From contig CALSRJ010000001.1 of assembly GCA_943788725.1 (NCBI GenBank), forward strand, positions 310,001 through 374,000: a DNA stretch of 64,000 nt, written 5' to 3'. The stretch is from an uncultured Flavobacteriales bacterium (GTDB lineage: Bacteria > Bacteroidota > Bacteroidia > Flavobacteriales_G > Salibacteraceae). The notes under the pieces are model-generated. The model was not told where the DNA came from and ran no database searches. It was given only the letters and a program-made list of their open reading frames with translations. The number at the start of each line of letters is the position of its first letter. Within the stretch, counting starts at the first letter, position 1. This document shows, one piece after another, positions 1 through 64,000 of the stretch. The translations under genes and the position numbers were made by a program.

Positions 1-338
1 CGGTGAGGATACTGTTCCAATGCCTGAGCACGTCAAGCGGTTTGTCTGAATGGTTTGCAGATGATGTGACCATAAAGAAAGACTACGCCAAATTCGTATG
101 GGACGGCTCAGAAGAAGAAGGAAAAGTACTCGCTAAAAAAACGGACCAATTCATTCGATTTCAATTGGATGAATACGAAGGAACCGACTACTACTTTGAA
201 TTTGCGATCAAGACGGACCCGCTGACGGGTGATGTTGCCCTTATCATCACTGACTTCGCAGATGAAGACGAGATCGAAGAACAAACTTTGCTCTGGGAGT
301 CTCAAGTCGGCGAACTTCGTCACATCCTCGGAGGCTGA
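1..338 (+). CDS. START-like (AHSA1-fold) domain protein, 5' end missing
   Basis: About 111 residues are readable and the frame is open to the left edge, so the gene starts outside the window. The motif LSEWFADDV near the visible N-terminus, followed by FVWDGSEEEG, matches the START/AHSA1-like family that sits beside LptF/G permeases in Bacteroidota; full-length members are around 125-130 residues. The tail is rich in Asp and Glu (FADEDEIEEQ). The family forms a helix-grip hydrophobic pocket, but the ligand here is unknown. The next gene is the LptF/G permease on the same strand, so a link to envelope lipid handling is possible by context only. Confidence 0.75.
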   Translation, partial: VRILFQCLSTSSGLSEWFADDVTIKKDYAKFVWDGSEEEGKVLAKKTDQFIRFQLDEYEGTDYYFEFAIKTDPLTGDVALIITDFADEDEIEEQTLLWESQVGELRHILGG

Positions 339-366
339 TCCTGGAATATATTTCGCTAAAGCCCGT

Positions 367-374
367 TACCTTTG
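367..374 (+). promoter_or_regulatory. -7 promoter box TACCTTTG of the LptF/G gene
   Basis: A perfect match to the Bacteroidota TAnnTTTG -7 element lies 22 bases ahead of the TTG start at 396. Transcription would begin near 381 and leave a leader of about 15 bases. I see no clear TTG -33 element upstream. The short leader fits the chosen TTG start. Confidence 0.5.
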
Positions 375-395
375 GTGAATCCTTAACGAATCACC

Positions 396-1826
396 TTGAA
401 GAAGCTTCATAAGCTCATCATAAAGTCCTACTTAGGACCTTTTACACTTACGTTCTTCATCACGCTTTTCATATTCGTGATGCAGTTCTTGTGGAAGTAT
501 ATCGACGACCTCGTCGGTAAGGGCTTGGAGATTCATCTCGTGGCGGAACTCTTATTCTATGCATCTGCCAACCTCGTTCCAATGGCACTCCCCCTTGCCA
601 TCCTACTCGCCTCGATCATGACCTTTGGCAGTTTCGGAGAACATTACGAACTCGTTGCGATGAAGTCGAGTGGAATGGGACTCATCCGCATCATGTACCC
701 CCTGCTCCTAGTCACCATGCTCACCAGTGTGGGTGCCTTCCTCTTTACCAATTATGTCTGGCCAAAGGCCAACCTAGAATTCGCTTCGCTGCTCTACGAC
801 ATTCGGCATAAGAAGCCCGCCTTTGACATTACGGAAGGTGTCTACTACGATGGTATCGATGGTTATGTAATCCGAGTGGAAAAAAAGGACGAAGACGGCA
901 AAGGGTTGAACGACATCCTGATCTATGACCACACGAAAAAGAAAGGAAACACGCATGTAATCCGCGCTGAGAAAGGACGCATGGAACTCAGTGGAGATGA
1001 GAATTACTTGGTGTTCACGCTCATCAACGGCACAAGCTACGAAGAGATTGAAGAGGAACGTAGACCGCACATAGTGTCCTCGTTTAAGGAGGAAATCCTT
1101 CGGTTCGACCTCAGCGGATTTCAAATGGAACGCAGCGACAAGGACATTTTCAAAGACAATTACCAAATGCTGAACCTTCAGCAATTAGAGCTCGCGATTG
1201 ACACGTATAACTTACTCATCGCTGAGCGCAAAGAGGATTATCAAGAGCTACTCCATCGGAAGACCATTCCTACTAGGCTTGACACTGAACAAATCATAAG
1301 CAACGCTACTGACAGTGCCAAATGGAACATGTTCTGTAATTTATTCACGGAGAAGCGGCTCGACTTGTTGGAAACTGCGACTTCTCAACTTCGAAGCAAT
1401 CGAACTTTCGTTGAATCCAAAAACGACCTCATCGCCTCGAATCAACGAAGCATAAATCGACACCTCATTGAATGGCACCGAAAGTTTACCTTATCCTTTG
1501 CTTGCATCATCCTATTCTTCATAGGCGCACCATTGGGTGCCATTATTCGAAAGGGCGGATTGGGATTGCCTGTTGTGATCTCAGTGCTGTTTTTTCTCGT
1601 TTTCCACATCACCTCCATTTCCTTTGAGAAACTCGCCAAGCAAGGAGAGGTCGAGCCTGCGTTCGGCATGTGGATTGCATCCGCAGTTTTACTGCCGATT
1701 GGGTTATTTCTGACGTACAAAGCCTCGACCGATAGCGCCATTTTGGACATGGAAACCTATACGAAGTCGATCGAGCGTTTCCTCCGTAAGTTGAGGATCT
1801 TCCAACTTTTCAGTCAACACGAATAA
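396..1826 (+). CDS. LptF/LptG family permease
   Basis: 476 residues with a TTG start (KKLHKLIIKSYLGPF follows). Membrane segments cluster at about residues 10-40, 50-80 and 95-118, then come a long soluble beta-rich domain (about 130-350) and three C-terminal segments (about 365-450). This is the YjgP/YjgQ layout of the inner-membrane subunits that, with the LptB ATPase, extract lipopolysaccharide and pass it to the periplasmic bridge. Sequence alone does not let me separate LptF from LptG. The soluble part is longer than in Escherichia coli, as is common in Bacteroidota. A glycosyltransferase follows after 8 bases, which supports an envelope operon. Confidence 0.88.
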   Translation: MKKLHKLIIKSYLGPFTLTFFITLFIFVMQFLWKYIDDLVGKGLEIHLVAELLFYASANLVPMALPLAILLASIMTFGSFGEHYELVAMKSSGMGLIRIMYPLLLVTMLTSVGAFLFTNYVWPKANLEFASLLYDIRHKKPAFDITEGVYYDGIDGYVIRVEKKDEDGKGLNDILIYDHTKKKGNTHVIRAEKGRMELSGDENYLVFTLINGTSYEEIEEERRPHIVSSFKEEILRFDLSGFQMERSDKDIFKDNYQMLNLQQLELAIDTYNLLIAERKEDYQELLHRKTIPTRLDTEQIISNATDSAKWNMFCNLFTEKRLDLLETATSQLRSNRTFVESKNDLIASNQRSINRHLIEWHRKFTLSFACIILFFIGAPLGAIIRKGGLGLPVVISVLFFLVFHITSISFEKLAKQGEVEPAFGMWIASAVLLPIGLFLTYKASTDSAILDMETYTKSIERFLRKLRIFQLFSQHE

Positions 1827-1834
1827 CGAGCACT

Positions 1835-2998
1835 GTGCGTATCCTGTTTGTCCTAAGCCGAGTCCCCTACCCGCTTGAAAAAGGCGACAAGCTCCGCGCG
1901 TACCATATGATACGTGAGCTGTCCGAAAGGCACGAAGTGGTGCTTTTTTGCCTTGCCGACGAAAAGGTTGATCCCCGTGCTGAAGAGGAATTGAAGCATT
2001 TTTGTTCTGAGATTTACATCCACCGCATCCCTTTAATAGCAAGACTTTGGAAGCTGTTCACCTCATTCTTTAGTGAAAAGCCATTTCAAGTGGAATACTT
2101 CCACTCTCGGCGAGCGCAGCAAAAATTCGACGCCTTCTTGGAAGAGAATTTGCCGCAGCACATCTTTTGCCAACTCATCCGCACCGCTGAGTATGTAAAA
2201 AGTTATCGGACGATTCCTAAAACACTCGATTACATGGATGCCTTTTCTGCTGGGATGGCAAAAATGGCGAACAGCGCATCCTGGCCCTTGCGCGTATTCA
2301 TGCAGAAGGAACAGGGAAGGTTAGACCGCTACGAGCGATCCATTGCCGACCATTTCGAACACCACTTGATCATTTCAGAGCAAGATGCCAAATGCATTCC
2401 CATCGACCGCCCCATGCATGTTCTTGCCAACGGGATAGACCCTTCCTTCTTTGAACGAAAAAGTGTAAAAACCTCACGTGATTTGCTTTTTACAGGAAAC
2501 ATGTCTTACCGCCCCAATGTAGAAAGCGCACGTTTCCTCGCCAGTGAAGTCATGCCATTGGTTTGGAAACGGTACCCTGACCTTACGCTAACCTTAGCGG
2601 GCGCAAATCCCGCCGCTGCAGTACAGGCCTTGAAGGGGAGGCACATAGAAGTAACCGGCTGGGTAGACGACATTTTCTCCGTCTATGCAAGCTCTAAGAT
2701 CTTTGTAGCCCCAATGTTGATCAACAGCGGCCTGCAAAACAAGCTACTCGAGGCCATGGCTTCTGGCCTCCCTTCCATTACCACTCAATTAGCAAACAAC
2801 GCACTTGGCGCAGCCGCCGGAAAAGAAATCCTCATCGCCAATGATGCAACAGAAATCAGCGAGGCCATATTCAGACTCATCGAGGACGCTGACTTTGCGC
2901 AGCAATTGGCGAGCAGCGGACAATCATACGTCACGGGAGCTTACAGCTGGAAAACCGAAGTTGCACGCATGGAATCAATCATGCAGATTGCTCCCTAA
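1835..2998 (+). CDS. GT4-type glycosyltransferase
   Basis: 387 residues from a GTG start. The N-terminal domain opens with RILFVLSRVPYPLEKGDKLR, typical of GT-B transferases of the TIGR03087-like sugar transferase group. The C-terminal domain carries LLFTGNMSYRPNVESARFL (about residue 222) and the nucleotide-sugar site NKLLEAMASGLPSITT (about residue 302), with the Glu of the EX7E motif. It probably adds a sugar to a surface glycan at the cytoplasmic face of the membrane. Donor and acceptor cannot be read from sequence. It sits 8 bases behind the LptF/G gene, so an LPS or capsule role is an inference from context. Confidence 0.82.
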   Translation: MRILFVLSRVPYPLEKGDKLRAYHMIRELSERHEVVLFCLADEKVDPRAEEELKHFCSEIYIHRIPLIARLWKLFTSFFSEKPFQVEYFHSRRAQQKFDAFLEENLPQHIFCQLIRTAEYVKSYRTIPKTLDYMDAFSAGMAKMANSASWPLRVFMQKEQGRLDRYERSIADHFEHHLIISEQDAKCIPIDRPMHVLANGIDPSFFERKSVKTSRDLLFTGNMSYRPNVESARFLASEVMPLVWKRYPDLTLTLAGANPAAAVQALKGRHIEVTGWVDDIFSVYASSKIFVAPMLINSGLQNKLLEAMASGLPSITTQLANNALGAAAGKEILIANDATEISEAIFRLIEDADFAQQLASSGQSYVTGAYSWKTEVARMESIMQIAP

Positions 2999-3112
2999 CG
3001 CTTAGCAGGTCTTGGATGCAGGACTAATCAACACCCTCGGTTGATTTCTTCTGGTTAAGCATCTCCCTTTCCTTTCTTGGTAATCTTACATTGTACGCAC
3101 TAATTCGATTCT

Positions 3113-4447
3113 ATGCCTCGTAAGACTAAGCAGCGGAAGATCTTTGTGCTTGACACTTCCGTCATCCTCCACGACCACAAATCCATTGATAACTTCGACG
3201 AGCATGACATATGCTTACCGATTACGGTACTCGAAGAGCTGGATAATTTCAAGCGAGGAAAAGACACCAAGAACTTTGAAGCACGCGAATTCATTCGCAT
3301 GATTGATAAGCTAAGTGTAAATTTCACCTTGCAAGATTGGATACCCCTTGAAGGAACAAAAAAGGGCAAGTTTAAAATCATCATGGATAATGGCAAACTG
3401 AAGGTAGATGCTCAAGTCGTCTTCAGCGATAATAAGGCCGACCACAAAATTTTGAATACGGTTCTTTTCTTGAAGGAGAGTGAACCAGATGCAAAAATCA
3501 CGCTTGTCACAAAAGACATCAACCTTCGCCTCAAGGCCAAGGCGCTCAGTCTCTTTTCTGAAGACTACGAAACGGGAAAAGTTGACGGCGTAGACAAGCT
3601 TTACAACGGAAATGAGATCATTGAAAATGTAGACAGTGAGTTCATACGCAAACTTTATACAACTGGATCTACTGATGACTTAAGCCTGATTCCAAAGAAG
3701 GTCGACAATCAGTACTTTATTTTTAAGAACGGAAAAACCTCTTCTCTTGCTTATTACAATCCTGGTAATCAGCTAATTGAACGGGTTGAAAAAGATTACA
3801 CCTACGGCATTAAGCCACGGAATGCCGAGCAAACGTTCGCAATCCACGCACTGATGAATCCCAACATCAAGTTGGTGACCATGCAAGGGGTTGCAGGAAC
3901 AGGTAAGACACTCCTGGCGTTGGCAAGTGCAATAGAGCAACGAAAGGAATACTACCAAATCATATTAGCGCGCCCGATCGTTCCGTTGAGCAACCGTGAC
4001 ATAGGTTTCTTACCCGGAACTGCTGAGAAAAAAGTGGATCCGTACATGCAGCCGTTGTACGACAACCTCGATTTCATCAAGAGCCAATTCTCTGAAAATG
4101 AAAAGCGTCACAAGCAGATTTTACAAATGATCCGGGACAAAAAGATCAACATCACTCCGCTTGCCTTTATCCGTGGAAGGAGTTTATCCAACGTGTTCTT
4201 CATCATAGACGAAGCCCAGAACCTCACGCCGCACGAAGTAAAAACGATCATTACCCGTGCTGGTGAGAACACCAAGATCGTGTTCACGGGAGACGTTCAC
4301 CAAATTGACACTCCCTACCTTGACGAAGAATCGAATGGCTTGAGCTATATCATTGATCGGTTGAAGGGGAGCGATCTTTTCGCGCACATTACGTTGACAA
4401 AGGGTGAACGGTCGGAGCTTGCCAATTTGGCGAACGAACTCCTCTAA
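3113..4447 (+). CDS. PIN-PhoH fusion ATPase (PhoH2/YlaK type)
   Basis: 444 residues. A PIN RNase domain opens the protein (KIFVLDTSVILHD with Asp14, then LPITVLEELD). A PhoH-type P-loop ATPase follows, with Walker A GVAGTGKT at about residue 260 and Walker B FFIIDEAQNL at about residue 363. PhoH2 proteins of this layout have been reported to couple RNA helicase and RNase activity. It is distinct from the KH-PhoH protein at 60107-61072. The 114 bases upstream hold TACATTGT, one mismatch from a -7 box, so it probably has its own promoter. Two small membrane proteins follow closely. Confidence 0.9.
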   Translation: MPRKTKQRKIFVLDTSVILHDHKSIDNFDEHDICLPITVLEELDNFKRGKDTKNFEAREFIRMIDKLSVNFTLQDWIPLEGTKKGKFKIIMDNGKLKVDAQVVFSDNKADHKILNTVLFLKESEPDAKITLVTKDINLRLKAKALSLFSEDYETGKVDGVDKLYNGNEIIENVDSEFIRKLYTTGSTDDLSLIPKKVDNQYFIFKNGKTSSLAYYNPGNQLIERVEKDYTYGIKPRNAEQTFAIHALMNPNIKLVTMQGVAGTGKTLLALASAIEQRKEYYQIILARPIVPLSNRDIGFLPGTAEKKVDPYMQPLYDNLDFIKSQFSENEKRHKQILQMIRDKKINITPLAFIRGRSLSNVFFIIDEAQNLTPHEVKTIITRAGENTKIVFTGDVHQIDTPYLDEESNGLSYIIDRLKGSDLFAHITLTKGERSELANLANELL

Positions 4448-4458
4448 CCAGAGCTTTG

Positions 4459-4746
4459 ATGAGCGCTTCGCCTTCAACCCACCTCAAGCGGTGCACGTAT
4501 TGCGAGCAATGGACCGACGGCGCAAAGGAATACTGTGAACACTGTGGTCACGAACATGACAAACAGCACAAGGAAGAGGTCAAAAAGCGCACGGAAAGAG
4601 GCGATCCCCGCTTACCCATCATTCAAGTTCAGTCTCACGATCCCATTTGGCTAAAGATCCTCAAGCGTCCCGTGCAAGTGGCTCAACTCATTCTGTACGC
4701 CTTCATTGCTTTTCTAGTTTACCTAACCACCGTATTTGCCCATTGA
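4459..4746 (+). CDS. small zinc-ribbon membrane protein of unknown function
   Basis: 95 residues from the ATG at 4459; an in-frame TTG lies one codon upstream. The N-terminus has two CxxC pairs, CTYCEQW and CEHCGHEH, separated by about 12 residues, a zinc-ribbon pattern with extra His. A charged linker follows, then one C-terminal membrane segment (VAQLILYAFIAFLVYLTTVF). The expected topology is a cytoplasmic metal-binding head anchored in the inner membrane. The stop overlaps the next start, so the two products are probably made together. I do not recognise a named family. Confidence 0.7.
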   Translation: MSASPSTHLKRCTYCEQWTDGAKEYCEHCGHEHDKQHKEEVKKRTERGDPRLPIIQVQSHDPIWLKILKRPVQVAQLILYAFIAFLVYLTTVFAH

Positions 4747-5126
4747 AACAGCTAAAGCACTTTTGGATGTACGGTATGCTTGTGCTGATCGCAGGATGCT
4801 ATAAGGTAGCTGAGCAATTCAATGCCAGCATCCCCTTGCTCCACGCCTACCTCGAAGATGTATTGGCACTCCCCATCATCTTATCCACCGCACTCATCGC
4901 GGTGCAATACCTTCTACCCGGGAATCGAAATTTTGTAATCACGCGTAGGGACCTGTTGATCATCATCGTCCTTTTCACCCTTTATTTCGAAGGAATCCTT
5001 CCCTATTTCAATGAGAATTTCACCTCAGACCCTGTGGACATCCTTTGTTACGCAGTAGGAGCCTGGATTTTCCAATCATTCATGAATCGCCCTCTTCCGA
5101 TCGTGAACGGACGGTCACCCCATTGA
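4743..5126 (+). CDS. small multi-pass membrane protein of unknown function
   Basis: 127 residues from a TTG at 4743 that overlaps the previous stop (TTGA); ATG 4767 is an alternative. There are about four hydrophobic segments, including MYGMLVLIAGCYKVAEQF, ALPIILSTALIAVQYLL and DLLIIIVLFTLYFEG. The tight overlap with the zinc-ribbon protein suggests a two-subunit membrane unit. The last 12 bases overlap the end of the convergent CxxCxxCC gene. Similar small proteins in Bacteroidota are sometimes labelled as citrate transporters, but nothing here supports transport of a given substrate. Confidence 0.6.
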   Translation: MKQLKHFWMYGMLVLIAGCYKVAEQFNASIPLLHAYLEDVLALPIILSTALIAVQYLLPGNRNFVITRRDLLIIIVLFTLYFEGILPYFNENFTSDPVDILCYAVGAWIFQSFMNRPLPIVNGRSPH

Positions 5127-5597
5127 AACCAGCACTTGCATGATTTTACTGACCGCCGGGCAAATCCGCGCATTTTTACGGGTGATGGCAAAGATGTCCA
5201 ACTGACCTTTCTGGTCCGTATGTGGATAAGCTCTGCACGCCTTAGGCCGGTCTTCGTACACAGCACATTTATTATCGTCTTCTAAAAAAGGACACGGCAT
5301 CGATTCGAAGACGTGGTCACCATCTTCATCGACGCGTAGAAAGGTGTCGACGAACTGTTTTACTGGCATTTTAAGACGCTTTGAGAGGCGCTGAATGTCT
5401 TTCGGACGCAATAAAGGGCCCGTCGTTTTGCAGCAATTCGCACATTCTAGACAATCAATTTCCTCAAAAACTTCTTCGTGTAACTTATTGATAAGCAAAT
5501 CACTAAGCCCAGATTTAGAAAGTTTTTTTTCGAGACCTTTGACCTTTTTAGTGTTGCTTTTTGCCCACTTTATTTCATTTTGGTAGGAATCTATCAT
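5115..5597 (-). CDS. YkgJ-type cysteine-cluster protein
   Basis: 160 residues. The hallmark CLECANCCKTTGPLL (CxxCxxCC) lies near residue 50 and is followed by PCPFLEDDNKCAVYEDRPKAC and an RAYPHTDQ stretch, the spaced cysteines of the YkgJ/UPF0153 putative metal-chelating family. Zinc or iron binding, or an Fe-S cluster, is assumed for the family but the function is not established. The N-terminus is helical and basic. It is convergent with the small membrane protein gene and shares 12 bases with its 3' end. Confidence 0.85.
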   Translation of the reverse strand: MIDSYQNEIKWAKSNTKKVKGLEKKLSKSGLSDLLINKLHEEVFEEIDCLECANCCKTTGPLLRPKDIQRLSKRLKMPVKQFVDTFLRVDEDGDHVFESMPCPFLEDDNKCAVYEDRPKACRAYPHTDQKGQLDIFAITRKNARICPAVSKIMQVLVSMG

Positions 5598-5648
5598 AAA
5601 CGCTTAAATTAGAGCGATCAAACCCGAAAACCTAGTCTTCTTCCGAAG

Positions 5649-6746
5649 ATGACTAAACCAGCCAAGAACTCAGCATACGAGATTGTCTACAACACAGGCA
5701 AAAAAATAGAGACCGAACAGTTTCTTTTTGCCTGTCGCGGTAGTTTCAGTTCAGCCATAACGGATAACATCCTGTTCTTGACTGAAGGAAACCTCCTTGA
5801 GCTTGATACGCCAAAAGTAGCCAAGAAGGTCTACTACCTCATGGTAGAAGGTTTACAGAACATTACACGTCATCAATACCACGACCAAGGCGGTAGTCCG
5901 TTTGACGGTGCGTTGTTCATCATCAACCGTCGTGAACAGGCGTACAGCATTACTTATGGCAATTGGGTGTTAAAAGATGTCAAGGAAACTCTGGAGGAGA
6001 ATTTGTCCACCATTGTAAGCAAAGACGACAGTGAACTCAAAGAGTATTACCTAGAGATCTTGAATAATTCGGGGTTCTCAACCAAAGGTGGCGCGGGACT
6101 CGGTTTGATTGACATGGCTCGGAAGTCTTCTGGAAAGATCAACTTCGAATTCGCTCCTGTGCGAGGTGGCTACTTCTACTACCTTAACTTGAACATTGCC
6201 ATTGATAAGGAGAACTACGACCCTGTAGTTTCTGCTGATTACATCCTCGATGCCATGCAACTCCACAAGGAAATGCTCGCTTGTGACTCGCAGATTATTT
6301 TCAAAGGGCTCTTACATGAAAGCAATGTAAACCACCTTTCCAATCAGATCGACTCTACCCTCAATGACAATCCCGAAACCATGGGAATGAGCGCGGTCAT
6401 GACCGAATTATTGAGGAATGTAGCGAAGCACGCATACAGTAGATTGAATCATTTGGGCAAACCAGGTGTTTTCCTTTTGCAGAAGGTAGAAGACGGTTAC
6501 GCCATGTTCAGCGGTAACTTCATCAAGAACGAAAAGCAGGAATTGGTGCAGCGAAGTCTGGAGTCTATTAACATGTTGGACACCGGTCAAATGAACGAGA
6601 TCATCGATCGACTGCATAGTTCAGGCCCCAATGAAGGCACGGGGTTAATCCGTTTACGCAAAATTTCGGGGCACAATATCGGCTTTGAAATTGTAGAAAG
6701 CGACGACGACCCGCCCTATTTCATTTTAAAAATTGAATTGACCTGA
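5649..6746 (+). CDS. SiaB-like protein with two tandem HATPase-like halves
   Basis: 365 residues. Both halves resemble the SiaB/anti-sigma GHKL fold. The first has an N-box-like MVEGLQNITRHQY (about residue 66) and a glycine loop STKGGAGLGLIDMA (about 164). The second has MTELLRNVAKHAYSR (about 255) and NEGTGLIRLRKIS (about 340). SiaB kinases phosphorylate STAS-domain partners such as SiaC to control surface growth. No STAS gene or SiaA-type phosphatase lies nearby, so the partner must be elsewhere or absent. The duplication within one chain is the notable point. Kinase activity is a family inference. Confidence 0.75.
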   Translation: MTKPAKNSAYEIVYNTGKKIETEQFLFACRGSFSSAITDNILFLTEGNLLELDTPKVAKKVYYLMVEGLQNITRHQYHDQGGSPFDGALFIINRREQAYSITYGNWVLKDVKETLEENLSTIVSKDDSELKEYYLEILNNSGFSTKGGAGLGLIDMARKSSGKINFEFAPVRGGYFYYLNLNIAIDKENYDPVVSADYILDAMQLHKEMLACDSQIIFKGLLHESNVNHLSNQIDSTLNDNPETMGMSAVMTELLRNVAKHAYSRLNHLGKPGVFLLQKVEDGYAMFSGNFIKNEKQELVQRSLESINMLDTGQMNEIIDRLHSSGPNEGTGLIRLRKISGHNIGFEIVESDDDPPYFILKIELT

Positions 6747-6784
6747 CCTGAGATACCGTTGTTAAGCGTTACCTTCGCTTTTTA

Positions 6785-8782
6785 ATGGTTTTCACCTCTC
6801 CAATGGCACTTTGGGCGCTTGCCCTGATCTCTGTTCCGATCGCCATTCACCTTTTTCAGTTTAGACGCTATAAGAAGCTATTTTTCTCAGACGTTTCTTT
6901 ACTAAAGGAAGTCCGCACTACGTCCCAGACCAAGAACCAAATCAAGCACTTGCTCATTCTCTTGACGAGGATTTTATTCGTAGGAATGCTCGTGCTGGCC
7001 TTCGCTGAGCCCTTCCTCCCTTTTGACAGTCAATTGGATAAGGTTGATCGCGTGTCGATTTATGTGGACAACTCATTCAGCATGCAAGCATCCACCGGCA
7101 ATGGAAATCTTTTGCAACACGCTACGCAAGCAGGATACGCTATTTCCACTTCTTTTCCAAAAGGAACCAAGTTTCAACTTATCACGAATCGATTCGAAGC
7201 GCGAGAAAAACGTTTCACCGACGAAGAAGAGTTTCTCTCCTTGCTGGATGATGTTGAACCTACGCCTCAACACCGTTACTTATCCGAGGTGCTGTCTTTT
7301 CAAGAACAAGCACTTTATGAAAAGGAAGGCAACGTCAAAACATTTCTGCTTTCAGATTTTAACCATGTGCTTGATTCGGCCCAAATGAACGTTGATACGA
7401 ACAATGATTTATCTGCCATGCCGTTGACGGCGAGTGTGCCCGAAAATGTTTCTGTAGACAGCGCTTGGCTGCACACCCCTATCACCCAGAAAGGCGCAGA
7501 ACAGAGGCTTGCTTTAAGAGTGACAAACCATGGATCAAACCCCATAGCTAACCTGGCTGTAACCGTTTCACTGGAAGGAGAGCAAGTCGCAATGCCCATT
7601 TTAGACCTTCCTCCGAAGGAGACCGTTGACACCTCGATCACCTTCATCCCTCAGCGAGCAGGATACCTCAACGGACATATACAAGTGGAAGACTACCCTG
7701 TCAGCTTTGACAACGACTACTACTTTACAGTATACGTGACGGAAGCCATTCAGGTGGTTGAGGTTACCGGCAAAGCTATAAAGCCGAATACTCCTTTTCA
7801 ACGCTTGTTCAGCGGAGAAGCTTTTCGGTACACTTCTTTCTCTCAGGACGAAATCAAGCAGGACGCAATCGACCGAGCCCAGGTGCTTATTCTTAACGAG
7901 GTGGATATCCTTTCGTCCGGATTAGCTGCACTGGCGAACGAAAAGCTCCTTTCAGGTGGCAATGTATTGGTGATTGCCCCGCTCAACATGAACGATCTGC
8001 TCCGCAGCGCCTATGCGAATGCCTTTGCTGTCGAGTTCTCAGGAATAGATACCACCTCTATGGCCGTCAGTATTGTGAATGAAAAGCACTTCCTGTTCAA
8101 CGATGTGTTTGACGCGCCACTGGACCAAGTAAACATGCCGAGCGTACATCAACACTATCGCCTGAGCAACGCCCATAGAGGCGAGTCTATCCTCGCTTTG
8201 TACAATGGCGACCCACTTTTGTGGAGCAAACACATCGCCTTCGGAGACCTATTTGTGTTGACCAGTCCACTCGACGAAAAAGCAACAGACTTTTACAAGC
8301 ACGCACTCTTCGTCCCGGCAATGATCAACATGGCCGCACACGCAGGCATTGGAAAGTCCATCGCCTATGATGTCAATACCCCATTGATCAAAACAGACGC
8401 ACGGGTTGAACGCGCCGAGCTGCAACGTTTGAATGACTCCACGGCATTTATACCTGGACTCAGTCACAACGGCATTTTGCTTGAAAATGGGCTCGTTGAA
8501 CCGGGGCATTATGCGCTGCGTTCTGGAGACAGCACCCTGGAATTCTACTCCTTCAATTACGATCGGACGGAAAGTGAGATAGACCTACCAAGCGCCGAAA
8601 GCATCCAACGCTACTTTACAGATCGACAAATAGATATCCGAATCTTTGATGAGATGACCGATCAATTGGCCATGCAAGTGGCCGAGGCGAATGTCGGAAC
8701 CAAATTGTGGCCCATCTTTGCACTGCTTGCATTGCTGGCCCTTGTCTTGGAAACTGTGTTATTAAAACTATTCAGCAAATGA
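6785..8782 (+). CDS. BatA-domain membrane protein with von Willebrand-like region
   Basis: 665 residues. The N-terminus has the two-anchor BatA pattern: a first membrane segment MALWALALISVPIAIHLFQF, basic RRYKKLFFSD, then a second segment LLILLTRILFVGMLVLAFA. A VWA-like strand with VSIYVDNSFSM follows (about residue 89), keeping the DxSxS-like start of a metal site. A large periplasmic part and a final membrane helix (WPIFALLALLALVLETVLL) end the protein. Related BatA proteins belong to aerotolerance and protein-quality operons, but the MoxR partner is not adjacent. The stop overlaps the next start (ATGA). Confidence 0.8.
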   Translation: MVFTSPMALWALALISVPIAIHLFQFRRYKKLFFSDVSLLKEVRTTSQTKNQIKHLLILLTRILFVGMLVLAFAEPFLPFDSQLDKVDRVSIYVDNSFSMQASTGNGNLLQHATQAGYAISTSFPKGTKFQLITNRFEAREKRFTDEEEFLSLLDDVEPTPQHRYLSEVLSFQEQALYEKEGNVKTFLLSDFNHVLDSAQMNVDTNNDLSAMPLTASVPENVSVDSAWLHTPITQKGAEQRLALRVTNHGSNPIANLAVTVSLEGEQVAMPILDLPPKETVDTSITFIPQRAGYLNGHIQVEDYPVSFDNDYYFTVYVTEAIQVVEVTGKAIKPNTPFQRLFSGEAFRYTSFSQDEIKQDAIDRAQVLILNEVDILSSGLAALANEKLLSGGNVLVIAPLNMNDLLRSAYANAFAVEFSGIDTTSMAVSIVNEKHFLFNDVFDAPLDQVNMPSVHQHYRLSNAHRGESILALYNGDPLLWSKHIAFGDLFVLTSPLDEKATDFYKHALFVPAMINMAAHAGIGKSIAYDVNTPLIKTDARVERAELQRLNDSTAFIPGLSHNGILLENGLVEPGHYALRSGDSTLEFYSFNYDRTESEIDLPSAESIQRYFTDRQIDIRIFDEMTDQLAMQVAEANVGTKLWPIFALLALLALVLETVLLKLFSK

Positions 8783-10017
8783 AAACCCTGATCAAGAACG
8801 TGCAGCTCGTCTATCCTGGACATCCAAGGCATAAAAAGAGCTTCTCGATCCTAACCGACGGCAAGAAAGTGCTGGGACTCTCGGGCGATGAAAAACAAGC
8901 GAAAAAGGTAGTCGACGGCAAAGGCATGTATCTCCTTCCTGGCTTGGTTGATGTCCAGTGCCACTCAGGTGAACCAGGCTTTGAAGACAAAGAAGATTTG
9001 CACTCATTGACCCGAGCAGCGAGAGCGGGTGGTTTCACGGATTTATTCATCCTACCGTCAACCAATCCGGTTATAGACTCAAAAAGCGCCGTGAGTTATA
9101 TCACGAAGGCCTCAGGCCTCAATGGTGTGATGATGCACGCGCTTGGCGCCATATCAAAAGACTTGAAGGGAGAGGAGCTCAGTGAAATGTACGATATGTT
9201 TCGCGCGGGTGCACGAGGATTCACAGATGGCAAACACCCCATCAACGATGTGAACATGATGAAGCGTGCCCTGCACTATGTAATGAACTTCCGCGGAATT
9301 GTATTCTCCTTTCCTAACGACGAACGCCTTGCTCCTGGAGGAATGGTGAATGAAAGTCCAGCTAACACCTCTCTTGGGCTTAAATCGACCCCTGTGCTTG
9401 CAGAAGAACTGATGTTGAACCGAGACATTTACTTGCTTCGCTATGCAGACTCTAGAATGCACGTGGCCACCATCAGCTCAGAAGGCAGCGTAAAATTGCT
9501 TGCACAAGCAAAAAAGGAGAAACTCGACATCACTGCTGGGGTTGGGTTGGCTAACCTCTTGTTCAACGAAGATGTGCTCAACAGTTTCGACACCAACTAC
9601 AAAACCAACCCTCCGCTTCGATCTGAAAAAGACAGAAAGGCTTTACTCAAAGGGCTTAAAGCGGGCACCATTGATATGATTGTAACCGATCATACTCCAG
9701 AAGTGATTGAAAACAAAGACGTAGAATTTGACCAGGCCCACAACGGCATGACCATGCTTGAAACTGCACTGGCAGCCTATCAAACCACCCTGAGTGACGA
9801 GCTCGACATCGACACATTTGTGCAAGCCATCTGCTTGCAACCGCGCGCCCGCTTTAGTTTAGAAATGCCTTCTCTGGAAGAAGGTTCAGCATTTCAATTC
9901 ACGCTTTTTGACCCTCAGAAGGAATGGGTATATGATGTGAACAGTAAGCACTCAAAGGCCGCAAACAACCCTTACCTCGGACAAAAGCTCCAAGGAAAAG
10001 TGATAGAAATAGGGTAG
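8779..10017 (+). CDS. dihydroorotase-like protein, probably non-catalytic
   Basis: 412 residues of the class I dihydroorotase/amidohydrolase fold. ATG 8779 overlaps the BatA-type stop. Family landmarks are clear (LPGLVDVQCHSGEPG, DTNYKTNPPLRSEKDRK, TIDMIVTDHTPE), but metal ligands are changed. The usual HxH is QCH, the AHxED histidine region reads FSFPNDE, the CHIST-type histidine is Thr in VATISSEGS, and the PHH pair reads GLAN. The late Asp of TDH is kept. By analogy with non-catalytic PyrC-like subunits that support aspartate transcarbamoylase assembly, it may be a structural pseudo-enzyme. An enzyme annotation of pyrC would be misleading here. Confidence 0.8.
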   Translation: MKTLIKNVQLVYPGHPRHKKSFSILTDGKKVLGLSGDEKQAKKVVDGKGMYLLPGLVDVQCHSGEPGFEDKEDLHSLTRAARAGGFTDLFILPSTNPVIDSKSAVSYITKASGLNGVMMHALGAISKDLKGEELSEMYDMFRAGARGFTDGKHPINDVNMMKRALHYVMNFRGIVFSFPNDERLAPGGMVNESPANTSLGLKSTPVLAEELMLNRDIYLLRYADSRMHVATISSEGSVKLLAQAKKEKLDITAGVGLANLLFNEDVLNSFDTNYKTNPPLRSEKDRKALLKGLKAGTIDMIVTDHTPEVIENKDVEFDQAHNGMTMLETALAAYQTTLSDELDIDTFVQAICLQPRARFSLEMPSLEEGSAFQFTLFDPQKEWVYDVNSKHSKAANNPYLGQKLQGKVIEIG

Positions 10018-10797
10018 TTACAGCGTAATTTTCAATCCATCTTCCGCTATGAAGACGTGTCCTGGAAGGGTGGCGCTGACCTCTTCATGCGTTCCCATCT
10101 GATGACTGATGTGCGTGAGGTAGGCGCGTTCGGGTTGAATTCGTTCAATGACTTCCAAGGCCTCTTCCAGCGAAAAATGCGAGATGTGTGTTTGCTTGCG
10201 AAGGGCATTCAACACCAAGACTTTGGTTCCCTCCAATTTGGACCACTCCTCATCCGGAATAGTATTCGCATCTGTGATGTAGGTAAAATCCTCGATGCGG
10301 AAACCAAGCACAGGCATGCGGTGATGGTAAACCAGTATGGGTTTCCACTCTAAGCCTTCAATGGTAAAGGGTTTATTCGCCTCGATGTTATTGATCTTGA
10401 TTTCTGGAACACCAGGATACTTTATGTCTGCAAAGGCATAGTGAAAATCATTCCGCAAGGCTTTCTCAACATCGCTCGACGCATAGATCTGAACGGCTTT
10501 GCGTTGAATGAAGTTAAATGCACGTACATCGTCCATCCCAGCTGTGTGGTCCTTGTGCTCATGGGTGAAAACAAGGGCAGTAAGATGTTGAATACCGGCA
10601 CGCAGTATTTGGTAACGGAAATCCGGACCGCTGTCGACAACGATGTTCCTCTCCCCTTTTTGAACCAGAATGCTTGAGCGCAAGCGCTTATCTCGCTTAT
10701 CCCTACTCTGGCAAACTTCGCACGGACATCCGATCACCGGCACCCCCATGGAGGTACCTGTGCCTAAAAATGTAACCGTGAGCGGCTCCACAATCAA
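10018..10797 (-). CDS. MBL-fold metallo-hydrolase (PhnP-like)
   Basis: 259 residues. The metallo-beta-lactamase signature THEHKDHTAGMDD is at about residue 78. The start TFLGTGTSMGVPVIGC with CPCEVCQ is typical of the PhnP/YycJ-like group, where cysteines can bind an extra zinc. A late His (LTHISHQMG) and Asp (YITDANT) complete the two-metal site. The family includes phosphodiesterases acting on cyclic phosphates or nucleic acid ends; the substrate is unknown. The start overlaps the cysteine desulfurase stop by 4 bases, and the stop abuts the stop of the convergent dihydroorotase-like gene. Confidence 0.85.
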   Translation of the reverse strand: MIVEPLTVTFLGTGTSMGVPVIGCPCEVCQSRDKRDKRLRSSILVQKGERNIVVDSGPDFRYQILRAGIQHLTALVFTHEHKDHTAGMDDVRAFNFIQRKAVQIYASSDVEKALRNDFHYAFADIKYPGVPEIKINNIEANKPFTIEGLEWKPILVYHHRMPVLGFRIEDFTYITDANTIPDEEWSKLEGTKVLVLNALRKQTHISHFSLEEALEVIERIQPERAYLTHISHQMGTHEEVSATLPGHVFIAEDGLKITL

Positions 10798-11933
10798 GCT
10801 ATCGTTGGAAGTTCATAGATCATCTTGAGCTTATCGATGGTATAATCGACTTCCTCTTTGGTGTTGTACTTGCTGAAAGAAAACCGAACGACGGGTCGAT
10901 TTCCCGGAATATGCAGTTTAGCGAGGACATGGGAACCAATATCTGAACCAGAGCTGCAAGCGCTTCCTCCTGAAGTAGCCACTCCTTCGATGTCCAAATT
11001 GAAGAGCATCATTTCATTCTTGTCCGTCTCTGGAAGGGCCACGTTCAATACGGTATACAACGAATCGCCTTCTGCATCGCCGTTGAAAAGCACGTCTCCC
11101 ATATCCTCGCGGAGTCTTTGCATCATGTACTGTTTCAGCCCCAGGATATAGGCAGAATGCTCGTCAATGTTTTCATAAGCCAGATCCAATGCCTTCACCA
11201 AGCCCATGATGCCATAAACATTTTCGGTACCCGCCCGCATGTTGCGTTCTTGCCCACCTCCGTGCATGATAGGTTGGACTTTTATATCGCTGTTGATGTA
11301 GAGAAAACCAACGCCCTTCGGTCCATGAAATTTGTGCGCTGCGCAAGTCATAAAATCCACATGTGTCTTTTTCAAGTCTATGGGGTAATGCGCGATGGTT
11401 TGCACGGTATCGGTGTGTAGCAATGCTCCGTACTTCTGGCAGAGCGCGCTGACCTCATGCAATGGGAGGATGTTTCCAATCTCATTGTTCGCGTGCATCA
11501 AGCTTACCAATGTCTTTTCATTGGTTTGAAGCAAGGTTTCAAGGTGATCGAGACGCACATGGCCTTTCTCATCGATTTCTACCAAGGACATACGAACCTT
11601 CCCCTCCTCCGCAAGCCTTTCTACGGGATGAAGGACAGCGTGATGCTCAATGGGAGAAGTGATGATGTGGGTAGCTCCTAAATCATTCACACTGCAGAGG
11701 ATGGCCATATTGTCGGCCTCGGTACCTCCGCTGGTGAAGATGATTTCTCCGGGTTCTGCTTTGATGTGCTCGGCCACTCGCTTGCGTCCAAGATCAATGG
11801 CTGCCCTGGTCTTTCGGCCATATGAGTGGGTAGAACTCGGATTACCAAAATCTGCTCGCATGTAGCTGAGCATCTCCTCGATCACCTCCGGATCTAATGG
11901 AGTGGTTGCTGCATTGTCAAAATATATGTTCAT
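10794..11933 (-). CDS. cysteine desulfurase (NifS/IscS family)
   Basis: 379 residues. It is a PLP enzyme that releases sulfur from cysteine for Fe-S clusters and thiolated tRNA. It opens with IYFDNAATTPLDP. The PLP lysine lies in CAAHKFHGPKGVGFLY (about residue 200) and the catalytic cysteine in SGGSACSSGSDIGSHV (about residue 321). The length is normal. It follows glmM by 15 bases and is translationally coupled to the MBL-fold gene. The lack of an adjacent iscU suggests a general or tRNA-thiolation role, but this cannot be decided here. Confidence 0.92.
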   Translation of the reverse strand: MNIYFDNAATTPLDPEVIEEMLSYMRADFGNPSSTHSYGRKTRAAIDLGRKRVAEHIKAEPGEIIFTSGGTEADNMAILCSVNDLGATHIITSPIEHHAVLHPVERLAEEGKVRMSLVEIDEKGHVRLDHLETLLQTNEKTLVSLMHANNEIGNILPLHEVSALCQKYGALLHTDTVQTIAHYPIDLKKTHVDFMTCAAHKFHGPKGVGFLYINSDIKVQPIMHGGGQERNMRAGTENVYGIMGLVKALDLAYENIDEHSAYILGLKQYMMQRLREDMGDVLFNGDAEGDSLYTVLNVALPETDKNEMMLFNLDIEGVATSGGSACSSGSDIGSHVLAKLHIPGNRPVVRFSFSKYNTKEEVDYTIDKLKMIYELPTIA

Positions 11934-11948
11934 GGCAAATAGATTGGA

Positions 11949-13334
11949 TCAGATGAGAGCTGACAATTCTTTTTCAATGCGCTCGGCAAGGGCTTCTGCA
12001 GAAGCTTTGGAAGCGCTTTCGGTGTAAATTCGAATGATGGGCTCTGTATTGCTTTTTCTCAGGTGCACCCATTCATCTGCGAAATCGATCTTTAATCCGT
12101 CGATGGTATTGACGTTCTCCGAGGCATAGCGTTCCTTCATGGCATCGATGAGCACGTCAGGCTCCATGCCAGGCTTCAATTGAATCTTGTTCTTGGCCAT
12201 CTCATAGTGAGGATAACCTGCACGCAACGCTGACATTGTCACGCCTTTCTTCGCTAAGTGAGTGAGGAACAAGGCGATTCCAATCAACGAGTCACGCCCA
12301 TAGTGAAAGTCTGGCACGATGATGCCACCGTTACCTTCGCCGCCAATGACTGCATGCTCTTCCTTCATTTTCGTAACCACGTTCACCTCGCCAACAGCAC
12401 TGGCAAAGTAGTTCTGGCCTGCAGCAGAAGTCACGTCTTTCAATGCACGGGAAGAACTCAAATTAGAAACCGTAACACCGGGACGCGCTTGCATGTAATA
12501 GTCGGCAATTGCTACCAGCGTATACTCTTCGCCAAACATTTCACCGTCTTCAGAGATAAGCGCCAGTCGGTCTACGTCAGGGTCAACCACAATTCCGAGG
12601 TCAAAGCCTTGCGTTCGAACTACATCCGATATCTCGGTGAGGTTCTGCTTGAGTGGCTCAGGGTTGTGTGCAAAAATGCCTGTCACCTCTCCGTTGATCA
12701 TCCGCACATCAGAAACGCCAAGTCGCTCTAACAACTGCGGGATCGCCAAGGCTCCAGTGGAGTTCACCGGGTCAACAGCCACCTTGAATCCTGCAGCACG
12801 AATCGCATCAACATCCACCAGCTCATAGGCCAAGACTTGATCGATGTGTCGTTCTATCCACCCAGACTCCAATCGATAACTACCCGTTTGGTGCACATCT
12901 GGGAAATCAAAATCGGCATTCCTGATCTGATCTAGTAATTGCTTTCCCTCCTCTGCTGAAATGAATTCACCCTTAGCATTCAGCAACTTAAGAGCATTCC
13001 ATTCAATCGGATTATGGCTCGCCGTTAATATGATTCCGCCATCTGCCTTCAGGCCAGGAACAGCTATCTCAACCGTCGGCGTTGTACTGAGGCCCAGATC
13101 CACTGCGTGAACCCCCGATGCTTGCAGCGTGCCTGATACAACATTGGACAGCCATTGACCACTAGGGCGTGCATCGCGCCCAATCACCACAGTGGGCGAG
13201 GTCTTGCCAGATCGTTGTTTTATGAAGTTCGAAAAGGCCGTTGAGAAGGCCACGGCGTCTACTGGTGTCAGGTTGTCTCCCGGTTTACCACCGATGGTGC
13301 CGCGCGTGCCTGAAATGGAGGATATCAGCGTCAT
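11949..13334 (-). CDS. glmM: phosphoglucosamine mutase GlmM-type
   Basis: 461 residues from the ATG at 13334, chosen because a TATCTTTG -7 box lies at 13351-13358; an upstream in-frame start at 13397 would place the box inside the gene. The protein opens MTLISSISGTRGTIGG. The phosphoserine loop is TASHNPIEWNALK (about residue 100), the metal loop DPDVDRLAL (about 245), the sugar loop GEGNGGI, and the phosphate-binding end is RKSNTEPIIRIYTE. It converts glucosamine-6-phosphate to glucosamine-1-phosphate for peptidoglycan and LPS. Phosphomannomutase is the alternative reading within the family. Confidence 0.87.
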   Translation of the reverse strand: MTLISSISGTRGTIGGKPGDNLTPVDAVAFSTAFSNFIKQRSGKTSPTVVIGRDARPSGQWLSNVVSGTLQASGVHAVDLGLSTTPTVEIAVPGLKADGGIILTASHNPIEWNALKLLNAKGEFISAEEGKQLLDQIRNADFDFPDVHQTGSYRLESGWIERHIDQVLAYELVDVDAIRAAGFKVAVDPVNSTGALAIPQLLERLGVSDVRMINGEVTGIFAHNPEPLKQNLTEISDVVRTQGFDLGIVVDPDVDRLALISEDGEMFGEEYTLVAIADYYMQARPGVTVSNLSSSRALKDVTSAAGQNYFASAVGEVNVVTKMKEEHAVIGGEGNGGIIVPDFHYGRDSLIGIALFLTHLAKKGVTMSALRAGYPHYEMAKNKIQLKPGMEPDVLIDAMKERYASENVNTIDGLKIDFADEWVHLRKSNTEPIIRIYTESASKASAEALAERIEKELSALI

Positions 13335-13350
13335 TTTATCAGAAAGAGCG

Positions 13351-13358
13351 CAAAGATA
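13351..13358 (-). promoter_or_regulatory. -7 box TATCTTTG of glmM
   Basis: Read on the minus strand this is a perfect TAnnTTTG element 16 bases ahead of the ATG at 13334. It supports the shorter GlmM start and a promoter for the glmM, desulfurase and MBL gene group. No clear -33 TTG is seen. Confidence 0.5.
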
Positions 13359-13507
13359 GATTTCCCTTGCAGATGACCTTGAACTCACATGGCTCAAACT
13401 TGTTATAAACGGGCTGTATTGCAGGAATATTCAGCACTTTTGCACTTATGTTCAGAACCCTGTTGATAACGCTTCGCTGCTTAAAACTCAACCGGTATAT
13501 CAAATTT

Positions 13508-13515
13508 TAAATTTG
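13508..13515 (+). promoter_or_regulatory. -7 box TAAATTTG of the TPR gene
   Basis: A perfect TAnnTTTG element 17 bases ahead of the ATG at 13533, in an A+T-rich stretch. The divergent spacer 13359-13507 holds nothing else that I can name. Confidence 0.5.
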
Positions 13516-13532
13516 CTTATACCCCACGTTCT

Positions 13533-14945
13533 ATGGAAGAATTCGATGATAACTACTTCAGCGAGAGCGACCTAAACAGTCTAGTAAATCGCTTTGAAAG
13601 GATGATAGAAGATGGTTCCTCTGCCTACTACGAGGTAGACGATCTAGAATCTCTGCTCGACCATTTCATGATGCATCAGCGCCTTGAGCTCGCCTTTAAA
13701 GTGGTGGAGACGGCGCACTCGCAGCACCCAGCCAATCGACAACTCACCATCAAAGAGGCTGAATTACTGTCGCTGGCAGATAAGCATAATGAAGCATTGA
13801 CACTGCTGGGAGAAGTAGAGGTCTTTGAGCATTTCAATCCTGATTTTCACATGACCAAGGCCAGCATCCTGAGTCAGTGCGGGAAGTACGAAAAGGCGAT
13901 CCGCAGCCTGCATCATGCGTTGGAGTGTTCAGTGGCTGAACCCGACGTAGTTTACATGAACTTGGCCATAGAGCATCAAAACCTAGAGCAATACAAGGAG
14001 GCTACCGACTTCTTGCTGGAGGCATTGAAGATCAACCCAAACAACGAGGACGCAATCTACGAACTGGCTTATTGCTACGAGCTTACCAAGAACTACGAAG
14101 AAGCCATTTCCACCTTCAAAAGGGTGATCGACAAAACTCCCTACAACGGACATGCTTGGTTTAACTTAGGAGCTGCCTACCAAGCCTTTGGCGAGTTTGA
14201 AAAGGCCCTGACGGCGTTTGACTATGTGATCCTCATCGACGAAGGATTTCATGCCGCCTACTTTAACAAGGCAAACGTATTGGTGCGCCTTGACCGGCAC
14301 GCAGATGCGATTGAGCTTTACAAGAAGGCCCTTGCCTTTGACATTTTAGACTCTTTGATCTACTTCTACATTGGAGATTGCTACGACCATATTGGAGATT
14401 TCAAGAACGCTTTGGTTCATTTTGAGAAATCACTCAAGAAAGACGAAACCATGGCAGAGGCTTGGATTGGCGCCAGCAGTGCATTGGACGAATTGAACCG
14501 CGAGCTCGAGGCGCTCGAATACGCTAAGAATGCGCTGCATTTGGATCCAGAAAATGGAGACTACCATTGTTTTCTTGCAGGCCTTCAGATGAAATACGAC
14601 CTATTGATCGAGAGTGCGGATTCTTTTGAAAAAGCCATCACCAACGGATATATACACGAGGACCTTTGGGAGGATTACACCCAACTGAGTCTTTCGATGA
14701 AAAATTACGACTTGGCTCGATCTATCATAGACCGTGGACTGACGACGTTTCCCAACAACCACTTGCTCAGCTTATACGAATGCATTGTGCAGTACCAAAA
14801 GGGTGATGAGGAGATTGCGTTTGAAAAGCTCGTTGAGCTGCTCATTCAGGAGCCTGAGCTCATTGAAGAGTTTGTGATGTACTACCCAAAAGCGGTAGAG
14901 AGCAAAGACATTCAGTTCCTCATCCACTCTTTGAACCAGAAATAA
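13533..14945 (+). CDS. tetratricopeptide repeat protein
   Basis: 470 residues made almost wholly of TPR hairpins from about residue 35 to 455. Clear repeat cores include YMNLAIEHQNLEQYKEATDF, AIYELAYCYELTKNYEEAI, AWFNLGAAYQAFGEFEKAL and YFYIGDCYDHIGDFKNALV. There is no signal peptide and no membrane segment, so it is expected to be a cytoplasmic scaffold. The first 30 residues are acidic (MEEFDDNYFSESD). The partner is unknown. A separate rhodanese operon follows after 62 bases. A plain cytoplasmic TPR protein at this position is common in Bacteroidota. Confidence 0.88.
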   Translation: MEEFDDNYFSESDLNSLVNRFERMIEDGSSAYYEVDDLESLLDHFMMHQRLELAFKVVETAHSQHPANRQLTIKEAELLSLADKHNEALTLLGEVEVFEHFNPDFHMTKASILSQCGKYEKAIRSLHHALECSVAEPDVVYMNLAIEHQNLEQYKEATDFLLEALKINPNNEDAIYELAYCYELTKNYEEAISTFKRVIDKTPYNGHAWFNLGAAYQAFGEFEKALTAFDYVILIDEGFHAAYFNKANVLVRLDRHADAIELYKKALAFDILDSLIYFYIGDCYDHIGDFKNALVHFEKSLKKDETMAEAWIGASSALDELNRELEALEYAKNALHLDPENGDYHCFLAGLQMKYDLLIESADSFEKAITNGYIHEDLWEDYTQLSLSMKNYDLARSIIDRGLTTFPNNHLLSLYECIVQYQKGDEEIAFEKLVELLIQEPELIEEFVMYYPKAVESKDIQFLIHSLNQK

Positions 14946-14963
14946 GGGTCCAAACACGTCAAC

Positions 14964-14986
14964 GCGATGCTGTAAACTTGCATCGC
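14964..14986. repeat. inverted repeat between the TPR and rhodanese genes
   Basis: GCGATGC (14964-14970) and GCATCGC (14980-14986) form a perfect 7-bp stem with a 9-base loop. A near -7 box, TAAACTTG (one mismatch), lies inside at 14973-14980. No T-run follows, so it is not a good terminator. It may be an mRNA hairpin or a binding site at the rhodanese promoter. Confidence 0.35.
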
Positions 14987-15007
14987 TAAACCCTCTAGAA
15001 CCATCAC

Positions 15008-15322
15008 ATGAGAGAGATCAGTGTAAAAGAACTCAAAGCCAAACTCGATTCCGGAGAAGACATTCAGGTGATTGACGTGCGCGAAGTAAACGAGTACGCA
15101 TACTGCAATATAGGGGCAGACTTGTTGCCCATGGGACAGATCATGATGAATCTTGACAAAGTATCGAAGGACAAAGACGTGGTTATTCACTGCAAGTCTG
15201 GCGGTCGCTCTGGGGCCATCGTGAATGCACTCATGGCACGCGGATTTTCGAATGTCATCAACTTACGCGGAGGAATATTGGCATGGTCAGAAGAAGTTGA
15301 CCCAAGCATCCCCACCTACTGA
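15008..15322 (+). CDS. single-domain rhodanese-like sulfurtransferase
   Basis: 104 residues, one rhodanese domain. The active-site loop is HCKSGGRSGAIV, with the catalytic Cys at about residue 63 kept, and the structural IDVREVNEY motif is at about residue 24. The family carries sulfur as a persulfide, but substrate and partner are unknown. The stop and the next start share one base (TGATG), so it is coupled to the DUF368 flippase. No signal peptide is present. This rhodanese-DUF368 pairing has no obvious biochemical reason. Confidence 0.88.
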   Translation: MREISVKELKAKLDSGEDIQVIDVREVNEYAYCNIGADLLPMGQIMMNLDKVSKDKDVVIHCKSGGRSGAIVNALMARGFSNVINLRGGILAWSEEVDPSIPTY

Positions 15323-16293
15323 TGCAAGGCACGAAAGAAATCATTCTCAATGCACTGAAAGGCTCAGCGATGGGCATAGCCGAAGTTATTCCAGGCGTCA
15401 GCGGAGGAACCATTGCCTTCATTACAGGCATCTACGAGCGATTACTCAACGTAATTAAGTCCATCGGACCCGATGTGTGGAATGCGTGGAGAAAGGACGG
15501 CTTAAAAGGCGTTTGGAAGGCCATGGATGGAGTTTTCCTCTCCTCCCTACTCATTGGTATGGTTGCCGGAATAGGCATCGGCGTCTTTCTCATCACGTAT
15601 TTACTGGAGACTTACCCCCTCTTTGTTTGGTCCTACTTCTTCGGACTGATCCTAGTGAGCGCACTTTTCGTCGGACGGGAGATCAAGGCCTGGAATGGAA
15701 AACGAATCCTAGGCATCACCATTGGTGCCGCAGTAGCCTACTGCATTACCGTAGCCGTACCGGCCCCGGGTAATCCAGCACTTTACTTTGTCTTTATCTC
15801 TGGCGCAATCGCTGTTAGCGCCTTACTCCTACCAGGTATATCAGGAAGCTTCATTCTCCTGCTCATGGGGATGTACAGCTACATAATCCCCACCGTAAAG
15901 GAGGCGCTTAAAACCTTCCAACCCGATCAGTTGATCATCCTCGCAACTTTCGGAAGCGGTATGTTGTTCGGAATGATTTTCTTCTCTAGGCTACTCTCGT
16001 GGACTTTTAAAAACTACCACGATGCAACTCTTTCAGCACTCACAGGCTTCCTCATCGGCTCATTGAATAAGATATGGCCTTGGCAAGAGGTTTTGGAAAC
16101 CATGACCAAAGAAAGCGGCGATACCGTCGTGGTATTCAGTCGTAGTGTACTTCCGGGTGCATTCGAAAACGTACAAGACAATTTCTTGTACGGAAACGAC
16201 CCAAAGATCTTGGGTTGCATTGTGTTAATGCTGGCTGGCTTTTTAACCGTGATAGCTGCAGAGTGGATCGCAACCAAATTACAACGATCGTGA
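15322..16293 (+). CDS. DUF368 (PopT-type) undecaprenyl phosphate flippase
   Basis: 323 residues with about eight to ten membrane segments. Two internal, similar glycine-rich loops mark the family: AEVIPGVSGGTIAFITGIYE near residue 21 and ALLLPGISGSFILLLMGMYS near residue 172. DUF368 proteins were recently shown in other bacteria to recycle undecaprenyl phosphate to the cytoplasmic face of the membrane. It overlaps rhodanese upstream and aroE downstream. Function is by family; nothing in the sequence contradicts it. Confidence 0.85.
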   Translation: MQGTKEIILNALKGSAMGIAEVIPGVSGGTIAFITGIYERLLNVIKSIGPDVWNAWRKDGLKGVWKAMDGVFLSSLLIGMVAGIGIGVFLITYLLETYPLFVWSYFFGLILVSALFVGREIKAWNGKRILGITIGAAVAYCITVAVPAPGNPALYFVFISGAIAVSALLLPGISGSFILLLMGMYSYIIPTVKEALKTFQPDQLIILATFGSGMLFGMIFFSRLLSWTFKNYHDATLSALTGFLIGSLNKIWPWQEVLETMTKESGDTVVVFSRSVLPGAFENVQDNFLYGNDPKILGCIVLMLAGFLTVIAAEWIATKLQRS

Positions 16294-17012
16294 CGCGCTA
16301 CGGATTGATCGGCGCATCCCTCTCCCATTCGTTTTCACCGCGCTATTTCGAACAGAAATTCAAGGGTATGCGCTCAAGCGATTACAGCTATAAAGCTTTT
16401 GAGTTGGACTCTATAAATAAAGTAGCTCAACTCATTGATAAAGAGTCATTAAAGGGGTTTAATATAACCATACCATTTAAGGAATCCATCATCCCTTTCT
16501 TGGATGAAATGACACCAGAGGCGGAGGCCATCGGAGCTGTAAATTGTGTGCAAGTAAAGGAAGGGAAGATGGTAGGATTCAACACGGATGTGGACGGATT
16601 CAAGGGAGCTTTGGAAGAGTTCACCGAAGGCAATAGGATCGAACGTGCTATCGTATTAGGAAATGGTGGGGCCGCGAAAGCCGTGCTGTATGTATTGAAT
16701 GGCCTAGGTATTCTCTATGAAATTGTTTCGCGCAAAGGAGACAAGAATTATGAGAACCTAGCGGCTTCAGAGGTGCGCCGAGCTGACCTCATTATCAACA
16801 CCACTCCCTTAGGCATGCACCCTGATGAGCTAAGCTTTCCTGACATTCCGTATGAAGCGCTTACTTCTAGACACTTTGTAATGGACCTGGTTTACAACCC
16901 AGCCCAAACGCTCTTTTTGAAAAAGGCCAGTATCTTAGGGGCGAGTACAATGAACGGAGAACGCATGCTCGCGTTACAAGCGGAGAAAAGCTGGGATATC
17001 TGGCAGGGCTAG
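16290..17012 (+). CDS. aroE: shikimate dehydrogenase
   Basis: 240 residues from the GTG at 16290, which overlaps the flippase stop (GTGA). The protein begins TRYGLIGASLSHSFSPRYF, the shikimate-binding motif. The conserved Lys is in FNITIPFKES (about residue 60), NTDVDGF follows, and the NADP loop is LGNGGAAKAV (about residue 126). It reduces 3-dehydroshikimate to shikimate. It is at the short end for AroE, as often in Bacteroidota. aroC at 32324-33391 serves the same pathway. Confidence 0.92.
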   Translation: MTRYGLIGASLSHSFSPRYFEQKFKGMRSSDYSYKAFELDSINKVAQLIDKESLKGFNITIPFKESIIPFLDEMTPEAEAIGAVNCVQVKEGKMVGFNTDVDGFKGALEEFTEGNRIERAIVLGNGGAAKAVLYVLNGLGILYEIVSRKGDKNYENLAASEVRRADLIINTTPLGMHPDELSFPDIPYEALTSRHFVMDLVYNPAQTLFLKKASILGASTMNGERMLALQAEKSWDIWQG

Positions 17013-17020
17013 CCGACGAC

Positions 17021-17920
17021 TTACTCAGGCACGTGAACTGATTGTAAATACGCCTGGGTCTGCATTTCTTCGCCGTCTATCGGCCAGTCTTGTGTGTACT
17101 TCCACCCTGTCTCCGGCGGCAAGCTCATCAGTATGGAGTCAATCCTCCCGTCGGTGTCTAGACCGAATTTCGTACCCTTATCAAGTACCAAGTTGAATTC
17201 TACGTACCTACTTCTTCTGTGCATTTGCCAAGCCTTATGTAGGTCAGTGAATGGCTTTTGGTGATTTGCGAGCATCAGCTGCGTGTATATTGGGGCAAAC
17301 TGCTCTCCTACTGCCTGCACGAATGCAAACAAGTCAGACTTGCTCTTTCCCTCTGTCGCAGTGCTGAGTCGGTCGAAGAAAATCCCACTTACGCCGCGTG
17401 ATTCCTTTCTGTGTTTGATGTAGAAGTATTCATCTGCCCATTTCGAAAAGCGCGGATGGTACGCAGGATCATGGAGATCGCACACTTGTTTTAGCTGAGC
17501 GTGAAACCAATCGGCTTGGTCTTGTACGACGTAATGAGGCGTGAGGTCAATTCCTCCTCCAAACCACCAGACATCCTCACTCATTTCAAAGTAACGGACG
17601 TTCATGTGGATGATGGGGACGTGTGGATTATCAGGATGCATGACGATGGAGACCCCTGTAGCGAAAAACGCATCTGAGTCCACCCCGAGCGCCTTTTGGA
17701 TCTTATCTGGGAGGGAACCGTGTACAACAGAGAAGTTCACACCTCCCTTACTGATGATCTTTCCATTCTCAATCACACGGGTGTGACCTCCCCCTCCTCC
17801 TGGCCGTTCCCATGTCTCGCTTTGAAAACCACCTCCTCCGTCCGCTTCTTCGATGGAAGCACAAATCCGAGATTGGAGTCCATGAAACCAGTCGGCTATT
17901 TGCTCTTTTGTACCGGCCAT
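17021..17920 (-). CDS. hemF: oxygen-dependent coproporphyrinogen III oxidase
   Basis: 299 residues, the normal length. Signatures are MHVRYFEM (about residue 121), WWFGGGIDLTPHYV (about 133), HHE-region residues KWADEYFYIKHR, and GGIFFD-like SGIFFDRLS. It makes protoporphyrinogen IX from coproporphyrinogen III with O2, so the organism has an oxygen-using heme route. The start lies 25 bases inside the end of the LysM protein gene, so it is read from the guaA-LysM transcript. It is convergent with aroE, 8 bases away. Confidence 0.93.
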   Translation of the reverse strand: MAGTKEQIADWFHGLQSRICASIEEADGGGGFQSETWERPGGGGGHTRVIENGKIISKGGVNFSVVHGSLPDKIQKALGVDSDAFFATGVSIVMHPDNPHVPIIHMNVRYFEMSEDVWWFGGGIDLTPHYVVQDQADWFHAQLKQVCDLHDPAYHPRFSKWADEYFYIKHRKESRGVSGIFFDRLSTATEGKSKSDLFAFVQAVGEQFAPIYTQLMLANHQKPFTDLHKAWQMHRRSRYVEFNLVLDKGTKFGLDTDGRIDSILMSLPPETGWKYTQDWPIDGEEMQTQAYLQSVHVPE

Positions 17921-19752
17921 TTGGCGAATGGTTTTAGTTTGAACCCGCTGTATTCATACAATTCAACGCTCTGGTTTTCAATACCACTTTGGGGCATAAC
18001 GCGGTGAAAATGGAAGTCCATCAGGATGCCTTGAAATTGAAACTCCTCGGGGGTCTTGAACCAATCGTCTCTATTGAAGGCCATCTGAGTGATCAAGTAA
18101 TTGGCCAGGTCGAACCCCATCAATGTAAACCGCGTTGGCTCATAGCCATACTGCTGATTGTATTGCTTGTAGTAGGCATTCACGCGGTAGTCTGTAAAGT
18201 CAAGGTAACCCGTGACGGGTATGGTAACGCGCAGGTCGTGGAGCTGTTGAATGTCTAAATCTGTATCGTACTTCTGCCAATCCTCTAAACCGATGACCCT
18301 GAAGCGGCACTTACCCTCCGACTCATACTGCAAGTTATAGAGCTCGCTCAAGAATTTGGTCACAAACACCTTGTTCGTCGTGGGTACCACCAAGGTATAG
18401 CTTCCACTGTCGCTAAAACGCATGGTGAGGGTTTCTCGTGTAATGTCCCATAGCTTCACTTCGCGCACGGCGTCGGTGATGAAGGTGTCGGGAACGTTCA
18501 TGGCAACGGCGTAGCGCGACTTAAAGAACTCTACTACATCTTGGTCTGGAAGCTTATTTGAGTTGACGACAACTACTGTAGAATCCTGGTAGTTGGCTGC
18601 CAAGAACTCCGCAATTGCATCCAGTTGCATCGATTCGCTCGGCGTGGTCTTGATCGCATTGGGTTTGCCAAACAAGATTTTTGATGGCTTGGGGATGGGA
18701 CAAATCGCTGGAACACCCTTTTGCTTGAGGTAGGCGGCCACGACCACGAATTGGTCCGTATAGAAAGGGCCTACTGCGATATCAATATTATCAAACGCGC
18801 CTTTTGCGATAAGGGATCGAATCATGGCGGTATCCTGCCCTGAATTGATCAGCTTGACCTCAAACTTCACATTGTTCTTGGCAGCAAGCGAATCGACCGC
18901 ATGCACAAAACCCCTGTAAAAGCCCAGCGACACGCGTTGGGCTTCGCTTATTTGGAAATCATGCCGGTTGGATGAGTATGGAAACGTAGGCTGAACGGGT
19001 ATCAATAGACCTATGCGAACGATGGATGCCGCGTCGGGAACATGGGTCACCACCGTATCCTCAAGCTCTTGAGTGTCTTGGCGCTCTGGTTCCGGCAACA
19101 CTACTAACCTGCCTGGAATGCGAATGGCCATCCCTTCATTCAAAGTGGTCGTAAGCCCTGCATTTGCGCTCATTAGATCCTCAACGCGTACGTTGTACAG
19201 TTTGCTAATTGAGTAGAGTGTCTGCCCCTTTTCCACGATGTGCGCCTCTAAGGAGTCGAGCACTGCCGATTGAATAAACTCCTGTTGTTTCTGCTCCACC
19301 TTTGCCACCGGTATTTTAACCTGCGCATTCGCTTTCAGGCCTTCTTCCCTGATCTGAGGATTCGCATTGAGCAAGGCATCCAAAGAAATCGCGTACTTCT
19401 TGCTGATTGCGTAGAGGGTTTCCTTGGGCTGAACTGCATGTGTAATGTATTCATCGGTCTCATCGACCAATCCACCGAGCGACTTCTTATTATCGCCTGT
19501 CACTGGAATCAGAAGGGTTTGATTGACCTTCAACCCATCCGTTTTGACAATAGGATTGCTGCCCATGACCTCATCGATCGACACATTGTACAGCCTTGAA
19601 ATGCCGTAGAGGGTATTGCCTGGTTCAACAACATGCAAGTAGTACTTGCTACCATTGATTTTGTGCACCTGAGGGGTTTCCTGGGCGAGCATCGAAAACG
19701 AAAGGCACGTCAGGAAAAAAAGATAAATGATGATATTTCGGATCACTCCCAT
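17896..19752 (-). CDS. secreted LysM protein with periplasmic-binding-type domain
   Basis: 618 residues. An N-terminal signal peptide ([18 protein letters not shown]) is followed by three LysM repeats at about residues 35-85, 105-150 and 170-215 (for example [17 protein letters not shown] and [16 protein letters not shown]). The rest resembles a type 1 periplasmic-binding fold ([17 protein letters not shown] onwards, with [20 protein letters not shown]). LysM binds peptidoglycan. A PBP-like domain on a wall-bound protein recalls LpoA, the outer-membrane activator of a peptidoglycan synthase, but that link is only inference. It overlaps guaA by 10 bases and hemF by 25. Confidence 0.82.
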
Positions 19753-21272
19753 TCTATGGTGGCGGGTGGTTTGGAGCTAATGTCGTAAACAACGCGGTTC
19801 ACACCCTTCACATTATTGATGATCTTGTTAGAGATTGTTGCCAGAAACGCGTGCGGGAAGTGAAACCAATCGGCTGTCATCCCATCTGTTGAAGTCACAG
19901 CACGCAGAGCAACGGCATTTTCATACGTACGCTCATCGCCCATCACTCCTACCGATTGAACCGGAAGCAAAATGGCCCCGGCTTGCCAAATTTGTTCGTA
20001 AAGGCCGTATTCTTTCAACCCTTCCACATAAATGTGATCCACTTCTTGGAGAACGCGCACTTTTTCAGGCGTCACATCCCCCAAAATACGAATGCCTAAT
20101 CCAGGACCTGGGAACGGATGGCGGTTGAGAATGCTTTGTGGCAGACCTAAGGTGGCACCTACTTCTCTTACCTCATCCTTGAAGAGCGAGCTCAGTGGCT
20201 CCACTACCTTCAACTTCATGAAATCTGGAAGGCCACCTACGTTGTGGTGACTTTTGATCGTAGCAGAAGGTCCTTTCACCGACTTCGATTCAATGATGTC
20301 TGGGTAGATGGTTCCTTGTCCCAGCCATTTTACATCCGTTATGCGATGGGCCTCATCATCAAAAACTTCGATGAACACCCTTCCAATTGCTTTTCGTTTG
20401 CCTTCCGGGTCAGAAACACCTGCCAACTCTTTGTAGAATCGATCGGCGGAATCCACCCCCTTCACGTTGAGTCCAAGGTCTTCATACTGATGCAAGACGC
20501 TTTCAAACTCGTGCTTGCGCAGAAGTCCGTTGTCCACAAATATGCAGTACAAGTTCTTGCCAATCGCTCGGTGGAGCAACATGGCTGCCACGCTGCTGTC
20601 TACGCCTCCTGAAAGTCCAAGCACGACCTTATCATCGCCCAACTGCTCCTTGAGTTGCGCCACATTTGTGTCTACATACGATTCTGGCGTCCAAGATTGA
20701 TCGCAACCGCATACCCCCACCACGAAATTTCGAAGTACCGTTAAGCCGTCTGCACTGTGGTAGACTTCAGGATGAAATTGCAAGGCATAGGTTTCCTCAT
20801 TGTCAAAACGATAGCCACCCACCTCAACATCGCTGGTGCTGCACATAATGGACGTTCCTTTTGGAAGCGAATAGATGGTATCCGCATGTGACATCCAAAC
20901 TTGAGAGTCTTCTGCCACTCCTTTCATGAGCGGAGCGGAATGGTCTACGAAACTCAAGTTGGCTCGGCCGTATTCCCGCTTGGACGATACCTGCACCTCG
21001 CCACCATAATTGTGGGCTAAGAATTGGGCGCCGTAGCAAACACCTAATAGGGGGAGTTTCCCTTTAATCGCTTCTAAGTCAGGAGTTGGGTGATCTTCTT
21101 GGCGTACGGAAAATGGGCTGCCGCTGAGGATAACTCCTTTGACGTTGTCATCAATTGCAGGGAAGTCATTGTAGGGATGGATCTCACAGTAAACGTTCAA
21201 TTCCCTTACTCGCCGCGCAATGAGCTGCGTATACTGGGAACCAAAGTCAAGGATCAGGATCATTTCTTGCAT
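19743..21272 (-). CDS. guaA: GMP synthase (glutamine-hydrolysing)
   Basis: 509 residues from ATG 21272 ([11 protein letters not shown]). A further ATG at 21263 is possible. The upstream TTG at 21278 falls inside a TACATTTG -7 box and is unlikely. The class I amidotransferase domain has [15 protein letters not shown] (nucleophile Cys) and [10 protein letters not shown]. The ATP pyrophosphatase P-loop is [15 protein letters not shown], and the C-terminal dimer domain ends with KPPATIEWE. It converts XMP to GMP. It is the first gene of the minus-strand group guaA, LysM, hemF. Confidence 0.96.
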
Positions 21273-21275
21273 GCG

Positions 21276-21283
21276 CAAATGTA
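21276..21283 (-). promoter_or_regulatory. -7 box TACATTTG of guaA
   Basis: A perfect TAnnTTTG element read on the minus strand, only 3 bases ahead of ATG 21272. The transcript would be nearly leaderless, or translation starts at ATG 21263. Either way the box excludes the TTG at 21278 as start. Confidence 0.45.
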
Positions 21284-21351
21284 GATTTTCGGGTGCATTG
21301 GCGCACCTTCAGATGCACTGAATAATCCACGAAGTACAGCTGAAAAACAAA

Positions 21352-21373
21352 AAAGGCGCCCGAAGGCGCCTTT
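21352..21373 (-). terminator. intrinsic terminator of yceI with UUCG loop
   Basis: A perfect 9-bp stem (AAAGGCGCC / GGCGCCTTT) closes a four-base loop that reads TTCG on the minus strand, a highly stable tetraloop. On the minus strand the stem runs into a T-rich tail. It lies 22 bases behind the yceI stop and also separates yceI from guaA. Confidence 0.9.
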
Positions 21374-21394
21374 AAGTGTTGTATTCAGAGAAAC

Positions 21395-22048
21395 TTAGGC
21401 CTTCTTGGCAACCAAAGTGATTTCTAGCTTAATGTCATCAGAAAGAACCGTGTCCTTGAGGAAATGCTCCCAAGCAACGTCATACTTCTGGCGATCAAAA
21501 ACCAACGTACCGGTAGCCGTCATGTTTCCATCTTCGTTCATGGTCATGTTGGTGATTTCAATGGTCTCAACATTGCTATTGCCACGGATAGTAAGGTTAC
21601 CCATTACTTTCATGCCTTCAGCAGATGTGATCTCAAAAGAAGACTCAGGAAACTCCGCTGTGTTAAAGAAGTCAGGTGTAGACAAGTGTCCAACCAAGTT
21701 CTCCATTGGACTCTCTTCGCTATAACCATTGTCTTTTGGAGCGATTGAAGTCATATCCACCGCAAAGTTTCCAGCTGTAATCTTCTCACCTGCTGTAGTG
21801 ATAGATCCGCTTTTCACGTTGATGTCACCAAAGTGAGAATATACGGTAGCACCTGCAGTTCCTCCGGTCCAACGGATGTTTGACTTCGCAGCGTCAACCG
21901 TCCAAGTGGCCGTTTCAGCAACCACTTCATTAGTATTCTCTTCGTTCGTAGCGTCAGATGTAGCTTCGGCAGACTCTCCTCCTCCAGCACAAGATGCAAG
22001 GGCAACCGAAACAGAGAGAGCAGCGATTAGTAATGTGTTCTTTTTCAT
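21395..22048 (-). CDS. YceI-family lipoprotein
   Basis: 217 residues. The signal peptide ends in VALASCAGGG, a lipobox with Cys at about residue 20, so it should be a lipoprotein. A low-complexity Glu/Thr/Asn linker follows. The YceI lipocalin-like barrel starts at WTVDAAKSNIRWTGGTAG and holds HLSTPDFFNTAEFPESSF. YceI proteins bind isoprenoid-type lipids in the periplasm and are often stress-induced. It is a single-gene unit: its own -7 box, a perfect palindrome over the promoter spacer, and a strong terminator. This points to control by a dedicated repressor. Confidence 0.9.
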   Translation of the reverse strand: MKKNTLLIAALSVSVALASCAGGGESAEATSDATNEENTNEVVAETATWTVDAAKSNIRWTGGTAGATVYSHFGDINVKSGSITTAGEKITAGNFAVDMTSIAPKDNGYSEESPMENLVGHLSTPDFFNTAEFPESSFEITSAEGMKVMGNLTIRGNSNVETIEITNMTMNEDGNMTATGTLVFDRQKYDVAWEHFLKDTVLSDDIKLEITLVAKKA

Positions 22049-22073
22049 AATTGTTGTGTTTAAGATTTATGTG

Positions 22074-22081
22074 CAAATGTA
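22074..22081 (-). promoter_or_regulatory. -7 box TACATTTG of yceI
   Basis: A perfect TAnnTTTG element on the minus strand, 25 bases ahead of the yceI ATG. It is separated by a single base from the palindrome at 22083-22104. Confidence 0.6.
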
Positions 22082-22082
22082 T

Positions 22083-22104
22083 ATTATATGTACCTACATA
22101 TAAT
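22083..22104. promoter_or_regulatory. perfect 10-bp inverted repeat, candidate operator of yceI
   Basis: ATTATATGTA (22083-22092), two bases CC, then TACATATAAT (22095-22104): a perfect palindrome covering the spacer and -33 area of the yceI promoter. Position and symmetry fit a dimeric repressor such as MarR or TetR type. Just beyond it, ATTAGAC occurs twice, at 22106-22112 and 22123-22129, 17 bases apart. No regulator gene is adjacent. Confidence 0.6.
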
Positions 22105-22181
22105 GATTAGACGCATTTTTATATTAGACACACCCATTCGAGCATGTAAAACAGAATACTAACAGAAATTCTTAGGCATTT

Positions 22182-23762
22182 TTAAAGCTGAAAGGCCTTC
22201 AGCTGCGGGTCAAGAGGATTGAAAGAATCGATCAACCCAGAGAGGAATGCTGTGCGCGTCTCCTCATTGGTATACATCAACCAATGGTGAACACGCTCTT
22301 GCGGCACTGCATTCGGAAAGGTAGCTTCCAGAAACTCCGCCAGCCTGCGTGCAGATACATCGTGCCTGCGCTTATCGGCGCGTAGTACCTTCTTCTGAAG
22401 TACCTCCATCCGCTTCAAGATGCGCTTCTGTTCTGCCCTCGCACTCTCGCCAAGTGTAGCATCAAACAACGCGAGCTCTGCTGCTATTTGAGATAGCTGT
22501 TCTTTCAATACTTGTGCCTTATCGCCGACGATGTACTCGTGGCTTCCTTCCTTTCGGACGATGGCTTTAAGGATGGCCTCTCGATCACCGTATACATCCG
22601 AAGCAGAAAGATCCAATTGTTGCATCCGTTTCTGAGCTTTATCGTCTATCAAGACCGCCATATCTCGCAATACCAGACCTGGGAAAAAGACATCCACGGC
22701 ATCGAACACTCCTTTCAACTGCAGCCAGTAGCTCAATTCTCCTGGACCGCCAATGTATCCGAGATTCGGCAGTATGCATTCTTGATACAAAGGGCGCAAT
22801 GCGACATTCGGGCTGAAAGATTCAGGGCTGGACGCGCTGAGTTTGAAAAGCTCTTCGGAAGTCCAATGCTTTGTAGCATCCGCAGTAGCGAATCCCTTCT
22901 CCGATCTAACTATACGCTCTCTTACCCCCTCTTCCATCCAGAACAAGTTGATATCGCGCGGGGTAATTTGCCCTTGGTAGCCCGATTCATGAAGCATTGC
23001 CGTATTGGAAGCGACCGCATCAGAGGAAAACCCTTCGGTCAATTCTCTCTGCACTATCGGTGCGAAAATCGCTTTTAGCCGCGCGTCGGCCGCATCTATC
23101 ACCACGATACCCAAGGAGCCAAACATCCAATGCACGAGATCGCGCGTTGCCTCTGCCAGTGTCCTGTTCGGCGTGTAGATCTCCGCTAAGGTGTCGAGTG
23201 TAGCCAGTTTAAACGGGTCGTCCTTGAAAATTTCTCTCAACTCCGCTTGAAACGCCTCGACCCCTTGAAGAAGCATCGGTCCGACCGCTCCTCCAGAATC
23301 TCTGTTCCAGACTACTTTTTCCGATCCAATAAATATGTGATTCGCTTCTTCAAAATCGTGATCCTCCGAAGCCATCCAATAAACCGGAACTGTCTTGACT
23401 CCATTCTTTTCTAAATCCATCGCCAAACGAATGGCTGAAAGAATTTTGTATGGAAAGAACATCGGTCCGCCGTAAATGCACAATTGATGACCGGTAACTA
23501 CGGTATATACCTCCTCATGCGCGAGGCGTTGAATGTTCGTGCGGGTTTTAGGTGAGGTATAGTGGGAAGATTCCGCTTGCTCGGTCAAGACTTCGACCAA
23601 TATCCGCCTCTCTTCCTTTGGCAATTTCCTTGACTTCGCAGCTTCCATCAAGCCTTGGAGACTAGGAACAACAGAATAGAACGCATCAAGCGACGCATCG
23701 CCGGCGAGGTAGCGCTCTATAAGCCCTGGTAGTTTTGGTGGGATGTTTTTGGCCTTGTTCAA
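22182..23762 (-). CDS. bshC: bacillithiol biosynthesis cysteine-adding enzyme
   Basis: 526 residues from TTG 23762, which matches the usual length of about 530. A GTG at 23852 would add 30 residues and overlap rimO, but that extension does not look like the family N-terminus. Signatures are VVTGHQLCIYGGPMFFPYK (about residue 90 from the TTG), VPVYWMASEDHDFEEANH and LGYIGGPGELSYWLQLK. A coiled-coil stretch with many basic residues follows near the C-terminus. BshC joins cysteine to glucosaminyl-malate to give bacillithiol, the low-molecular-weight thiol of many Bacteroidota. Confidence 0.92.
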   Translation of the reverse strand: MNKAKNIPPKLPGLIERYLAGDASLDAFYSVVPSLQGLMEAAKSRKLPKEERRILVEVLTEQAESSHYTSPKTRTNIQRLAHEEVYTVVTGHQLCIYGGPMFFPYKILSAIRLAMDLEKNGVKTVPVYWMASEDHDFEEANHIFIGSEKVVWNRDSGGAVGPMLLQGVEAFQAELREIFKDDPFKLATLDTLAEIYTPNRTLAEATRDLVHWMFGSLGIVVIDAADARLKAIFAPIVQRELTEGFSSDAVASNTAMLHESGYQGQITPRDINLFWMEEGVRERIVRSEKGFATADATKHWTSEELFKLSASSPESFSPNVALRPLYQECILPNLGYIGGPGELSYWLQLKGVFDAVDVFFPGLVLRDMAVLIDDKAQKRMQQLDLSASDVYGDREAILKAIVRKEGSHEYIVGDKAQVLKEQLSQIAAELALFDATLGESARAEQKRILKRMEVLQKKVLRADKRRHDVSARRLAEFLEATFPNAVPQERVHHWLMYTNEETRTAFLSGLIDSFNPLDPQLKAFQL

Positions 23763-23832
23763 AATCGTCTGCAAAGTAAGACTGAAAGGACATAAGGGCC
23801 ATAAATGTTCACGAAGAACTGAGAATTCAGGA

Positions 23833-25149
23833 TCAAGCTTGCACCACTTCACCTTCTAAATCGAAGGCTGTATTACTAATGACCTTCACCGTCACAAAGT
23901 CACCGATGCGTACGTACTGATCCGTTGCATCGATTACGACTTCGTTGTCTACTTCGGGTGAATCGTACTGAGTTCTCCCTATGAAGTAGCCCGATTCTTT
24001 TCGGTCGATCAGTACGCGTTCCACGGTTCCTATTCTTGCCTTGTTCTTTTCGAAGCTGATGCTCTCTTGCAATTCCATGATCGCATTAGCGCGTTCTTGC
24101 TTTACTTCTTGTGGTACATCGTCCTCTAATTGAAAGGCGTGTGTATTCTCTTCATGGCTGTACGTAAAAACACCCAGTCGATCGAACTTCATCTTCGCGA
24201 CCCAGTCGTACATCTCTTGGAATTGCTCCTCTGTTTCACCTGGAAATCCAGTGATCAATGTCGTTCTGATGGCCATGTTGGGATTGACTGTGCGCATTTC
24301 GTTCAAAATCCGATCGGTCTTTGCCCTCGTCGTGCCTCGGCGCATGCCCTTGAGCATCTCGTCGTTGATGTGCTGCAGGGGAATGTCCAGGTAATTGCAA
24401 ATCTTTGGGTTCCTGGCCATTTCTTCGATGGCGTCCATTGGGAAACCTGCTGGGTAGGCATAATGCAACCGGATCCAATCGATTCCCTCTACTTCACTCA
24501 GTTTCTGCATCAACTCAGCGAGGTTTCGCTTTCCGTAGATATCCAGTCCGTAATAGGTTGAATCCTGTGCGATCAGGATCAATTCTTTCGTCCCTTGCGC
24601 AGCGAGAGATTTCGCTTGCTTCACCAATTCTTCGATCGGCGTGCTCTTATGCTTGCCACGCATCAGTGGAATCGCGCAAAAGGCGCAAGGTCGATCACAA
24701 CCTTCACTGATCTTTAAGTATGCATAGTGGACTGGCGTTGTCAAAAATCGCTCTCCCACCAATTCGTGCTTATAATCTGCTTTGAGCGTTTTGAGCAAGC
24801 GCGGGAGCTCACGTGTACCGAACCAGGCGTCCACTTCTGGAATTTCTAGTTCGAGCTGTTCGCGGTAGCGTTCTGAAAGGCAGCCTGTGACAAGCACCTT
24901 ATTGACCCACCCTTGCTTTTTGGCTTCGGAAAACTGAAGGATGGTGTTGACCGACTCTTCCTTGGCGTTATCAATGAACCCGCAAGTATTGATGATGACC
25001 GTGTCAAAGTCTTCCTTCTCACTTTCGTGCTCAACGCTGAAATCGTTTGCCTTCAGTTGGGCCATTAAAATCTCGGAGTCGAAGATGTTCTTAGAACAGC
25101 CGAGGGTTACAACGTTGATCTTTTCTGATCGTTTGCCTTTGGTGCGCAT
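23833..25149 (-). CDS. rimO: ribosomal protein S12 methylthiotransferase
   Basis: 438 residues from ATG 25149 (MRTKGKRSEKINVVTLGC), one base past the ftsY stop. The MTTase domain has three conserved Cys (LGCSKN, TCGFI, GCLSERY). The radical-SAM cluster is SEGCDRPCAFCAIPLMRGKH (about residue 155), and a C-terminal TRAM domain ends the protein. It adds a methylthio group to the conserved Asp of S12 using SAM and two Fe-S clusters. MiaB is excluded by the TRAM-side motifs and the ftsY context, where RimO is usual in Bacteroidota. Confidence 0.93.
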   Translation of the reverse strand: MRTKGKRSEKINVVTLGCSKNIFDSEILMAQLKANDFSVEHESEKEDFDTVIINTCGFIDNAKEESVNTILQFSEAKKQGWVNKVLVTGCLSERYREQLELEIPEVDAWFGTRELPRLLKTLKADYKHELVGERFLTTPVHYAYLKISEGCDRPCAFCAIPLMRGKHKSTPIEELVKQAKSLAAQGTKELILIAQDSTYYGLDIYGKRNLAELMQKLSEVEGIDWIRLHYAYPAGFPMDAIEEMARNPKICNYLDIPLQHINDEMLKGMRRGTTRAKTDRILNEMRTVNPNMAIRTTLITGFPGETEEQFQEMYDWVAKMKFDRLGVFTYSHEENTHAFQLEDDVPQEVKQERANAIMELQESISFEKNKARIGTVERVLIDRKESGYFIGRTQYDSPEVDNEVVIDATDQYVRIGDFVTVKVISNTAFDLEGEVVQA

Positions 25150-25150
25150 G

Positions 25151-26110
25151 TCAACTATTACTAGAACCGAAGAGAGAATCAACGAAACTCCGTCGATCAA
25201 AGAGTTGAAGGTCGTCGATCTTTTCACCAACGCCGATGTATTTGACAGGAATCTTGAACTGATCACTGATTCCGATTACGACACCCCCTTTGGCGGTGCC
25301 GTCCAATTTCGTTAACGCCAAGGCATTCACTTCTGTAGCAGCGGTGAATTGCTTTGCCTGCTCGAAGGCATTTTGGCCGGTAGAGGCATCTAATACAAGG
25401 AGAATTTCATGTGGCGCATCAGGTACAATCTTCTGCATGACACGTTTGATTTTACTCAGCTCACCCATCAATCCCACCTTGTTGTGCAGTCTACCTGCCG
25501 TATCGATGATCACTACATCTGCCTCTTGATTCATCGCCGACTGTAAAGTATCAAACGCCACACTGGCTGGGTCAGAGCCCATGTTCTGGGCCACTACAGG
25601 AACACCTGCACGCTCGCCCCAAACCTTGAGTTGATCGATGGCGGCGGCTCTAAAGGTATCCGCCGCTCCAATCACTACTTTTTTACCCGCCCCTTTGAAT
25701 TGATGCGCGAGCTTACCGATGGTGGTGGTCTTTCCTACACCGTTTACGCCAACGACCATCATTACGTATGGCCTCTTGTTGAGCTGCTCTTCGAAATTCT
25801 TTACTTCTCCCGCCTTATTCTCTTCAAGCAACAGACTGATCTCTTCTCGCAAGAGCGTTTGCAGCTCCTCCGCGCTCACGTACTTGTCGCGCGATACGCG
25901 TTCTTCTATACGTCCGATGATCTTCAACGTCGTGTCTACTCCCACATCAGAGGTAACGAGCACTTCTTCTAAGTTGTCTAATACCTCATCGTCGACTTTT
26001 GACTTCCCAACAACTGCACGCGTTAGCTTGGAGAACACGCTCTCACGTGTCTTCTCGAGTCCTTTATCGAGCGACTCTTTCTTTGACTTGAAAAGACCAA
26101 ATAAAGCCAT
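25151..26110 (-). CDS. ftsY: signal recognition particle receptor FtsY
   Basis: 319 residues, a short FtsY without a long acidic A domain. The NG GTPase domain has the P-loop GVNGVGKTTTIGKLA (about residue 120), DTFRAAAIDQL, DTAGRLHNK and TKLDGTAKGG. It receives ribosome-SRP complexes at the membrane for co-translational insertion. The start is 28 bases past the hairpin at 26138-26168, and rimO follows directly, so ftsY-rimO-bshC looks like one unit. Confidence 0.96.
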   Translation of the reverse strand: MALFGLFKSKKESLDKGLEKTRESVFSKLTRAVVGKSKVDDEVLDNLEEVLVTSDVGVDTTLKIIGRIEERVSRDKYVSAEELQTLLREEISLLLEENKAGEVKNFEEQLNKRPYVMMVVGVNGVGKTTTIGKLAHQFKGAGKKVVIGAADTFRAAAIDQLKVWGERAGVPVVAQNMGSDPASVAFDTLQSAMNQEADVVIIDTAGRLHNKVGLMGELSKIKRVMQKIVPDAPHEILLVLDASTGQNAFEQAKQFTAATEVNALALTKLDGTAKGGVVIGISDQFKIPVKYIGVGEKIDDLQLFDRRSFVDSLFGSSNS

Positions 26111-26137
26111 TGAATAATCGGGATGGGGTTAAACAAA

Positions 26138-26168
26138 GAAAGCTTTCCGCCAGTGGTGGAAAGCTTTC
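26138..26168 (-). terminator. hairpin between DUF4295 and ftsY
   Basis: An 11-bp perfect stem, GAAAGCTTTCC (26138-26148) with its complement (26158-26168), and a 9-base loop. On the minus strand it is followed by TTTGTTT. It could end or attenuate the rpmG-DUF4295 transcript so that less reaches ftsY. Confidence 0.7.
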
Positions 26169-26188
26169 AAAAAATCTTTTAGAATCAA

Positions 26189-26344
26189 TTACTTGGCGTT
26201 CAGGAAGTCGTTCACCGCATCCTTGGGTAAAACCTCCTCACGGAAACTGTAGTTTCCTGTTTTCTCAGACTTCATCATCTTGATTACTTTGGTGAAGTCT
26301 TTTGCACCTTGCTTTCTTAGTCCTGCTACTGTCTTCTTAGCCAT
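26189..26344 (-). CDS. DUF4295 small protein
   Basis: 51 residues, MAKKTVAGLRKQGAKDFTKV at the start and VLPKDAVNDFLNAK at the end. This is the small basic DUF4295 family found in Bacteroidota beside the L33 gene, presumably ribosome-associated, though no function is proven. It is 19 bases behind rpmG and ahead of a hairpin. It is too short to be caught by a coarse gene search. Confidence 0.9.
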   Translation of the reverse strand: MAKKTVAGLRKQGAKDFTKVIKMMKSEKTGNYSFREEVLPKDAVNDFLNAK

Positions 26345-26363
26345 GGCTTAAATTTTCTTGGTT

Positions 26364-26546
26364 TTACTTGATCTCCTTATGAACCGTCATCTTGCGAAGA
26401 ATCGGATTGTACTTCTTAATCTCGATGCGGTCTGGAGTGTTCTTTCTGTTCTTGGTAGTAATGTAACGAGAAGTTCCTGGCATACCACTTTCCTTATGCT
26501 CGGTGCATTCTAGTATTACTTGAACCCTGTTTCCTTTCTTTGCCAT
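26364..26546 (-). CDS. rpmG: 50S ribosomal protein L33
   Basis: 60 residues from ATG 26546 ([20 protein letters not shown]). It carries the L33 core [20 protein letters not shown]. Only one Cys is left, so it is the zinc-free form. A TATTTTTG -7 box at 26577-26584 gives a leader of about 24 bases. In many Bacteroidota rpmB (L28) precedes rpmG; here a divergent asparaginase gene takes that place. Confidence 0.96.
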
Positions 26547-26576
26547 GATTCCGTTGTCTTTGATAAAATCGGGGCG

Positions 26577-26584
26577 CAAAAATA
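26577..26584 (-). promoter_or_regulatory. -7 box TATTTTTG of rpmG
   Basis: A perfect TAnnTTTG on the minus strand, 30 bases ahead of the rpmG start. It supports an independent promoter for rpmG-DUF4295 rather than read-through from an rpmB gene. Confidence 0.5.
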
Positions 26585-26646
26585 ATTAATTGTATTTGAA
26601 TGATGGTTCGGAAGTTCAACTTTTTGAACCACAGCTATTTGATAAC

Positions 26647-27648
26647 ATGAGAAAGCACCTATTCCTACTGACTATCAGCCTATTGTGCTCATCTGCAATA
26701 GCCTTCACCCAAACCTATGGGCTCGTTCTACACGGAGGCGCAGGCACCATTACCAAGGATGGCTTGTCGAAAGAGCGTCAAAACGTCTACGAAAATAGCC
26801 TTCAAAAAGCCTTGGATGCGGGTTATCTCGTGCTGGAAAAAGGGGGGAATGCAGAAGATGCTGTCATCGCTGCCATTCGCATCTTGGAAGATGATTCAAA
26901 CTTCAATTCGGCAAAGGGAAGTGTATTAAACGCGAACGGTGCGGTAGAAATGGACGCGTCGATCATGCGTGGTGCAGATCTGAATGCCGGCGCCGTAGCT
27001 GGTGTGACCACTGTTCGTCACCCGATAGAAGCCGCTGCGAAGGTCATGTTCAAGTCACCTCATGTCATGATGAGCAATGCTGGCGCGGATCTTTTTGCCA
27101 AGGAACAAGGGTTGGAGATCATGCCTCCCTCCTATTTTATCACTAAAGGAAGTCAAGCCACCTTGAAAGGCGTGCAGGACCGTTTGAAGGAACAAGGATC
27201 CATTGATTCGGAATACCCAGACTGGAAATTTGGAACCGTGGGCGTCGCTGCCTTGGACAAACAGGGCAATCTTGCGGCGGGAACCAGCACGGGTGGCATG
27301 ACAAATAAGATGCACAACCGCATCGGCGACTCACCCATCATTGGAGCAGGCACGTATGCCAACAACAAAACCTGTGCGGTATCGTGCACGGGGCATGGAG
27401 AATATTTCATTCGACTCAATCTCGCCCATGAGGTTTCGGCGCTTATGCTTTACAAGGGCTACGATGTAGAAAAAGCAGCCTCGTTTATGATCCACAACTC
27501 GCTCAGTGATATGGGAGGTGCTGGAGGGTTGGTGGCCATGGACCGAAATGGCAACATCTCACTGCCCTTTAACACCCCCGGGATGTTTCGGGCCTACCGG
27601 ATGAGCGACGGGAGAACCTCGGTGTTGATGTTTAAGGACGAGGGGTGA
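26647..27648 (+). CDS. isoaspartyl peptidase/L-asparaginase (Ntn hydrolase), exported
   Basis: 333 residues from ATG 26647. A signal peptide (MRKHLFLLTISLLCSSAIAF) precedes the plant-type asparaginase fold: GLVLHGGAGTITKDGL near the start, then the autocleavage site FGTVGVAALDK, where Thr becomes the N-terminal nucleophile, and GTSTGGMTNK. The enzyme removes isoaspartyl residues or deamidates asparagine. Export to the periplasm suggests peptide or asparagine scavenging. The stop overlaps the start of the next gene (TGATG), so the two are coupled. Confidence 0.92.
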   Translation: MRKHLFLLTISLLCSSAIAFTQTYGLVLHGGAGTITKDGLSKERQNVYENSLQKALDAGYLVLEKGGNAEDAVIAAIRILEDDSNFNSAKGSVLNANGAVEMDASIMRGADLNAGAVAGVTTVRHPIEAAAKVMFKSPHVMMSNAGADLFAKEQGLEIMPPSYFITKGSQATLKGVQDRLKEQGSIDSEYPDWKFGTVGVAALDKQGNLAAGTSTGGMTNKMHNRIGDSPIIGAGTYANNKTCAVSCTGHGEYFIRLNLAHEVSALMLYKGYDVEKAASFMIHNSLSDMGGAGGLVAMDRNGNISLPFNTPGMFRAYRMSDGRTSVLMFKDEG

Positions 27649-28844
27649 TGTTGGGCGCATCTCAAGGTTTACACAAGCACATTTATGCTATCGTATTGGG
27701 GTTGCTACTCCCGGGCACATACTTGGCTCAGGTCGGTGAAGGAAGTGACAATTCGAGCCACCGCATTGATTTAATCGTGAAGTCGGAGGTCCCAGTAGAC
27801 CACGTCTACATCACAGGTTCCATTGAAGAGCTTGGATTTTGGAACCCTTCGATCACCCGCATGAACCGATTGAACGACAGCACTTATCAATACGTACTGC
27901 AAACATCACCCACTGAAGCCTTCGAGTACAAATACACCTTGGGCAGCTGGGACGAAGAAGCATTGGACGAAAGAGGAATGAAACTTCCGAATTTCAAATT
28001 TGACGTCGATGTAGTTTCCACCACAGACGCGGTCTTTGGCTGGTCCTCGGCGCTGCCAACGTCCTCTTCTTCAGATGGGAACATAACGGGTGATGTAGTC
28101 TACCACGAAGGTTTAATGGCCCCGGGACTCCTCCCGCGTGACGTATTGGTTTGGCTTCCTGACGGCTACCACGATGATCCTAACCGAAGCTATCCTGTTC
28201 TCTACATGCACGATGGCCAAAACCTGTTCGACCCTACAACCAGTTACACAGGGGTTGATTGGCAAATCGATGAAAGACTCACGGAGTTCATCAACGCAGG
28301 AATCATCAAATCTATGATCGTGGTTGGCATCAACAATACTTCTGAAAGAAGCTTGGAATACACCGATGAGAACCATTCTCAGATATACCAAGACTTTGTC
28401 ATTCACAGCGTCAAACCTTTGATCGACTCTTTGTATCGAACAGCACACGCACCGGGCCAGACTTTTACCGGTGACTCATCTGCTGGAGGCACTATTGCGT
28501 TCCTACTCGCTTGGCAACATCCGGATGTATTTGGAGGTGCGTTGTGCTTCTCGCCAGCGTTCAACGACCCGGACCCGAACAATCCAGCATTTAACTACCT
28601 AGATGATATTGATTTGACCGCTTCGCCCCCACCCGCTCGATTCTACCTTTACAATGGAGGTGTGGGATTAGAGGCGCGGCTCCAACCAGGCATCGATGCG
28701 GCGATGGATCTGTTCCAACAGAAAGGCATGGTGTCCGAAAAGGATTTCTACTTCCACCGAGATAAAGAAGCCGAGCACAATGAAGCCGCTTGGTCTAAAG
28801 ACTTTGGTTTTGGCTTGTTATGGCTACTCGGAGAAGGGGATTGA
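27648..28844 (+). CDS. exported esterase with N-terminal CBM20-like domain
   Basis: 398 residues from ATG 27648 (a GTG one codon upstream is possible). After a signal peptide, residues about 37-115 look like a starch-binding CBM20 module (VYITGSIEELGFWNPSITRM, EYKYTLGSWDEE). An alpha/beta hydrolase of the enterochelin-esterase type follows, with YPVLYMHDGQNLFD, the nucleophile elbow TGDSSAGGTIAFLLAW and the His in EAEHNEAAWSKD. The substrate could be a sugar ester or siderophore ester. Coupling to the asparaginase is by position only. Confidence 0.82.
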   Translation: MLGASQGLHKHIYAIVLGLLLPGTYLAQVGEGSDNSSHRIDLIVKSEVPVDHVYITGSIEELGFWNPSITRMNRLNDSTYQYVLQTSPTEAFEYKYTLGSWDEEALDERGMKLPNFKFDVDVVSTTDAVFGWSSALPTSSSSDGNITGDVVYHEGLMAPGLLPRDVLVWLPDGYHDDPNRSYPVLYMHDGQNLFDPTTSYTGVDWQIDERLTEFINAGIIKSMIVVGINNTSERSLEYTDENHSQIYQDFVIHSVKPLIDSLYRTAHAPGQTFTGDSSAGGTIAFLLAWQHPDVFGGALCFSPAFNDPDPNNPAFNYLDDIDLTASPPPARFYLYNGGVGLEARLQPGIDAAMDLFQQKGMVSEKDFYFHRDKEAEHNEAAWSKDFGFGLLWLLGEGD

Positions 28845-28910
28845 AATCAATTTATACTTCTGAAAAACAAGGTCTTGAGCATTGATATATCCACAATTTA
28901 AACTCATGCC

Positions 28911-28939
28911 TTGGCGCGTCCGATACATTTTTACTTTTG
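28911..28939 (+). promoter_or_regulatory. promoter of tRNA-Ser: TTGG, 17-base spacer, TACTTTTG
   Basis: A -33-like TTGG at 28911-28914 and a perfect TAnnTTTG -7 box at 28932-28939, 4 bases ahead of the mature tRNA 5' end. This is the clearest full Bacteroidota-type promoter in the window. Confidence 0.75.
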
Positions 28940-28943
28940 CAGC

Positions 28944-29028
28944 GGAGAGTTGGCAGAGTGGTCGATTGCGGTAGTCTTGAAAACTATTGACCTTCACGGG
29001 TCCGGGGGTTCGAATCCCTCACTCTCCG
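28944..29028 (+). tRNA. tRNA-Ser (anticodon UGA)
   Basis: 85 bases. A perfect 7-bp acceptor stem (GGAGAGT / ACTCTCC), discriminator G, anticodon loop CTTGAAA with anticodon TGA at 28978-28980, a long class II variable arm (TGACCTTCACGGGTCC) and a T-loop TTCGAAT. CCA is not encoded (CAA follows). It reads UCA and other UCN codons. It has its own promoter and terminator. Confidence 0.97.
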
Positions 29029-29037
29029 CAACATGAA

Positions 29038-29077
29038 AGCGTAACTCCTTGCTTAAAAGGTAGTTGCGCTTTTTTAT
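29038..29077 (+). terminator. intrinsic terminator of tRNA-Ser
   Basis: AGCGTAACT (29038-29046) pairs with AGTTGCGCT (29062-29070) with one wobble, and CCTT pairs with AAGG inside. A T-run starts at 29070. It begins 10 bases past the tRNA. Confidence 0.88.
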
Positions 29078-29085
29078 TATTCAAG

Positions 29086-29106
29086 TTAGGCAACATTTAG
29101 GCAACA
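29086..29106. repeat. two direct 10-bp repeats TTAGGCAACA, 11-base period
   Basis: TTAGGCAACA at 29086-29095 and again at 29097-29106, about one helical turn apart, directly behind the tRNA-Ser terminator. Closely spaced direct repeats beside a tRNA recall integrase arm-type sites, so this may mark an old integration point. The stretch 29107-29285 otherwise shows no gene that I can support. Confidence 0.4.
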
Positions 29107-29285
29107 ATCACTTATTTACCCTTTTCTAGTGTCCCCAGTTAATTGGTAAGCTGTGTTTGAACCCGAGGGATTTCAAATCTGTTTTGACGTTGCACAAACT
29201 AAGGGATTGGTTAAGGTTATAATACTGTCTTGGGTGTTGTATAGATTTCCCTGAGGACTATAAATCTTCTATTTTACAACATGAT

Positions 29286-29317
29286 GCCTCTACCTTCTGG
29301 TAGGGGCTTTTGTGTTT
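29286..29317 (+). terminator. intrinsic terminator inside the tRNA-Ser/T9SS gap
   Basis: GCCTCTACC (29286-29294) pairs with GGTAGGGGC (29299-29307), one wobble, four-base loop, followed by TTTTGTGTTT. No gene in front of it is recognised. It probably survives from a lost gene or serves an unseen small RNA. Confidence 0.65.
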
Positions 29318-29352
29318 CAGGGGGGGTGTTGGCCGAGGAATTTAGCGCACAT

Positions 29353-29508
29353 AGGGGCAAACTGATGTGGCTGGATAGAGAACCCACTGCCGAATACATG
29401 CTTTCGATCATAAGGGAATGGATATCTCCTGGTTTACCGGCGAAAGTCACTTTGGAACGCTTGCAACTCTGGGAAACATCGACTTCGTACGCTCAGTGGG
29501 ATAGATGA
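29353..29508 (+). pseudogene. remnant of QueD (6-carboxytetrahydropterin synthase), C-terminal part
   Basis: About 50 residues match the C-terminal end of the PTPS/QueD family: GKLMWLDREPTAEYMLSIIR, then LERLQLWETSTSYAQW, where the PTaE and ETxTSYA motifs are diagnostic. The N-terminal half with the zinc-binding histidines and catalytic Cys is missing. The frame runs upstream into the terminator at 29286-29317, which makes an intact gene from 29281 unlikely. QueD makes the queuosine precursor; a full copy may exist elsewhere. The rest of the gap to 29597 shows nothing I can name. Confidence 0.7.
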
Positions 29509-29596
29509 CATGTCCTTTGATGCAGCTGCAACCATTCCTTGGAACCGGACGTCTATCCTGTAAGCACTTCCGGCGCCATTCTTCATTGTATCATCC

Positions 29597-30196
29597 ATGC
29601 TTCGAGTACTTTCATTTTCTCTTTTCGTTCTAAGCTGGCTTCCAGGACTGACTCAGGCTGACTCCTCGCTATCCTCTTTTTCAGCAAGCGTGGATGCAGG
29701 TTCGGTCCTTCTCATCTGGACGCTTGAAGCCGGTAGCACATGCAATGGGATCAGCGTTCAGCGCTCTACCGACCTACTCACCTTCTATGAAATAGGCAAC
29801 ATTGCCGGAATCTGCGGGAGCGATGACCAACCCGTAACCTATACCTTTTCAGACGACCGTCCTGTGCTGAACGCAGAAAACCATTATCGACTGGAACTCG
29901 GGCAACTGGGATATACATCAACACGCACCGTCGACGTAACGGATTTTTCCTCCGATAAAATTCAGATTAGACCTAACCCTGTTTCCTCTTCGCTGGTGGT
30001 GCGTCTGGAGAATGCCCGCTTTGAGCTTTTGAAGTGCAGCATTTCTGATGTGAGTGGAAAGGTTTTGGATCAATTCTCGATACGAGAAGGTGAGCTTACC
30101 CTCAACACAACACAGCTTCCAATTGGAATTTTCATTTTTTCGGTGGTATACGAAGATGGAGCGCTTTACTATTCAAAGTTCAGCGTGTCCAGGTAA
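29597..30196 (+). CDS. small T9SS type A sorting-domain protein
   Basis: 199 residues. A signal peptide (MLRVLSFSLFVLSWLPGLTQ) precedes a fibronectin-III-like domain (VLLIWTLEAGSTCNGISVQR to ENHYRLELGQ). The C-terminal sorting domain begins at IQIRPNPVSSSLVVRL and ends with GIFIFSVVYEDGALYYSKF. Such proteins cross the outer membrane through the type IX system and are anchored or released. There is no catalytic domain, so it may be an adhesin or matrix protein. Its end is 11 bases from the convergent OmpA gene. Confidence 0.85.
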   Translation: MLRVLSFSLFVLSWLPGLTQADSSLSSFSASVDAGSVLLIWTLEAGSTCNGISVQRSTDLLTFYEIGNIAGICGSDDQPVTYTFSDDRPVLNAENHYRLELGQLGYTSTRTVDVTDFSSDKIQIRPNPVSSSLVVRLENARFELLKCSISDVSGKVLDQFSIREGELTLNTTQLPIGIFIFSVVYEDGALYYSKFSVSR

Positions 30197-30207
30197 GCAG
30201 TACGGCT

Positions 30208-32295
30208 TCACTTCGATAAGATCAGAAACTCCGTTCTCCGATTCAACGCCCTTCCCTCCTCTGTTTGATTACTGGCAAAAGGAACGGTCTCACCAAATCC
30301 GCGGTATTGGATCCGAGCTCCTTCTACTCCTTGAGACTCCAAGTATTGCTTTACGCTGAAGGCTCGGTCTGTAGACAAGGCTAAGTTCGCCGCATCCTTT
30401 CCAACATCATCTGTATGTCCATGGATGGCGATGCGCATGGCAGGATTTTCAATCAGGTAAACGGCAAACTCCATAAGGATGAGTTTTGACCGTTCTGATA
30501 TCTCTGCTGAATTGGACGCATAGAAGATGTCGTTGATCTTATAGACACCTCCTTCTCTCACTTCGGCCACCTCCAAGTCAACTTCTTGAAAGGTGCTTAC
30601 CTCTCCTTGTTTATCACTCAACCTAGAACCCTTCTCATCTGTAGGCGCGGTCTCGATTAACTTCGACTGAAAGGCCTTGTTGTCTGCCTTGACATTCATC
30701 ACCACGGTCTCTTCCTCTCGAACGCGTACCACAGCCGCATAGGAACCGTCATCGCTGTTTACATCAACCTTCGAGATGTTTTTTGACTCCATGGTCTTCA
30801 ATTCCACCGTTGCATTCCGAGCAGGGTCACCGTTTTCATCTTTGAGGGTTCCTTTCACAAACACCACCTTGTCTGGCCGTGCTTCCTTGTACAACTCAAA
30901 ACTCCAGATGTCAATGCTTTGCGGGTTCTCTCGATCCTTGGCTGAATAGTAAACAGTTTTACCATCTGTGCTAACCGCGAATGCCTGCTCATCCAGCTCC
31001 GAATTGATGGGATGCCCCAAATTCACAGGTTCAGACCACGAGCCGTCGTCTCCCTGCTTGGTGTAAAACACATCCAACCCTCCCAACCCTAGATGACCAT
31101 CCGAGGCAAAATACAAGGTCCTGGAATCCGAATGCATGAAGGGTGTCTTGTCGTTGTACGGGGTGTTGATCGGAGGGCCAATATTCTTTGCTACTTGCCA
31201 ATTTCCATTTGGACCTTTGGTGGAATAATAGATCTCCAACCCAGCATTATCACCTCGATCACTGCAGAAGTACAAGGTGTTTCCATCCGCTGAAATACTG
31301 GGTTGGGACTCAAAGCCATCTTCAGTATTTACCTTCTCGCCGAGGTTTTGCAAATCCGTCCAGTAATACCCGTCCATCTTCGTCTTAGGATCACGTCCAA
31401 ACTTCAAGTCAGCAGTATAAATATCACAATTGACATATCCCATACTCGCTGGTTTACAGATCGTCAGATAAACGGTTTTATTATCAATGGTCATGGTAGC
31501 TCCTCCGTAGCGGAACGACTCATTCTCATTGAACGGAGCAGGATACGGATCCCCCTCATCAAAGACCTCTCCGTGCAGCCGTTTTGCTTTCACGAACTTT
31601 TCCGAAAACTGCGTAGCATCGCTCAATACACTCGTTTTGACTTCTGACGCAAAAGAGTAACGACGAGTGATCAGCATGCTTTCGTTGTCGGGTGTGATCA
31701 GCGGAAGGAACTCATCGTCGTCTGTGCAAACCCCTTCTACTCGAACAGGGGCAAATGGAACCGGGTTTTTGTAGACGCTTTGGAAGAATTTGGCGTAGGC
31801 ATAGTCCAACTTAATCTCCTCTTCTCTGGTCTCATCGAGTGGATCCGTTGAGGCTCCAGATAGTTCGTAATATTTGTCGTAATACTTGACGGCTGCATCG
31901 TATTCTTTTGCGCCAAGGGCGATCAACCCTAAATAGTAATAGGGTTCATAATGAAATTCAGGGCAGATTCGAATGGTCTGTTTCAGTGCCTCATCCGCAG
32001 ATTTAAACGAGCTACCCCTTGATAATGCAGAGCGCAATGATTCCAATCCGAGTAGATAATACGCCTCTGCGCAATCAGGATCTTCCTCTATGGCATCGCG
32101 AAGGGCTTCTACCCGCTCTTCTTTGTCGAGTTTTCGGTCTTTTCCTTCGTCGAGTTTTTTTTGGGCCTTTTTATCCTCAGAACCTTGACACTCAGCCAAG
32201 GGCGTGACCCGCAAGCTTTTCGTGCTCACACGATATTGGGCCACTGAAGGTATGACCATGCACAGAAACAAAAGCGTGAGACCTATGGATCGCAT
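30208..32295 (-). CDS. PorE-like TPR/PD40/carboxypeptidase-regulatory/OmpA protein
   Basis: 695 residues from ATG 32295, which gives a proper signal peptide (MRSIGLTLLFLCMVIPSVAQ). In order: TPR-like helices (about 50-150), a six-bladed PD40 propeller (about 190-470, for example PSISADGNTLYFCSDRG), a carboxypeptidase-regulatory-like domain (FVKGTLKDENGDPARNATVE, about 478-560) and a C-terminal OmpA domain with IHGHTDDVGKDAANLALSTD. This domain order is that of PorE, which ties the T9SS machinery to peptidoglycan. Related OmpA proteins share the layout, so the PorE role is an inference. It lies 28 bases past the aroC stop. Confidence 0.87.
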   Translation of the reverse strand: MRSIGLTLLFLCMVIPSVAQYRVSTKSLRVTPLAECQGSEDKKAQKKLDEGKDRKLDKEERVEALRDAIEEDPDCAEAYYLLGLESLRSALSRGSSFKSADEALKQTIRICPEFHYEPYYYLGLIALGAKEYDAAVKYYDKYYELSGASTDPLDETREEEIKLDYAYAKFFQSVYKNPVPFAPVRVEGVCTDDDEFLPLITPDNESMLITRRYSFASEVKTSVLSDATQFSEKFVKAKRLHGEVFDEGDPYPAPFNENESFRYGGATMTIDNKTVYLTICKPASMGYVNCDIYTADLKFGRDPKTKMDGYYWTDLQNLGEKVNTEDGFESQPSISADGNTLYFCSDRGDNAGLEIYYSTKGPNGNWQVAKNIGPPINTPYNDKTPFMHSDSRTLYFASDGHLGLGGLDVFYTKQGDDGSWSEPVNLGHPINSELDEQAFAVSTDGKTVYYSAKDRENPQSIDIWSFELYKEARPDKVVFVKGTLKDENGDPARNATVELKTMESKNISKVDVNSDDGSYAAVVRVREEETVVMNVKADNKAFQSKLIETAPTDEKGSRLSDKQGEVSTFQEVDLEVAEVREGGVYKINDIFYASNSAEISERSKLILMEFAVYLIENPAMRIAIHGHTDDVGKDAANLALSTDRAFSVKQYLESQGVEGARIQYRGFGETVPFASNQTEEGRALNRRTEFLILSK

Positions 32296-32323
32296 AGACC
32301 TCGAAATTAAAGGGGAATCAAAC

Positions 32324-33391
32324 TCAACGGATGGCCTGCTGGCGCAAATAATGATCAGCAATTGTTAATAAACACATCGCCTCTACGATTGGCACTGCCC
32401 TTGGCACAACGCAAGGGTCATGGCGCCCTTTACCCACCACAATCACCTCTTCTCCAACGGCATTGATTGTCGGCTGATCTTTCATCAAGGTAGCCACCGG
32501 CTTAAAGGTGACACGCATTTCTATGTCTTGCCCGTTGGAAATTCCGCCTTGGATTCCGCCGGAATGATTGGTCAGCGTTTCGCCCTCTGCGGTAAATCGA
32601 TCGTTGTGTTCAGACCCGAGCATGCGACCTGCCTGTACCCCACTTCCGATTTCAAATGCCTTGACGGCATTGATGCTCACCATCGCCTTGGCGAGATCTG
32701 CGTGGAGCTTATCAAAAACGGGGTCGCCTAATCCCGCAGGCACTCGCTGCGCGACGCAGGTAACAACGCCGCCAATGGTATCACCCAACTTTCGGGTCGA
32801 CTCTATCAAAGTGAGCATCCTCTCAGCCGTGTCTTTTTCTGGACAGCGAACGATGTTTGACTCTACTTCTTGCGGGTCTAAGTTCTTGTGTGATTGCTGA
32901 CACACCACATCTCCAACGGCAGATACAAAAGCCCACACCTTCACATCCTGCTGTTCCAATAATTGCCGAGCGAAAGCTCCGGCCACAACCCGACAAGCTG
33001 TTTCGCGGGCAGAGGAACGTCCTCCTCCTCTATGATCGCGAATACCGTACTTGGCGTCGTAGGTGAAATCCGCGTGGGAGGGTCGGTACACATCCTTCAA
33101 GTGATCATAGTCCTTTGACTTGGCATCATTGTTCTTGATGATGAATCCAATCGGACTTCCTAAGGTCTTTCCATCGAAGAGACCCGATAGAAATTCAACG
33201 GTATCACTTTCTTTCCGCTGGGTGGTAATTTTTGACTGTCCGGGCTTTCTGCGGTCCAATTCGGATTGGATTCGATCCAAGTCAATCGCAAGACCCGGTG
33301 GGCATCCATCGATCACCCCTCCGATCGCTGCGCCGTGACTCTCACCGAATGTGGTAAGTCTAAAAAGCTGTCCAAAACTGTTGCCTGCCAT
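32324..33391 (-). CDS. aroC: chorismate synthase
   Basis: 355 residues from ATG 33391 ([20 protein letters not shown]), the standard N-terminus; a longer frame to 33463 is not family-like. Signatures: [21 protein letters not shown] (about residue 126) and the late R-D pair in [18 protein letters not shown]. It turns EPSP into chorismate with reduced FMN. A TTCTTTTG near-box lies just upstream. It shares the shikimate pathway with aroE at 16290-17012. Confidence 0.96.
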
Positions 33392-33442
33392 GGTAACTAC
33401 AAAAGAAAGGTTCTCCTGCATATAAAAAGCATACACCTCCAA

Positions 33443-33475
33443 TTGTTCAAGATCGTCGCGCATGGATTATACTTG
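33443..33475 (+). promoter_or_regulatory. promoter of hutI: TTG, 22-base spacer, TATACTTG
   Basis: TTG at 33443-33445 and TATACTTG (one mismatch to TAnnTTTG) at 33468-33475, 17 bases ahead of the ATG at 33493. The divergent aroC promoter lies in the same gap. Confidence 0.4.
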
Positions 33476-33492
33476 TCGATCAAAGCAAACGC

Positions 33493-34737
33493 ATGAAGCT
33501 CTTCGTCAACATCAAGGAGATCCACCAAGTCAGAAATTCTGAGGAAGCTCGGATCAAGGGAACGGAAATGAACACCCTACCCTCGATTGAGCGTGCATGG
33601 ATGGCCGTAGCGGATGGAAGGATTCATGCTGTAGGAAAGATGAGCGAGCTGAACGCACAAGCCTTTGCTTCTTTTGAGCGCATCGATCTTGAAGGGCGTA
33701 TGGTGCTGCCGACGTGGGTCGACAGTCATACCCACCTCGTTTTTGCAGATTGGCGCAATCAGGAGTTCGAAGACAGGATTCAAGGCATGACCTACCAAGA
33801 GATTGCCGCGCGAGGAGGAGGAATTCTCAATTCAGCACGAAAGCTTCAAGAAGCGAGCGAAGAAAGCCTGTATGCGGAGGCCATGGGTCGACTCCATAAA
33901 CTGATCGCTTTAGGTACAGGGGCCATTGAGATCAAATCCGGATACGGCCTTTCGGTGCAAAGCGAACTAAAAATGCTGCGCGTCATCCGACGCATTAAAG
34001 AGACTGCTCCTATTCCCGTTAGAGCCACCTTCTTAGGTGCCCATGCCTTTCCTGAAGCCTATAAAGACAATCCAGACGGGTACGTGGACCTGATCATTGA
34101 CGAAATGTTGCCTCGCATTCAAGAGGAAGGGTTGGCAGACTATATCGATGCCTTTTGTGAGGAAGGTTATTTCAGCGTAGAGCAGACAAATCGAATCATG
34201 AAAGCCGGAGCCTCCCTTGGATTAAGGGCCAAGGTGCACGTCAATCAATTCAATTCGATTGGAGGCGTTGAAGCCTGCATAGACCACGGTGCGCTCTCTG
34301 TAGATCACTTAGAGGTGCTCACCACCGATGACTTAACACTGCTAAGAGACAGCGACACTTTGCCAGTGGCACTGCCCAGTTGTTCGTTCTTCCTTGGCAT
34401 TCCTTACACTCCTGTGCGCGACCTCATGGAAGCAGGCCTTCCCGTCGTATTGGCCACGGATTACAATCCAGGTTCGACGCCAAGCGGAAACATGAATTTC
34501 ATCTTTTCTCTGGCGTGCATTAAAATGCAAATGACACCTGCGGAGGCAGTAAATGCTATGACGGTCAACGGCGCGGCGGCCCTAGAATTGGAAACGGAGG
34601 TTGGGTCGATTACGCCGGGTAAACGCGCCAACTTCATGATCACCGAACCGATTTCAGCCCTTTCCTTTTTGCCCTATGCTTTCGGAGAACATCACATCTC
34701 TGACGTCTACATCAATGGACAGCTTTTCACGGCATAA
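33493..34737 (+). CDS. hutI: imidazolonepropionase
   Basis: 414 residues. Amidohydrolase motif LPTWVDSHTHLVFADWR (about residue 73), GAIEIKSGYGLSVQSELKML (about 140), the zinc His region AKVHVNQF and the ATDYNPGSTPSGNMNF loop (about 322). It opens imidazolone-propionate to formiminoglutamate in histidine breakdown. The formiminotransferase gene ftcD lies 2.4 kb away on the same strand, separated by an oppositely oriented T9SS gene. hutH and hutU are not in the window. Confidence 0.94.
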   Translation: MKLFVNIKEIHQVRNSEEARIKGTEMNTLPSIERAWMAVADGRIHAVGKMSELNAQAFASFERIDLEGRMVLPTWVDSHTHLVFADWRNQEFEDRIQGMTYQEIAARGGGILNSARKLQEASEESLYAEAMGRLHKLIALGTGAIEIKSGYGLSVQSELKMLRVIRRIKETAPIPVRATFLGAHAFPEAYKDNPDGYVDLIIDEMLPRIQEEGLADYIDAFCEEGYFSVEQTNRIMKAGASLGLRAKVHVNQFNSIGGVEACIDHGALSVDHLEVLTTDDLTLLRDSDTLPVALPSCSFFLGIPYTPVRDLMEAGLPVVLATDYNPGSTPSGNMNFIFSLACIKMQMTPAEAVNAMTVNGAAALELETEVGSITPGKRANFMITEPISALSFLPYAFGEHHISDVYINGQLFTA

Positions 34738-34766
34738 AAAAGCCCCTCCGTCGCTGACGGAAGGGC
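34735..34766 (-). terminator. terminator of the Omp28/T9SS gene at the hutI end
   Basis: GCCCCTCCGTC (34742-34752) pairs with GACGGAAGGGC (34756-34766) with one mismatch. Read on the minus strand it ends in six T. It overlaps the hutI stop and may help both convergent transcripts. Confidence 0.75.
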
Positions 34767-34793
34767 CTCTAAGTTTAAACTTTACCTAATTGA

Positions 34794-36962
34794 TCAGTGC
34801 GCTACGGTCACTTTCTCAACCTTGGTAACTCCATTGTGCTCAATAGAGAAGTTATACACGCCAGTTTCGAGTGTAGAAACATCCATGGTGTTGTTATCCA
34901 CTACAAGCTTGCTAACCATTCGGCCCGCAGCATCATAAACGGTAACCACTGCACGTCCATTCACACCAGAAAGGGTGATCATGTCTTTAGCAGGGTTAGG
35001 ATAAACACTGATCAGGTCAGCTACATTCTCATTCACGCCGAGTGGAGCTAGTTGATCATCCCACATCACATAAGACTCACCATCCACGATGTAAACAACC
35101 TGACCGTCTACTGTATCGGTCTCTATGTTGTCAATCGCATCCAGCATCACTACTTCAGCATTCTCAGACTGCCATACTTCGCCGGTATTAGGATTCTGAA
35201 CCCAAGTAACTACACGTAAATCATCCCACTCTTCAACAGAGTGCTCGATGGAATGATCAATAGGATCACCTGCATCGTTAGACAATCGATATGTACCAGG
35301 GAATGTGTGAGATTGCGTAACAGTCGTTGAATCATTTGCAACCACAGCACCGAGAGTAGTTCCAGAAGCATCAGGAACCATCTTCTTCATCACATCGTGA
35401 AACTCCGTTTCTCCATTGGTCTTGATGTTTGCATACGTCAGATCTTCGTTCACAACAATGTGAGCAACCATTCCCGCAGCCATATCAACAATAGGATTGA
35501 TGTTTACTTCAGCATTGAAGTGGTACATCGAATCAACTTTCACTAGCACTCCTCCATCTACTTCGTATGTGTATTCTGGCTGAATAGTACCCATAACCGT
35601 CAAATTCATAAAGGCTGGAACATCCAAAGCATCTTCGAAAACCGCGACTGAGAAACTATTGCTGTTAAGCCCAACACTTCCGTCTGTGTGCATAGATGGC
35701 ACGCTGTTCACACCGTAGAAGGTACGTCGTGCTAATCCTTCAAGCGTATAGTATGGGTCTCCAGTTCCAGGCCAGCTCATTTGATAATTGGTCTTTGAGT
35801 AGAGCCCTGAATAACCTGACAATACGGACAGAACGTTAGCGTTTCCTGGTGTACATGGTGCACAAGTCGAGCTGGTAAATTGCTCGAGCAAAGGCTTACG
35901 CGTAACCGGAGTTGGCGTAACCAACACATCCTTTGAAGCTGCGTTGTTGACAGTAATTGTCTCTGCGCTGCCATTTGATTCATTCACCACGGTTGCGATG
36001 GTAGCCAATCCAAGATCACCTGTTGTCCAAGTGGTCGGAAGTGTATACTCATACAATGTACCGGGAGCAATTGAAAGGCCGGTGAGGTTGTCATTCACTG
36101 CAGTACCTCCGTCAATCGTGTAAGAAATTTGAGCAGAAGTGACATTGGATGAACCATGGTTTACTATCGCTCCTGTAATTGGTGTCGCCTCATTTACAGC
36201 AACATAGTAGTTGTTAGTCACTGCAATGTTGTCAAGATCAGTAGCTGGCTGGGTACCGTACCCGAAGAGGTAATAGGTATTGTCAAAGCTTTCAGCAGCA
36301 CTACCACCATTTGTAGCGTTAGCCGCTACTGCTGGAGAAGCTGCCAAGGAGTAAGCCTCTGCTGAATCGATCTGAACACCGACTGTAAGTGCACAGTTTC
36401 CACCGCTTGTGTCGTATGTACGCATGTCAGCGATGTAAATGTGGTTGGTTGACTCTTCTAAAACGATACCCCAATAGGTCCACCCAGAAATACCAGTATA
36501 GCTGGCGCTTGCCCAAATGATCCATTGTTGACGACGTGGAGCCGTTCCAAATGTCTTCACGATAACGCCATCGTTGGCGCCCGAAAGATTCAAACCCCAC
36601 ATACAGATAGAATTGTCTGGAATAGTCGAATCTGGAAGCGCTGCATTAGACCCGGTCAATGCTGCACCTGGCGTCGAAAACGTAAGTACACCCGCTGGAG
36701 ATGCTGAATAGGATGTTACCACCTGTCCATTGAATTCAAAAGTGAATGGAATGCTCTGGGTAGAAGACCAATCCGTTGCTCCTGGATTGAGGATTTGGGT
36801 GTAACCTGTAGAGTTGGCCAACATGAAGGCAGCCGTTTGCTCTAAATCTTGGCAAATGTCACCGGGATTGATGCCGATGTCTGTTGCCGACACAGAATAG
36901 TACTGCGCATTCGTCAATCCAGCGAACGCCATGGCCGCTAAAAAAAGTAAGGATCGTTTCAT
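34794..36962 (-). CDS. large T9SS cargo with Omp28/thioredoxin-like domain
   Basis: 722 residues. Signal peptide (MKRSLLFLAAMAFAGLTNAQ), an N-terminal beta-rich domain (residues about 30-240), an adhesion-like repeat region (240-340), then an Omp28-type domain starting with PLLEQFTSSTCAPCTPGNAN, in which CAPC resembles a thioredoxin CxxC. A type A sorting domain ends the protein (LISVYPNPAKDMITLSGVNG, then GVYNFSIEHNGVTKVEKVTV). It is expected on or beyond the outer membrane. The surface role is unknown. Confidence 0.87.
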   Translation of the reverse strand: MKRSLLFLAAMAFAGLTNAQYYSVSATDIGINPGDICQDLEQTAAFMLANSTGYTQILNPGATDWSSTQSIPFTFEFNGQVVTSYSASPAGVLTFSTPGAALTGSNAALPDSTIPDNSICMWGLNLSGANDGVIVKTFGTAPRRQQWIIWASASYTGISGWTYWGIVLEESTNHIYIADMRTYDTSGGNCALTVGVQIDSAEAYSLAASPAVAANATNGGSAAESFDNTYYLFGYGTQPATDLDNIAVTNNYYVAVNEATPITGAIVNHGSSNVTSAQISYTIDGGTAVNDNLTGLSIAPGTLYEYTLPTTWTTGDLGLATIATVVNESNGSAETITVNNAASKDVLVTPTPVTRKPLLEQFTSSTCAPCTPGNANVLSVLSGYSGLYSKTNYQMSWPGTGDPYYTLEGLARRTFYGVNSVPSMHTDGSVGLNSNSFSVAVFEDALDVPAFMNLTVMGTIQPEYTYEVDGGVLVKVDSMYHFNAEVNINPIVDMAAGMVAHIVVNEDLTYANIKTNGETEFHDVMKKMVPDASGTTLGAVVANDSTTVTQSHTFPGTYRLSNDAGDPIDHSIEHSVEEWDDLRVVTWVQNPNTGEVWQSENAEVVMLDAIDNIETDTVDGQVVYIVDGESYVMWDDQLAPLGVNENVADLISVYPNPAKDMITLSGVNGRAVVTVYDAAGRMVSKLVVDNNTMDVSTLETGVYNFSIEHNGVTKVEKVTVAH

Positions 36963-36991
36963 AATTATGTATTAGTGATTAAAAGATTGTT

Positions 36992-36999
36992 CAAAGTTA
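36992..36999 (-). promoter_or_regulatory. -7 box TAACTTTG of the Omp28/T9SS gene
   Basis: A perfect TAnnTTTG on the minus strand, 29 bases ahead of the start at 36962. A TTG lies 23 bases further upstream (37023-37025 complement). Confidence 0.55.
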
Positions 37000-37136
37000 T
37001 TAAGCTCAAAACATTATGTTTCCAAGACGTCGAATATTTGAAGGGGTTGGGCGAAAAAGAGAAGTACAGAGAATGAAGAGGGTCTTTCCTCCTCATTTTT
37101 TCAATCATACCTTCACTGCATCGCGTATTGAAGAAT

Positions 37137-37144
37137 TAGATTTG
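37137..37144 (+). promoter_or_regulatory. -7 box TAGATTTG of ftcD
   Basis: A perfect TAnnTTTG 20 bases ahead of the ftcD ATG at 37165. The spacer 37000-37136 shows no other feature. Confidence 0.5.
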
Positions 37145-37164
37145 CCCGATAATTTGAACCATCC

Positions 37165-38862
37165 ATGAAACAGATCATCGAGTGCGTACCTAACATCAGC
37201 GAAGGCCGCGATGCGGAGAAGATCAAGCGCATTGCCAGTGTTGTAGAAAGTGTAGAAGGCGTAATGCTTTTGAATGTGGACCCTGGAAAAGCTACGAACC
37301 GCACGGTAATCACTTTCGCTGGAGAGCCGCAACAGGTCATCGACGCCGCCTTCTTATTGGTAAAAAAGGCTTCGGAAGAGATTGACATGAGCAAGCAAAC
37401 CGGCGAGCACCCGCGCTTTGGAGCTACCGACGTGTGTCCGTTGGTACCGGTGTCCGGCATCAGCATGGAGGAAACGGTGAAATATGCCCACAAACTCGGT
37501 GAGCGCATCGGAAACGAGCTCAGCATTCCCGTCTATTTCTATGAGAACGCAGCGACCAGTGAAGAAAGAAGGAACTTGGCTACCGTGCGATCTGGAGAAT
37601 ACGAAGGATTGAAAGACAAGCTATCCCAGGCTAGGTGGAAACCAGACGCTGGAGCTGACAGCTACAACGATGCGGTAAAGCGAACGGGGGCTACTGCAGT
37701 CAGCGCACGTGATTTCTTGGTCGCCTACAACGTCAACCTCAACACCACCAGCACTCGGCGCGCCAATACGATCGCCTTCGACATCCGTGAACGTGGAAGG
37801 GTGAAGCGCGAAGGCGGAAGCCTTACTGGGGCCATTCTAAAAGATGAACATGGAAAACCATTGAACGAACCTGGACTGCTCAAATGCGTGAAAGGCATTG
37901 GATGGTTCATCGAAGAATACGGTATTGCACAGATCAGCTACAACTTGACCAACATCAGCGTCACCCCTATCCACGTAGCCTTTGACAAGACATGCGAACG
38001 AGCTGAAGTAAAAGGATTGCGCGTGACCGGCTCAGAACTGATCGGGCTTGTACCCAAGAAAGCATTGCTCGACGCTGGTAAGTACTTCTTAAAAAAGCAG
38101 GAACGATCACTAGGTATCCACGAAGAAGAGATCATGAAGATCGCCGTGAAGACACTTGGGCTGGATGAACTCGCACCGTTCAACTTGCGAGAGCGCGTAA
38201 TCGAATATGTCTTGGAGGACCGTATGACAGAAGGCAAGCGCTTGATCGATTTGACCTTGAAAGACTTCGCCAATGAAACCGCCTCCGAATCGCCCGCTCC
38301 TGGAGGAGGGTCCATTGCTGCCTATGTCGGTGTCTTGGGAGTTTCCTTAGGAACAATGGTCGCAAACCTGAGTGCACACAAGCGCGGATGGGATGACAAG
38401 TGGGAGTATTACTCCGATTGGGCAGAAAAGGGGCAGATGTACAAAGACAGACTGCTTCACCTTGTGGACGAAGACACCAATGCCTTCAACAAAATCATGG
38501 AAGCCTTCGGTTTGCCGAAAGGCAGTGAAGCAGAAAAAACTGCGCGGAAAAATGCCATTCAAGACGCCACAAAAGGCGCCATTCAAGTGCCACTAGACGT
38601 GATGCAAACGTGCGTAGATTGCATGGAAGTCATGTTAGAAATGGCCAAAACGGGACTCCCAGCCTCTATCAGCGACGCAGGCGTAGGTGTGCTGTGCGCA
38701 CGCGCTGGTGTAAGAGGTGCCCACTTGAATGTGAAGATCAATGCAGCGGATCTCGAGGACGAATCTTTCGTCAAAAACGTCTTCGGCACATCAGATCATC
38801 TCATTGAAAGAGCGGAATCCCTCGAAAATGAGATCATGCAGCTGGTGGAGGGAAAACTATGA
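37165..38862 (+). CDS. ftcD: bifunctional formimidoyltransferase-cyclodeaminase
   Basis: 565 residues. The N-terminal formiminotransferase (IIECVPNISEGRDAEKIKRI at the start, HPRFGATDVCPLVPV about residue 78) runs to about residue 340. A cyclodeaminase domain from about residue 360 carries SPAPGGGSIAAYVGVLGVSL. It moves the formimino group from formiminoglutamate to tetrahydrofolate and then releases ammonia. The two-domain fusion is the vertebrate-like form seen in Bacteroidota. It completes, with hutI, the late steps of histidine degradation. Confidence 0.94.
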   Translation: MKQIIECVPNISEGRDAEKIKRIASVVESVEGVMLLNVDPGKATNRTVITFAGEPQQVIDAAFLLVKKASEEIDMSKQTGEHPRFGATDVCPLVPVSGISMEETVKYAHKLGERIGNELSIPVYFYENAATSEERRNLATVRSGEYEGLKDKLSQARWKPDAGADSYNDAVKRTGATAVSARDFLVAYNVNLNTTSTRRANTIAFDIRERGRVKREGGSLTGAILKDEHGKPLNEPGLLKCVKGIGWFIEEYGIAQISYNLTNISVTPIHVAFDKTCERAEVKGLRVTGSELIGLVPKKALLDAGKYFLKKQERSLGIHEEEIMKIAVKTLGLDELAPFNLRERVIEYVLEDRMTEGKRLIDLTLKDFANETASESPAPGGGSIAAYVGVLGVSLGTMVANLSAHKRGWDDKWEYYSDWAEKGQMYKDRLLHLVDEDTNAFNKIMEAFGLPKGSEAEKTARKNAIQDATKGAIQVPLDVMQTCVDCMEVMLEMAKTGLPASISDAGVGVLCARAGVRGAHLNVKINAADLEDESFVKNVFGTSDHLIERAESLENEIMQLVEGKL

Positions 38863-38920
38863 TACCAATCATCCACTGATATCGAATGCTCGTCTTTATC
38901 TTGGCGAGCATTTGTTCCCT

Positions 38921-41164
38921 ATGGCTAACCCTGCATCGAAATCGGACTATAGGTTCTGGGAAAGGATAATCTACTTCTTTCCGGCTCAACTCCTATTTGT
39001 TCATCTCAAGAAGAACCTGGTCCTTCTCCTTTATTGGCTAGTCCTTTTCGGCATCATCACCAAGGCCATCTTATTGAAGTATGGAGTACCCTATTTATTT
39101 CTGTATCCTGAGTACCTAGGGAAGGTAAACTTCCTTTCTCACTTCATGGTCGGTCTTTGCCTCGGGGCATTCATCATGGCCTTCAACCTCTCTAGCTATG
39201 TGGTGAATGGATTTAGGTTTCCGTTTTTAGCTACGCTCAATCGGCCTTTCATCAAATTTTGTCAAAACAACATCATCCTACCTGCGGCCTTCTCCATTGC
39301 TTACATTGTTTCAATCGTTCGTTTCCAGTCTGAATTTGAGCGCTTGACGACGGGAGACATCTTCATGAACATCATCGGTTTTTTGATTGGGAATTTGGTG
39401 TTTATAGCCATAACATCTGGCTACTTTATAGCCACAAACCGAAATACCGCCTATTATCATGGAAAGCAAAAAGCGAAAGACCTTCTACTCAACCCGGTGA
39501 ATGACCTTTTTTCGAGTAGATCTAAATGGAAGAAGCTACAGCGTCGATCGACCAAAGAATGGAAGGTTGCTACCTACGTCAGCAAGTGGGGTCGCATAGC
39601 GCTTGCTCGAGATAGCAGTCACTACAAACTTGCTACGCTCGAAAAGGTCTTCGCCCAAAACCGGATCAATGCTTCGCTCTTTCAAGTCGGGGTCATCTCG
39701 TTGCTCTTCTTGCTCGGTTGGTTCAGCGACACATCTTGGCTCATGATACCCGCATCTGCAAGCATCCTTCTGTTCTTCACAATCTTGATCATGCTGACTT
39801 CAGCTTTGTACTCTTGGTTCAAGGGATGGACCTCCCTCGCCCTTTTTGCAGGTGTATTGCTCTTCAATTATCTTTCCAGCAAAGAGCCGTTGCAATACCG
39901 TAACCAAGCATACGGCATGTCCTACGACACCATCGAACCGTCCTACACACAAGAATCCATACGCTTGCACCAACTCGACGATGATGCGTATAAGGATGAT
40001 ATTAAGAACGGGCTTAAGTACCTCGAACACTGGAAGGAAAGACAGTCGAGCAAGCAACCTGTAGCCATTTTCATCAACGTTCCTGGAGGTGGCTTGCGTT
40101 CCGCCATGTGGGTTATTCATTCGTTGGATCAAGCGCAACAAGCGACACGACAAAGGATGTGGTCCAACACGGTTCTGATCTCCGGTTCCTCAGGAGGAAT
40201 GATAGGAGCCTCCTATTTACGAGCGTACTATGAACGATTGTACTCAGGGCAAACGGAATTGACCATCGACTCGATCATTGCAGACATATCGAAGGACAAG
40301 CTCAACACGGTAGCGGCGAGTGCGGTCATGAACGACATTTTCTTTCGCTTTAAAAAATTCGAGTGGCACAAGCATAAGTATACCATAGATCGTGCTTGGG
40401 CCTTTGAAAAAAAACTCGATCAGGATACGCGGGGTTGGTTGTCCCTTCGTCTCGCGGATCTGAAAGAGAGAGAATTCAATGCGGAAATCCCCATGCTTGT
40501 CTTGGCTCCAACCATCAGCAATGACGGTAGAAAACTGGTCATTTCATCTCAAGGGGTATCCTATTTAGCGCACAACACAAATTTCCAGCAGATCAACGAG
40601 AATATTGAATTCAGGCGGTTCTTTGCGCACCAAGGAGCAGACAGTCTGCGCTTCCTCAGTGCGCTTCGGATGAGCGCGACCTTTCCGTACGTCTTCCCGG
40701 CAGCAAACCTTCCAAGCGATCCACCCATAGAAATCCTCGACGCTGGCATTCGCGACAACTATGGCATAAGCAACACCTTGAAATTCATGTACAGCTTCAG
40801 GCATTGGTTGCACGAGAACACGTCGAAAGTGATCGTCATTCAAATCAGAGACCAACAAAAGTTCATCGACAAGAAAGCACATACCGGCCGGAGCCTTTTC
40901 GAATCTATCAGTCAGCCCGCAGGCACGTTTTACAATACCATACTAGACATCCAAGACTACCAAATGGAAGATCAGCTTCGGCTGGCCTACGAATGGTACG
41001 ATGGCGAAATAGAGGTAGTAGAATTGATCTTGGAGCGTTCAGAAACCAATCCCATCAGCCTCAGTTGGCACCTGACGGAAAAAGAAAAGCAACGCATTCT
41101 CCGCTCCATCCAAAGCGAATACAACAAGAAGGCGCTGAAGCACCTGAGAAATGTATTGGATTGA
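38921..41164 (+). CDS. membrane-anchored patatin-like phospholipase
   Basis: 747 residues from ATG 38921. The N-terminal half has about seven hydrophobic segments between residues 25 and 330 (for example LLFVHLKKNLVLLLYWLVLF and SLALFAGVLLFNYL). The C-terminal patatin domain shows FINVPGGGLRSAMW (the glycine-rich oxyanion motif), the nucleophile GSSGGMIGASYL (about residue 423) and ILDAGIRDNYG with the partner Asp. It should hydrolyse acyl esters at the inner membrane. The multi-pass anchor is unusual for patatins. Confidence 0.82.
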   Translation: MANPASKSDYRFWERIIYFFPAQLLFVHLKKNLVLLLYWLVLFGIITKAILLKYGVPYLFLYPEYLGKVNFLSHFMVGLCLGAFIMAFNLSSYVVNGFRFPFLATLNRPFIKFCQNNIILPAAFSIAYIVSIVRFQSEFERLTTGDIFMNIIGFLIGNLVFIAITSGYFIATNRNTAYYHGKQKAKDLLLNPVNDLFSSRSKWKKLQRRSTKEWKVATYVSKWGRIALARDSSHYKLATLEKVFAQNRINASLFQVGVISLLFLLGWFSDTSWLMIPASASILLFFTILIMLTSALYSWFKGWTSLALFAGVLLFNYLSSKEPLQYRNQAYGMSYDTIEPSYTQESIRLHQLDDDAYKDDIKNGLKYLEHWKERQSSKQPVAIFINVPGGGLRSAMWVIHSLDQAQQATRQRMWSNTVLISGSSGGMIGASYLRAYYERLYSGQTELTIDSIIADISKDKLNTVAASAVMNDIFFRFKKFEWHKHKYTIDRAWAFEKKLDQDTRGWLSLRLADLKEREFNAEIPMLVLAPTISNDGRKLVISSQGVSYLAHNTNFQQINENIEFRRFFAHQGADSLRFLSALRMSATFPYVFPAANLPSDPPIEILDAGIRDNYGISNTLKFMYSFRHWLHENTSKVIVIQIRDQQKFIDKKAHTGRSLFESISQPAGTFYNTILDIQDYQMEDQLRLAYEWYDGEIEVVELILERSETNPISLSWHLTEKEKQRILRSIQSEYNKKALKHLRNVLD

Positions 41165-42541
41165 TCAGAGCACAATCACCTCGCCCGCATTTGCGGAACG
41201 CGACAAATGACTCAAGATTACCGCCTGGATGTCCTGATCGTCATACCCTGTTGCGATGTACTCTTTGACCTCGGGCAGAACGTGCAAATCGATGTGATTG
41301 GGCACCATACCATGCCCCTTGTACCTGCCTGACTCTATCAGCACAACGCTTCGCTCCTTTTCATTGAATCCTTTTCCGGTGATCAACATGGTCTTATCGG
41401 TATGCCTCAACTCGCTCAAGGCTTCATCGAATCGATCGTTGTAAGAGGACGGCGCCTCTTCTCCCACGCATGCCTTGTTGCACTTTCCGTGGACCTCTTC
41501 AGAGCAAGCACCCACCAATTCCTGCAAGCCACAATACCGAGCGCAGAGCGTATAGCGCTTACATAGAAATTCTAGGCGAATCTGAGCGTCCATTCGGCTT
41601 CTAAACGAATGCTCTGGTCGGTCCCACTTACCTACTCTTCCAATACTGAATCGATGGTATCCGTTCTGGTCGGTATACCGATAGATGCCCCAGTTGAGGG
41701 TAACTCTTTTCATCAATCGATTGTACGGTGGCCAGTGGCGTTTGATTTCATTCGCCTCTGTAAGCAGGGCAATCAGTTCATTGGGACATATGATCCATTC
41801 CAGGTCCTCGATCTTTTCTGCAAACCGGTTTTTGAATCCCGTGTGGGTATTTCCGCGGAAATGTTCCGACACCCTTTTTTTGAGATCATTGGCCTTACCC
41901 ACGTACAACACCTTGCCTTTCGGTCCTTTGAAAATGTACACGCCCATACTCGAGGGTACTTGCTCAAAGCGCTCACGGTTAAGCAAAGGCGGCAGTGTAG
42001 ACTCTCGGCTTCGGGCGTTCAAGGAAAAAGAGATGTGGTCTTCTTGGTCGAGCCTCAACAATTTCAGGAAGAGCTTTGAAGTGAAGGCACAATCACCCAT
42101 TGCCCGGTGGCGGTCATCGATTTTCTCTCCTAATTGATCGGCGATTTTTCCCAAGCTATAGGAGTAAAGATTTGGGATCAACTTTCTAGAAAGGCGGACC
42201 GTACACAGTCGTTTGGGACGCCAATGCGCTCCAAGCCTGGAGAATTGCTCCCGGATAAAACCGTAATCAAAGTTGACATTGTGCGCTACAAAGATGCGAT
42301 CGTGCGTTCGCTTCCATATTTCATTGGCTACCTCATGAAATGCCGGAGCATCGGCCACCATCTCATTTGTAATTCCAGTAATGTCAGTGATTCTTGAAGG
42401 GATCAAAACCATTGGATTGATCAGGGTCTCATAGCGATCCACCTCTTTTCCATCTTCAATCTGAATGATCGCTATCTCGGTGATTGCATGCTTTTTCGCG
42501 CTACCGCCTGTAGTCTCTATATCAACGATCGAACATTTCAC
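41165..42541 (-). CDS. DnaQ-type 3'-5' exonuclease fused to GIY-YIG nuclease
   Basis: 458 residues from a GTG start. The N-terminal DEDDh exonuclease has IVDIETTGGSAKKHAITEIA (about residue 5), HNVNFDYGFI and HRAMGDC. A UvrC/Cho-like GIY-YIG domain follows at about residue 210 (MGVYIFKGPKGKVLYVGKAN, with the Glu in ALLTEANEIKRHWPPYN). A C-terminal Cys-rich region (RYCGLQELVGACSEEVHGKC) recalls UvrC-type proteins. The combination suggests repair or lesion excision. The stop touches the patatin stop. Confidence 0.87.
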   Translation of the reverse strand: MKCSIVDIETTGGSAKKHAITEIAIIQIEDGKEVDRYETLINPMVLIPSRITDITGITNEMVADAPAFHEVANEIWKRTHDRIFVAHNVNFDYGFIREQFSRLGAHWRPKRLCTVRLSRKLIPNLYSYSLGKIADQLGEKIDDRHRAMGDCAFTSKLFLKLLRLDQEDHISFSLNARSRESTLPPLLNRERFEQVPSSMGVYIFKGPKGKVLYVGKANDLKKRVSEHFRGNTHTGFKNRFAEKIEDLEWIICPNELIALLTEANEIKRHWPPYNRLMKRVTLNWGIYRYTDQNGYHRFSIGRVGKWDRPEHSFRSRMDAQIRLEFLCKRYTLCARYCGLQELVGACSEEVHGKCNKACVGEEAPSSYNDRFDEALSELRHTDKTMLITGKGFNEKERSVVLIESGRYKGHGMVPNHIDLHVLPEVKEYIATGYDDQDIQAVILSHLSRSANAGEVIVL

Positions 42542-42658
42542 GCGTTAAAAATAGTAGATGCATCTGCATTCTCTATTCATTTCGATTTCAGCACACTCAT
42601 CACAATTTCTTACAGGGATATCTGTTTATTGGCAACATTTGAAGTCTTAGATAATTTT

Positions 42659-44245
42659 ATGCGAAGTACTTTCTCACTGTTCGTGGGCATTTTGATGCTG
42701 AACTCCCTCTTAGTTGCGCAATCGAGCCAAAGCACGCTTGGACGAGCCGGTAAGCTCAAAGGCGAAGCGCGACAAACGTGGCACCTGCAAGACCTAAAGA
42801 GCGTAAAGGCTTACGGTGTGCAAAGTGACAAAACCATTGCAGAGTTGATCGGTGGAATGCAGCCTAAAAAGAAGATTGTCGTTGCCGTGATCGATTCCGG
42901 TGTTGATTTCGAGCACGAAGATTTAAAGGGTCAACTCTGGATAAATGAAGGTGAAATTCCGAACAATGGAAAAGACGACGATGGCAATGGCTTTGTAGAT
43001 GATGTCAACGGATGGAACTTCCTGGTAGACGACGATGGAGAAGACATAGTATACGCTAACCTAGAAGCCACGCGAGTGCTCCGCCTCAGTAAATCACTCC
43101 AAGCCAATGGTGAGGCTTATCCAGCATGGTTGACAAAGGAAGTTCTAGAATCTGCCGCTACGATTTTCAATGAGAATACGGATAACTTGAATGGATACTA
43201 CCAAATCGTTGGGGTGTACCGTGAGGTAAACTCCGCTGTGGTTTCGGTTTTGAAAGACACCGCCTACACCTATGAGGAGGTGAAGACGATCGAGTCGGAA
43301 GATCCATTGGTAGTAGACGCAAAGAGGATTTTTGAAGTTTTTGAGAAACTGGAGATTGGCAAGTCGGACTTACGAGAGTTAGATCAAATGGTCACCAAGT
43401 TCACGGACTATTGGTTGAACCTTGAATACCAGCCTCGCGCAGAGATCAATTTCATCAAGAAAAATTATGGCAACAACCACGTCGGTGGAAAGCATACGGG
43501 GCATGGAACGCATGTAGCTGGGATCATAGCGGCGGAAGCTTCGAATGATTTAGGAGGACGAGGAATTGCTTCAAAAGAGGCGGAAATCATGATTCTCAAA
43601 GTAGTCCCCGATGGGGATGAAAACGACATGGATGTCGCAAACGCCATTCGATACGCAGCTGACAATGGCGCCAACATCATCAACATGAGCTTTGGCAAAG
43701 GCTTGTCTCCTGCCAAGGAGGAAGTATATGCTGCCCTGACGTATGCCGCTTCTAAAAACGTACTCATCATTCATGCAGCTGGAAACGACGCTGATAATAG
43801 CGACGAAGTTGGAAATTTTCCAAACGATGATGGCCTCGACCCCATTGCACAGCAGAGCTATCTGTGCATTGGCGCCATCGGACCGCGCAAGAACAAATAC
43901 ATGACGGCTTCCTTTTCAAACTATGGAGCAGAAACCGTTGACCTCTTCGCTCCGGGAGAAGACATTTACGCTACGTTGCCCGGAAATAAATACGGATACC
44001 TAAGTGGGACTAGCATGGCGGCGCCCATTGTAAGTGGTGCAGCCGCTTTGATCTGGGCTTACCATCCTGGGCTGACCGCCGTCGAAATCCGAGAACTCAT
44101 TATGCAAGGAGCCTTCGACCTTTCCAAGAAAAAGGTCATCCTGCCAGGCACAAGGAAGGAAAAGGTGCCTTTCGGTACGCTATCAAATTCAGGCAAGGTG
44201 CTCAACACGTACGAAGCCTACAAGCTGGCTCAAAACAAGGGCTGA
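42659..44245 (+). CDS. exported S8 family serine protease (subtilase)
   Basis: 528 residues from ATG 42659. Signal peptide FSLFVGILMLNSLLVAQ. The catalytic Asp is in VVAVIDSGVDFEHED (about residue 80), the His in GHGTHVAGIIAAE (about 284) and the Ser in YLSGTSMAAPIVSGAAAL (about 449), with Asn in IIHAAGND. A long insertion of about 200 residues separates Asp and His, as in many Bacteroidota subtilases. No T9SS tail is seen, so it probably stays in the periplasm. The 117 bases to the divergent nuclease gene hold only weak promoter-like sites. Confidence 0.92.
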   Translation: MRSTFSLFVGILMLNSLLVAQSSQSTLGRAGKLKGEARQTWHLQDLKSVKAYGVQSDKTIAELIGGMQPKKKIVVAVIDSGVDFEHEDLKGQLWINEGEIPNNGKDDDGNGFVDDVNGWNFLVDDDGEDIVYANLEATRVLRLSKSLQANGEAYPAWLTKEVLESAATIFNENTDNLNGYYQIVGVYREVNSAVVSVLKDTAYTYEEVKTIESEDPLVVDAKRIFEVFEKLEIGKSDLRELDQMVTKFTDYWLNLEYQPRAEINFIKKNYGNNHVGGKHTGHGTHVAGIIAAEASNDLGGRGIASKEAEIMILKVVPDGDENDMDVANAIRYAADNGANIINMSFGKGLSPAKEEVYAALTYAASKNVLIIHAAGNDADNSDEVGNFPNDDGLDPIAQQSYLCIGAIGPRKNKYMTASFSNYGAETVDLFAPGEDIYATLPGNKYGYLSGTSMAAPIVSGAAALIWAYHPGLTAVEIRELIMQGAFDLSKKKVILPGTRKEKVPFGTLSNSGKVLNTYEAYKLAQNKG

Positions 44246-45694
44246 TTAGGACAGCATAGAGCCGAGCATGTCGTTGAAATTGACACGGCCGTGGTAGCTC
44301 TTCTTACTGATCAGGGAATACTCAGCCAAGGCATGCAGCACGAATTCTGCCATCAGGCAAACATCCACTTCCTCCAACTCTGGCATAAACTCTTCGATGA
44401 AGGCAATCAACGGCGTGATCCTTGAGAGAGATTTTCGATATTGAGCATCCGAAGCATCGTTGTCAATGTCGATTGCGTGATCAGAAAACCAATCCACAAT
44501 TACATCGTACGGCGATCCCTCAGAACGCTTAGAAAGTCGCTCTGGGTTAGGGAAATGCTTTAAGAATTCTTTACGAATCGTCTGCCGAATGATTTGGTGA
44601 GCTACTTGCAGTGCGCCTTCTTGTTCTCCTTCGTACACCAACTCCACTTTCCCCGTAATGGCAGGTATCGCGCCCATGAGGTCGCTGATGCGCACTACGG
44701 TGTGTTTTTCTTGGTTTCGCAACGCCCTGAGTTCAGCTGTGGCGATCACATTCTCAAAAGCGGTAATGCTCAGGCGCACAGAAACCCCACTCTTCTGGTC
44801 GATGAGGTCACTCTCGCGGGCAACAAAGGAGAGTTCTTCAATCAGATCATCCAGGAGAGGACGGACTTCAATTTTCTCGCGCTGCACGGCTTCGATGCGC
44901 GCCTCTTGTCGGGTAATCACCCTCGAGTCTTCAATGCTCATGGGATAATGCGTGATGATCTGGCTTTGAATCCGATCCTTGAGTGGCGTGATGATCGAGC
45001 CACGGTTGGTGTAGTCCTCTGGGTTTGAAGTAAACACGAACTGAATGTCGAGCGGCAACCTCACTTTGAATCCGCGTATTTGAATATCGCCCTCCTGAAG
45101 GATGTTGAACAGCGCTACTTGAATCCGCGGTTGTAGGTCAGGCAGCTCATTGATGACGAAGATTCCGCGGTTTGAATGGGGAACCAATCCATAATGAATG
45201 GCACCTTCGTCGGAAAAGCTGAGTTTTAAATTGGCAGCCTTAATTGGATCCAGGTCGCCTATGAGGTCAGCAACTGAAACATCCGGCGTAGCCAATTTCT
45301 CCGTATACCTCTCTGAGCGATGAATCCAGTGAATCGGCGTGTCATTGCCTTTTTCCTTTATAAGCCTTTTGGCTTCCTTGGTAATGGGCTGCAGTGGATC
45401 CTCATTCAACTCTGTACCCTCGATGGCTGGAATGTATTCATCCAGCAAGCGAATCATCATTCGGGCAATCGTAGTTTTAGCCTGACCTCTTAAGCCTAGT
45501 AAGCTCAAATTGTGCTTCGCCAAAATAGCGCGCTCCAACTGAGGTATGACCGTCTCGTGATATCCCACAACGCCAGCAAAAGGATCTTCACCAGCTTCTA
45601 TACTGCGAATCAAGTTCGAGCGCAGTTCATCCTTGATGCTTTTGTACTCATAGCCCGTAGCCTTTAGCTCACCTAGTGTCGTAGCCTTCTTCAT
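44246..45694 (-). CDS. magnesium-chelatase-like AAA ATPase
   Basis: 482 residues from ATG 45694 (MKKATTLGELKATGYEYKSI). The Walker A region is LLGLRGQAKTTIARMMIRLL, with Ala where a Gly is usual, and the Walker B region is GIFVINELPDL, with Asn for the first Asp; both look typical of this putative chelatase group. The sensor is FVFTSNPEDYTNRG. The matching VWA protein is encoded at 47140-48237 in the same direction. Such AAA/VWA pairs act as chaperones or metal-inserting complexes; the target here is unknown. Confidence 0.85.
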   Translation of the reverse strand: MKKATTLGELKATGYEYKSIKDELRSNLIRSIEAGEDPFAGVVGYHETVIPQLERAILAKHNLSLLGLRGQAKTTIARMMIRLLDEYIPAIEGTELNEDPLQPITKEAKRLIKEKGNDTPIHWIHRSERYTEKLATPDVSVADLIGDLDPIKAANLKLSFSDEGAIHYGLVPHSNRGIFVINELPDLQPRIQVALFNILQEGDIQIRGFKVRLPLDIQFVFTSNPEDYTNRGSIITPLKDRIQSQIITHYPMSIEDSRVITRQEARIEAVQREKIEVRPLLDDLIEELSFVARESDLIDQKSGVSVRLSITAFENVIATAELRALRNQEKHTVVRISDLMGAIPAITGKVELVYEGEQEGALQVAHQIIRQTIRKEFLKHFPNPERLSKRSEGSPYDVIVDWFSDHAIDIDNDASDAQYRKSLSRITPLIAFIEEFMPELEEVDVCLMAEFVLHALAEYSLISKKSYHGRVNFNDMLGSMLS

Positions 45695-45799
45695 GTGGGA
45701 AATATCTTTAGAACAAGAGTAACAAACGACGGACAAAATGTTTCATAAACCAAGCCCTAAAAGGTAAAGCTGGCGTTAAATTCATTGGCATCAGAGCCT

Positions 45800-45807
45800 T
45801 ACATTTG
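45800..45807 (+). promoter_or_regulatory. -7 box TACATTTG of the first paralogue gene
   Basis: A perfect TAnnTTTG. The last three bases form an in-frame TTG (45805) that could be mistaken for a start; the next TTG at 45826 is 19 bases downstream and is the better start. Confidence 0.5.
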
Positions 45808-45825
45808 CCGCTACTAAATTCCGTC

Positions 45826-46458
45826 TTGTACAGGCTCGTAAGAAATATCACCCTTTTTGGTTGTGTGCTTATCCTTAGCAGTTTCAATTACAACATGGAG
45901 AACTTTGAGGAGTTCTTTGTTTACCCCGACGACATCAACGACCAGGTAAAAGTGAGCTGGCATCCTACGGAAGGAGCGGCGATTAAAACCTACTTTTTGG
46001 AGAAAAGTGAAGACAACGAACATTTCGTTGTTTGGAAAAAAACCAAAGGCCTAAAGGAAGGAGGTCCAATGAAGAAAATTCTGGAGGTAGATTTCGAGCC
46101 TTTTAGCGGTTGGTCGTATTACAGAATCCAAGAATTGACGGAGTCCGGCGCTACAAATTACACTCCATCCTTACCGGTATTCATTGGTTTAGAGCGTCTT
46201 ATAAAAGGAGTGCGAATGACGCCCAAATCAGTGGTCAAAGACACGCCACAAAAAGTATCTTTGTCGCACTTTGACGGAAAGTCCTTTATATTAGTGCTTC
46301 GGGATGAAAAAGGTGACGAATTCTTGTATGATAAACCGATCAGAGCAAACGAGCTTGGGTTCTATGTGGAGCCGGGTTCTGGATTGCCAGCGGGACCTTA
46401 TACGATTGCGGCATCATCTTTGGAAAGCCTGATTGGGATGACTGTACTAATTTATTGA
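45826..46458 (+). CDS. secreted Fn3-like protein, first of a tandem pair
   Basis: About 210 residues from TTG 45826; an N-terminal hydrophobic segment (ITLFGCVLILSSF) may be a signal. An Fn3-like domain follows (VKVSWHPTEGAAIKTYFLEK, GWSYYRIQELTESG). The end resembles a degenerate sorting domain (ILVLRDEKGDEFLY, LPAGPYTIAASSLES) without the usual PNP motif. It is clearly related to the next gene. It lies between the AAA and VWA genes but on the opposite strand. I do not recognise a named family. Confidence 0.75.
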   Translation: MYRLVRNITLFGCVLILSSFNYNMENFEEFFVYPDDINDQVKVSWHPTEGAAIKTYFLEKSEDNEHFVVWKKTKGLKEGGPMKKILEVDFEPFSGWSYYRIQELTESGATNYTPSLPVFIGLERLIKGVRMTPKSVVKDTPQKVSLSHFDGKSFILVLRDEKGDEFLYDKPIRANELGFYVEPGSGLPAGPYTIAASSLESLIGMTVLIY

Positions 46459-46498
46459 ACCTAGACCACCTAAGGAAGAGAACCATCTCGAGATCTAG

Positions 46499-47134
46499 AT
46501 GAAAAAACTACTTACCCTCTTATCGATATATATTGTCCTGACAGGGTTTATGCTGTATTCTGGGGATGGTGGCCTCACCAAGTCAAAGCTCACTGATTAT
46601 AACGTCTACAGTCAAGAAGATCATGTCAAGCTTACGTGGAGCACCAAATCTCGTAAAGACATAGCCCATTTCTTCATTGAGCGCAGTCGAGACGCGAAAA
46701 CCTTTGAATCCTATCGAAAGGTTCCCGATGACGGCGACTCACCTAAGCAAATGGAATTCTTTGAAATTGATAGCCAGCCACTTCCTGGTTGGTCCTACTA
46801 CCGCATCAAAGAGGTCATGACCAACGGAGACTATGCCTATTCGGCCATTGCTCCAGTGTTTTTTGGCCTAGACAGACTTTCGAAGGGAAGCTTCATCGCC
46901 GCCAAAAGTCCGAACGACCCCCCAGAAAAGTTGAGCGTAACTTCCTTTGCAGGTGAACAAGCCTTGCTCGTTTTACGCGATAAAACGGGTAAAGAGTTTT
47001 ACCTGAACGATGCGCTAAAGGTTTCGGGAGGAGAACTGGTAGTCACCGCGGGGCCACAGATTCCCGCTGGAGTCTATATCATTACAGCCAGTTCCATTGA
47101 TGATCTGCTCGGTTTGAAGATCACTGCCAAGTGA
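46499..47134 (+). CDS. secreted Fn3-like protein, second of a tandem pair
   Basis: 211 residues, signal-like start MKKLLTLLSIYIVLTGFML. Same layout as the previous gene: Fn3-like part (VKLTWSTKSRKDIAHFFIER, GWSYYRIKEVMTNGDYAY), then a sorting-domain-like end (LLVLRDKTGKEFYL, IPAGVYIITASSIDDLLGLK). Shared landmarks include GWSYYRI and VLRD. It follows the first copy by 40 bases, so both are probably co-transcribed. Function unknown; the end is 5 bases from the convergent VWA gene. Confidence 0.78.
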   Translation: MKKLLTLLSIYIVLTGFMLYSGDGGLTKSKLTDYNVYSQEDHVKLTWSTKSRKDIAHFFIERSRDAKTFESYRKVPDDGDSPKQMEFFEIDSQPLPGWSYYRIKEVMTNGDYAYSAIAPVFFGLDRLSKGSFIAAKSPNDPPEKLSVTSFAGEQALLVLRDKTGKEFYLNDALKVSGGELVVTAGPQIPAGVYIITASSIDDLLGLKITAK

Positions 47135-47139
47135 TCTGA

Positions 47140-48237
47140 TCAACGCACGTTTCTCCTTCTATTCTTCTCGTAATCTTCGAATACAAAATCTCCTAGTCCT
47201 TGCAAGCTCGTGTAGAATGCCTTGCCTTTATTCGCCTCGGTAAAGTCTTGTATAAACTGCTGCAAATATGGATCGCGCGCAATCATGAATGTAGTAATCG
47301 GAATGCTTGCCTTACGGGCCTGTGAGGCAAGGTTCAAACATTTATTGACAATCTTAGGATCCAAGCCAAAGCTGTTCTTGTAATAGGTACCATCCGCGTT
47401 CTTCAGGCACGAAGGCTTACCATCCGTGATCATGAAAATCTGACGGTTTGGATTCTTTTTCTTCCTTAATATGTCAAGCGCTAGCTCCAAGCCTGCCACT
47501 GTATTTGTGTGGAACGGGCCAACCTTTAAGTACGGGAGGTCCTTGATGCTAACTTTCCATGCGTCGTTTCCAAAAGCGATGATGTCGAGAGTGTCTTTTG
47601 GATAACGTGTAGTGATGAGTTCAGCCAATGCCATAGCTACTTTTTTAGCAGGAGTTATGCGATCTTCTCCATACAAGATCATGGAGTGGCTTAAGTCAAT
47701 CATCAGGACAGTCGATGTCAATGCCTTATGCTCGGTCTCTTGGATCACCAAATCTTCTTCGCGCAGCGAAAATTCTTCTATGCCTCGATTGATCTGTGCG
47801 TTGCGAATGCTGTCCGTCAGCGCAATGCGATCCGTACGATCGCCGAACTGATACGGACGGACCTCTGGAATGACCTCATCCCCTTTTCCGAGTTTGTTCG
47901 TTTTGTGTCCTCCCCCCTTGCTTTTCTTCATCTTACCGAAAACTTGATCTAGCGATCGCTTTCGGATCACCTGTTCAGTTTTGGATGTGATCGCCATTCC
48001 TTTGCCCTTGGCATCATCGCTCACAAACCCCTTGCGCTTGAGCTCTTCGAGAAAGTCGTCAATGGTATAGGACTCATCGGTCATCTCGTATTCCTTGTCC
48101 AACTCCCTCAACCAATCAATGGCCTCATTGACATCACCGCTCGTATGGGTGAGCAGTTCCATAAAGATATCCAGCAGCTTATCAAATGGAGACTTTGCAT
48201 CCTCGTCTTGAAACTCCCTAAAACTGAATCCTTTCAT
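47140..48237 (-). CDS. von Willebrand factor A domain protein, partner of the AAA ATPase
   Basis: 365 residues, no signal peptide. An N-terminal helical part is rich in charge and Gly/Lys. The VWA domain begins at about residue 175 with the metal site VLMIDLSHSMILYGEDRITP (DxSxS), then NTVAGLELAL with the Thr and MITDGKPSC with the Asp, so the MIDAS is complete. It resembles the BchD/CoxE-like partners of chelatase ATPases. Its ATPase lies 1.4 kb downstream across two opposite genes. A small membrane protein gene precedes it by 38 bases. Confidence 0.85.
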   Translation of the reverse strand: MKGFSFREFQDEDAKSPFDKLLDIFMELLTHTSGDVNEAIDWLRELDKEYEMTDESYTIDDFLEELKRKGFVSDDAKGKGMAITSKTEQVIRKRSLDQVFGKMKKSKGGGHKTNKLGKGDEVIPEVRPYQFGDRTDRIALTDSIRNAQINRGIEEFSLREEDLVIQETEHKALTSTVLMIDLSHSMILYGEDRITPAKKVAMALAELITTRYPKDTLDIIAFGNDAWKVSIKDLPYLKVGPFHTNTVAGLELALDILRKKKNPNRQIFMITDGKPSCLKNADGTYYKNSFGLDPKIVNKCLNLASQARKASIPITTFMIARDPYLQQFIQDFTEANKGKAFYTSLQGLGDFVFEDYEKNRRRNVR

Positions 48238-48275
48238 GGTAGGTATAACTTAAGGAAGGACGATTTGTTCTCTGC

Positions 48276-48806
48276 TTAAAGCTCGGCTTTCTGATCCTCC
48301 GACAGTGCAAAGCAATCACAATCCAAGGCGCGATCGATGAATTGCTTCATGTTGCGCATTTCATCGTGGGACAATTTCTTCCCTTCATAAGAAATGAAAT
48401 ACATGACTATCATGCCAATGGCTGCAACGGGTAAGAACCAAAATCCCCACATTTCTCTTTTCAAGGTCCATTGAGACATACCCAAGGTAAGTCCAACGAA
48501 GGCGAGGAAGCCAAACAACCCGTAGAAGAACATAAACATGGTCCAAACCGTGGGCGACGGTCCGATCAAACAGCGTACGAGGGTCTGCTCTGAGTCTTCA
48601 TCCTTTTCAAGACTCACATCCATGTGGGGCGACCAAAAGTGACGGAGTTCATTGTGTACATCCAAAACAAGGTGGTCTTTTGCTTTCGTCAGCACCAAGC
48701 CCTTGCTGGAATCTGAAGACGACTCCTTGAGCAATAAATTCGCAATTGCCTCCACGGAGAGTGGAGACAGGAATCTAAATCGTGGTCTGAATTCTAAGGT
48801 TGACAC
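48276..48806 (-). CDS. membrane protein of unknown function
   Basis: 176 residues. A soluble N-terminal part (FRPRFRFLSPLSVEAIANLL) is followed by two membrane segments at about residues 92-112 (TMFMFFYGLFGFLAFVGLTL) and 125-143 (WFLPVAAIGMIVMYFISY). A short cytoplasmic tail ends with IDRALDCDCFAL. It is co-directional with the VWA gene and probably shares its transcript. I do not recognise the family. Confidence 0.65.
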   Translation of the reverse strand: MSTLEFRPRFRFLSPLSVEAIANLLLKESSSDSSKGLVLTKAKDHLVLDVHNELRHFWSPHMDVSLEKDEDSEQTLVRCLIGPSPTVWTMFMFFYGLFGFLAFVGLTLGMSQWTLKREMWGFWFLPVAAIGMIVMYFISYEGKKLSHDEMRNMKQFIDRALDCDCFALSEDQKAEL

Positions 48807-48829
48807 CGTTCAATTTTGAAAAATTGAAA

Positions 48830-48864
48830 ATAAAAAAATCCCAACCGAAAAATCGATTGGGATT
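48830..48864 (-). terminator. intrinsic terminator of the RRM gene
   Basis: AATCCCAA (48837-48844) pairs with TTGGGATT (48857-48864). On the minus strand a T-run follows. It is about 26 bases past the RRM stop and insulates the membrane protein gene. Confidence 0.85.
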
Positions 48865-48889
48865 GTGCTTAGTAGAACAATATCCTCTA

Positions 48890-49135
48890 TTATGACCTTG
48901 GTCGGGCTTCGTTTACTACTAGATTTCTGTCCATCAATTCGGCACCGTTTAAGCCATCGATAGCCGCTTGCGCCTCAGCGTCATTTGGCATTTCAATGAA
49001 ACCAAAGCCTTTAGCACGGCCAGTTTCACGGTCTGTAATGATTTTAGCAGAATCAACTTGCCCATACTCAGCAAAAGCTTGTTCGAGGGCGTCTACATCC
49101 AACCTGTAATTAAGGTTGCCAACAAAAATGTTCAC
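48890..49135 (-). CDS. single RRM RNA-binding protein
   Basis: 81 residues, a lone RNA recognition motif. RNP2 is NIFVGNLNYR at the start and RNP1 is RAKGFGFIEM (about residue 46). Such small RRM proteins are abundant in Bacteroidota and have been linked to small-RNA and mRNA control in place of Hfq. It has its own promoter (49171-49204) and terminator, so it is a single-gene unit inserted behind lysA. Confidence 0.94.
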   Translation of the reverse strand: MNIFVGNLNYRLDVDALEQAFAEYGQVDSAKIITDRETGRAKGFGFIEMPNDAEAQAAIDGLNGAELMDRNLVVNEARPRS

Positions 49136-49170
49136 GGGAAAAAAATTAAAGTGAATAATAAATTAGACGG

Positions 49171-49204
49171 CAAAGATAGCTTAATACCAAATACTTACGC
49201 CAAA
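49171..49204 (-). promoter_or_regulatory. promoter of the RRM gene: TTTG, 22-base spacer, TATCTTTG
   Basis: On the minus strand a -33-like TTTG (complement of 49201-49204) and a perfect -7 box TATCTTTG (complement of 49171-49178). It predicts a leader of about 30 A+T-rich bases. Confidence 0.6.
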
Positions 49205-49226
49205 GCCCTCTTTTTTCTGGCTTTGC

Positions 49227-50381
49227 TCAATCGCGATAGACAGAAGGACGCAAACTTCTGAGGTTGTAATGAGATGCCATGGACTCTCCGTAGGCGCCAG
49301 CTGAGCGGATAGCAATCAGGTCTCCTCGCTCGCTCAATGGTAATTGCATTGCCTTTCCAAAGCAGTCGCTGCTCTCGCACACAGGGCCAACCACGTCATA
49401 TCTCTCCACCTCCTCTTCTCCCCTCTTACTTAAATTTTCAATGCTGTGGATGGCCTGGTACAAAGCAGGTCGGATCAACTCCGTCATGCCGGCATCCAAA
49501 ATCATGAAGTTGGTTTTAAGGCCCTTCTTGATATATAAGGTCCTCGCTATCAGGTCTGCACAGTGAGCCACCAAACTCCTACCCAGCTCAAAATGGAGGG
49601 TTTGGCTCGGCTTCAGGTCGAGCAATTCATTGAACACATCAAAGAATTTTTCAAAGTCTGGGTCCTTTTCATCATCAGGATGATCGTAGTCGATGCCCAG
49701 CCCTCCTCCAGCGTTGACATGCTCAATAGGTAATCCGGCATCTGCAAAGCGTTGGAGAGCCAGGTTGATCCTTCCACATAAGTTCTTGAAAGGTTCCAAA
49801 TCGCGAATCTGTGATCCGATATGGAAATGCAATCCCGTTAATTGTAAATGGCTGCTTTTTCTTATAAACGCGATCACGTCATCGATCTGCCAACCGCTGA
49901 TTCCGAATTTATTCTCCTCGAGGCCAGTGGTGATGTACTTGTGCGTATTCGCGTCAACATCTGGATTCAAGCGTACGGCAATCCTAGTTTTCTTGCCCAA
50001 ACCAGCCGCCAATTCCTCGATGACTTCTAATTCTTCTAATGACTCGGCGTTGATCGTAAAAATGTCCGATGCAATAGCCTGAACGATTTCCTCATCCGAC
50101 TTGCCGACGCCTGCGAAGGCTACACTCTCTGCCGCAAATCCAATATCCAGCGCTTTGGATACCTCGGCCCCACTCACGCAATCCACACCAAGTCCGTTGC
50201 GTTTCATCACGTTTAGCACCGGGTCAATCGCATTGGCCTTCATCGCAAAATGCAAGATGTATCCATGCTTTTCAGCTGCCTGCTTGGCGCGGCGAACCGT
50301 ACGGTCTAACAGGGCGAGATCATAAAAGTAGAAAGGTGTGGGGCATACCTCAAAGCGGCCGATGTCTTCTTTGGTAATCAT
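49227..50381 (-). CDS. lysA: diaminopimelate decarboxylase
   Basis: 384 residues, PLP-dependent alanine-racemase-like barrel. The PLP lysine is in ILHFAMKANAIDPVLNVM (about residue 47). HFHIGSQI (about 195), the glycine loop NAGGGLGIDYDHP (about 223) and the active Cys in VGPVCESSDCFGK (about 335) are present. It makes lysine from meso-diaminopimelate. The start overlaps the lysC stop by 4 bases, so the first and last lysine-pathway enzymes are co-translated. Confidence 0.93.
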   Translation of the reverse strand: MITKEDIGRFEVCPTPFYFYDLALLDRTVRRAKQAAEKHGYILHFAMKANAIDPVLNVMKRNGLGVDCVSGAEVSKALDIGFAAESVAFAGVGKSDEEIVQAIASDIFTINAESLEELEVIEELAAGLGKKTRIAVRLNPDVDANTHKYITTGLEENKFGISGWQIDDVIAFIRKSSHLQLTGLHFHIGSQIRDLEPFKNLCGRINLALQRFADAGLPIEHVNAGGGLGIDYDHPDDEKDPDFEKFFDVFNELLDLKPSQTLHFELGRSLVAHCADLIARTLYIKKGLKTNFMILDAGMTELIRPALYQAIHSIENLSKRGEEEVERYDVVGPVCESSDCFGKAMQLPLSERGDLIAIRSAGAYGESMASHYNLRSLRPSVYRD

Positions 50382-51706
50382 GCCTCCAGGTTAAAGAGTC
50401 CATGATTCAACGCTCGCAATGCTGCGGTCTTCAGGTGTGAATCAATGAGGATGGATATGTTGTTCTTGCTTCCACCGTATGAAATCATACGAATGGGCAC
50501 GTCTTTAAGGGCGCCCAATATCTTGGCAGCGTGACCTGGCTCTTCTTGCAAAAGGTGTCCGACAACGCACACAATGGTCTGAACGGTATCCACCTCCACC
50601 TTGCCATATAATCGTAGCTCCTCCAATAAGGGTGCGATATCCTCCGTAGTATCGATGGTTAAACTGACGGCTACTTCGCTCGTGGTAATCATGTCAATCG
50701 AAATTTTATGCCGTTCAAACACTTCGAAGACCTTGCGTAGGAAACCATGCGCCAAAAGCATACGATCGCTTTTAATCTTGATGGCCGTGATACCATCCTT
50801 GGCGGCTACCGCCTTGATGAAATCACCCGAAGGTTCGTTGGAAATAATGGTTCCTGGAAGATCTGGCTTCAGCGTGTTTTTGAGAATGACCGGAATGGAG
50901 GCTTGTCGCGCTGGAACAATGCTGGTTGGGTGAAGGATCTTCGCGCCGAAGTAGGCCAATTCTGCCGCTTCGTCAAAGGTAAGCCTTGAAATGGGCTTAG
51001 TTTGCTTGACCACCCGTGGGTCGTTGTTGTGCATGCCATCGATGTCCGTCCATATCTGAACCTCATCCACCTTGATGGCCGCACCAATGATACTTGCAGT
51101 GTAATCGCTTCCTCCTCGCTTCAGGTTGTCGATGTCGCCGAAGTGATTCCTACATATATATCCTTGGGTAACAAAGAGGTCTACATCGGGGTTCTCCTTC
51201 AGCATCCTTTCTAAGTTGCTCTTGACATACCACATATCTGGCTCGCCTTGCTGGTCTATTCGCATGAAATCCAGCGCAGGTAACAAGGCGGAGTAAACGC
51301 TTTGTTCTTCCAAGTACAGCTGGAGGAGGTTGGTAGAAATCAATTCACCCTGCGCCAACACCGTCCGCTCCTCAAAGCGCGTGAACATATCCAAGGTGAA
51401 GGACAAGATGTGTGACCAATGCCCCTCCAACATTTCGAGGGCGCGCAGCTTGAACGCTTTGCTCTGAAACAACTCCTCCACGGTGACGGCATAAGTCCTT
51501 TCTAGATCGTCTACTATGGTGTGCACGACGTCTTTATCGCCCTTGTTCAAGGCTTGCACAATCTCTGCCAGGCTGTTCGTCGTTCCGCTCATCGCCGAAA
51601 GGACAACCACCTTACGTCTTCCATCTTGGATGAGTGCCGCCACATCCTTGATCCGTGCTGCACTTCCAACACTCGTTCCCCCGAACTTTTGAATGACCAT
51701 TCCCAT
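50378..51706 (-). CDS. lysC: aspartate kinase
   Basis: 442 residues from ATG 51706 (MGMVIQKFGGTSVGSA); the TTG at 51727 lies in the -7 box and is rejected, and ATG 51700 is also possible. Kinase motifs QKFGGTSVG, VVLSAMSGTTNSL and RGGSDYTASIIGAAI are present. Two C-terminal ACT domains (for example TAIKIKSDRMLLAHGFLRKV) suggest feedback control by lysine or threonine. It is monofunctional, without a homoserine dehydrogenase domain. Coupled to lysA. Confidence 0.94.
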   Translation of the reverse strand: MGMVIQKFGGTSVGSAARIKDVAALIQDGRRKVVVLSAMSGTTNSLAEIVQALNKGDKDVVHTIVDDLERTYAVTVEELFQSKAFKLRALEMLEGHWSHILSFTLDMFTRFEERTVLAQGELISTNLLQLYLEEQSVYSALLPALDFMRIDQQGEPDMWYVKSNLERMLKENPDVDLFVTQGYICRNHFGDIDNLKRGGSDYTASIIGAAIKVDEVQIWTDIDGMHNNDPRVVKQTKPISRLTFDEAAELAYFGAKILHPTSIVPARQASIPVILKNTLKPDLPGTIISNEPSGDFIKAVAAKDGITAIKIKSDRMLLAHGFLRKVFEVFERHKISIDMITTSEVAVSLTIDTTEDIAPLLEELRLYGKVEVDTVQTIVCVVGHLLQEEPGHAAKILGALKDVPIRMISYGGSKNNISILIDSHLKTAALRALNHGLFNLEA

Positions 51707-51724
51707 ACTTCTTGTAAAAGGCTG

Positions 51725-51732
51725 CAAATGTA
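51725..51732 (-). promoter_or_regulatory. -7 box TACATTTG of lysC-lysA
   Basis: A perfect TAnnTTTG on the minus strand, 18 bases ahead of ATG 51706. It fixes the lysC start downstream of 51725. Confidence 0.55.
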
Positions 51733-51838
51733 CAGGCTACGCAATATTTAAGCCTTTGAACGCCGTAAAGAGTTTACATCACAATCCATGGTTCAAAACC
51801 AATCCCTCATTTTCACTTCACACACCACAACAGCCTTG

Positions 51839-51846
51839 TATATTTG
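51839..51846 (+). promoter_or_regulatory. -7 box TATATTTG of gldF
   Basis: A perfect TAnnTTTG 21 bases ahead of the TTG start at 51868. The in-frame TTG at 51844 is part of the box and cannot be the start if this promoter is used. Confidence 0.55.
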
Positions 51847-51867
51847 GCCTCCCAACGATGTACACCT

Positions 51868-52599
51868 TTGATTAGTTTACTTAAAAAAGAGATCAGCGAT
51901 TTTCTCTCGTCCTTGATCGGATACCTCGTGATAGCAGTATTCCTATGCGCGGTAGGTCTGTTCATGTGGGTCTTCCCGATTGACATGAACGTGCTGAACA
52001 GTGGCTATGCTAACCTTGACGCCCTATTCAGCCTGGCACCGTGGGTCTTTCTATTTCTATGTCCGGCAGTCACAATGCGCCTCTTTGCAGAAGAGCACCG
52101 CAATGGCACCATTGAGTGGTTGATGACCAAGCCTTTGGGCGATTGGCAAATCATCCTCGCGAAGTTCTTGGCCGGCTGGATCCTGACGCTCATCGCCATT
52201 CTTCCTACGGTGGTTTACTATTATTCGGTCTATCAACTTGGAAGTCCTATTGGAAACTTGGATTCTGGAAGCATTTTCGGTTCTTACATCGGACTCATGC
52301 TGCTCTCCGGATGCTATGTAGCCATTGGTGTTTTTGCGTCCTCCCTCACCAACAACCAGATCATCTCCTTTATTACGGCGGTGTTTTTGAGCTTTATCAT
52401 GTTCATCGGGTTCGATTCTTTGAGTGGGCTTCTGCCAATGGGGGCTATTGAACACGTCTTTATCCAATTCGGAATCAACGAGCACTACCTATCCATTAGT
52501 CGTGGCGTGGTTGACACGCGAGACCTGCTCTACTTCTTTGGGTTGATAGGCGTTTTCCTTCTCTTCACCAAGACCAAACTTGAAAGCCGCAAATGGTAA
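51868..52599 (+). CDS. gldF: gliding-motility ABC transporter permease GldF
   Basis: About 243 residues from TTG 51868 (ISLLKKEISDFLSSLIGYLV), chosen from the -7 box. Six membrane segments fit an ABC-2 type permease (for example PWVFLFLCPAVTMRLFAEEH, where the AEEH region is typical). GldF works with GldG and the GldA ATPase in gliding Flavobacteria. gldA is not in the window. The end overlaps the gldG start by 7 bases. Confidence 0.9.
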   Translation: MISLLKKEISDFLSSLIGYLVIAVFLCAVGLFMWVFPIDMNVLNSGYANLDALFSLAPWVFLFLCPAVTMRLFAEEHRNGTIEWLMTKPLGDWQIILAKFLAGWILTLIAILPTVVYYYSVYQLGSPIGNLDSGSIFGSYIGLMLLSGCYVAIGVFASSLTNNQIISFITAVFLSFIMFIGFDSLSGLLPMGAIEHVFIQFGINEHYLSISRGVVDTRDLLYFFGLIGVFLLFTKTKLESRKW

Positions 52600-54308
52600 A
52601 GGAAGCCTCTATATCCAATGGGCGTAAGAACAAGCGGTGGACAGACCTGATGGGTCTTGTCATCGGACTTGCATCGATCTTCTTGGTGAACTACCTGGGT
52701 AGCTTCCTTTTTGAGCGCTTTGACCTGACGGCAGAAAAGCGCTATACCCTTTCAGACGCGACCATTTCAACGTTGGAAGAACTCGATGATGTGGTGTTTA
52801 TTCGGGTATACCTCGAAGGCAACTTGCCGACGGAGTTTCGAGAAATGCGGGCATCCACGAAGGAGATGCTCGATGACATGAGGGCATACGCCGGAGCCAA
52901 CTTGGAATACGAGTTCATCAATCCCTCCGCCAGTCCACAAGAGGAAGAGCGCTTAGATGTATACAAAGAGCTCACCCGCCAAGGCTTGCAGTTTACAAAC
53001 ATCCGCATGCGCACGGGAGATAAGGTCAGCGAACAAATCATTTTCCCGGGAGCCATCCTTTCTTTCAACGGAAAGGAAACGCCGATACAATTACTTAAGA
53101 GCCAAGCGGGGGCCGAACAGTCGGAGATGATTGAGCTATCGATCCAACAACTCGAATACGCTTTCATGAGTGGTATTCAAAAATTGGGCACAACAACCGA
53201 CCTGCACGTCGCTTTTATAGAAGGACATGGAGAGCTCGACAAATTAGAGACCGCAGATGCTGAACGTGCTCTCTCTGAGTTTTATGCGGTCGAACGCGTC
53301 ACCATTGACGAGCAACTCGGTGCGTTGAATGGTTTTGACGCCATCATTATTGCACAACCAGACAGTGCCTTCAGTGAAAAGGATAAGTTTATCATCGACC
53401 AATTCATCATGCGTGGCGGAAAGGTCATGTGGTGCATCGATCCGGTTTTCGCACGAATGGACAGCTTGAAGCAAAGCCAATTCACAATGGGCTTGGTCTT
53501 GGAGCACAACCTCACCGACCAGCTTTTCAGATACGGAGCAAGACTTAACAATGACCTGGTACTCGACCTAGAAGCCCTGCCGATTCCAATCGTAACCGGA
53601 ATGGTCGGTAATCAGCCCAACTACGAGATGTTTACCTGGTACTACATGCCATTGATATCTGGGAGTGAAGGACATCCGATTTCGAATAATATGGAGCGCC
53701 TGCGCTCTGAATTCGTAAGTACGATCGACTTGGTAGACGTAGAAGGCGTTACCAGTTACCCTCTGCTCCAATCGAGCGAGAAAAGTCGACTGGTAAACGC
53801 CCCTACTCGCATAAGCTTTAACATGTTACGGGAAACGCCTCGTTACGAAATGTACAGCGGTGGGCCGTATACCGTCGGTGCGCTGCTAGAAGGATCATTC
53901 TCTTCCGTATTTAAGAACCGTCTGCCCAAGCAGATTGTGGATAACCAGGGCATTCAATTCATGGAGAAGAGCGAGCCAACCAAGATGATCGTAGTATCGG
54001 ATGGCGACATTTTCAAAAATGAGCTCAGTCGAAGCGAAGAGAAATTCTATGCCCTTGGCTATTACAAGTACACCGACCAGATGTATGGCAACGGTGAATT
54101 CTTGTTGAACGCAATGAATTATTTGCTGGATGACAGTGGATTGATCAACGTTCGGAACAAAGAATACAAAATCCGCCTGCTCGACCAAGCGAAGGTGGAT
54201 GAAACGCGCTATTACTGGCAGGCGCTGAACACGGCCTTGCCCATCACCATTGTACTCCTGTTGGGAGGGTTGAGGATGTGGCTGCGCAGAAGAACATATG
54301 GCAATTAA
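52593..54308 (+). CDS. gldG: gliding-motility ABC component GldG
   Basis: 571 residues. An N-terminal membrane anchor (LMGLVIGLASIFLVNYLGSF), a large periplasmic domain with ABC_transp_aux-like segments (FIRVYLEGNLPTEFREMRAS, FIEGHGELDKLETADAERAL, FDAIIIAQPDSAFSEKDKFI) and a C-terminal membrane helix (ALPITIVLLLGGLRMWLRRR). It pairs with GldF and may present substrate to it. Translationally coupled to gldF; a DUF4340 protein follows after 12 bases. Confidence 0.9.
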   Translation: MVKEASISNGRKNKRWTDLMGLVIGLASIFLVNYLGSFLFERFDLTAEKRYTLSDATISTLEELDDVVFIRVYLEGNLPTEFREMRASTKEMLDDMRAYAGANLEYEFINPSASPQEEERLDVYKELTRQGLQFTNIRMRTGDKVSEQIIFPGAILSFNGKETPIQLLKSQAGAEQSEMIELSIQQLEYAFMSGIQKLGTTTDLHVAFIEGHGELDKLETADAERALSEFYAVERVTIDEQLGALNGFDAIIIAQPDSAFSEKDKFIIDQFIMRGGKVMWCIDPVFARMDSLKQSQFTMGLVLEHNLTDQLFRYGARLNNDLVLDLEALPIPIVTGMVGNQPNYEMFTWYYMPLISGSEGHPISNNMERLRSEFVSTIDLVDVEGVTSYPLLQSSEKSRLVNAPTRISFNMLRETPRYEMYSGGPYTVGALLEGSFSSVFKNRLPKQIVDNQGIQFMEKSEPTKMIVVSDGDIFKNELSRSEEKFYALGYYKYTDQMYGNGEFLLNAMNYLLDDSGLINVRNKEYKIRLLDQAKVDETRYYWQALNTALPITIVLLLGGLRMWLRRRTYGN

Positions 54309-54320
54309 AAGAAGAGAACA

Positions 54321-55319
54321 ATGAGGAAGGTAATAGTGGGCGTGGTATTTCTGTTGGTATTAGCAACAATCACTGTTTGGATGAGGAATTCGGATTCCTC
54401 CAACACGATTCAAAACGAAATTTCTGAGTTTTCCTTTGCCGACACTGCTTCGGTGGATCACATTATTCTGAAGGACGAGAACGGTACGATAATCGATTTG
54501 AAGAAGGGAAACGATCGCTGGACCTTGAACGACGAGTTTATAGCCCGGCCTGATGCTGTGCGAAACCTGCTCACTACGATGAAAAAAGTTTCCGTTCGCG
54601 CCCCTATCAGTCAGCAGGAAATGAATACAGTGCTTAAAAATATCATCACCAGTCACACCTTAGTCGATATGTATGTTGGGAGTGACTTGGTCCGCAATTA
54701 CTACGTGGGAGGACCCGACAAAGAACACACCGGAACGTATATGCTGATGAAGGGGGCGCAACGTCCTTACCTCATGCACATCGAAGGTTTTCACGGCTTT
54801 CTCACCCCTCGGTTTTTCACGAACACATACGAGTGGCGACACCGAGGAGTCTTTGAGTACAAGCCTGAAGAAATTGGAAGCATTGAAATAAACTACGTTA
54901 ACCGAGCCGATAAGGATTTCCGTATTGAGCGCGCGGCAACAGGCGACTTCGAAGTATTCGTTGGCCCAGACATGACACCCGTTGCCTCCATTGATAGCTT
55001 CATGCTGAGCGCTTACTTGACCAATTACAAGATGATCCATTACGAGAGCTACGAGGAAACCAAGAGTGATGCCTTTCTAGACTCTGTGAGGGTAAGCGAA
55101 CCGATCTTTCACATTACCGTAGGTGACCTCTCTGGTCACGAAAAGAAAGTGACCGCGTTCAGAAAGCCTATCAAAGAAGGATACGACCCTGAAGGCAACG
55201 AGATCAGCTACGATATGGATCGGCTCTACATCGCCATTGACTCAGAGGAAATTGTCATTGCACAATACGTCATTTTCGACAAGTTAACGGCTGGAATATC
55301 GTTCTTCAAAAACCGTTAA
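54321..55319 (+). CDS. DUF4340 domain protein
   Basis: 332 residues. One N-terminal membrane anchor (VIVGVVFLLVLATITVWM), then periplasmic beta-rich repeats (VDHIILKDENGTIIDLKKGN, RWTLNDEFIARPDAVRNLLT) of the DUF4340 family. Members sit beside gldFG-like or ABC-2 transporters, so it probably completes the GldFG membrane unit. No catalytic motif is seen. Confidence 0.82.
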   Translation: MRKVIVGVVFLLVLATITVWMRNSDSSNTIQNEISEFSFADTASVDHIILKDENGTIIDLKKGNDRWTLNDEFIARPDAVRNLLTTMKKVSVRAPISQQEMNTVLKNIITSHTLVDMYVGSDLVRNYYVGGPDKEHTGTYMLMKGAQRPYLMHIEGFHGFLTPRFFTNTYEWRHRGVFEYKPEEIGSIEINYVNRADKDFRIERAATGDFEVFVGPDMTPVASIDSFMLSAYLTNYKMIHYESYEETKSDAFLDSVRVSEPIFHITVGDLSGHEKKVTAFRKPIKEGYDPEGNEISYDMDRLYIAIDSEEIVIAQYVIFDKLTAGISFFKNR

Positions 55320-55345
55320 AAACTTCGTATAACTCGGCTACTAGG

Positions 55346-55379
55346 TTGATTTTCTTCTTGGGGGTAAAGTCTATATTTG
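55346..55379 (+). promoter_or_regulatory. promoter of dnaN: TTG, 23-base spacer, TATATTTG
   Basis: TTG at 55346-55348 and a perfect -7 box at 55372-55379, with a leader of about 40 bases to ATG 55428. It separates dnaN from the gld group. Confidence 0.6.
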
Positions 55380-55427
55380 CCTTCTGTCGGAAGGGCGCGC
55401 GCGCTCTCTAAACCTTAATAATACAGC

Positions 55428-56549
55428 ATGAAATTCATCGTCTCTAGCAGTACGCTTTTGAAGCAACTCACCTCCATCAGTGGAGTACTTAACACGAGCA
55501 GCAACCTCCCCATCTTGAGCTACTTCCTCTTTGATGTGAGCGACAAAAAACTCATGGTGTCAGGATCAGACCTCGAATCAACCATGGTCGCTGAGATCAA
55601 TTTAGAGAAGGCCGACGACGACATGAAGGTTTGCGTTCCAGCCAAGCTGTTGTTGGATATGCTCAAGACCTTCTCAGATCAACCACTGACATTTTCTGTA
55701 GACGAAAAAAGTTATGGCATAGAGGTAGCCTCAGATTCTGGAAAGTACAAACTCGCTGGAGCAAGTGGTGACGAGTTTCCTCGTCTCCCAGAAATGGATA
55801 CGTCTTCTAAAATGAAGATCGACAGTGGCATATTGTTCAACGCGATCAATAAGACCGTATTTGCAACTGGAAATGACGAGTTACGTCCCGTAATGAGTGG
55901 TGTTTTCTTCGCTTTGGAAAAAGACGGGATCACCTTCGTAGCCACCGATGCTCACAAACTGGTCAAGTACCACAGAACTGATTGTAAATCAGGGAAGTCT
56001 GCGAGTTTCATTATGCCTAAAAAACCATTGAATCTCCTAAAGTCACTCATGTCAAACCTTTCTACGGACGTAGAAATAGAATACAACGAGACCAACGCAG
56101 CCTTTGTCTTTGAGAACTACAAACTCGTGAGTAGATTGATCGATGGGAAGTATCCTAACTACGATGCGGTTATCCCAAAAGAGAACCCCAACGAGATGAG
56201 CATTGACCGAGTAGTTTTCCTGAACAGTGTGCGTCGCGTTTCTATTTTCTCCAATAAGACAACGCATCAAGTGCGCTTAGCCATCAAGGGCAGTGAGCTG
56301 CAAGTATCCGCTGAGGACCTTGATTACAGCAATGAAGCCAGCGAGCGACTAAATTGCAACTACAATGGCGAGGACATCGTGATTGGATTCAACAGTAGGT
56401 TTTTGATCGAAATGCTCAACAACCTTGAATCCGATGAAGTGAAGCTTCTGATGAGTGCTCCTAACCGTGCTGGACTTCTTTCTCCTACTGAGAAAGATGA
56501 CGCCGAAGACATCGTGATGCTGGTCATGCCAGTGATGCTAAGTCAATAA
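55428..56549 (+). CDS. dnaN: DNA polymerase III beta subunit (sliding clamp)
   Basis: 373 residues with three clamp domains. It starts MKFIVSSSTLLKQLTSISGV, with NLPILSYFLFDV (about residue 25), the Ala/Ser stretch DAHKLVKYHR (about 177), and the C-terminal YLIxP-type end MLVMPVMLSQ. It tethers polymerase to DNA. dnaN follows gldFG-DUF4340 in many Flavobacteria. No dnaA or oriC box cluster is seen nearby. Confidence 0.95.
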   Translation: MKFIVSSSTLLKQLTSISGVLNTSSNLPILSYFLFDVSDKKLMVSGSDLESTMVAEINLEKADDDMKVCVPAKLLLDMLKTFSDQPLTFSVDEKSYGIEVASDSGKYKLAGASGDEFPRLPEMDTSSKMKIDSGILFNAINKTVFATGNDELRPVMSGVFFALEKDGITFVATDAHKLVKYHRTDCKSGKSASFIMPKKPLNLLKSLMSNLSTDVEIEYNETNAAFVFENYKLVSRLIDGKYPNYDAVIPKENPNEMSIDRVVFLNSVRRVSIFSNKTTHQVRLAIKGSELQVSAEDLDYSNEASERLNCNYNGEDIVIGFNSRFLIEMLNNLESDEVKLLMSAPNRAGLLSPTEKDDAEDIVMLVMPVMLSQ

Positions 56550-56579
56550 GCTACGGCCGCTTTTTGTACCTTCCATCCC

Positions 56580-57839
56580 ATGTTGGATCGGACTTTTAGA
56601 CTTCGTTTTATGCTCTTGTTTTTGTGCGCCCTGACCGCACCTGCTACATGCGCTCAAGACTGCGTTGGCGGTCAGATTTGCAGCAAGGAAGCCTATCTCT
56701 ACGGTCGATTTGAAGTAGCCATGCGCTCGGCTGGCGTAAGCGGAGTCATCTCCTCCTTTTTTCTCTACAACTTGGACCTAGGATGCAATTGGCCAGAGGA
56801 GAACAATGAAATCGACATTGAGATGACGGGGAATAGCGAGGACGTCCTATTCACCACACACTATCCAGGTCCTTGGTACATAACCGACACGTATTCTCCT
56901 TCCTTTAATCCACACGATAGCCTCCACCACTACGCCATTGAATGGGAGCCCGGCATTGTGCGCTGGTTTGTAGACGGTGCATTGGTCACCACCCAAGATC
57001 ACAGCACGATAGATGAATTGATCTACCCCTTGCGGGTCATGATGAACCTTTGGGCCGTAGACAACGAAGCTTGGGCTGGGCCATGGGATACCGTGAGCAT
57101 GCCGGTGACCGCCTTGTACGACTACGTAAAGTGCTATTCCTACGCTCCAGGCACAGGAGATTATGGAACGAACAACCATTTCAAACTAGACTGGGAGGAG
57201 TCGTTCAACACCTTGGACGCAGAACGATGGACGGTGGAGCAATTTGGGGGGTTCGGAGGGAATTTCTGTTCCTTCGAGTCTTCTTCCGTGGTGATCGATA
57301 GCGGCTTGATGACGCTCCTTATTGAAGCCCCACAGGCACATGCGCAAGTGCCCACTACCTTCTCTGTAGACCTAAGCGCTGAATCGCTCTCGACTTTAGA
57401 TGTAATCTACTTGAACGGCAGCTTCAATAATTGGTGTGGGTCCTGCCAACCCATGACGGAGCAAGACGGGATCTGGACGGCAACTGTAGACTTAGATCCA
57501 GGGAAATACGAATACCTTTTCACCAAGAATACGTGGGAAGAAAACGGGAGCGCACCGTACCAAAGCGAATGCGATTACAATCCTTGCGATGAATGGTTGA
57601 ATTACGGAGTGCTTGTTCCTGTGGATGCCGCTCCCATTGACCTAGAAACGGTCTGCTGGGGCGAATGTTATGCATGTGCACCTGTCTCGACCCGGTTGAT
57701 TCCGAATCAAAACAGAAAGAAAATCCAAGCGGTTTTCGATTTGATGGGACGGCCAGCCAGCGCTTCATCAACTGGCGTTTTGATCTATCAGCATGACGAC
57801 GGCTCCTTCGAAAAGAAAGTGGCCTTACCTACCCATTGA
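56580..57839 (+). CDS. GH16 beta-glucanase with circularly permuted strands and CBM48-like domain
   Basis: 419 residues after a signal peptide (about 1-26). The catalytic segment starts directly at YLYGRFEVAMRSAGVSG and has the active site NEIDIEM (Glu77, Asp79, Glu81). The usual first strands of GH16 are not at the N-terminus but at residues 203-250 (LDWEESFNTLDAERWTVE to SSVVIDSGLMTLLIEAP). This order matches the natural permutation known in Fibrobacter lichenase. Residues 260-350 form a glycogen-binding-like module (VIYLNGSFNNWCGSC, GKYEYLF). A sorting-domain-like tail (FDLMGRPASASSTGVLIY) ends it. Likely a secreted beta-1,3-1,4-glucanase. Confidence 0.87.
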   Translation: MLDRTFRLRFMLLFLCALTAPATCAQDCVGGQICSKEAYLYGRFEVAMRSAGVSGVISSFFLYNLDLGCNWPEENNEIDIEMTGNSEDVLFTTHYPGPWYITDTYSPSFNPHDSLHHYAIEWEPGIVRWFVDGALVTTQDHSTIDELIYPLRVMMNLWAVDNEAWAGPWDTVSMPVTALYDYVKCYSYAPGTGDYGTNNHFKLDWEESFNTLDAERWTVEQFGGFGGNFCSFESSSVVIDSGLMTLLIEAPQAHAQVPTTFSVDLSAESLSTLDVIYLNGSFNNWCGSCQPMTEQDGIWTATVDLDPGKYEYLFTKNTWEENGSAPYQSECDYNPCDEWLNYGVLVPVDAAPIDLETVCWGECYACAPVSTRLIPNQNRKKIQAVFDLMGRPASASSTGVLIYQHDDGSFEKKVALPTH

Positions 57840-57885
57840 TTTTTCCACAGCCGATTGCAGCTAAAAAATCAAGCTTGACTTACAA

Positions 57886-58548
57886 CTACGCATCCGACTC
57901 CCCCTTCGGTAGATAGGAGTATTTGATCCGGTAAGGTTTCCGCTGCTCTATGGTGTCGTCGCTTATTTCTTCAAAGGGGATGGTCTCCTCCCATGTATCT
58001 TCCAATTCCTCTTCCAACTCCCAACTGTACTTGGGGCGCTGTGGGCCTTCTCCCCGGTAATAGAATGCAAGGATCACTCCAGCGAGCGCTCCAAACAAGT
58101 GGCCCTCCCATGAAATGCCGGGTTGAATGGGCAAAACACCCCAAACCATGGAGCCATAGAGGAAAACAACCACGAGGGAAAGCGACATAAGTCTGAAATG
58201 CTTTCGGAAAACACCAGAGAAGAAAATGAAGGCCGCCAATGCATAAATAACTCCGCTAAAGCCAATATGGTTCCCATTTCTCGCTGCAATCCACATCCAT
58301 ACACCACTCATGATCCAGCTCCACAAGATGACGGGGCGCGCCAATTTTCCATAAAAGCTAAACAGTCCAAGCAGCAGGACAAATGCAGTAATGCTGTTGT
58401 CCGTTATATGTTTCCAGTCCGCATGGAGCAACGGATAGGTGAAAATACCAACGAGACCATGAGAAGTCCTAGGCGCCAATCCCAAGTCCCTTAAATCAAA
58501 GGAAATCAACGCGTCTAATCCGAAGACCAACCACAGTGTTCCGACCAT
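57886..58548 (-). CDS. rhomboid family intramembrane serine protease
   Basis: 220 residues with six membrane segments. The oxyanion Asn region is HADWKHITDN (about residue 42), the nucleophile Ser is in GFSGVIYALAAF (about residue 98) and the catalytic His is in SWEGHLFGALAG (about residue 150). An acidic cytoplasmic tail (ELEEELEDTWEETIPFEE) follows. It cleaves membrane proteins; the substrate is unknown. No longer N-terminus is possible because an in-frame stop lies upstream. Confidence 0.9.
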   Translation of the reverse strand: MVGTLWLVFGLDALISFDLRDLGLAPRTSHGLVGIFTYPLLHADWKHITDNSITAFVLLLGLFSFYGKLARPVILWSWIMSGVWMWIAARNGNHIGFSGVIYALAAFIFFSGVFRKHFRLMSLSLVVVFLYGSMVWGVLPIQPGISWEGHLFGALAGVILAFYYRGEGPQRPKYSWELEEELEDTWEETIPFEEISDDTIEQRKPYRIKYSYLPKGESDA

Positions 58549-58633
58549 TAAGATCGTGCTGTAGAGACTGTATTTTAAGTTCTTATTGATTTTTTGTTGA
58601 AATTAGAGCAATCTAAGCACAATTGTTTGACCT

Positions 58634-59137
58634 ATGAAAGTCCATTCTACCCTATTACTCGCAATCCTTTTCTTGGCAATGAGCGTACCAACGCTCGGAC
58701 AAGACACAACGGCAGTTGAGGCCTATGAAGTTTTGGAGATCAGCGGCGTCATCAGCATCGATGACGATGGCGTGGAAGAAGCACTGGTTGAGCTCTTCGA
58801 AGGCAATCGGGTAGTGGACGCTTTCGAGACCAAGAAGAACGGGAAGTTTAAGTTCACCCTTTACAACAACATGGTCTACACCATTCAGATCAATAAAAAG
58901 GGGTACTACACCAAACGCATCTCAATCAGCACCAAGCTTCCGGAAGGATATGACGATTTTGAAAAGTTCCAATTCGACATCGGTTTAACCGCAAAAGATG
59001 CAGAGAAATATGACCCTTACCTAGCGGAGTATCCCTCTGCCTTGATCGCCTTTGATTTGCGTAAGAAGGAGTTCAGTTTCGACAAGGATTACACGAAGTC
59101 GTACTTCGATGAGATCCGTCTTTCCGACAAACAATAG
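58634..59137 (+). CDS. secreted protein with carboxypeptidase-regulatory-like domain
   Basis: 167 residues. Signal peptide LLLAILFLAMSVPTLGQ; one beta-sandwich of the carboxypeptidase-regulatory type (VISIDDDGVEEALVELFEGN, KFKFTLYNNMVYTIQINKKG). The C-terminal third is charged. No sorting domain, so it is probably periplasmic or a lipid-free surface piece. It is convergent with purC with one base between stops. Function unknown. Confidence 0.78.
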   Translation: MKVHSTLLLAILFLAMSVPTLGQDTTAVEAYEVLEISGVISIDDDGVEEALVELFEGNRVVDAFETKKNGKFKFTLYNNMVYTIQINKKGYYTKRISISTKLPEGYDDFEKFQFDIGLTAKDAEKYDPYLAEYPSALIAFDLRKKEFSFDKDYTKSYFDEIRLSDKQ

Positions 59138-59138
59138 G

Positions 59139-60095
59139 TTATGTCAGATTGTCTTGGATCCAGGAGGCGATGTTGGACTCGACCCTGGTCTGGATCCGAT
59201 CCGTATCAGCTTTTATAAAGCGATCCCCCGTAATCTTCTCAAAAAGCTCGATGTAGCGGTCGCTCACCACCTGCACGAAATCATCCGGCATAACGGGCAT
59301 GGTTTGCCCCTCTAGTCCTTGAAAGCCGTTGCTTATCAACCATTGCCGGACAAACTCTTTGCTCAGTTGCTTTTGGTCCTCTCCCCGCTCCTGTCTTTCC
59401 TCATATCCTTCGGCGTAGAAATAACGTGAAGAGTCGGGTGTATGGATCTCGTCAATCAGAGTGATAGTACCATCAGGGGCAATGCCGAATTCATACTTGG
59501 TATCCACGAGGATCAACCCCTGAGCCGCAGCAATATCTGTCCCCCGTTGAAACAATGCGCGGGTATACTCTTCCAACTTGAGGTAAACCGCCTCCTCAAT
59601 AATGCCCTTCGATAGTATGTCTTCCCTGGAAATATCTTCGTCGTGGCCCTCGTCAGCCTTGGTTGCCGGTGTGATGATGGGCGAAGGAAAGCGGTCGCTC
59701 TCGCGCAGTCCTTCAGGCATAGCAACGCCACAAATCAAACGTTTGCCTGCGCGGTACTCTCTCCAAGCATGACCACTGAGGTATCCTCGGATCACCATTT
59801 CCACCTTGATTGGATCACATTTGAGTCCGACGGTAACGTTAGGGTCCGGAACCGCCACCATCCAATTCGGAACGATGTCTCGCGTGGCGTCTAGGAAGCG
59901 TGCTGCCAATTGATTCAAGACCTGCCCTTTGAACGGAATGCCTTTCGGAAGGACATGGTCAAACGCAGAAATGCGATCGCTGGCCACCATTACTAAGTAT
60001 TCTTCTCCAATGTGATATACATCCCGCACCTTACCTCGGTACATTTTCTTTTGTCCAGGAAAGTGATAGTTCGTCTCCTTGAGTGCTTCTGCCAT
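59139..60095 (-). CDS. purC: SAICAR synthetase
   Basis: 318 residues. Signatures: [12 protein letters not shown] (about residue 18), the ATP loop [18 protein letters not shown] (about 33), [20 protein letters not shown] (about 100) and [12 protein letters not shown] (about 199). It joins aspartate to CAIR in purine synthesis. It is the longer form of the enzyme, like the yeast-type enzymes. It is co-directional with phoH, 11 bases behind it. Confidence 0.95.
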
Positions 60096-60106
60096 GATAT
60101 GATGAA

Positions 60107-61072
60107 TCAGGATTTCTTTGTTCTTGTCTTTGTCGCCTTTTCGTCTGCCAGCTCATACCGCTCGATGATGCTTTCTACCAATTTATGCCGCACTACGTCG
60201 CGTTTATCTAGCCTAATATTGGCCACGCCTTTCACCCCTTCCAAGATGTCCATCGAATGTAACAGTCCACTGTCGATGTGCTTGGGAAGGTCAATTTGAC
60301 TGGCATCACCCGTTACGATGAACTTGGAACCACGCCCCATGCGCGTGAGAAACATCCGCATTTGATTGGCACTGGTGTTTTGCGCCTCATCCAAAATAAC
60401 GAAGGCATTTGCCAAGGTACGTCCGCGCATGAATGCAAGCGGAGCAATCTCAATAACGCCACGCTCGAGGAACTTACTCAACTTATCGTGCGGCACCATA
60501 TCAAAAAGTGCATCGTACAATGGACGCAAGTATGGATCAAGCTTCTCTTTCAAATCGCCCGGTAGAAAGCCTAAACTCTCTCCTGCTTCAACCGCAGGCC
60601 GAGTCAATACGATGCGCTGCACTTCCTTATCCTTCAAAGCTTTCACAGCAAGCGCTACAGCGGTATACGTCTTTCCGGTACCTGCAGGGCCAATCGCAAA
60701 CAGCATGTCGTGATTTCCCATGAGCTCCACCATCTTGAGCTGGTTAGGTGTACGCGCTTTGATAACCTTACCGTTGTTTCCGTAAAGCAATACCGCGTCA
60801 TCTGCCTTGATCTCAGGATTCTCTGAGCGAAGCAGGTTCTTCACATCATTGTCGTCCAGTCGATTGTACTGATTGAGAAAACCAATCAGCTCTTTCCACT
60901 TTGCTTCAAAAGCCTCCAACTCTTTCTGCGGACCAAGAACTTTCACTTGATCGCCCCGCGCGATGAGTTTCAAAGCAGAAAAGTGCTTACGCAGCACTTG
61001 CAGATTGGCGTTGTTTACTCCGAGGATATCCACTGGGTGGATGTCGTCAAATTGTATGATCAGTTCGTGCAA
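60107..61072 (-). CDS. PhoH-family ATPase with N-terminal KH-like domain (YbeZ type)
   Basis: 321 residues from TTG 61072; the TTG at 61129 lies beside a TTTCTTTG near -7 box and its extra 19 residues are not family-like. Residues about 1-90 form a KH-like part ([20 protein letters not shown]). The ATPase follows with Walker [19 protein letters not shown] (about residue 125) and Walker [20 protein letters not shown]. YbeZ works with the YbeY endonuclease in rRNA processing; ybeY is not adjacent. It precedes purC. Confidence 0.9.
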
Positions 61073-61166
61073 GCAGTTATCAATATTCAGGTTACGCCCC
61101 GCAGGATTTCCTACTTTCGCGCTACGCAAAGAAAGAAATTTCTCAGCGGGAAACTAAGGTGATTTT

Positions 61167-61943
61167 ATGCCCATAATAACACTGACATCAGACCTGGGAC
61201 TCGACGACCATTACCTCGCCATGGTAAAGGCGAAAATTCTATCCCAAAAGCCTGACGCACAGATTATTGATGTCAATCACTCTATTCATAAGTTTAACAT
61301 CGCCGAAGCCGCTTTTGTGCTCAAAACGATGCTAAAGGAGTTTCCGAAAGACACCATCCATATCGTAGCGGTTGGCACGCAGGCCATCGACGACATCACA
61401 CACCTGGGGATTCGCTACCAAGATCAGTACATCCTAACGGCGGATACTGGACTGTTTAGCCTGATTGCTGAGCAGCATCCTGACCTGGTGGTTGAACTGC
61501 AAATGAAGGTAGATACCGACGTAAGAATCTTTCCTATGCGCGACTTATACGCACCAGCTGCGGTATACCTGTCAAACGGCGGAACACTTGAGGTGATTGG
61601 AAGACGTGTGGAGTCCTACAACGAGCGGGTTCTGCTAAAGCCTACTACAGGAAGTGACTACATCAAAGGGGCGGTCATATATGTTGATGGCTACGGCAAT
61701 GCCATTTCCAACATTGATAAAAAGCTGATCAAGGAGATCGGAAAGGGACGAGAGTTCCTGATTGGATTTGTGCAGAAAGGCTACGAAATGACCGAAATCA
61801 AGCAACGCTATTCTGACGTGACCATGGGAGAAAGACTTGCATTGATCAACAGCGCCGGTCATCTTGAGATTGCAATCAATCAAGGACACGCTGCCGACTT
61901 GCTCGGGCTCAACGTAGGCGAATCCGTAATCATGACATTCTGA
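61167..61943 (+). CDS. SAM hydroxide adenosyltransferase (SAM hydrolase, DUF62)
   Basis: 258 residues. The start IITLTSDLGLDDHYLAMVKA and IIDVNHSIHKFNIAEAAFVL carry the Asp and His of the family triad. FPMRDLYAPAAVYLSNGG, then YVDGYGNAISNIDKKLIKE and VTMGERLALINSAGHLEIAI follow. The family cuts SAM to adenosine and methionine with water. First gene of an overlapping run of five genes ending with rlmD, which uses SAM. Confidence 0.9.
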   Translation: MPIITLTSDLGLDDHYLAMVKAKILSQKPDAQIIDVNHSIHKFNIAEAAFVLKTMLKEFPKDTIHIVAVGTQAIDDITHLGIRYQDQYILTADTGLFSLIAEQHPDLVVELQMKVDTDVRIFPMRDLYAPAAVYLSNGGTLEVIGRRVESYNERVLLKPTTGSDYIKGAVIYVDGYGNAISNIDKKLIKEIGKGREFLIGFVQKGYEMTEIKQRYSDVTMGERLALINSAGHLEIAINQGHAADLLGLNVGESVIMTF

Positions 61944-61945
61944 CC

Positions 61946-62230
61946 ATGCTGCGAATCGTGAAAATGACATTCAAAGAAGAGTTGTTGGAGGAATTCCTGC
62001 GCATTTTCGAAGTCTCCAAACCCAAGATCGAAGCTTTCCCAGGGTGCAGCAAGGTAGAGCTGGTACAGGACTTGAATGCACCATGCACGTTGATGACCCA
62101 CAGCATATGGGAAGGTCCCGAGGCCTTAGAAGCCTACCGAAATTCAGACTTATTCAAAGCAACATGGGCCAAGACCAAGGTGCTGTTTGACGACAGACCC
62201 GAAGCTTGGAGTGTTGAGAAAATCAGATGA
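61946..62230 (+). CDS. antibiotic biosynthesis monooxygenase-like (ABM) dimer protein
   Basis: 94 residues, a single ferredoxin-like ABM fold. MLRIVKMTFKEELLEEFLRI starts it; PGCSKVELVQDLNAPCTLMT and SIWEGPEALEAYRNSDLF are typical of the family, in which a dimer forms the active cavity. It could oxidise a quinol or bind heme or a small metabolite. It starts 2 bases past the SAM hydrolase stop and overlaps the next start (ATGA). Confidence 0.82.
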   Translation: MLRIVKMTFKEELLEEFLRIFEVSKPKIEAFPGCSKVELVQDLNAPCTLMTHSIWEGPEALEAYRNSDLFKATWAKTKVLFDDRPEAWSVEKIR

Positions 62231-62763
62231 CGATGGAAGAAAAAGGAAAAAGCAAGCGCATCGAAGAAATGATTGCCGATCTGAGGTCAAAGAATGATCG
62301 CCGCGTGATTGGGGCACTCAAAAAAGTCCCGCACGAAGGGAGCCCTGAAATGATCGAACCCATGTTTGACCTGTTCAGCGAAATCCAGACCAAGGATGTG
62401 AAGATCTTGTTGGAAAAAACATTGAACAACCTAAAAGACACAAACTGCATCATCCCGATGGTAGGCATCTTACGCGATTCCAAGCGCTCCGCCCTGCACA
62501 AGGAGGTCCTAAACAGTATTTGGCAATCCGGATTAGACGTGGCAGAAGAGCTTCCACTCCTAATCGACATAGCCGCCTCCAGTGACTTCATGACGACCGT
62601 AGAGGTCGTTACCGTGATCGAGAACCTTGAGTTTGACAACGACACCTTACTGACCGATGCCATCGCGAGGATGGATGAAGTTGTAGAGCAGCAAGGTGAT
62701 AAGCAAGCCTTGCTCATTAGTCTCCGTCAGCTCCTACTCGACAAACTGTTAGGAGAGCAATGA
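62227..62763 (+). CDS. HEAT-repeat protein
   Basis: 178 residues, all alpha-helical. HEAT-like hairpins include VIGALKKVPHEGSPEMIEPM, KILLEKTLNNLKDTNCIIPM and LPLLIDIAASSDFMTTVEVV. There is no signal and no catalytic motif, so it is probably a cytoplasmic scaffold. It overlaps neighbours on both sides by 4 bases, so it is made together with the ABM protein and the hemerythrin. The partner is unknown. Confidence 0.83.
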   Translation: MTMEEKGKSKRIEEMIADLRSKNDRRVIGALKKVPHEGSPEMIEPMFDLFSEIQTKDVKILLEKTLNNLKDTNCIIPMVGILRDSKRSALHKEVLNSIWQSGLDVAEELPLLIDIAASSDFMTTVEVVTVIENLEFDNDTLLTDAIARMDEVVEQQGDKQALLISLRQLLLDKLLGEQ

Positions 62764-63200
62764 GCGGTCACGCACATCCACTGATAAAGGATCTCAAGTC
62801 GGCAAACAGCGCCATGCAGGCCCTATCTACCCAACTGCAAGCCATAGACATCACTGACCCCGTAACGCTGGCCAGAAGGGCTGTGCAAACCTTTCACGGA
62901 CAGTTATTACCCCAATTTCAAATGGAAGAGGAGATCGTACACGCCTTCGTTGCTGGCAGGGACGAGAACCTCGACCAAGTCATGTACATCCTGAAAGATG
63001 ATCACGCAGAAATCGAAGTCCTGTTCAGGAAACTCGAAAGCGAAGTCAATCAATTGAGCTTACTTCGCGCCATTGGGTCACTCTTGGAAGAACATCTTCG
63101 CACAGAAGAAACAGAGTTTTTCAACCTCCTTGAAGCCTCCCTATCTCCTGAAGAATCAATCCTTATCCACCAACAGCTCCGAAGAGCATCCAAGCCATGA
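62760..63200 (+). CDS. hemerythrin-like domain protein
   Basis: 146 residues, a four-helix bundle. Likely iron ligands: His7 region (GHAHPLIKDL), HGQLLPQFQMEEEIVHAF (His and Glu), DDHAEIEVLF and LEEHLRTEETEFFNLL. It could bind O2, NO or protect iron. It overlaps the HEAT gene and the rlmD start, both by 4 bases (ATGA). Confidence 0.85.
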   Translation: MSGHAHPLIKDLKSANSAMQALSTQLQAIDITDPVTLARRAVQTFHGQLLPQFQMEEEIVHAFVAGRDENLDQVMYILKDDHAEIEVLFRKLESEVNQLSLLRAIGSLLEEHLRTEETEFFNLLEASLSPEESILIHQQLRRASKP

Positions 63201-64000
63201 AGAAAGGAACACTTATTGAAGGTATTGAAATCATTGATTTAGGTGCCAAGGGAAAGGTGATTGGCAAGAAGGATGGACAGGCTTTCCTCACCAAAGGCGT
63301 CATTCCAGGAGACATCGTAAGTATTCAAGTTCGTAAGAACAGGAAGGGAATGAAAGAAGGTGTAGCCAAGCGGATTGAGAAACCCTCGCCCGACCGAGTG
63401 GAAGCGCGTTGCGCACATCAGAACTATTGCGGCGGTTGTAGCTGGCAAGAGCTTGACTACGCCAAGCAAATCGAATACAAAGAACGGAACGTGCTACAGC
63501 AGCTTCGACGCATTGGTGGACTTACAGAATTTACGGCAGAACCGATCATGGGTGCCGAAAAAATCTTCGGCTACCGCAATAAGATGGAATTCACCTTTAT
63601 CCAAGAGCGTTGGCTGACTCCAGAGGAAATATCTACAGGAGATGTCATCCCTAAGGATCAAGGCCTCGGATTCCACGTTCCTGGAAGGTTTGACTGGGTC
63701 TTGCACATTGACGAGTGCCACCTGCAAGACAGCGAGCACAACGCCATGCGCAATTTCCTCTTCTCGGAAGCGCGGAAATTAGCACTATCCTTCTATCACC
63801 CAAGGGAAAAAGAAGGCATCCTTCGCAATGTAGTGTTGCGCAACAATCGCAAAGGCGAATGGATGGTCTTGATGATTGTGAAGGAGCAAACGGCTGAGGC
63901 AGATGCCCTCTACAAGAAATTGCTGGAGCAGTTTCCGAACATCATTTCACTGTGGTCTATCATCAATACCAAAGTCAACGATACATTTACAGACTGTCCC
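63197..64000 (+). CDS. rlmD: 23S rRNA m5U methyltransferase RlmD, 3' end missing
   Basis: 268 residues are visible and the frame is open at the right edge. An N-terminal TRAM domain (GAKGKVIGKKDGQAFLTKGV) is followed by the Fe-S cysteine cluster CAHQNYCGGCSWQ (about residue 72), then the RumA fold (FGYRNKMEFTF, FHVPGRFDWVLHIDECHLQD). It methylates uridine of 23S rRNA with SAM. The catalytic Cys/Glu end lies outside the window. RlmD, RlmC or TrmA-like alternatives are possible; the Fe-S cluster favours RlmD. The start overlaps the hemerythrin stop. Confidence 0.87.
   Translation, partial: MKKGTLIEGIEIIDLGAKGKVIGKKDGQAFLTKGVIPGDIVSIQVRKNRKGMKEGVAKRIEKPSPDRVEARCAHQNYCGGCSWQELDYAKQIEYKERNVLQQLRRIGGLTEFTAEPIMGAEKIFGYRNKMEFTFIQERWLTPEEISTGDVIPKDQGLGFHVPGRFDWVLHIDECHLQDSEHNAMRNFLFSEARKLALSFYHPREKEGILRNVVLRNNRKGEWMVLMIVKEQTAEADALYKKLLEQFPNIISLWSIINTKVNDTFTDCP

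Follow-up and report, generated by a model that had tools for sequence, protein, structure and literature searches.

The perfect palindrome ahead of yceI is very probably the operator of a single trans-acting, putatively autoregulated repressor of the MarR type, encoded on a contig other than the one holding the window (the whole stretch of 64,000 nucleotides that was analysed). From the sites described below we infer that a MarR dimer would occupy the core ATGTANNTACAT, which lies in the yceI promoter between −33 and −7, and would thereby block RNA polymerase, until an inducer releases the protein from the operator. The same MarR would bind the exact sites at a nitroreductase-GNAT-DoxX-pirin operon and at a gene for a DODA-type extradiol dioxygenase, and it would regulate its own gene through a weaker site in the promoter of that gene. 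The set of genes under its control, in our genome and in relatives, appears to be small and of a detoxification type.

Direct reading of the sequence confirmed the perfect 10-2-10 palindrome that the initial annotation had placed at the yceI promoter, with the arms ATTATATGTA (22083-22092) and TACATATAAT (22095-22104) on either side of a CC spacer (22093-22094). Nowhere else in the window do two 10-base arms form a perfect inverted repeat across a spacer of 0-8. When up to three mismatches were allowed, the full palindrome matched the window only at this site and matched none of 100 shuffles, and the whole genome (2.93 Mb, 7 contigs) likewise contains this single site. As had been proposed, the palindrome lies one base upstream of the −7-like box of yceI on the minus strand, TACATTTG (Table 1), which is of the TAnnTTTG type given as the −7 consensus in the accessible part of PMC9723704.

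The extended operator CATTATATGTAGGTACAT fits a third half-site, as in the archetype of the MarR promoters, TACATTAAATGTANNTACAT. In this archetype, TTTG-TACATTAAATGTATGTACA-TATATTTG, three half-sites fill the 19-nt spacer between the −33-like and −7-like boxes. An operator that fills the promoter spacer is the usual arrangement for steric repression in the MarR family, and since the yceI operator sits where the polymerase must bind, steric repression is the plain reading here. Inspection of the window by eye revealed no TTTG or TTG −33 element at 17-23 nt from the yceI −7 box, where the operator is found instead; this is what would be expected if the same MarR bound the site but activated the yceI promoter, rather than repressing it. 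We consider activation unlikely, because the site overlaps with the −33 to −7 region, to which the polymerase binds, and because the operator fills the TTTG-to-TATATTTG spacer in many MarR promoters (from the best 80 of 480 homologues).

The heptamer ATTAGAC does occur twice just beyond the palindrome (22106-22112 and 22123-22129), as had been noted, and it is present at eight places in the window, with both strands counted. We rejected this repeat as a part of the operator, because among the genus promoters read, the GTCTAA direct repeat recurs only in the sister species G008.

Table 1 Features of the yceI region (positions in the window)
Feature	Position	Strand	Basis
Full perfect 10-2-10 palindrome	22083..22104	.	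Direct reading, shuffles, window and genome scans
Predicted operator core ATGTA-NN-TACAT, two inverted half-sites	22088..22099	.	Conserved before yceI orthologues; one of three exact genome copies
Conserved extended operator (predicted) CATTATATGTAGGTACAT	22088..22105	-	Five-promoter genus alignment; MarR-promoter archetype
yceI promoter −7 box TACATTTG, TAnnTTTG type	22074..22081	-	Sequence; published consensus
ATTAGAC direct repeat, role doubtful	22106..22129	.	Sequence; repeat in sister species G008 only
yceI, YceI-domain lipoprotein-like protein, 217 aa	21395..22048	-	Pfam YceI domain
Intrinsic terminator of yceI, 9-bp stem, UUCG loop	21352..21373	-	Sequence

A regulator of the MarR or TetR type had been proposed to act from elsewhere, and the comparison of genomes pointed to the MarR family, since the promoter of a MarR gene contains the same site in many genomes. 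Among the relatives, the core precedes MarR-DoxX-YceI operons (G023, L075) and MarR-YceI operons (G017, L076), as well as second YceI genes (L077-L079, L090) and pirin genes (L080, L084). Twenty stretches of relatives with an exact core were chosen among the matches listed, favouring CC/GG spacers and nearness to YceI; the core stands before a gene in nine of them and inside a gene in 11, and the latter were set aside as chance. A DoxX-like open reading frame adjoining the site in G006 (L081) has no Pfam match, and is not claimed as DoxX.

A search with the MarR protein of G023 gave matches in 53 of 60 genomes. Our genome has a single orthologue of this site-bearing MarR (48% identical), and it lies on another contig, in agreement with a regulator acting from elsewhere (within C5:173671-174153, match at 173716-174153; L125 4672-5160). 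The product of 150 aa exceeds the cut-offs of PF01047 (33.5 bits vs 24.6) and PF12802 (29 vs 27), and reaches none of the NCBIfam equivalog cut-offs, the best being HpaR (45.5 of 121.2 bits). Its AlphaFold2 model (pLDDT 86.4) is a winged helix with long end helices and wing strands at residues 92-96 and 104-108, and the nearest PDB folds are MarR proteins, some of them DNA-bound. The gene is flanked by a UPF0093 (HemJ-like) gene and a sigma-70-type gene, and each of these neighbour types was found in 10 of 80 MarR loci (the best 80 of 480).

The best 80 of 480 confirmed MarR homologues from a contig scan provided a wider test set of 71 homologues outside the family-level group of our genome (L165-L235, with L156-L164 excluded), picked by MarR similarity and not by the site. 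Within 170 nt upstream of the MarR gene, 25 of these 71 distant loci have the exact core and 42 have it with no more than one mismatch, although the loci are related to each other and thus do not amount to 71 independent trials. In the same loci, 29 anagram palindromes gave means of 0.07 exact matches and 1.3 matches at one mismatch or fewer (largest, 9). Of the spacers of 0-8 tried on this set, again from the best 80 of 480, a spacer of 2 alone gave exact matches. Near the MarR gene, YceI was found in 37 (within about 3 kb), pirin in eight and nitroreductase in three of the best 80 of 480 loci; in L177, L180, L181, L187 and L202, a tandem pair of MarR-like genes precedes YceI. Cultivable relatives in which MarR-YceI comes with an exact site include Dyadobacter sp. 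SG02 and a Pontibacter.

The MarR promoter of our own genome contains a degenerate site, GTGTAAAAACAT, with two mismatches to the core. In the last 90 nt of the 13 genus MarR promoters, the core is exact in two, has at most one mismatch in four and at most two mismatches in 10, as compared with anagram means of 0.00, 0.07 and 1.17, respectively. The best core match has three mismatches in 3/13 promoters, and in some genus promoters the same half-sites are instead arranged as ACATTARRTGT. Our genome has four MarR-domain matches, three of them besides this orthologue, and inspection by eye places a TetR-like gene at a distance of a few kb from the nitroreductase operon; either could hint that some other regulator (another MarR-domain protein, or one of the TetR or Crp/Fnr type) binds the palindrome, with the MarR gene as just one of its targets. 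This is quite improbable, since among the best 80 of 480 homologues this MarR gene has the site in its promoter across distant phyla, and a family genome with no MarR match (G016) contains neither an exact core nor a site at yceI, which is a single co-absence.

In the suggested genome scan for further copies, the full palindrome proved unique, and its exact core, ATGTANNTACAT, occurs three times, at yceI, at the gene for the DODA-type dioxygenase (NF007914, 297.6 bits vs a cut-off of 233) and at the nitroreductase-GNAT-DoxX-pirin operon. With sites also at the latter two, the view of a regulator dedicated to yceI does not hold. The core is not enriched genome-wide (three exact copies vs six of a reversed control in our genome), nor is the exact core in excess over the control across the family as a whole, and therefore what counts as evidence is the location of the sites, and not their number. 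Nitroreductase orthologues are present in 10 of the 13 genus genomes, and all 10 retain the site, six of them exactly and the others with a single mismatch. Relatives of the dioxygenase are present in four of 13, one with an internal stop, and the site is kept in two of the three judgeable loci; the G009 locus, which starts at a contig end, was excluded from the upstream count. The nitroreductase copy of G011 (L240) has an in-frame TGA and the dioxygenase copy of G001 (L252) an in-frame TAG, each reflecting either a broken gene or a sequence error.

The looser pattern RTGTANNWACAY matches 14 places in our genome, including the promoter of the MarR orthologue. A given 170-nt stretch would match by chance with a probability of about 0.0008, but the pattern, drawn from the yceI sites, was defined after the MarR promoters had been read, so that the match in the MarR promoter is not a fully blind test. 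Most of the other places are inside genes, and one (L149) is intergenic. A loose-pattern site before an MFS transporter gene (PF07690) is kept in 4/11 loci, and this gene is probably a further target of the same MarR.

We compared the 130 nt before the yceI orthologues in 29 of 30 loci; L031 was dropped, as the frame picked was not YceI. Distances were counted from where the protein match starts; in a few distant loci this point lies some codons inside the gene. A lack of conservation had been named as a result that would speak against a repressor at the palindrome. The relaxed core pattern, RTGTANNWACAY on either strand, was found in 11/11 orthologues of the genus, 7/11 of the rest of the family and 2/7 beyond it, and was absent from the remaining four and five promoters of the latter two groups. 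The exact core was found in 5/11, 5/11 and 1/7, respectively, while none of the 29 anagram palindromes had an exact match in any of these promoter sets. In the genus, G001 and G012 have distant paralogues of yceI but no close orthologue. When five promoters of the genus were aligned, CATTAWATGTANNTACAT, with the core ATGTANNTACAT, emerged as the unit conserved across close relatives, with variable outer bases in the palindrome arm next to the −7 box. Although this variation in one arm and the lack of a genome-wide excess of the core would fit a palindrome that arose by chance in an AT-rich promoter and has no regulator, such an origin is next to negligible in view of the site kept by every genus orthologue, the 29 anagram controls and the genes of related function that share the core.

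The yceI product contains the Pfam YceI domain (84.3 bits vs a cut-off of 23.7), and the terminator with a UUCG loop attributed to the gene is indeed present (Table 1). The gene upstream of yceI is bshC, for bacillithiol synthesis (window 22182-23852); bacillithiol belongs to a thiol pathway used against electrophiles. By eye, a similar gene end precedes yceI in G008, and the other genus members have a different neighbour. The physiological role of the widespread YceI proteins is poorly understood. A named candidate regulator with a defined operator and few further targets offers a concrete handle on this role, and because the operator can be read in many genomes, the regulons of this MarR should be predictable across Bacteroidota.

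The only cysteine of the MarR orthologue, Cys97, directly follows the first wing strand. A cysteine is kept at this position in 74/80 homologues (the best 80 of 480), and is replaced by Ser or Asn in some, including those of the genus members G009 and G002; SlyA presumably has a cysteine at the same place. The sole wing cysteine, together with the target genes, suggests that the inducer is an electrophile or a quinone-like compound. A bolder version, which we regard as a tentative possibility and on balance doubtful, is that a previously undescribed, superphylum-wide, thiol-based MarR senses electrophiles or quinones through modification of the wing cysteine by the inducer, and controls YceI together with pirin, nitroreductase, DoxX and the DODA-type dioxygenase. 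If true, this would assign YceI to the defence against electrophiles or quinones, and would offer a direct test of its function. We found no paper describing this MarR/YceI regulon in the open-access collection that was searched, and the regulator is not described in the accessible portions of PMC4349456, PMC11304471 and PMC9723704.

The predicted regulon is of a familiar MarR type, with a well-defined predicted operator. As in MarR, SlyA, HpaR, MftR and MepR, the regulator has a Pfam MarR domain and a winged-helix fold, the predicted operator is short, two-fold and promoter-overlapping, many genomes have a site in the promoter of the regulator gene, and the probable targets include efflux and detoxification genes. 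Judged by sequence and conservation, the yceI site is two-fold symmetric and overlaps the promoter, as expected for the MarR type, whose operators are about 16-20 bp according to the accessible part of PMC6798810. The candidate differs from these five regulators in the core ATGTANNTACAT, in the YceI and pirin targets and in the MarR-YceI pairs of many genomes. The closest solved sequence is the planctomycete MarR of PDB 3u2r (E 5.6e-24), which has no known role and is also the second-best fold. As far as the accessible part of PMC6798810 describes them, the quinone-response regulons of MhqR and YodB/QsrR in Bacillus and Staphylococcus likewise combine a MarR-type or MarR/DUF24-type repressor with nitroreductase and ring-cleavage dioxygenase targets, which in our case are known as sites only. 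In the same account, the MhqR operator, TATCTCGAA-aTCGAaATA, differs from the core found here, and in contrast to QsrR/YodB, the present MarR lacks the N-terminal Cys5/6 and has its sole cysteine, Cys97, in the wing. Unlike the MhqR and YodB/QsrR regulons as presented there, the predicted targets here include YceI, pirin and DoxX.

Follow-up and report, generated by a model that had tools for sequence, protein, structure and literature searches.

We conclude that the gene at positions 56,580 to 57,839 probably encodes a secreted retaining endo-beta-1,3-1,4-glucanase of the licheninase type. The enzyme resembles subfamily GH16_21, and its catalytic domain carries a natural circular permutation of the Fibrobacter type, most likely of single origin, followed by a CBM20/48-fold module that would hold a glucan. 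The window, that is, the whole stretch of 64,000 nucleotides that was analysed (G000:C1:310001-374000), belongs to a genome of 2.93 Mb. The Fibrobacter lichenase is a textbook instance of natural circular permutation that, to our knowledge, is usually cited as a single case. The permuted lichenase core is of a known kind; what is new is the breadth of its occurrence, its unity as a single clade and the fused module. In the open literature, to which our search was confined, we found no report of permuted lichenases outside Fibrobacter, and earlier reports in subscription papers are possible; the main text of the GH16 subfamily paper names neither permutation nor Fibrobacter. The parts of the gene are as follows.

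56580..57839, + strand: whole gene, 419 amino acids plus stop (84% full-length identity to the relative L007; gene-wide dN/dS 0.065)
56580..56654, + strand: signal peptide, residues ~1-25 (fast-evolving segment, modelled as an N-terminal helix; cleavage site predicted from sequence alone)
56655..57338, + strand: circularly permuted GH16 catalytic domain, residues 26-253 (alignment, profile, model, superposition)
56793..56804, + strand: insert PEEN, residues 72-75, after Trp71 and ahead of the catalytic strand (alignment of 45 rows)
56808..56822, + strand: catalytic motif E77-I-D79-I-E81, nucleophile, helper and acid/base (invariant in 45 aligned relatives; equivalent to EVDIE of the Fibrobacter lichenase)
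57180..57338, + strand: strands that open a standard GH16 domain, here its C-terminal end, residues 201-253 (alignment, tree, model)
57345..57689, + strand: CBM20/48-fold module with conserved cysteines, residues ~256-370 (Pfam, model, fold matches)
57711..57836, + strand: short C-terminal tail, residues 378-419 (conserved among clade members; candidate sorting role)

Strand order of the catalytic domain

The earlier note on this DNA described an open reading frame in which the GH16 active site comes first and the strands that normally open the domain come last, and took this for a natural permutation of the Fibrobacter type. Reading frame, coordinates and strand order all agree with that description, and the permutation is borne out by colinear alignment and by structure superposition. 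Residues 26-248 of the protein (P0001) form one continuous alignment with residues 5-228 of the Fibrobacter succinogenes lichenase (3axd, E 7.7e-32), with a colinear match to 1mve over the same residues; the sequence match to the standard-order Bacillus lichenases is limited to residues 16/18 to ~185. A hidden Markov model of the permuted form gives a single unbroken match spanning positions 2-219 of its 220, and the same model splits into two matches in swapped order on conventional GH16 proteins. Furthermore, the profile of the permuted family finds the Fibrobacter lichenase at E 1e-73.

The AlphaFold2 model, built from 45 aligned sequences, has a pLDDT mostly above 90 in the GH16 part, a value to be read in the light of an input alignment that consisted of permuted relatives and of Fibrobacter structures that were probably in the training set of the predictor. 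Residues 25-253 of this model superpose on residues 4-233 of the Fibrobacter enzyme (1zm1; Z 33.5, rmsd 1.7 A over 226 residues). The engineered permutants 1cpn and 1cpm are matched over the whole domain (28-251/254), and the match to the natural Bacillus enzymes is confined to model residues 23-188. The opening strands would be supplied from the domain's own C-terminal end, which would leave both the sandwich and the active site whole.

The protein shares with the Fibrobacter succinogenes 1,3-1,4-beta-D-glucanase (1mve, 1zm1, 3axd) the permuted order, the fold, the catalytic triad and the clade, but the two are only 29% identical, and the present protein adds the CBM20/48-fold module, a different tail and an insert of four residues ahead of the catalytic strand. 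The Bacillus licheninases of GH16_21 (1gbg, 1mac) are the nearest standard-order relatives in the tree and have the EXDXE motif and the Phe and Trp positions in common with it; the natural Bacillus enzymes are of standard order, whereas the permutation is natural here; their engineered permutants 1cpm and 1cpn match end to end. In a second class of the window's phylum, lichenase-like GH16 proteins (L131-L134, L140-L148) have the opening motif W..G/A.HTF.GN in common with the permuted clade and are up to 46% identical on the NEIDIE-side part. Their strand order is standard, with the motif first in L131-L134, and they thus present the un-permuted layout at close range.

Active site and substrate

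The residues E77, D79 and E81 are kept in all 45 aligned rows, and Phe61, Tyr63, Trp158 and Trp165 in all or nearly all of them. Given that the retaining mechanism is established for GH16, E77 would attack and E81 would act as acid/base with the assistance of D79. The described features of GH16_21 are an EXDXE motif, a Phe at subsite -1, a Trp at +1 and a length of ~210 residues (PMC6827312). The motif is present here as E77-D79-E81, and by alignment and numbering the Phe platform at -1 corresponds to Phe61 and the Trp at +1 to Trp165. Among the other subsite aromatics of 1GBG, Tyr94 may correspond to Tyr63 and Trp103 to Trp71, the latter only across the four-residue insert, and the Tyr24 site is Phe-like. 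The position of Fibrobacter Trp203 is not Trp in this protein. The insert at residues 72-75 is found in all 13 CBM-bearing rows of Bacteroidota and is absent from the other 32 rows; with the wider alignment resolving it as a four-residue insert next to a retained Trp71, the idea that Asn75 replaces a lichenase Trp was dropped. Together with the missing Trp203, the insert implies that subsite use may differ from that of the Fibrobacter enzyme.

Selection on the gene is purifying. Comparison with the nearest relative gives dN/dS values of 0.034 for the GH16 part, 0.036 for the module (with synonymous sites close to saturation) and 0.22 for the tail. Under such selection, and with the catalytic residues and most of the lichenase subsite aromatics retained, the protein is most likely an active mixed-linkage beta-glucanase. 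As to the substrate named in the earlier note, beta-1,3-1,4-glucan, we likewise infer action on it, from the placement of the protein beside lichenases and from the conserved subsite residues. The NCBIfam equivalog model for the beta-glucanase BglS (NF047856) scores below its cut-off (104.8 vs 300 bits) and covers residues 26-184 only, so the protein is not assigned to this equivalog; the model is in standard order, and the score is therefore compatible with membership of the wider subfamily. According to its title, PMC5460208 reports insoluble mixed-linkage glucan from brown algal walls, which means that land plants are not the only source of the substrate.

Could the permuted fold have been kept while its specificity shifted within this clade, for instance to laminarin (beta-1,3-linked) or another beta-glucan, in connection with the insert and the module? 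Compatible with such a shift are the clade-specific insert at residues 72-75, the copies of the module that, in the same genome, adjoin a GH16 laminarinase within a SusC/SusD-type locus, a GH17-like gene (named by eye) next to another GH16 gene of this genome, and a standard-order GH16 gene no more than 2.5 kb from the permuted one at 15 of 24 Neomarinimicrobiota loci. We nevertheless consider it unlikely, given that the EXDXE motif comes without the extra residue of the laminarinases, that the Phe platform and the +1 Trp are kept, and that the clade falls beside lichenases in the tree, far from laminarinases. Activity on mixed-linkage glucan remains the preferred reading.

The module, the tail and the genomic setting

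The earlier note also proposed a CBM48-like or glycogen-binding-like module behind the catalytic domain. The module is real and its predicted fold matches AMPK and CBM20, although the Pfam scores are borderline and the genomic context points to beta-glucan loci. In the full protein, the two models, AMPK1_CBM and CBM_48, fall just short of their cut-offs (26.3 against 26.8 in one case, 21.8 against 22.4 in the other); with the module alone, the scores are 27.0 and 23.6, just above both cut-offs. Modelled alone, the module is predicted to have the fold of a starch-binding domain, with a Foldseek E of 3e-5 to AMPK; the CBM20 and AMPK domains match it with Z scores of 9 to 10.6. The AMPK glycogen-binding and CBM20 domains bind alpha-glucans. 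With the glycogen-binding module of the AMPK beta-subunit and with CBM20/CBM48 the present module shares the fold and the FNxW motif, and its Trp70 (Trp319 of the protein) aligns with an AMPK Trp; unlike them, it has conserved cysteine pairs and, in the loci that were read, recurs in loci of the beta-glucan type and not with amylases.

Within the same genome, the module is closest in sequence to a tandem array of three copies in one secreted protein, whose gene (L174, G000:C5:190000-205000) adjoins a GH16 gene of the laminarinase type and genes for a PKD lipoprotein, SusD and a SusC-like receptor. At least five relatives (L205, L207, L210, L211, L214) have the same neighbourhood of GH16 and module protein, and in others secreted proteins consist largely of eight to nine tandem copies (L204:876-8332, L206:2998-6399). 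In Neomarinimicrobiota (L063, L064, L065, L070, L084) the module lies N-terminal to the permuted GH16 domain, whereas Bacteroidota have the reverse order. The module would hold the enzyme on a glucan, and a beta-glucan ligand is plausible. A broader scenario, which we put forward tentatively and at somewhat less than even chances, is that a cysteine-rich module of the CBM20/48 fold became a beta-glucan binder in Bacteroidota and Neomarinimicrobiota, where it was fused to either end of permuted lichenases and multiplied into secreted arrays of three to nine copies, several of them beside GH16 laminarinases.

The array pair at L204 adjoins, by eye, a NUDIX-type regulator and a glycosidase-like gene. 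Elsewhere in the window's genome (L175, G000:C5:245000-262000), a sugar transporter, a GH16 gene, a GH30-like gene and a large glycoside phosphorylase-like gene, identified by eye, stand in a row.

The suggestion that the protein ends in a sorting-domain-like tail fared less well. The sorting-domain models PF18962 and TIGR04183 find no match in the protein. Members of the clade conserve the tail, but its reading as a sorting signal shared with other proteins was rejected, with no further copy found in the genome and a weak profile match to true sorting tails of relatives (18 aligned columns, probability 55%). The genome encodes the type IX secretion component SprA (2480.7 bits), and the protein may be exported by this system.

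The permuted gene itself is solitary, outside any beta-glucan locus, and is flanked by dnaN and a rhomboid-type gene (identified by eye from sequence); this order is kept in three further genomes and absent from the more distant loci examined. The same genome has three other GH16 genes, all of standard order, so the permuted one need not be the organism's main beta-glucanase. A phage or mobile origin of the gene was rejected: a search of viral contigs found no relatives of the protein, and the plasmid matches listed cover at most 43% of it, in the NEIDIE-side part only.

Origin and spread of the permutation

The expected occurrence of the permuted form in Bacteroidota was confirmed; the nearest named relatives, among the matches listed, are Flavobacteriales MAGs. 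Full-length colinear matches come from the window's genus, family and class and more often from other classes of the phylum. The search for the same strand order in other GH16 proteins yielded 120 fetched open reading frames with the permuted order, from Bacteroidota, Ignavibacteriota, Neomarinimicrobiota, Calditrichota and others, a figure that exceeds the number of distinct genes, since the same gene was in some cases fetched from more than one collection. A scan of named genomes found relatives at 416 loci, of which the best 80 were kept. The permuted form is present in all 80 of these: 24 in Neomarinimicrobiota (listed as Fidelibacterota), 21 each in Bacteroidota and Ignavibacteriota, 5 in Calditrichota, and the rest in KSB1, Chlorobiota and others. 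One locus is from the named strain Portibacter marinus 10MBP4-2-1, which is not a MAG, so the permuted order is not an artefact of metagenome assembly.

Two observations on individual loci may be added. The permuted lichenase on a contig labelled Caldisericaceae (L091) groups with Calditrichota sequences, through either mis-binning or transfer. The 24 Neomarinimicrobiota loci with 15 close standard-order GH16 neighbours, mentioned above, are those within the best 80 of 416; loci with a standard-order GH16 gene near the permuted one are L066, L072, L079, L092, L097, L100-L102, L112, L117, L118, L120, L121 and L126.

For the main tree, the two halves of the domain were rearranged into one common order, with 52 permuted rows including Fibrobacter. 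All permuted rows and the Fibrobacter enzyme form one clade (100/97), which is present in 100% of bootstrap trees, is sister to the standard-order lichenases of the Bacillus type and excludes the standard-order lichenases from the second class of the window's phylum. One clade that includes the Fibrobacter enzyme fits a single origin, which the sequences make the most likely history. The permutation would have arisen once, in an ancestor of one lichenase clade whose present members come from Bacteroidota, Ignavibacteriota, Neomarinimicrobiota, Calditrichota and Fibrobacter, and would have spread by descent, by transfer or by both.

Alternatively, Bacteroidota and Fibrobacter might have been permuted independently at the same favoured loop, the one also used in the engineered 1cpm and 1cpn. 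By superposition, the natural break lies near the engineered site, which is 2AYH/59 (PMC2395249), and a first quick tree of the NEIDIE-side half only, with a distant laminarinase outgroup, placed the root inside the permuted rows and required two changes. The latter result is attributable to the attachment point of the long laminarinase branch: when the laminarinases are omitted, the tree of this half requires one change (SH-aLRT 97), and a tree in which the permuted rows are held as one clade has a likelihood 31 log units higher (p-AU 0.857). Two origins were therefore not upheld and, against the 100/97 clade in the tree of both halves, are quite improbable. A single origin is thus retained. 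That the permuted match is merely a slice through a tandem GH16 duplication, whose C1-N2 portion would in principle look permuted, or that residues 203-250 form a separate second domain, the outcome that the earlier note named as fatal to its claim, can be dismissed with near certainty: a search for a second GH16 copy within the reading frame, which has one copy of each half, found none, all 120 permuted reading frames are single-domain, and in the model residues 201-253 are the missing strands that complete the same sandwich.

If these results hold, the Fibrobacter lichenase is one member of a broad and old family that spans several phyla, and standard-order GH16 models cover only about two thirds of the length of the permuted domains. 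Since close relatives of standard order, up to 46% identical, exist, the path from the standard to the permuted form would be open to study in natural sequences. Furthermore, the link of a module with a starch-binding fold to beta-glucan loci would represent a testable change of ligand.
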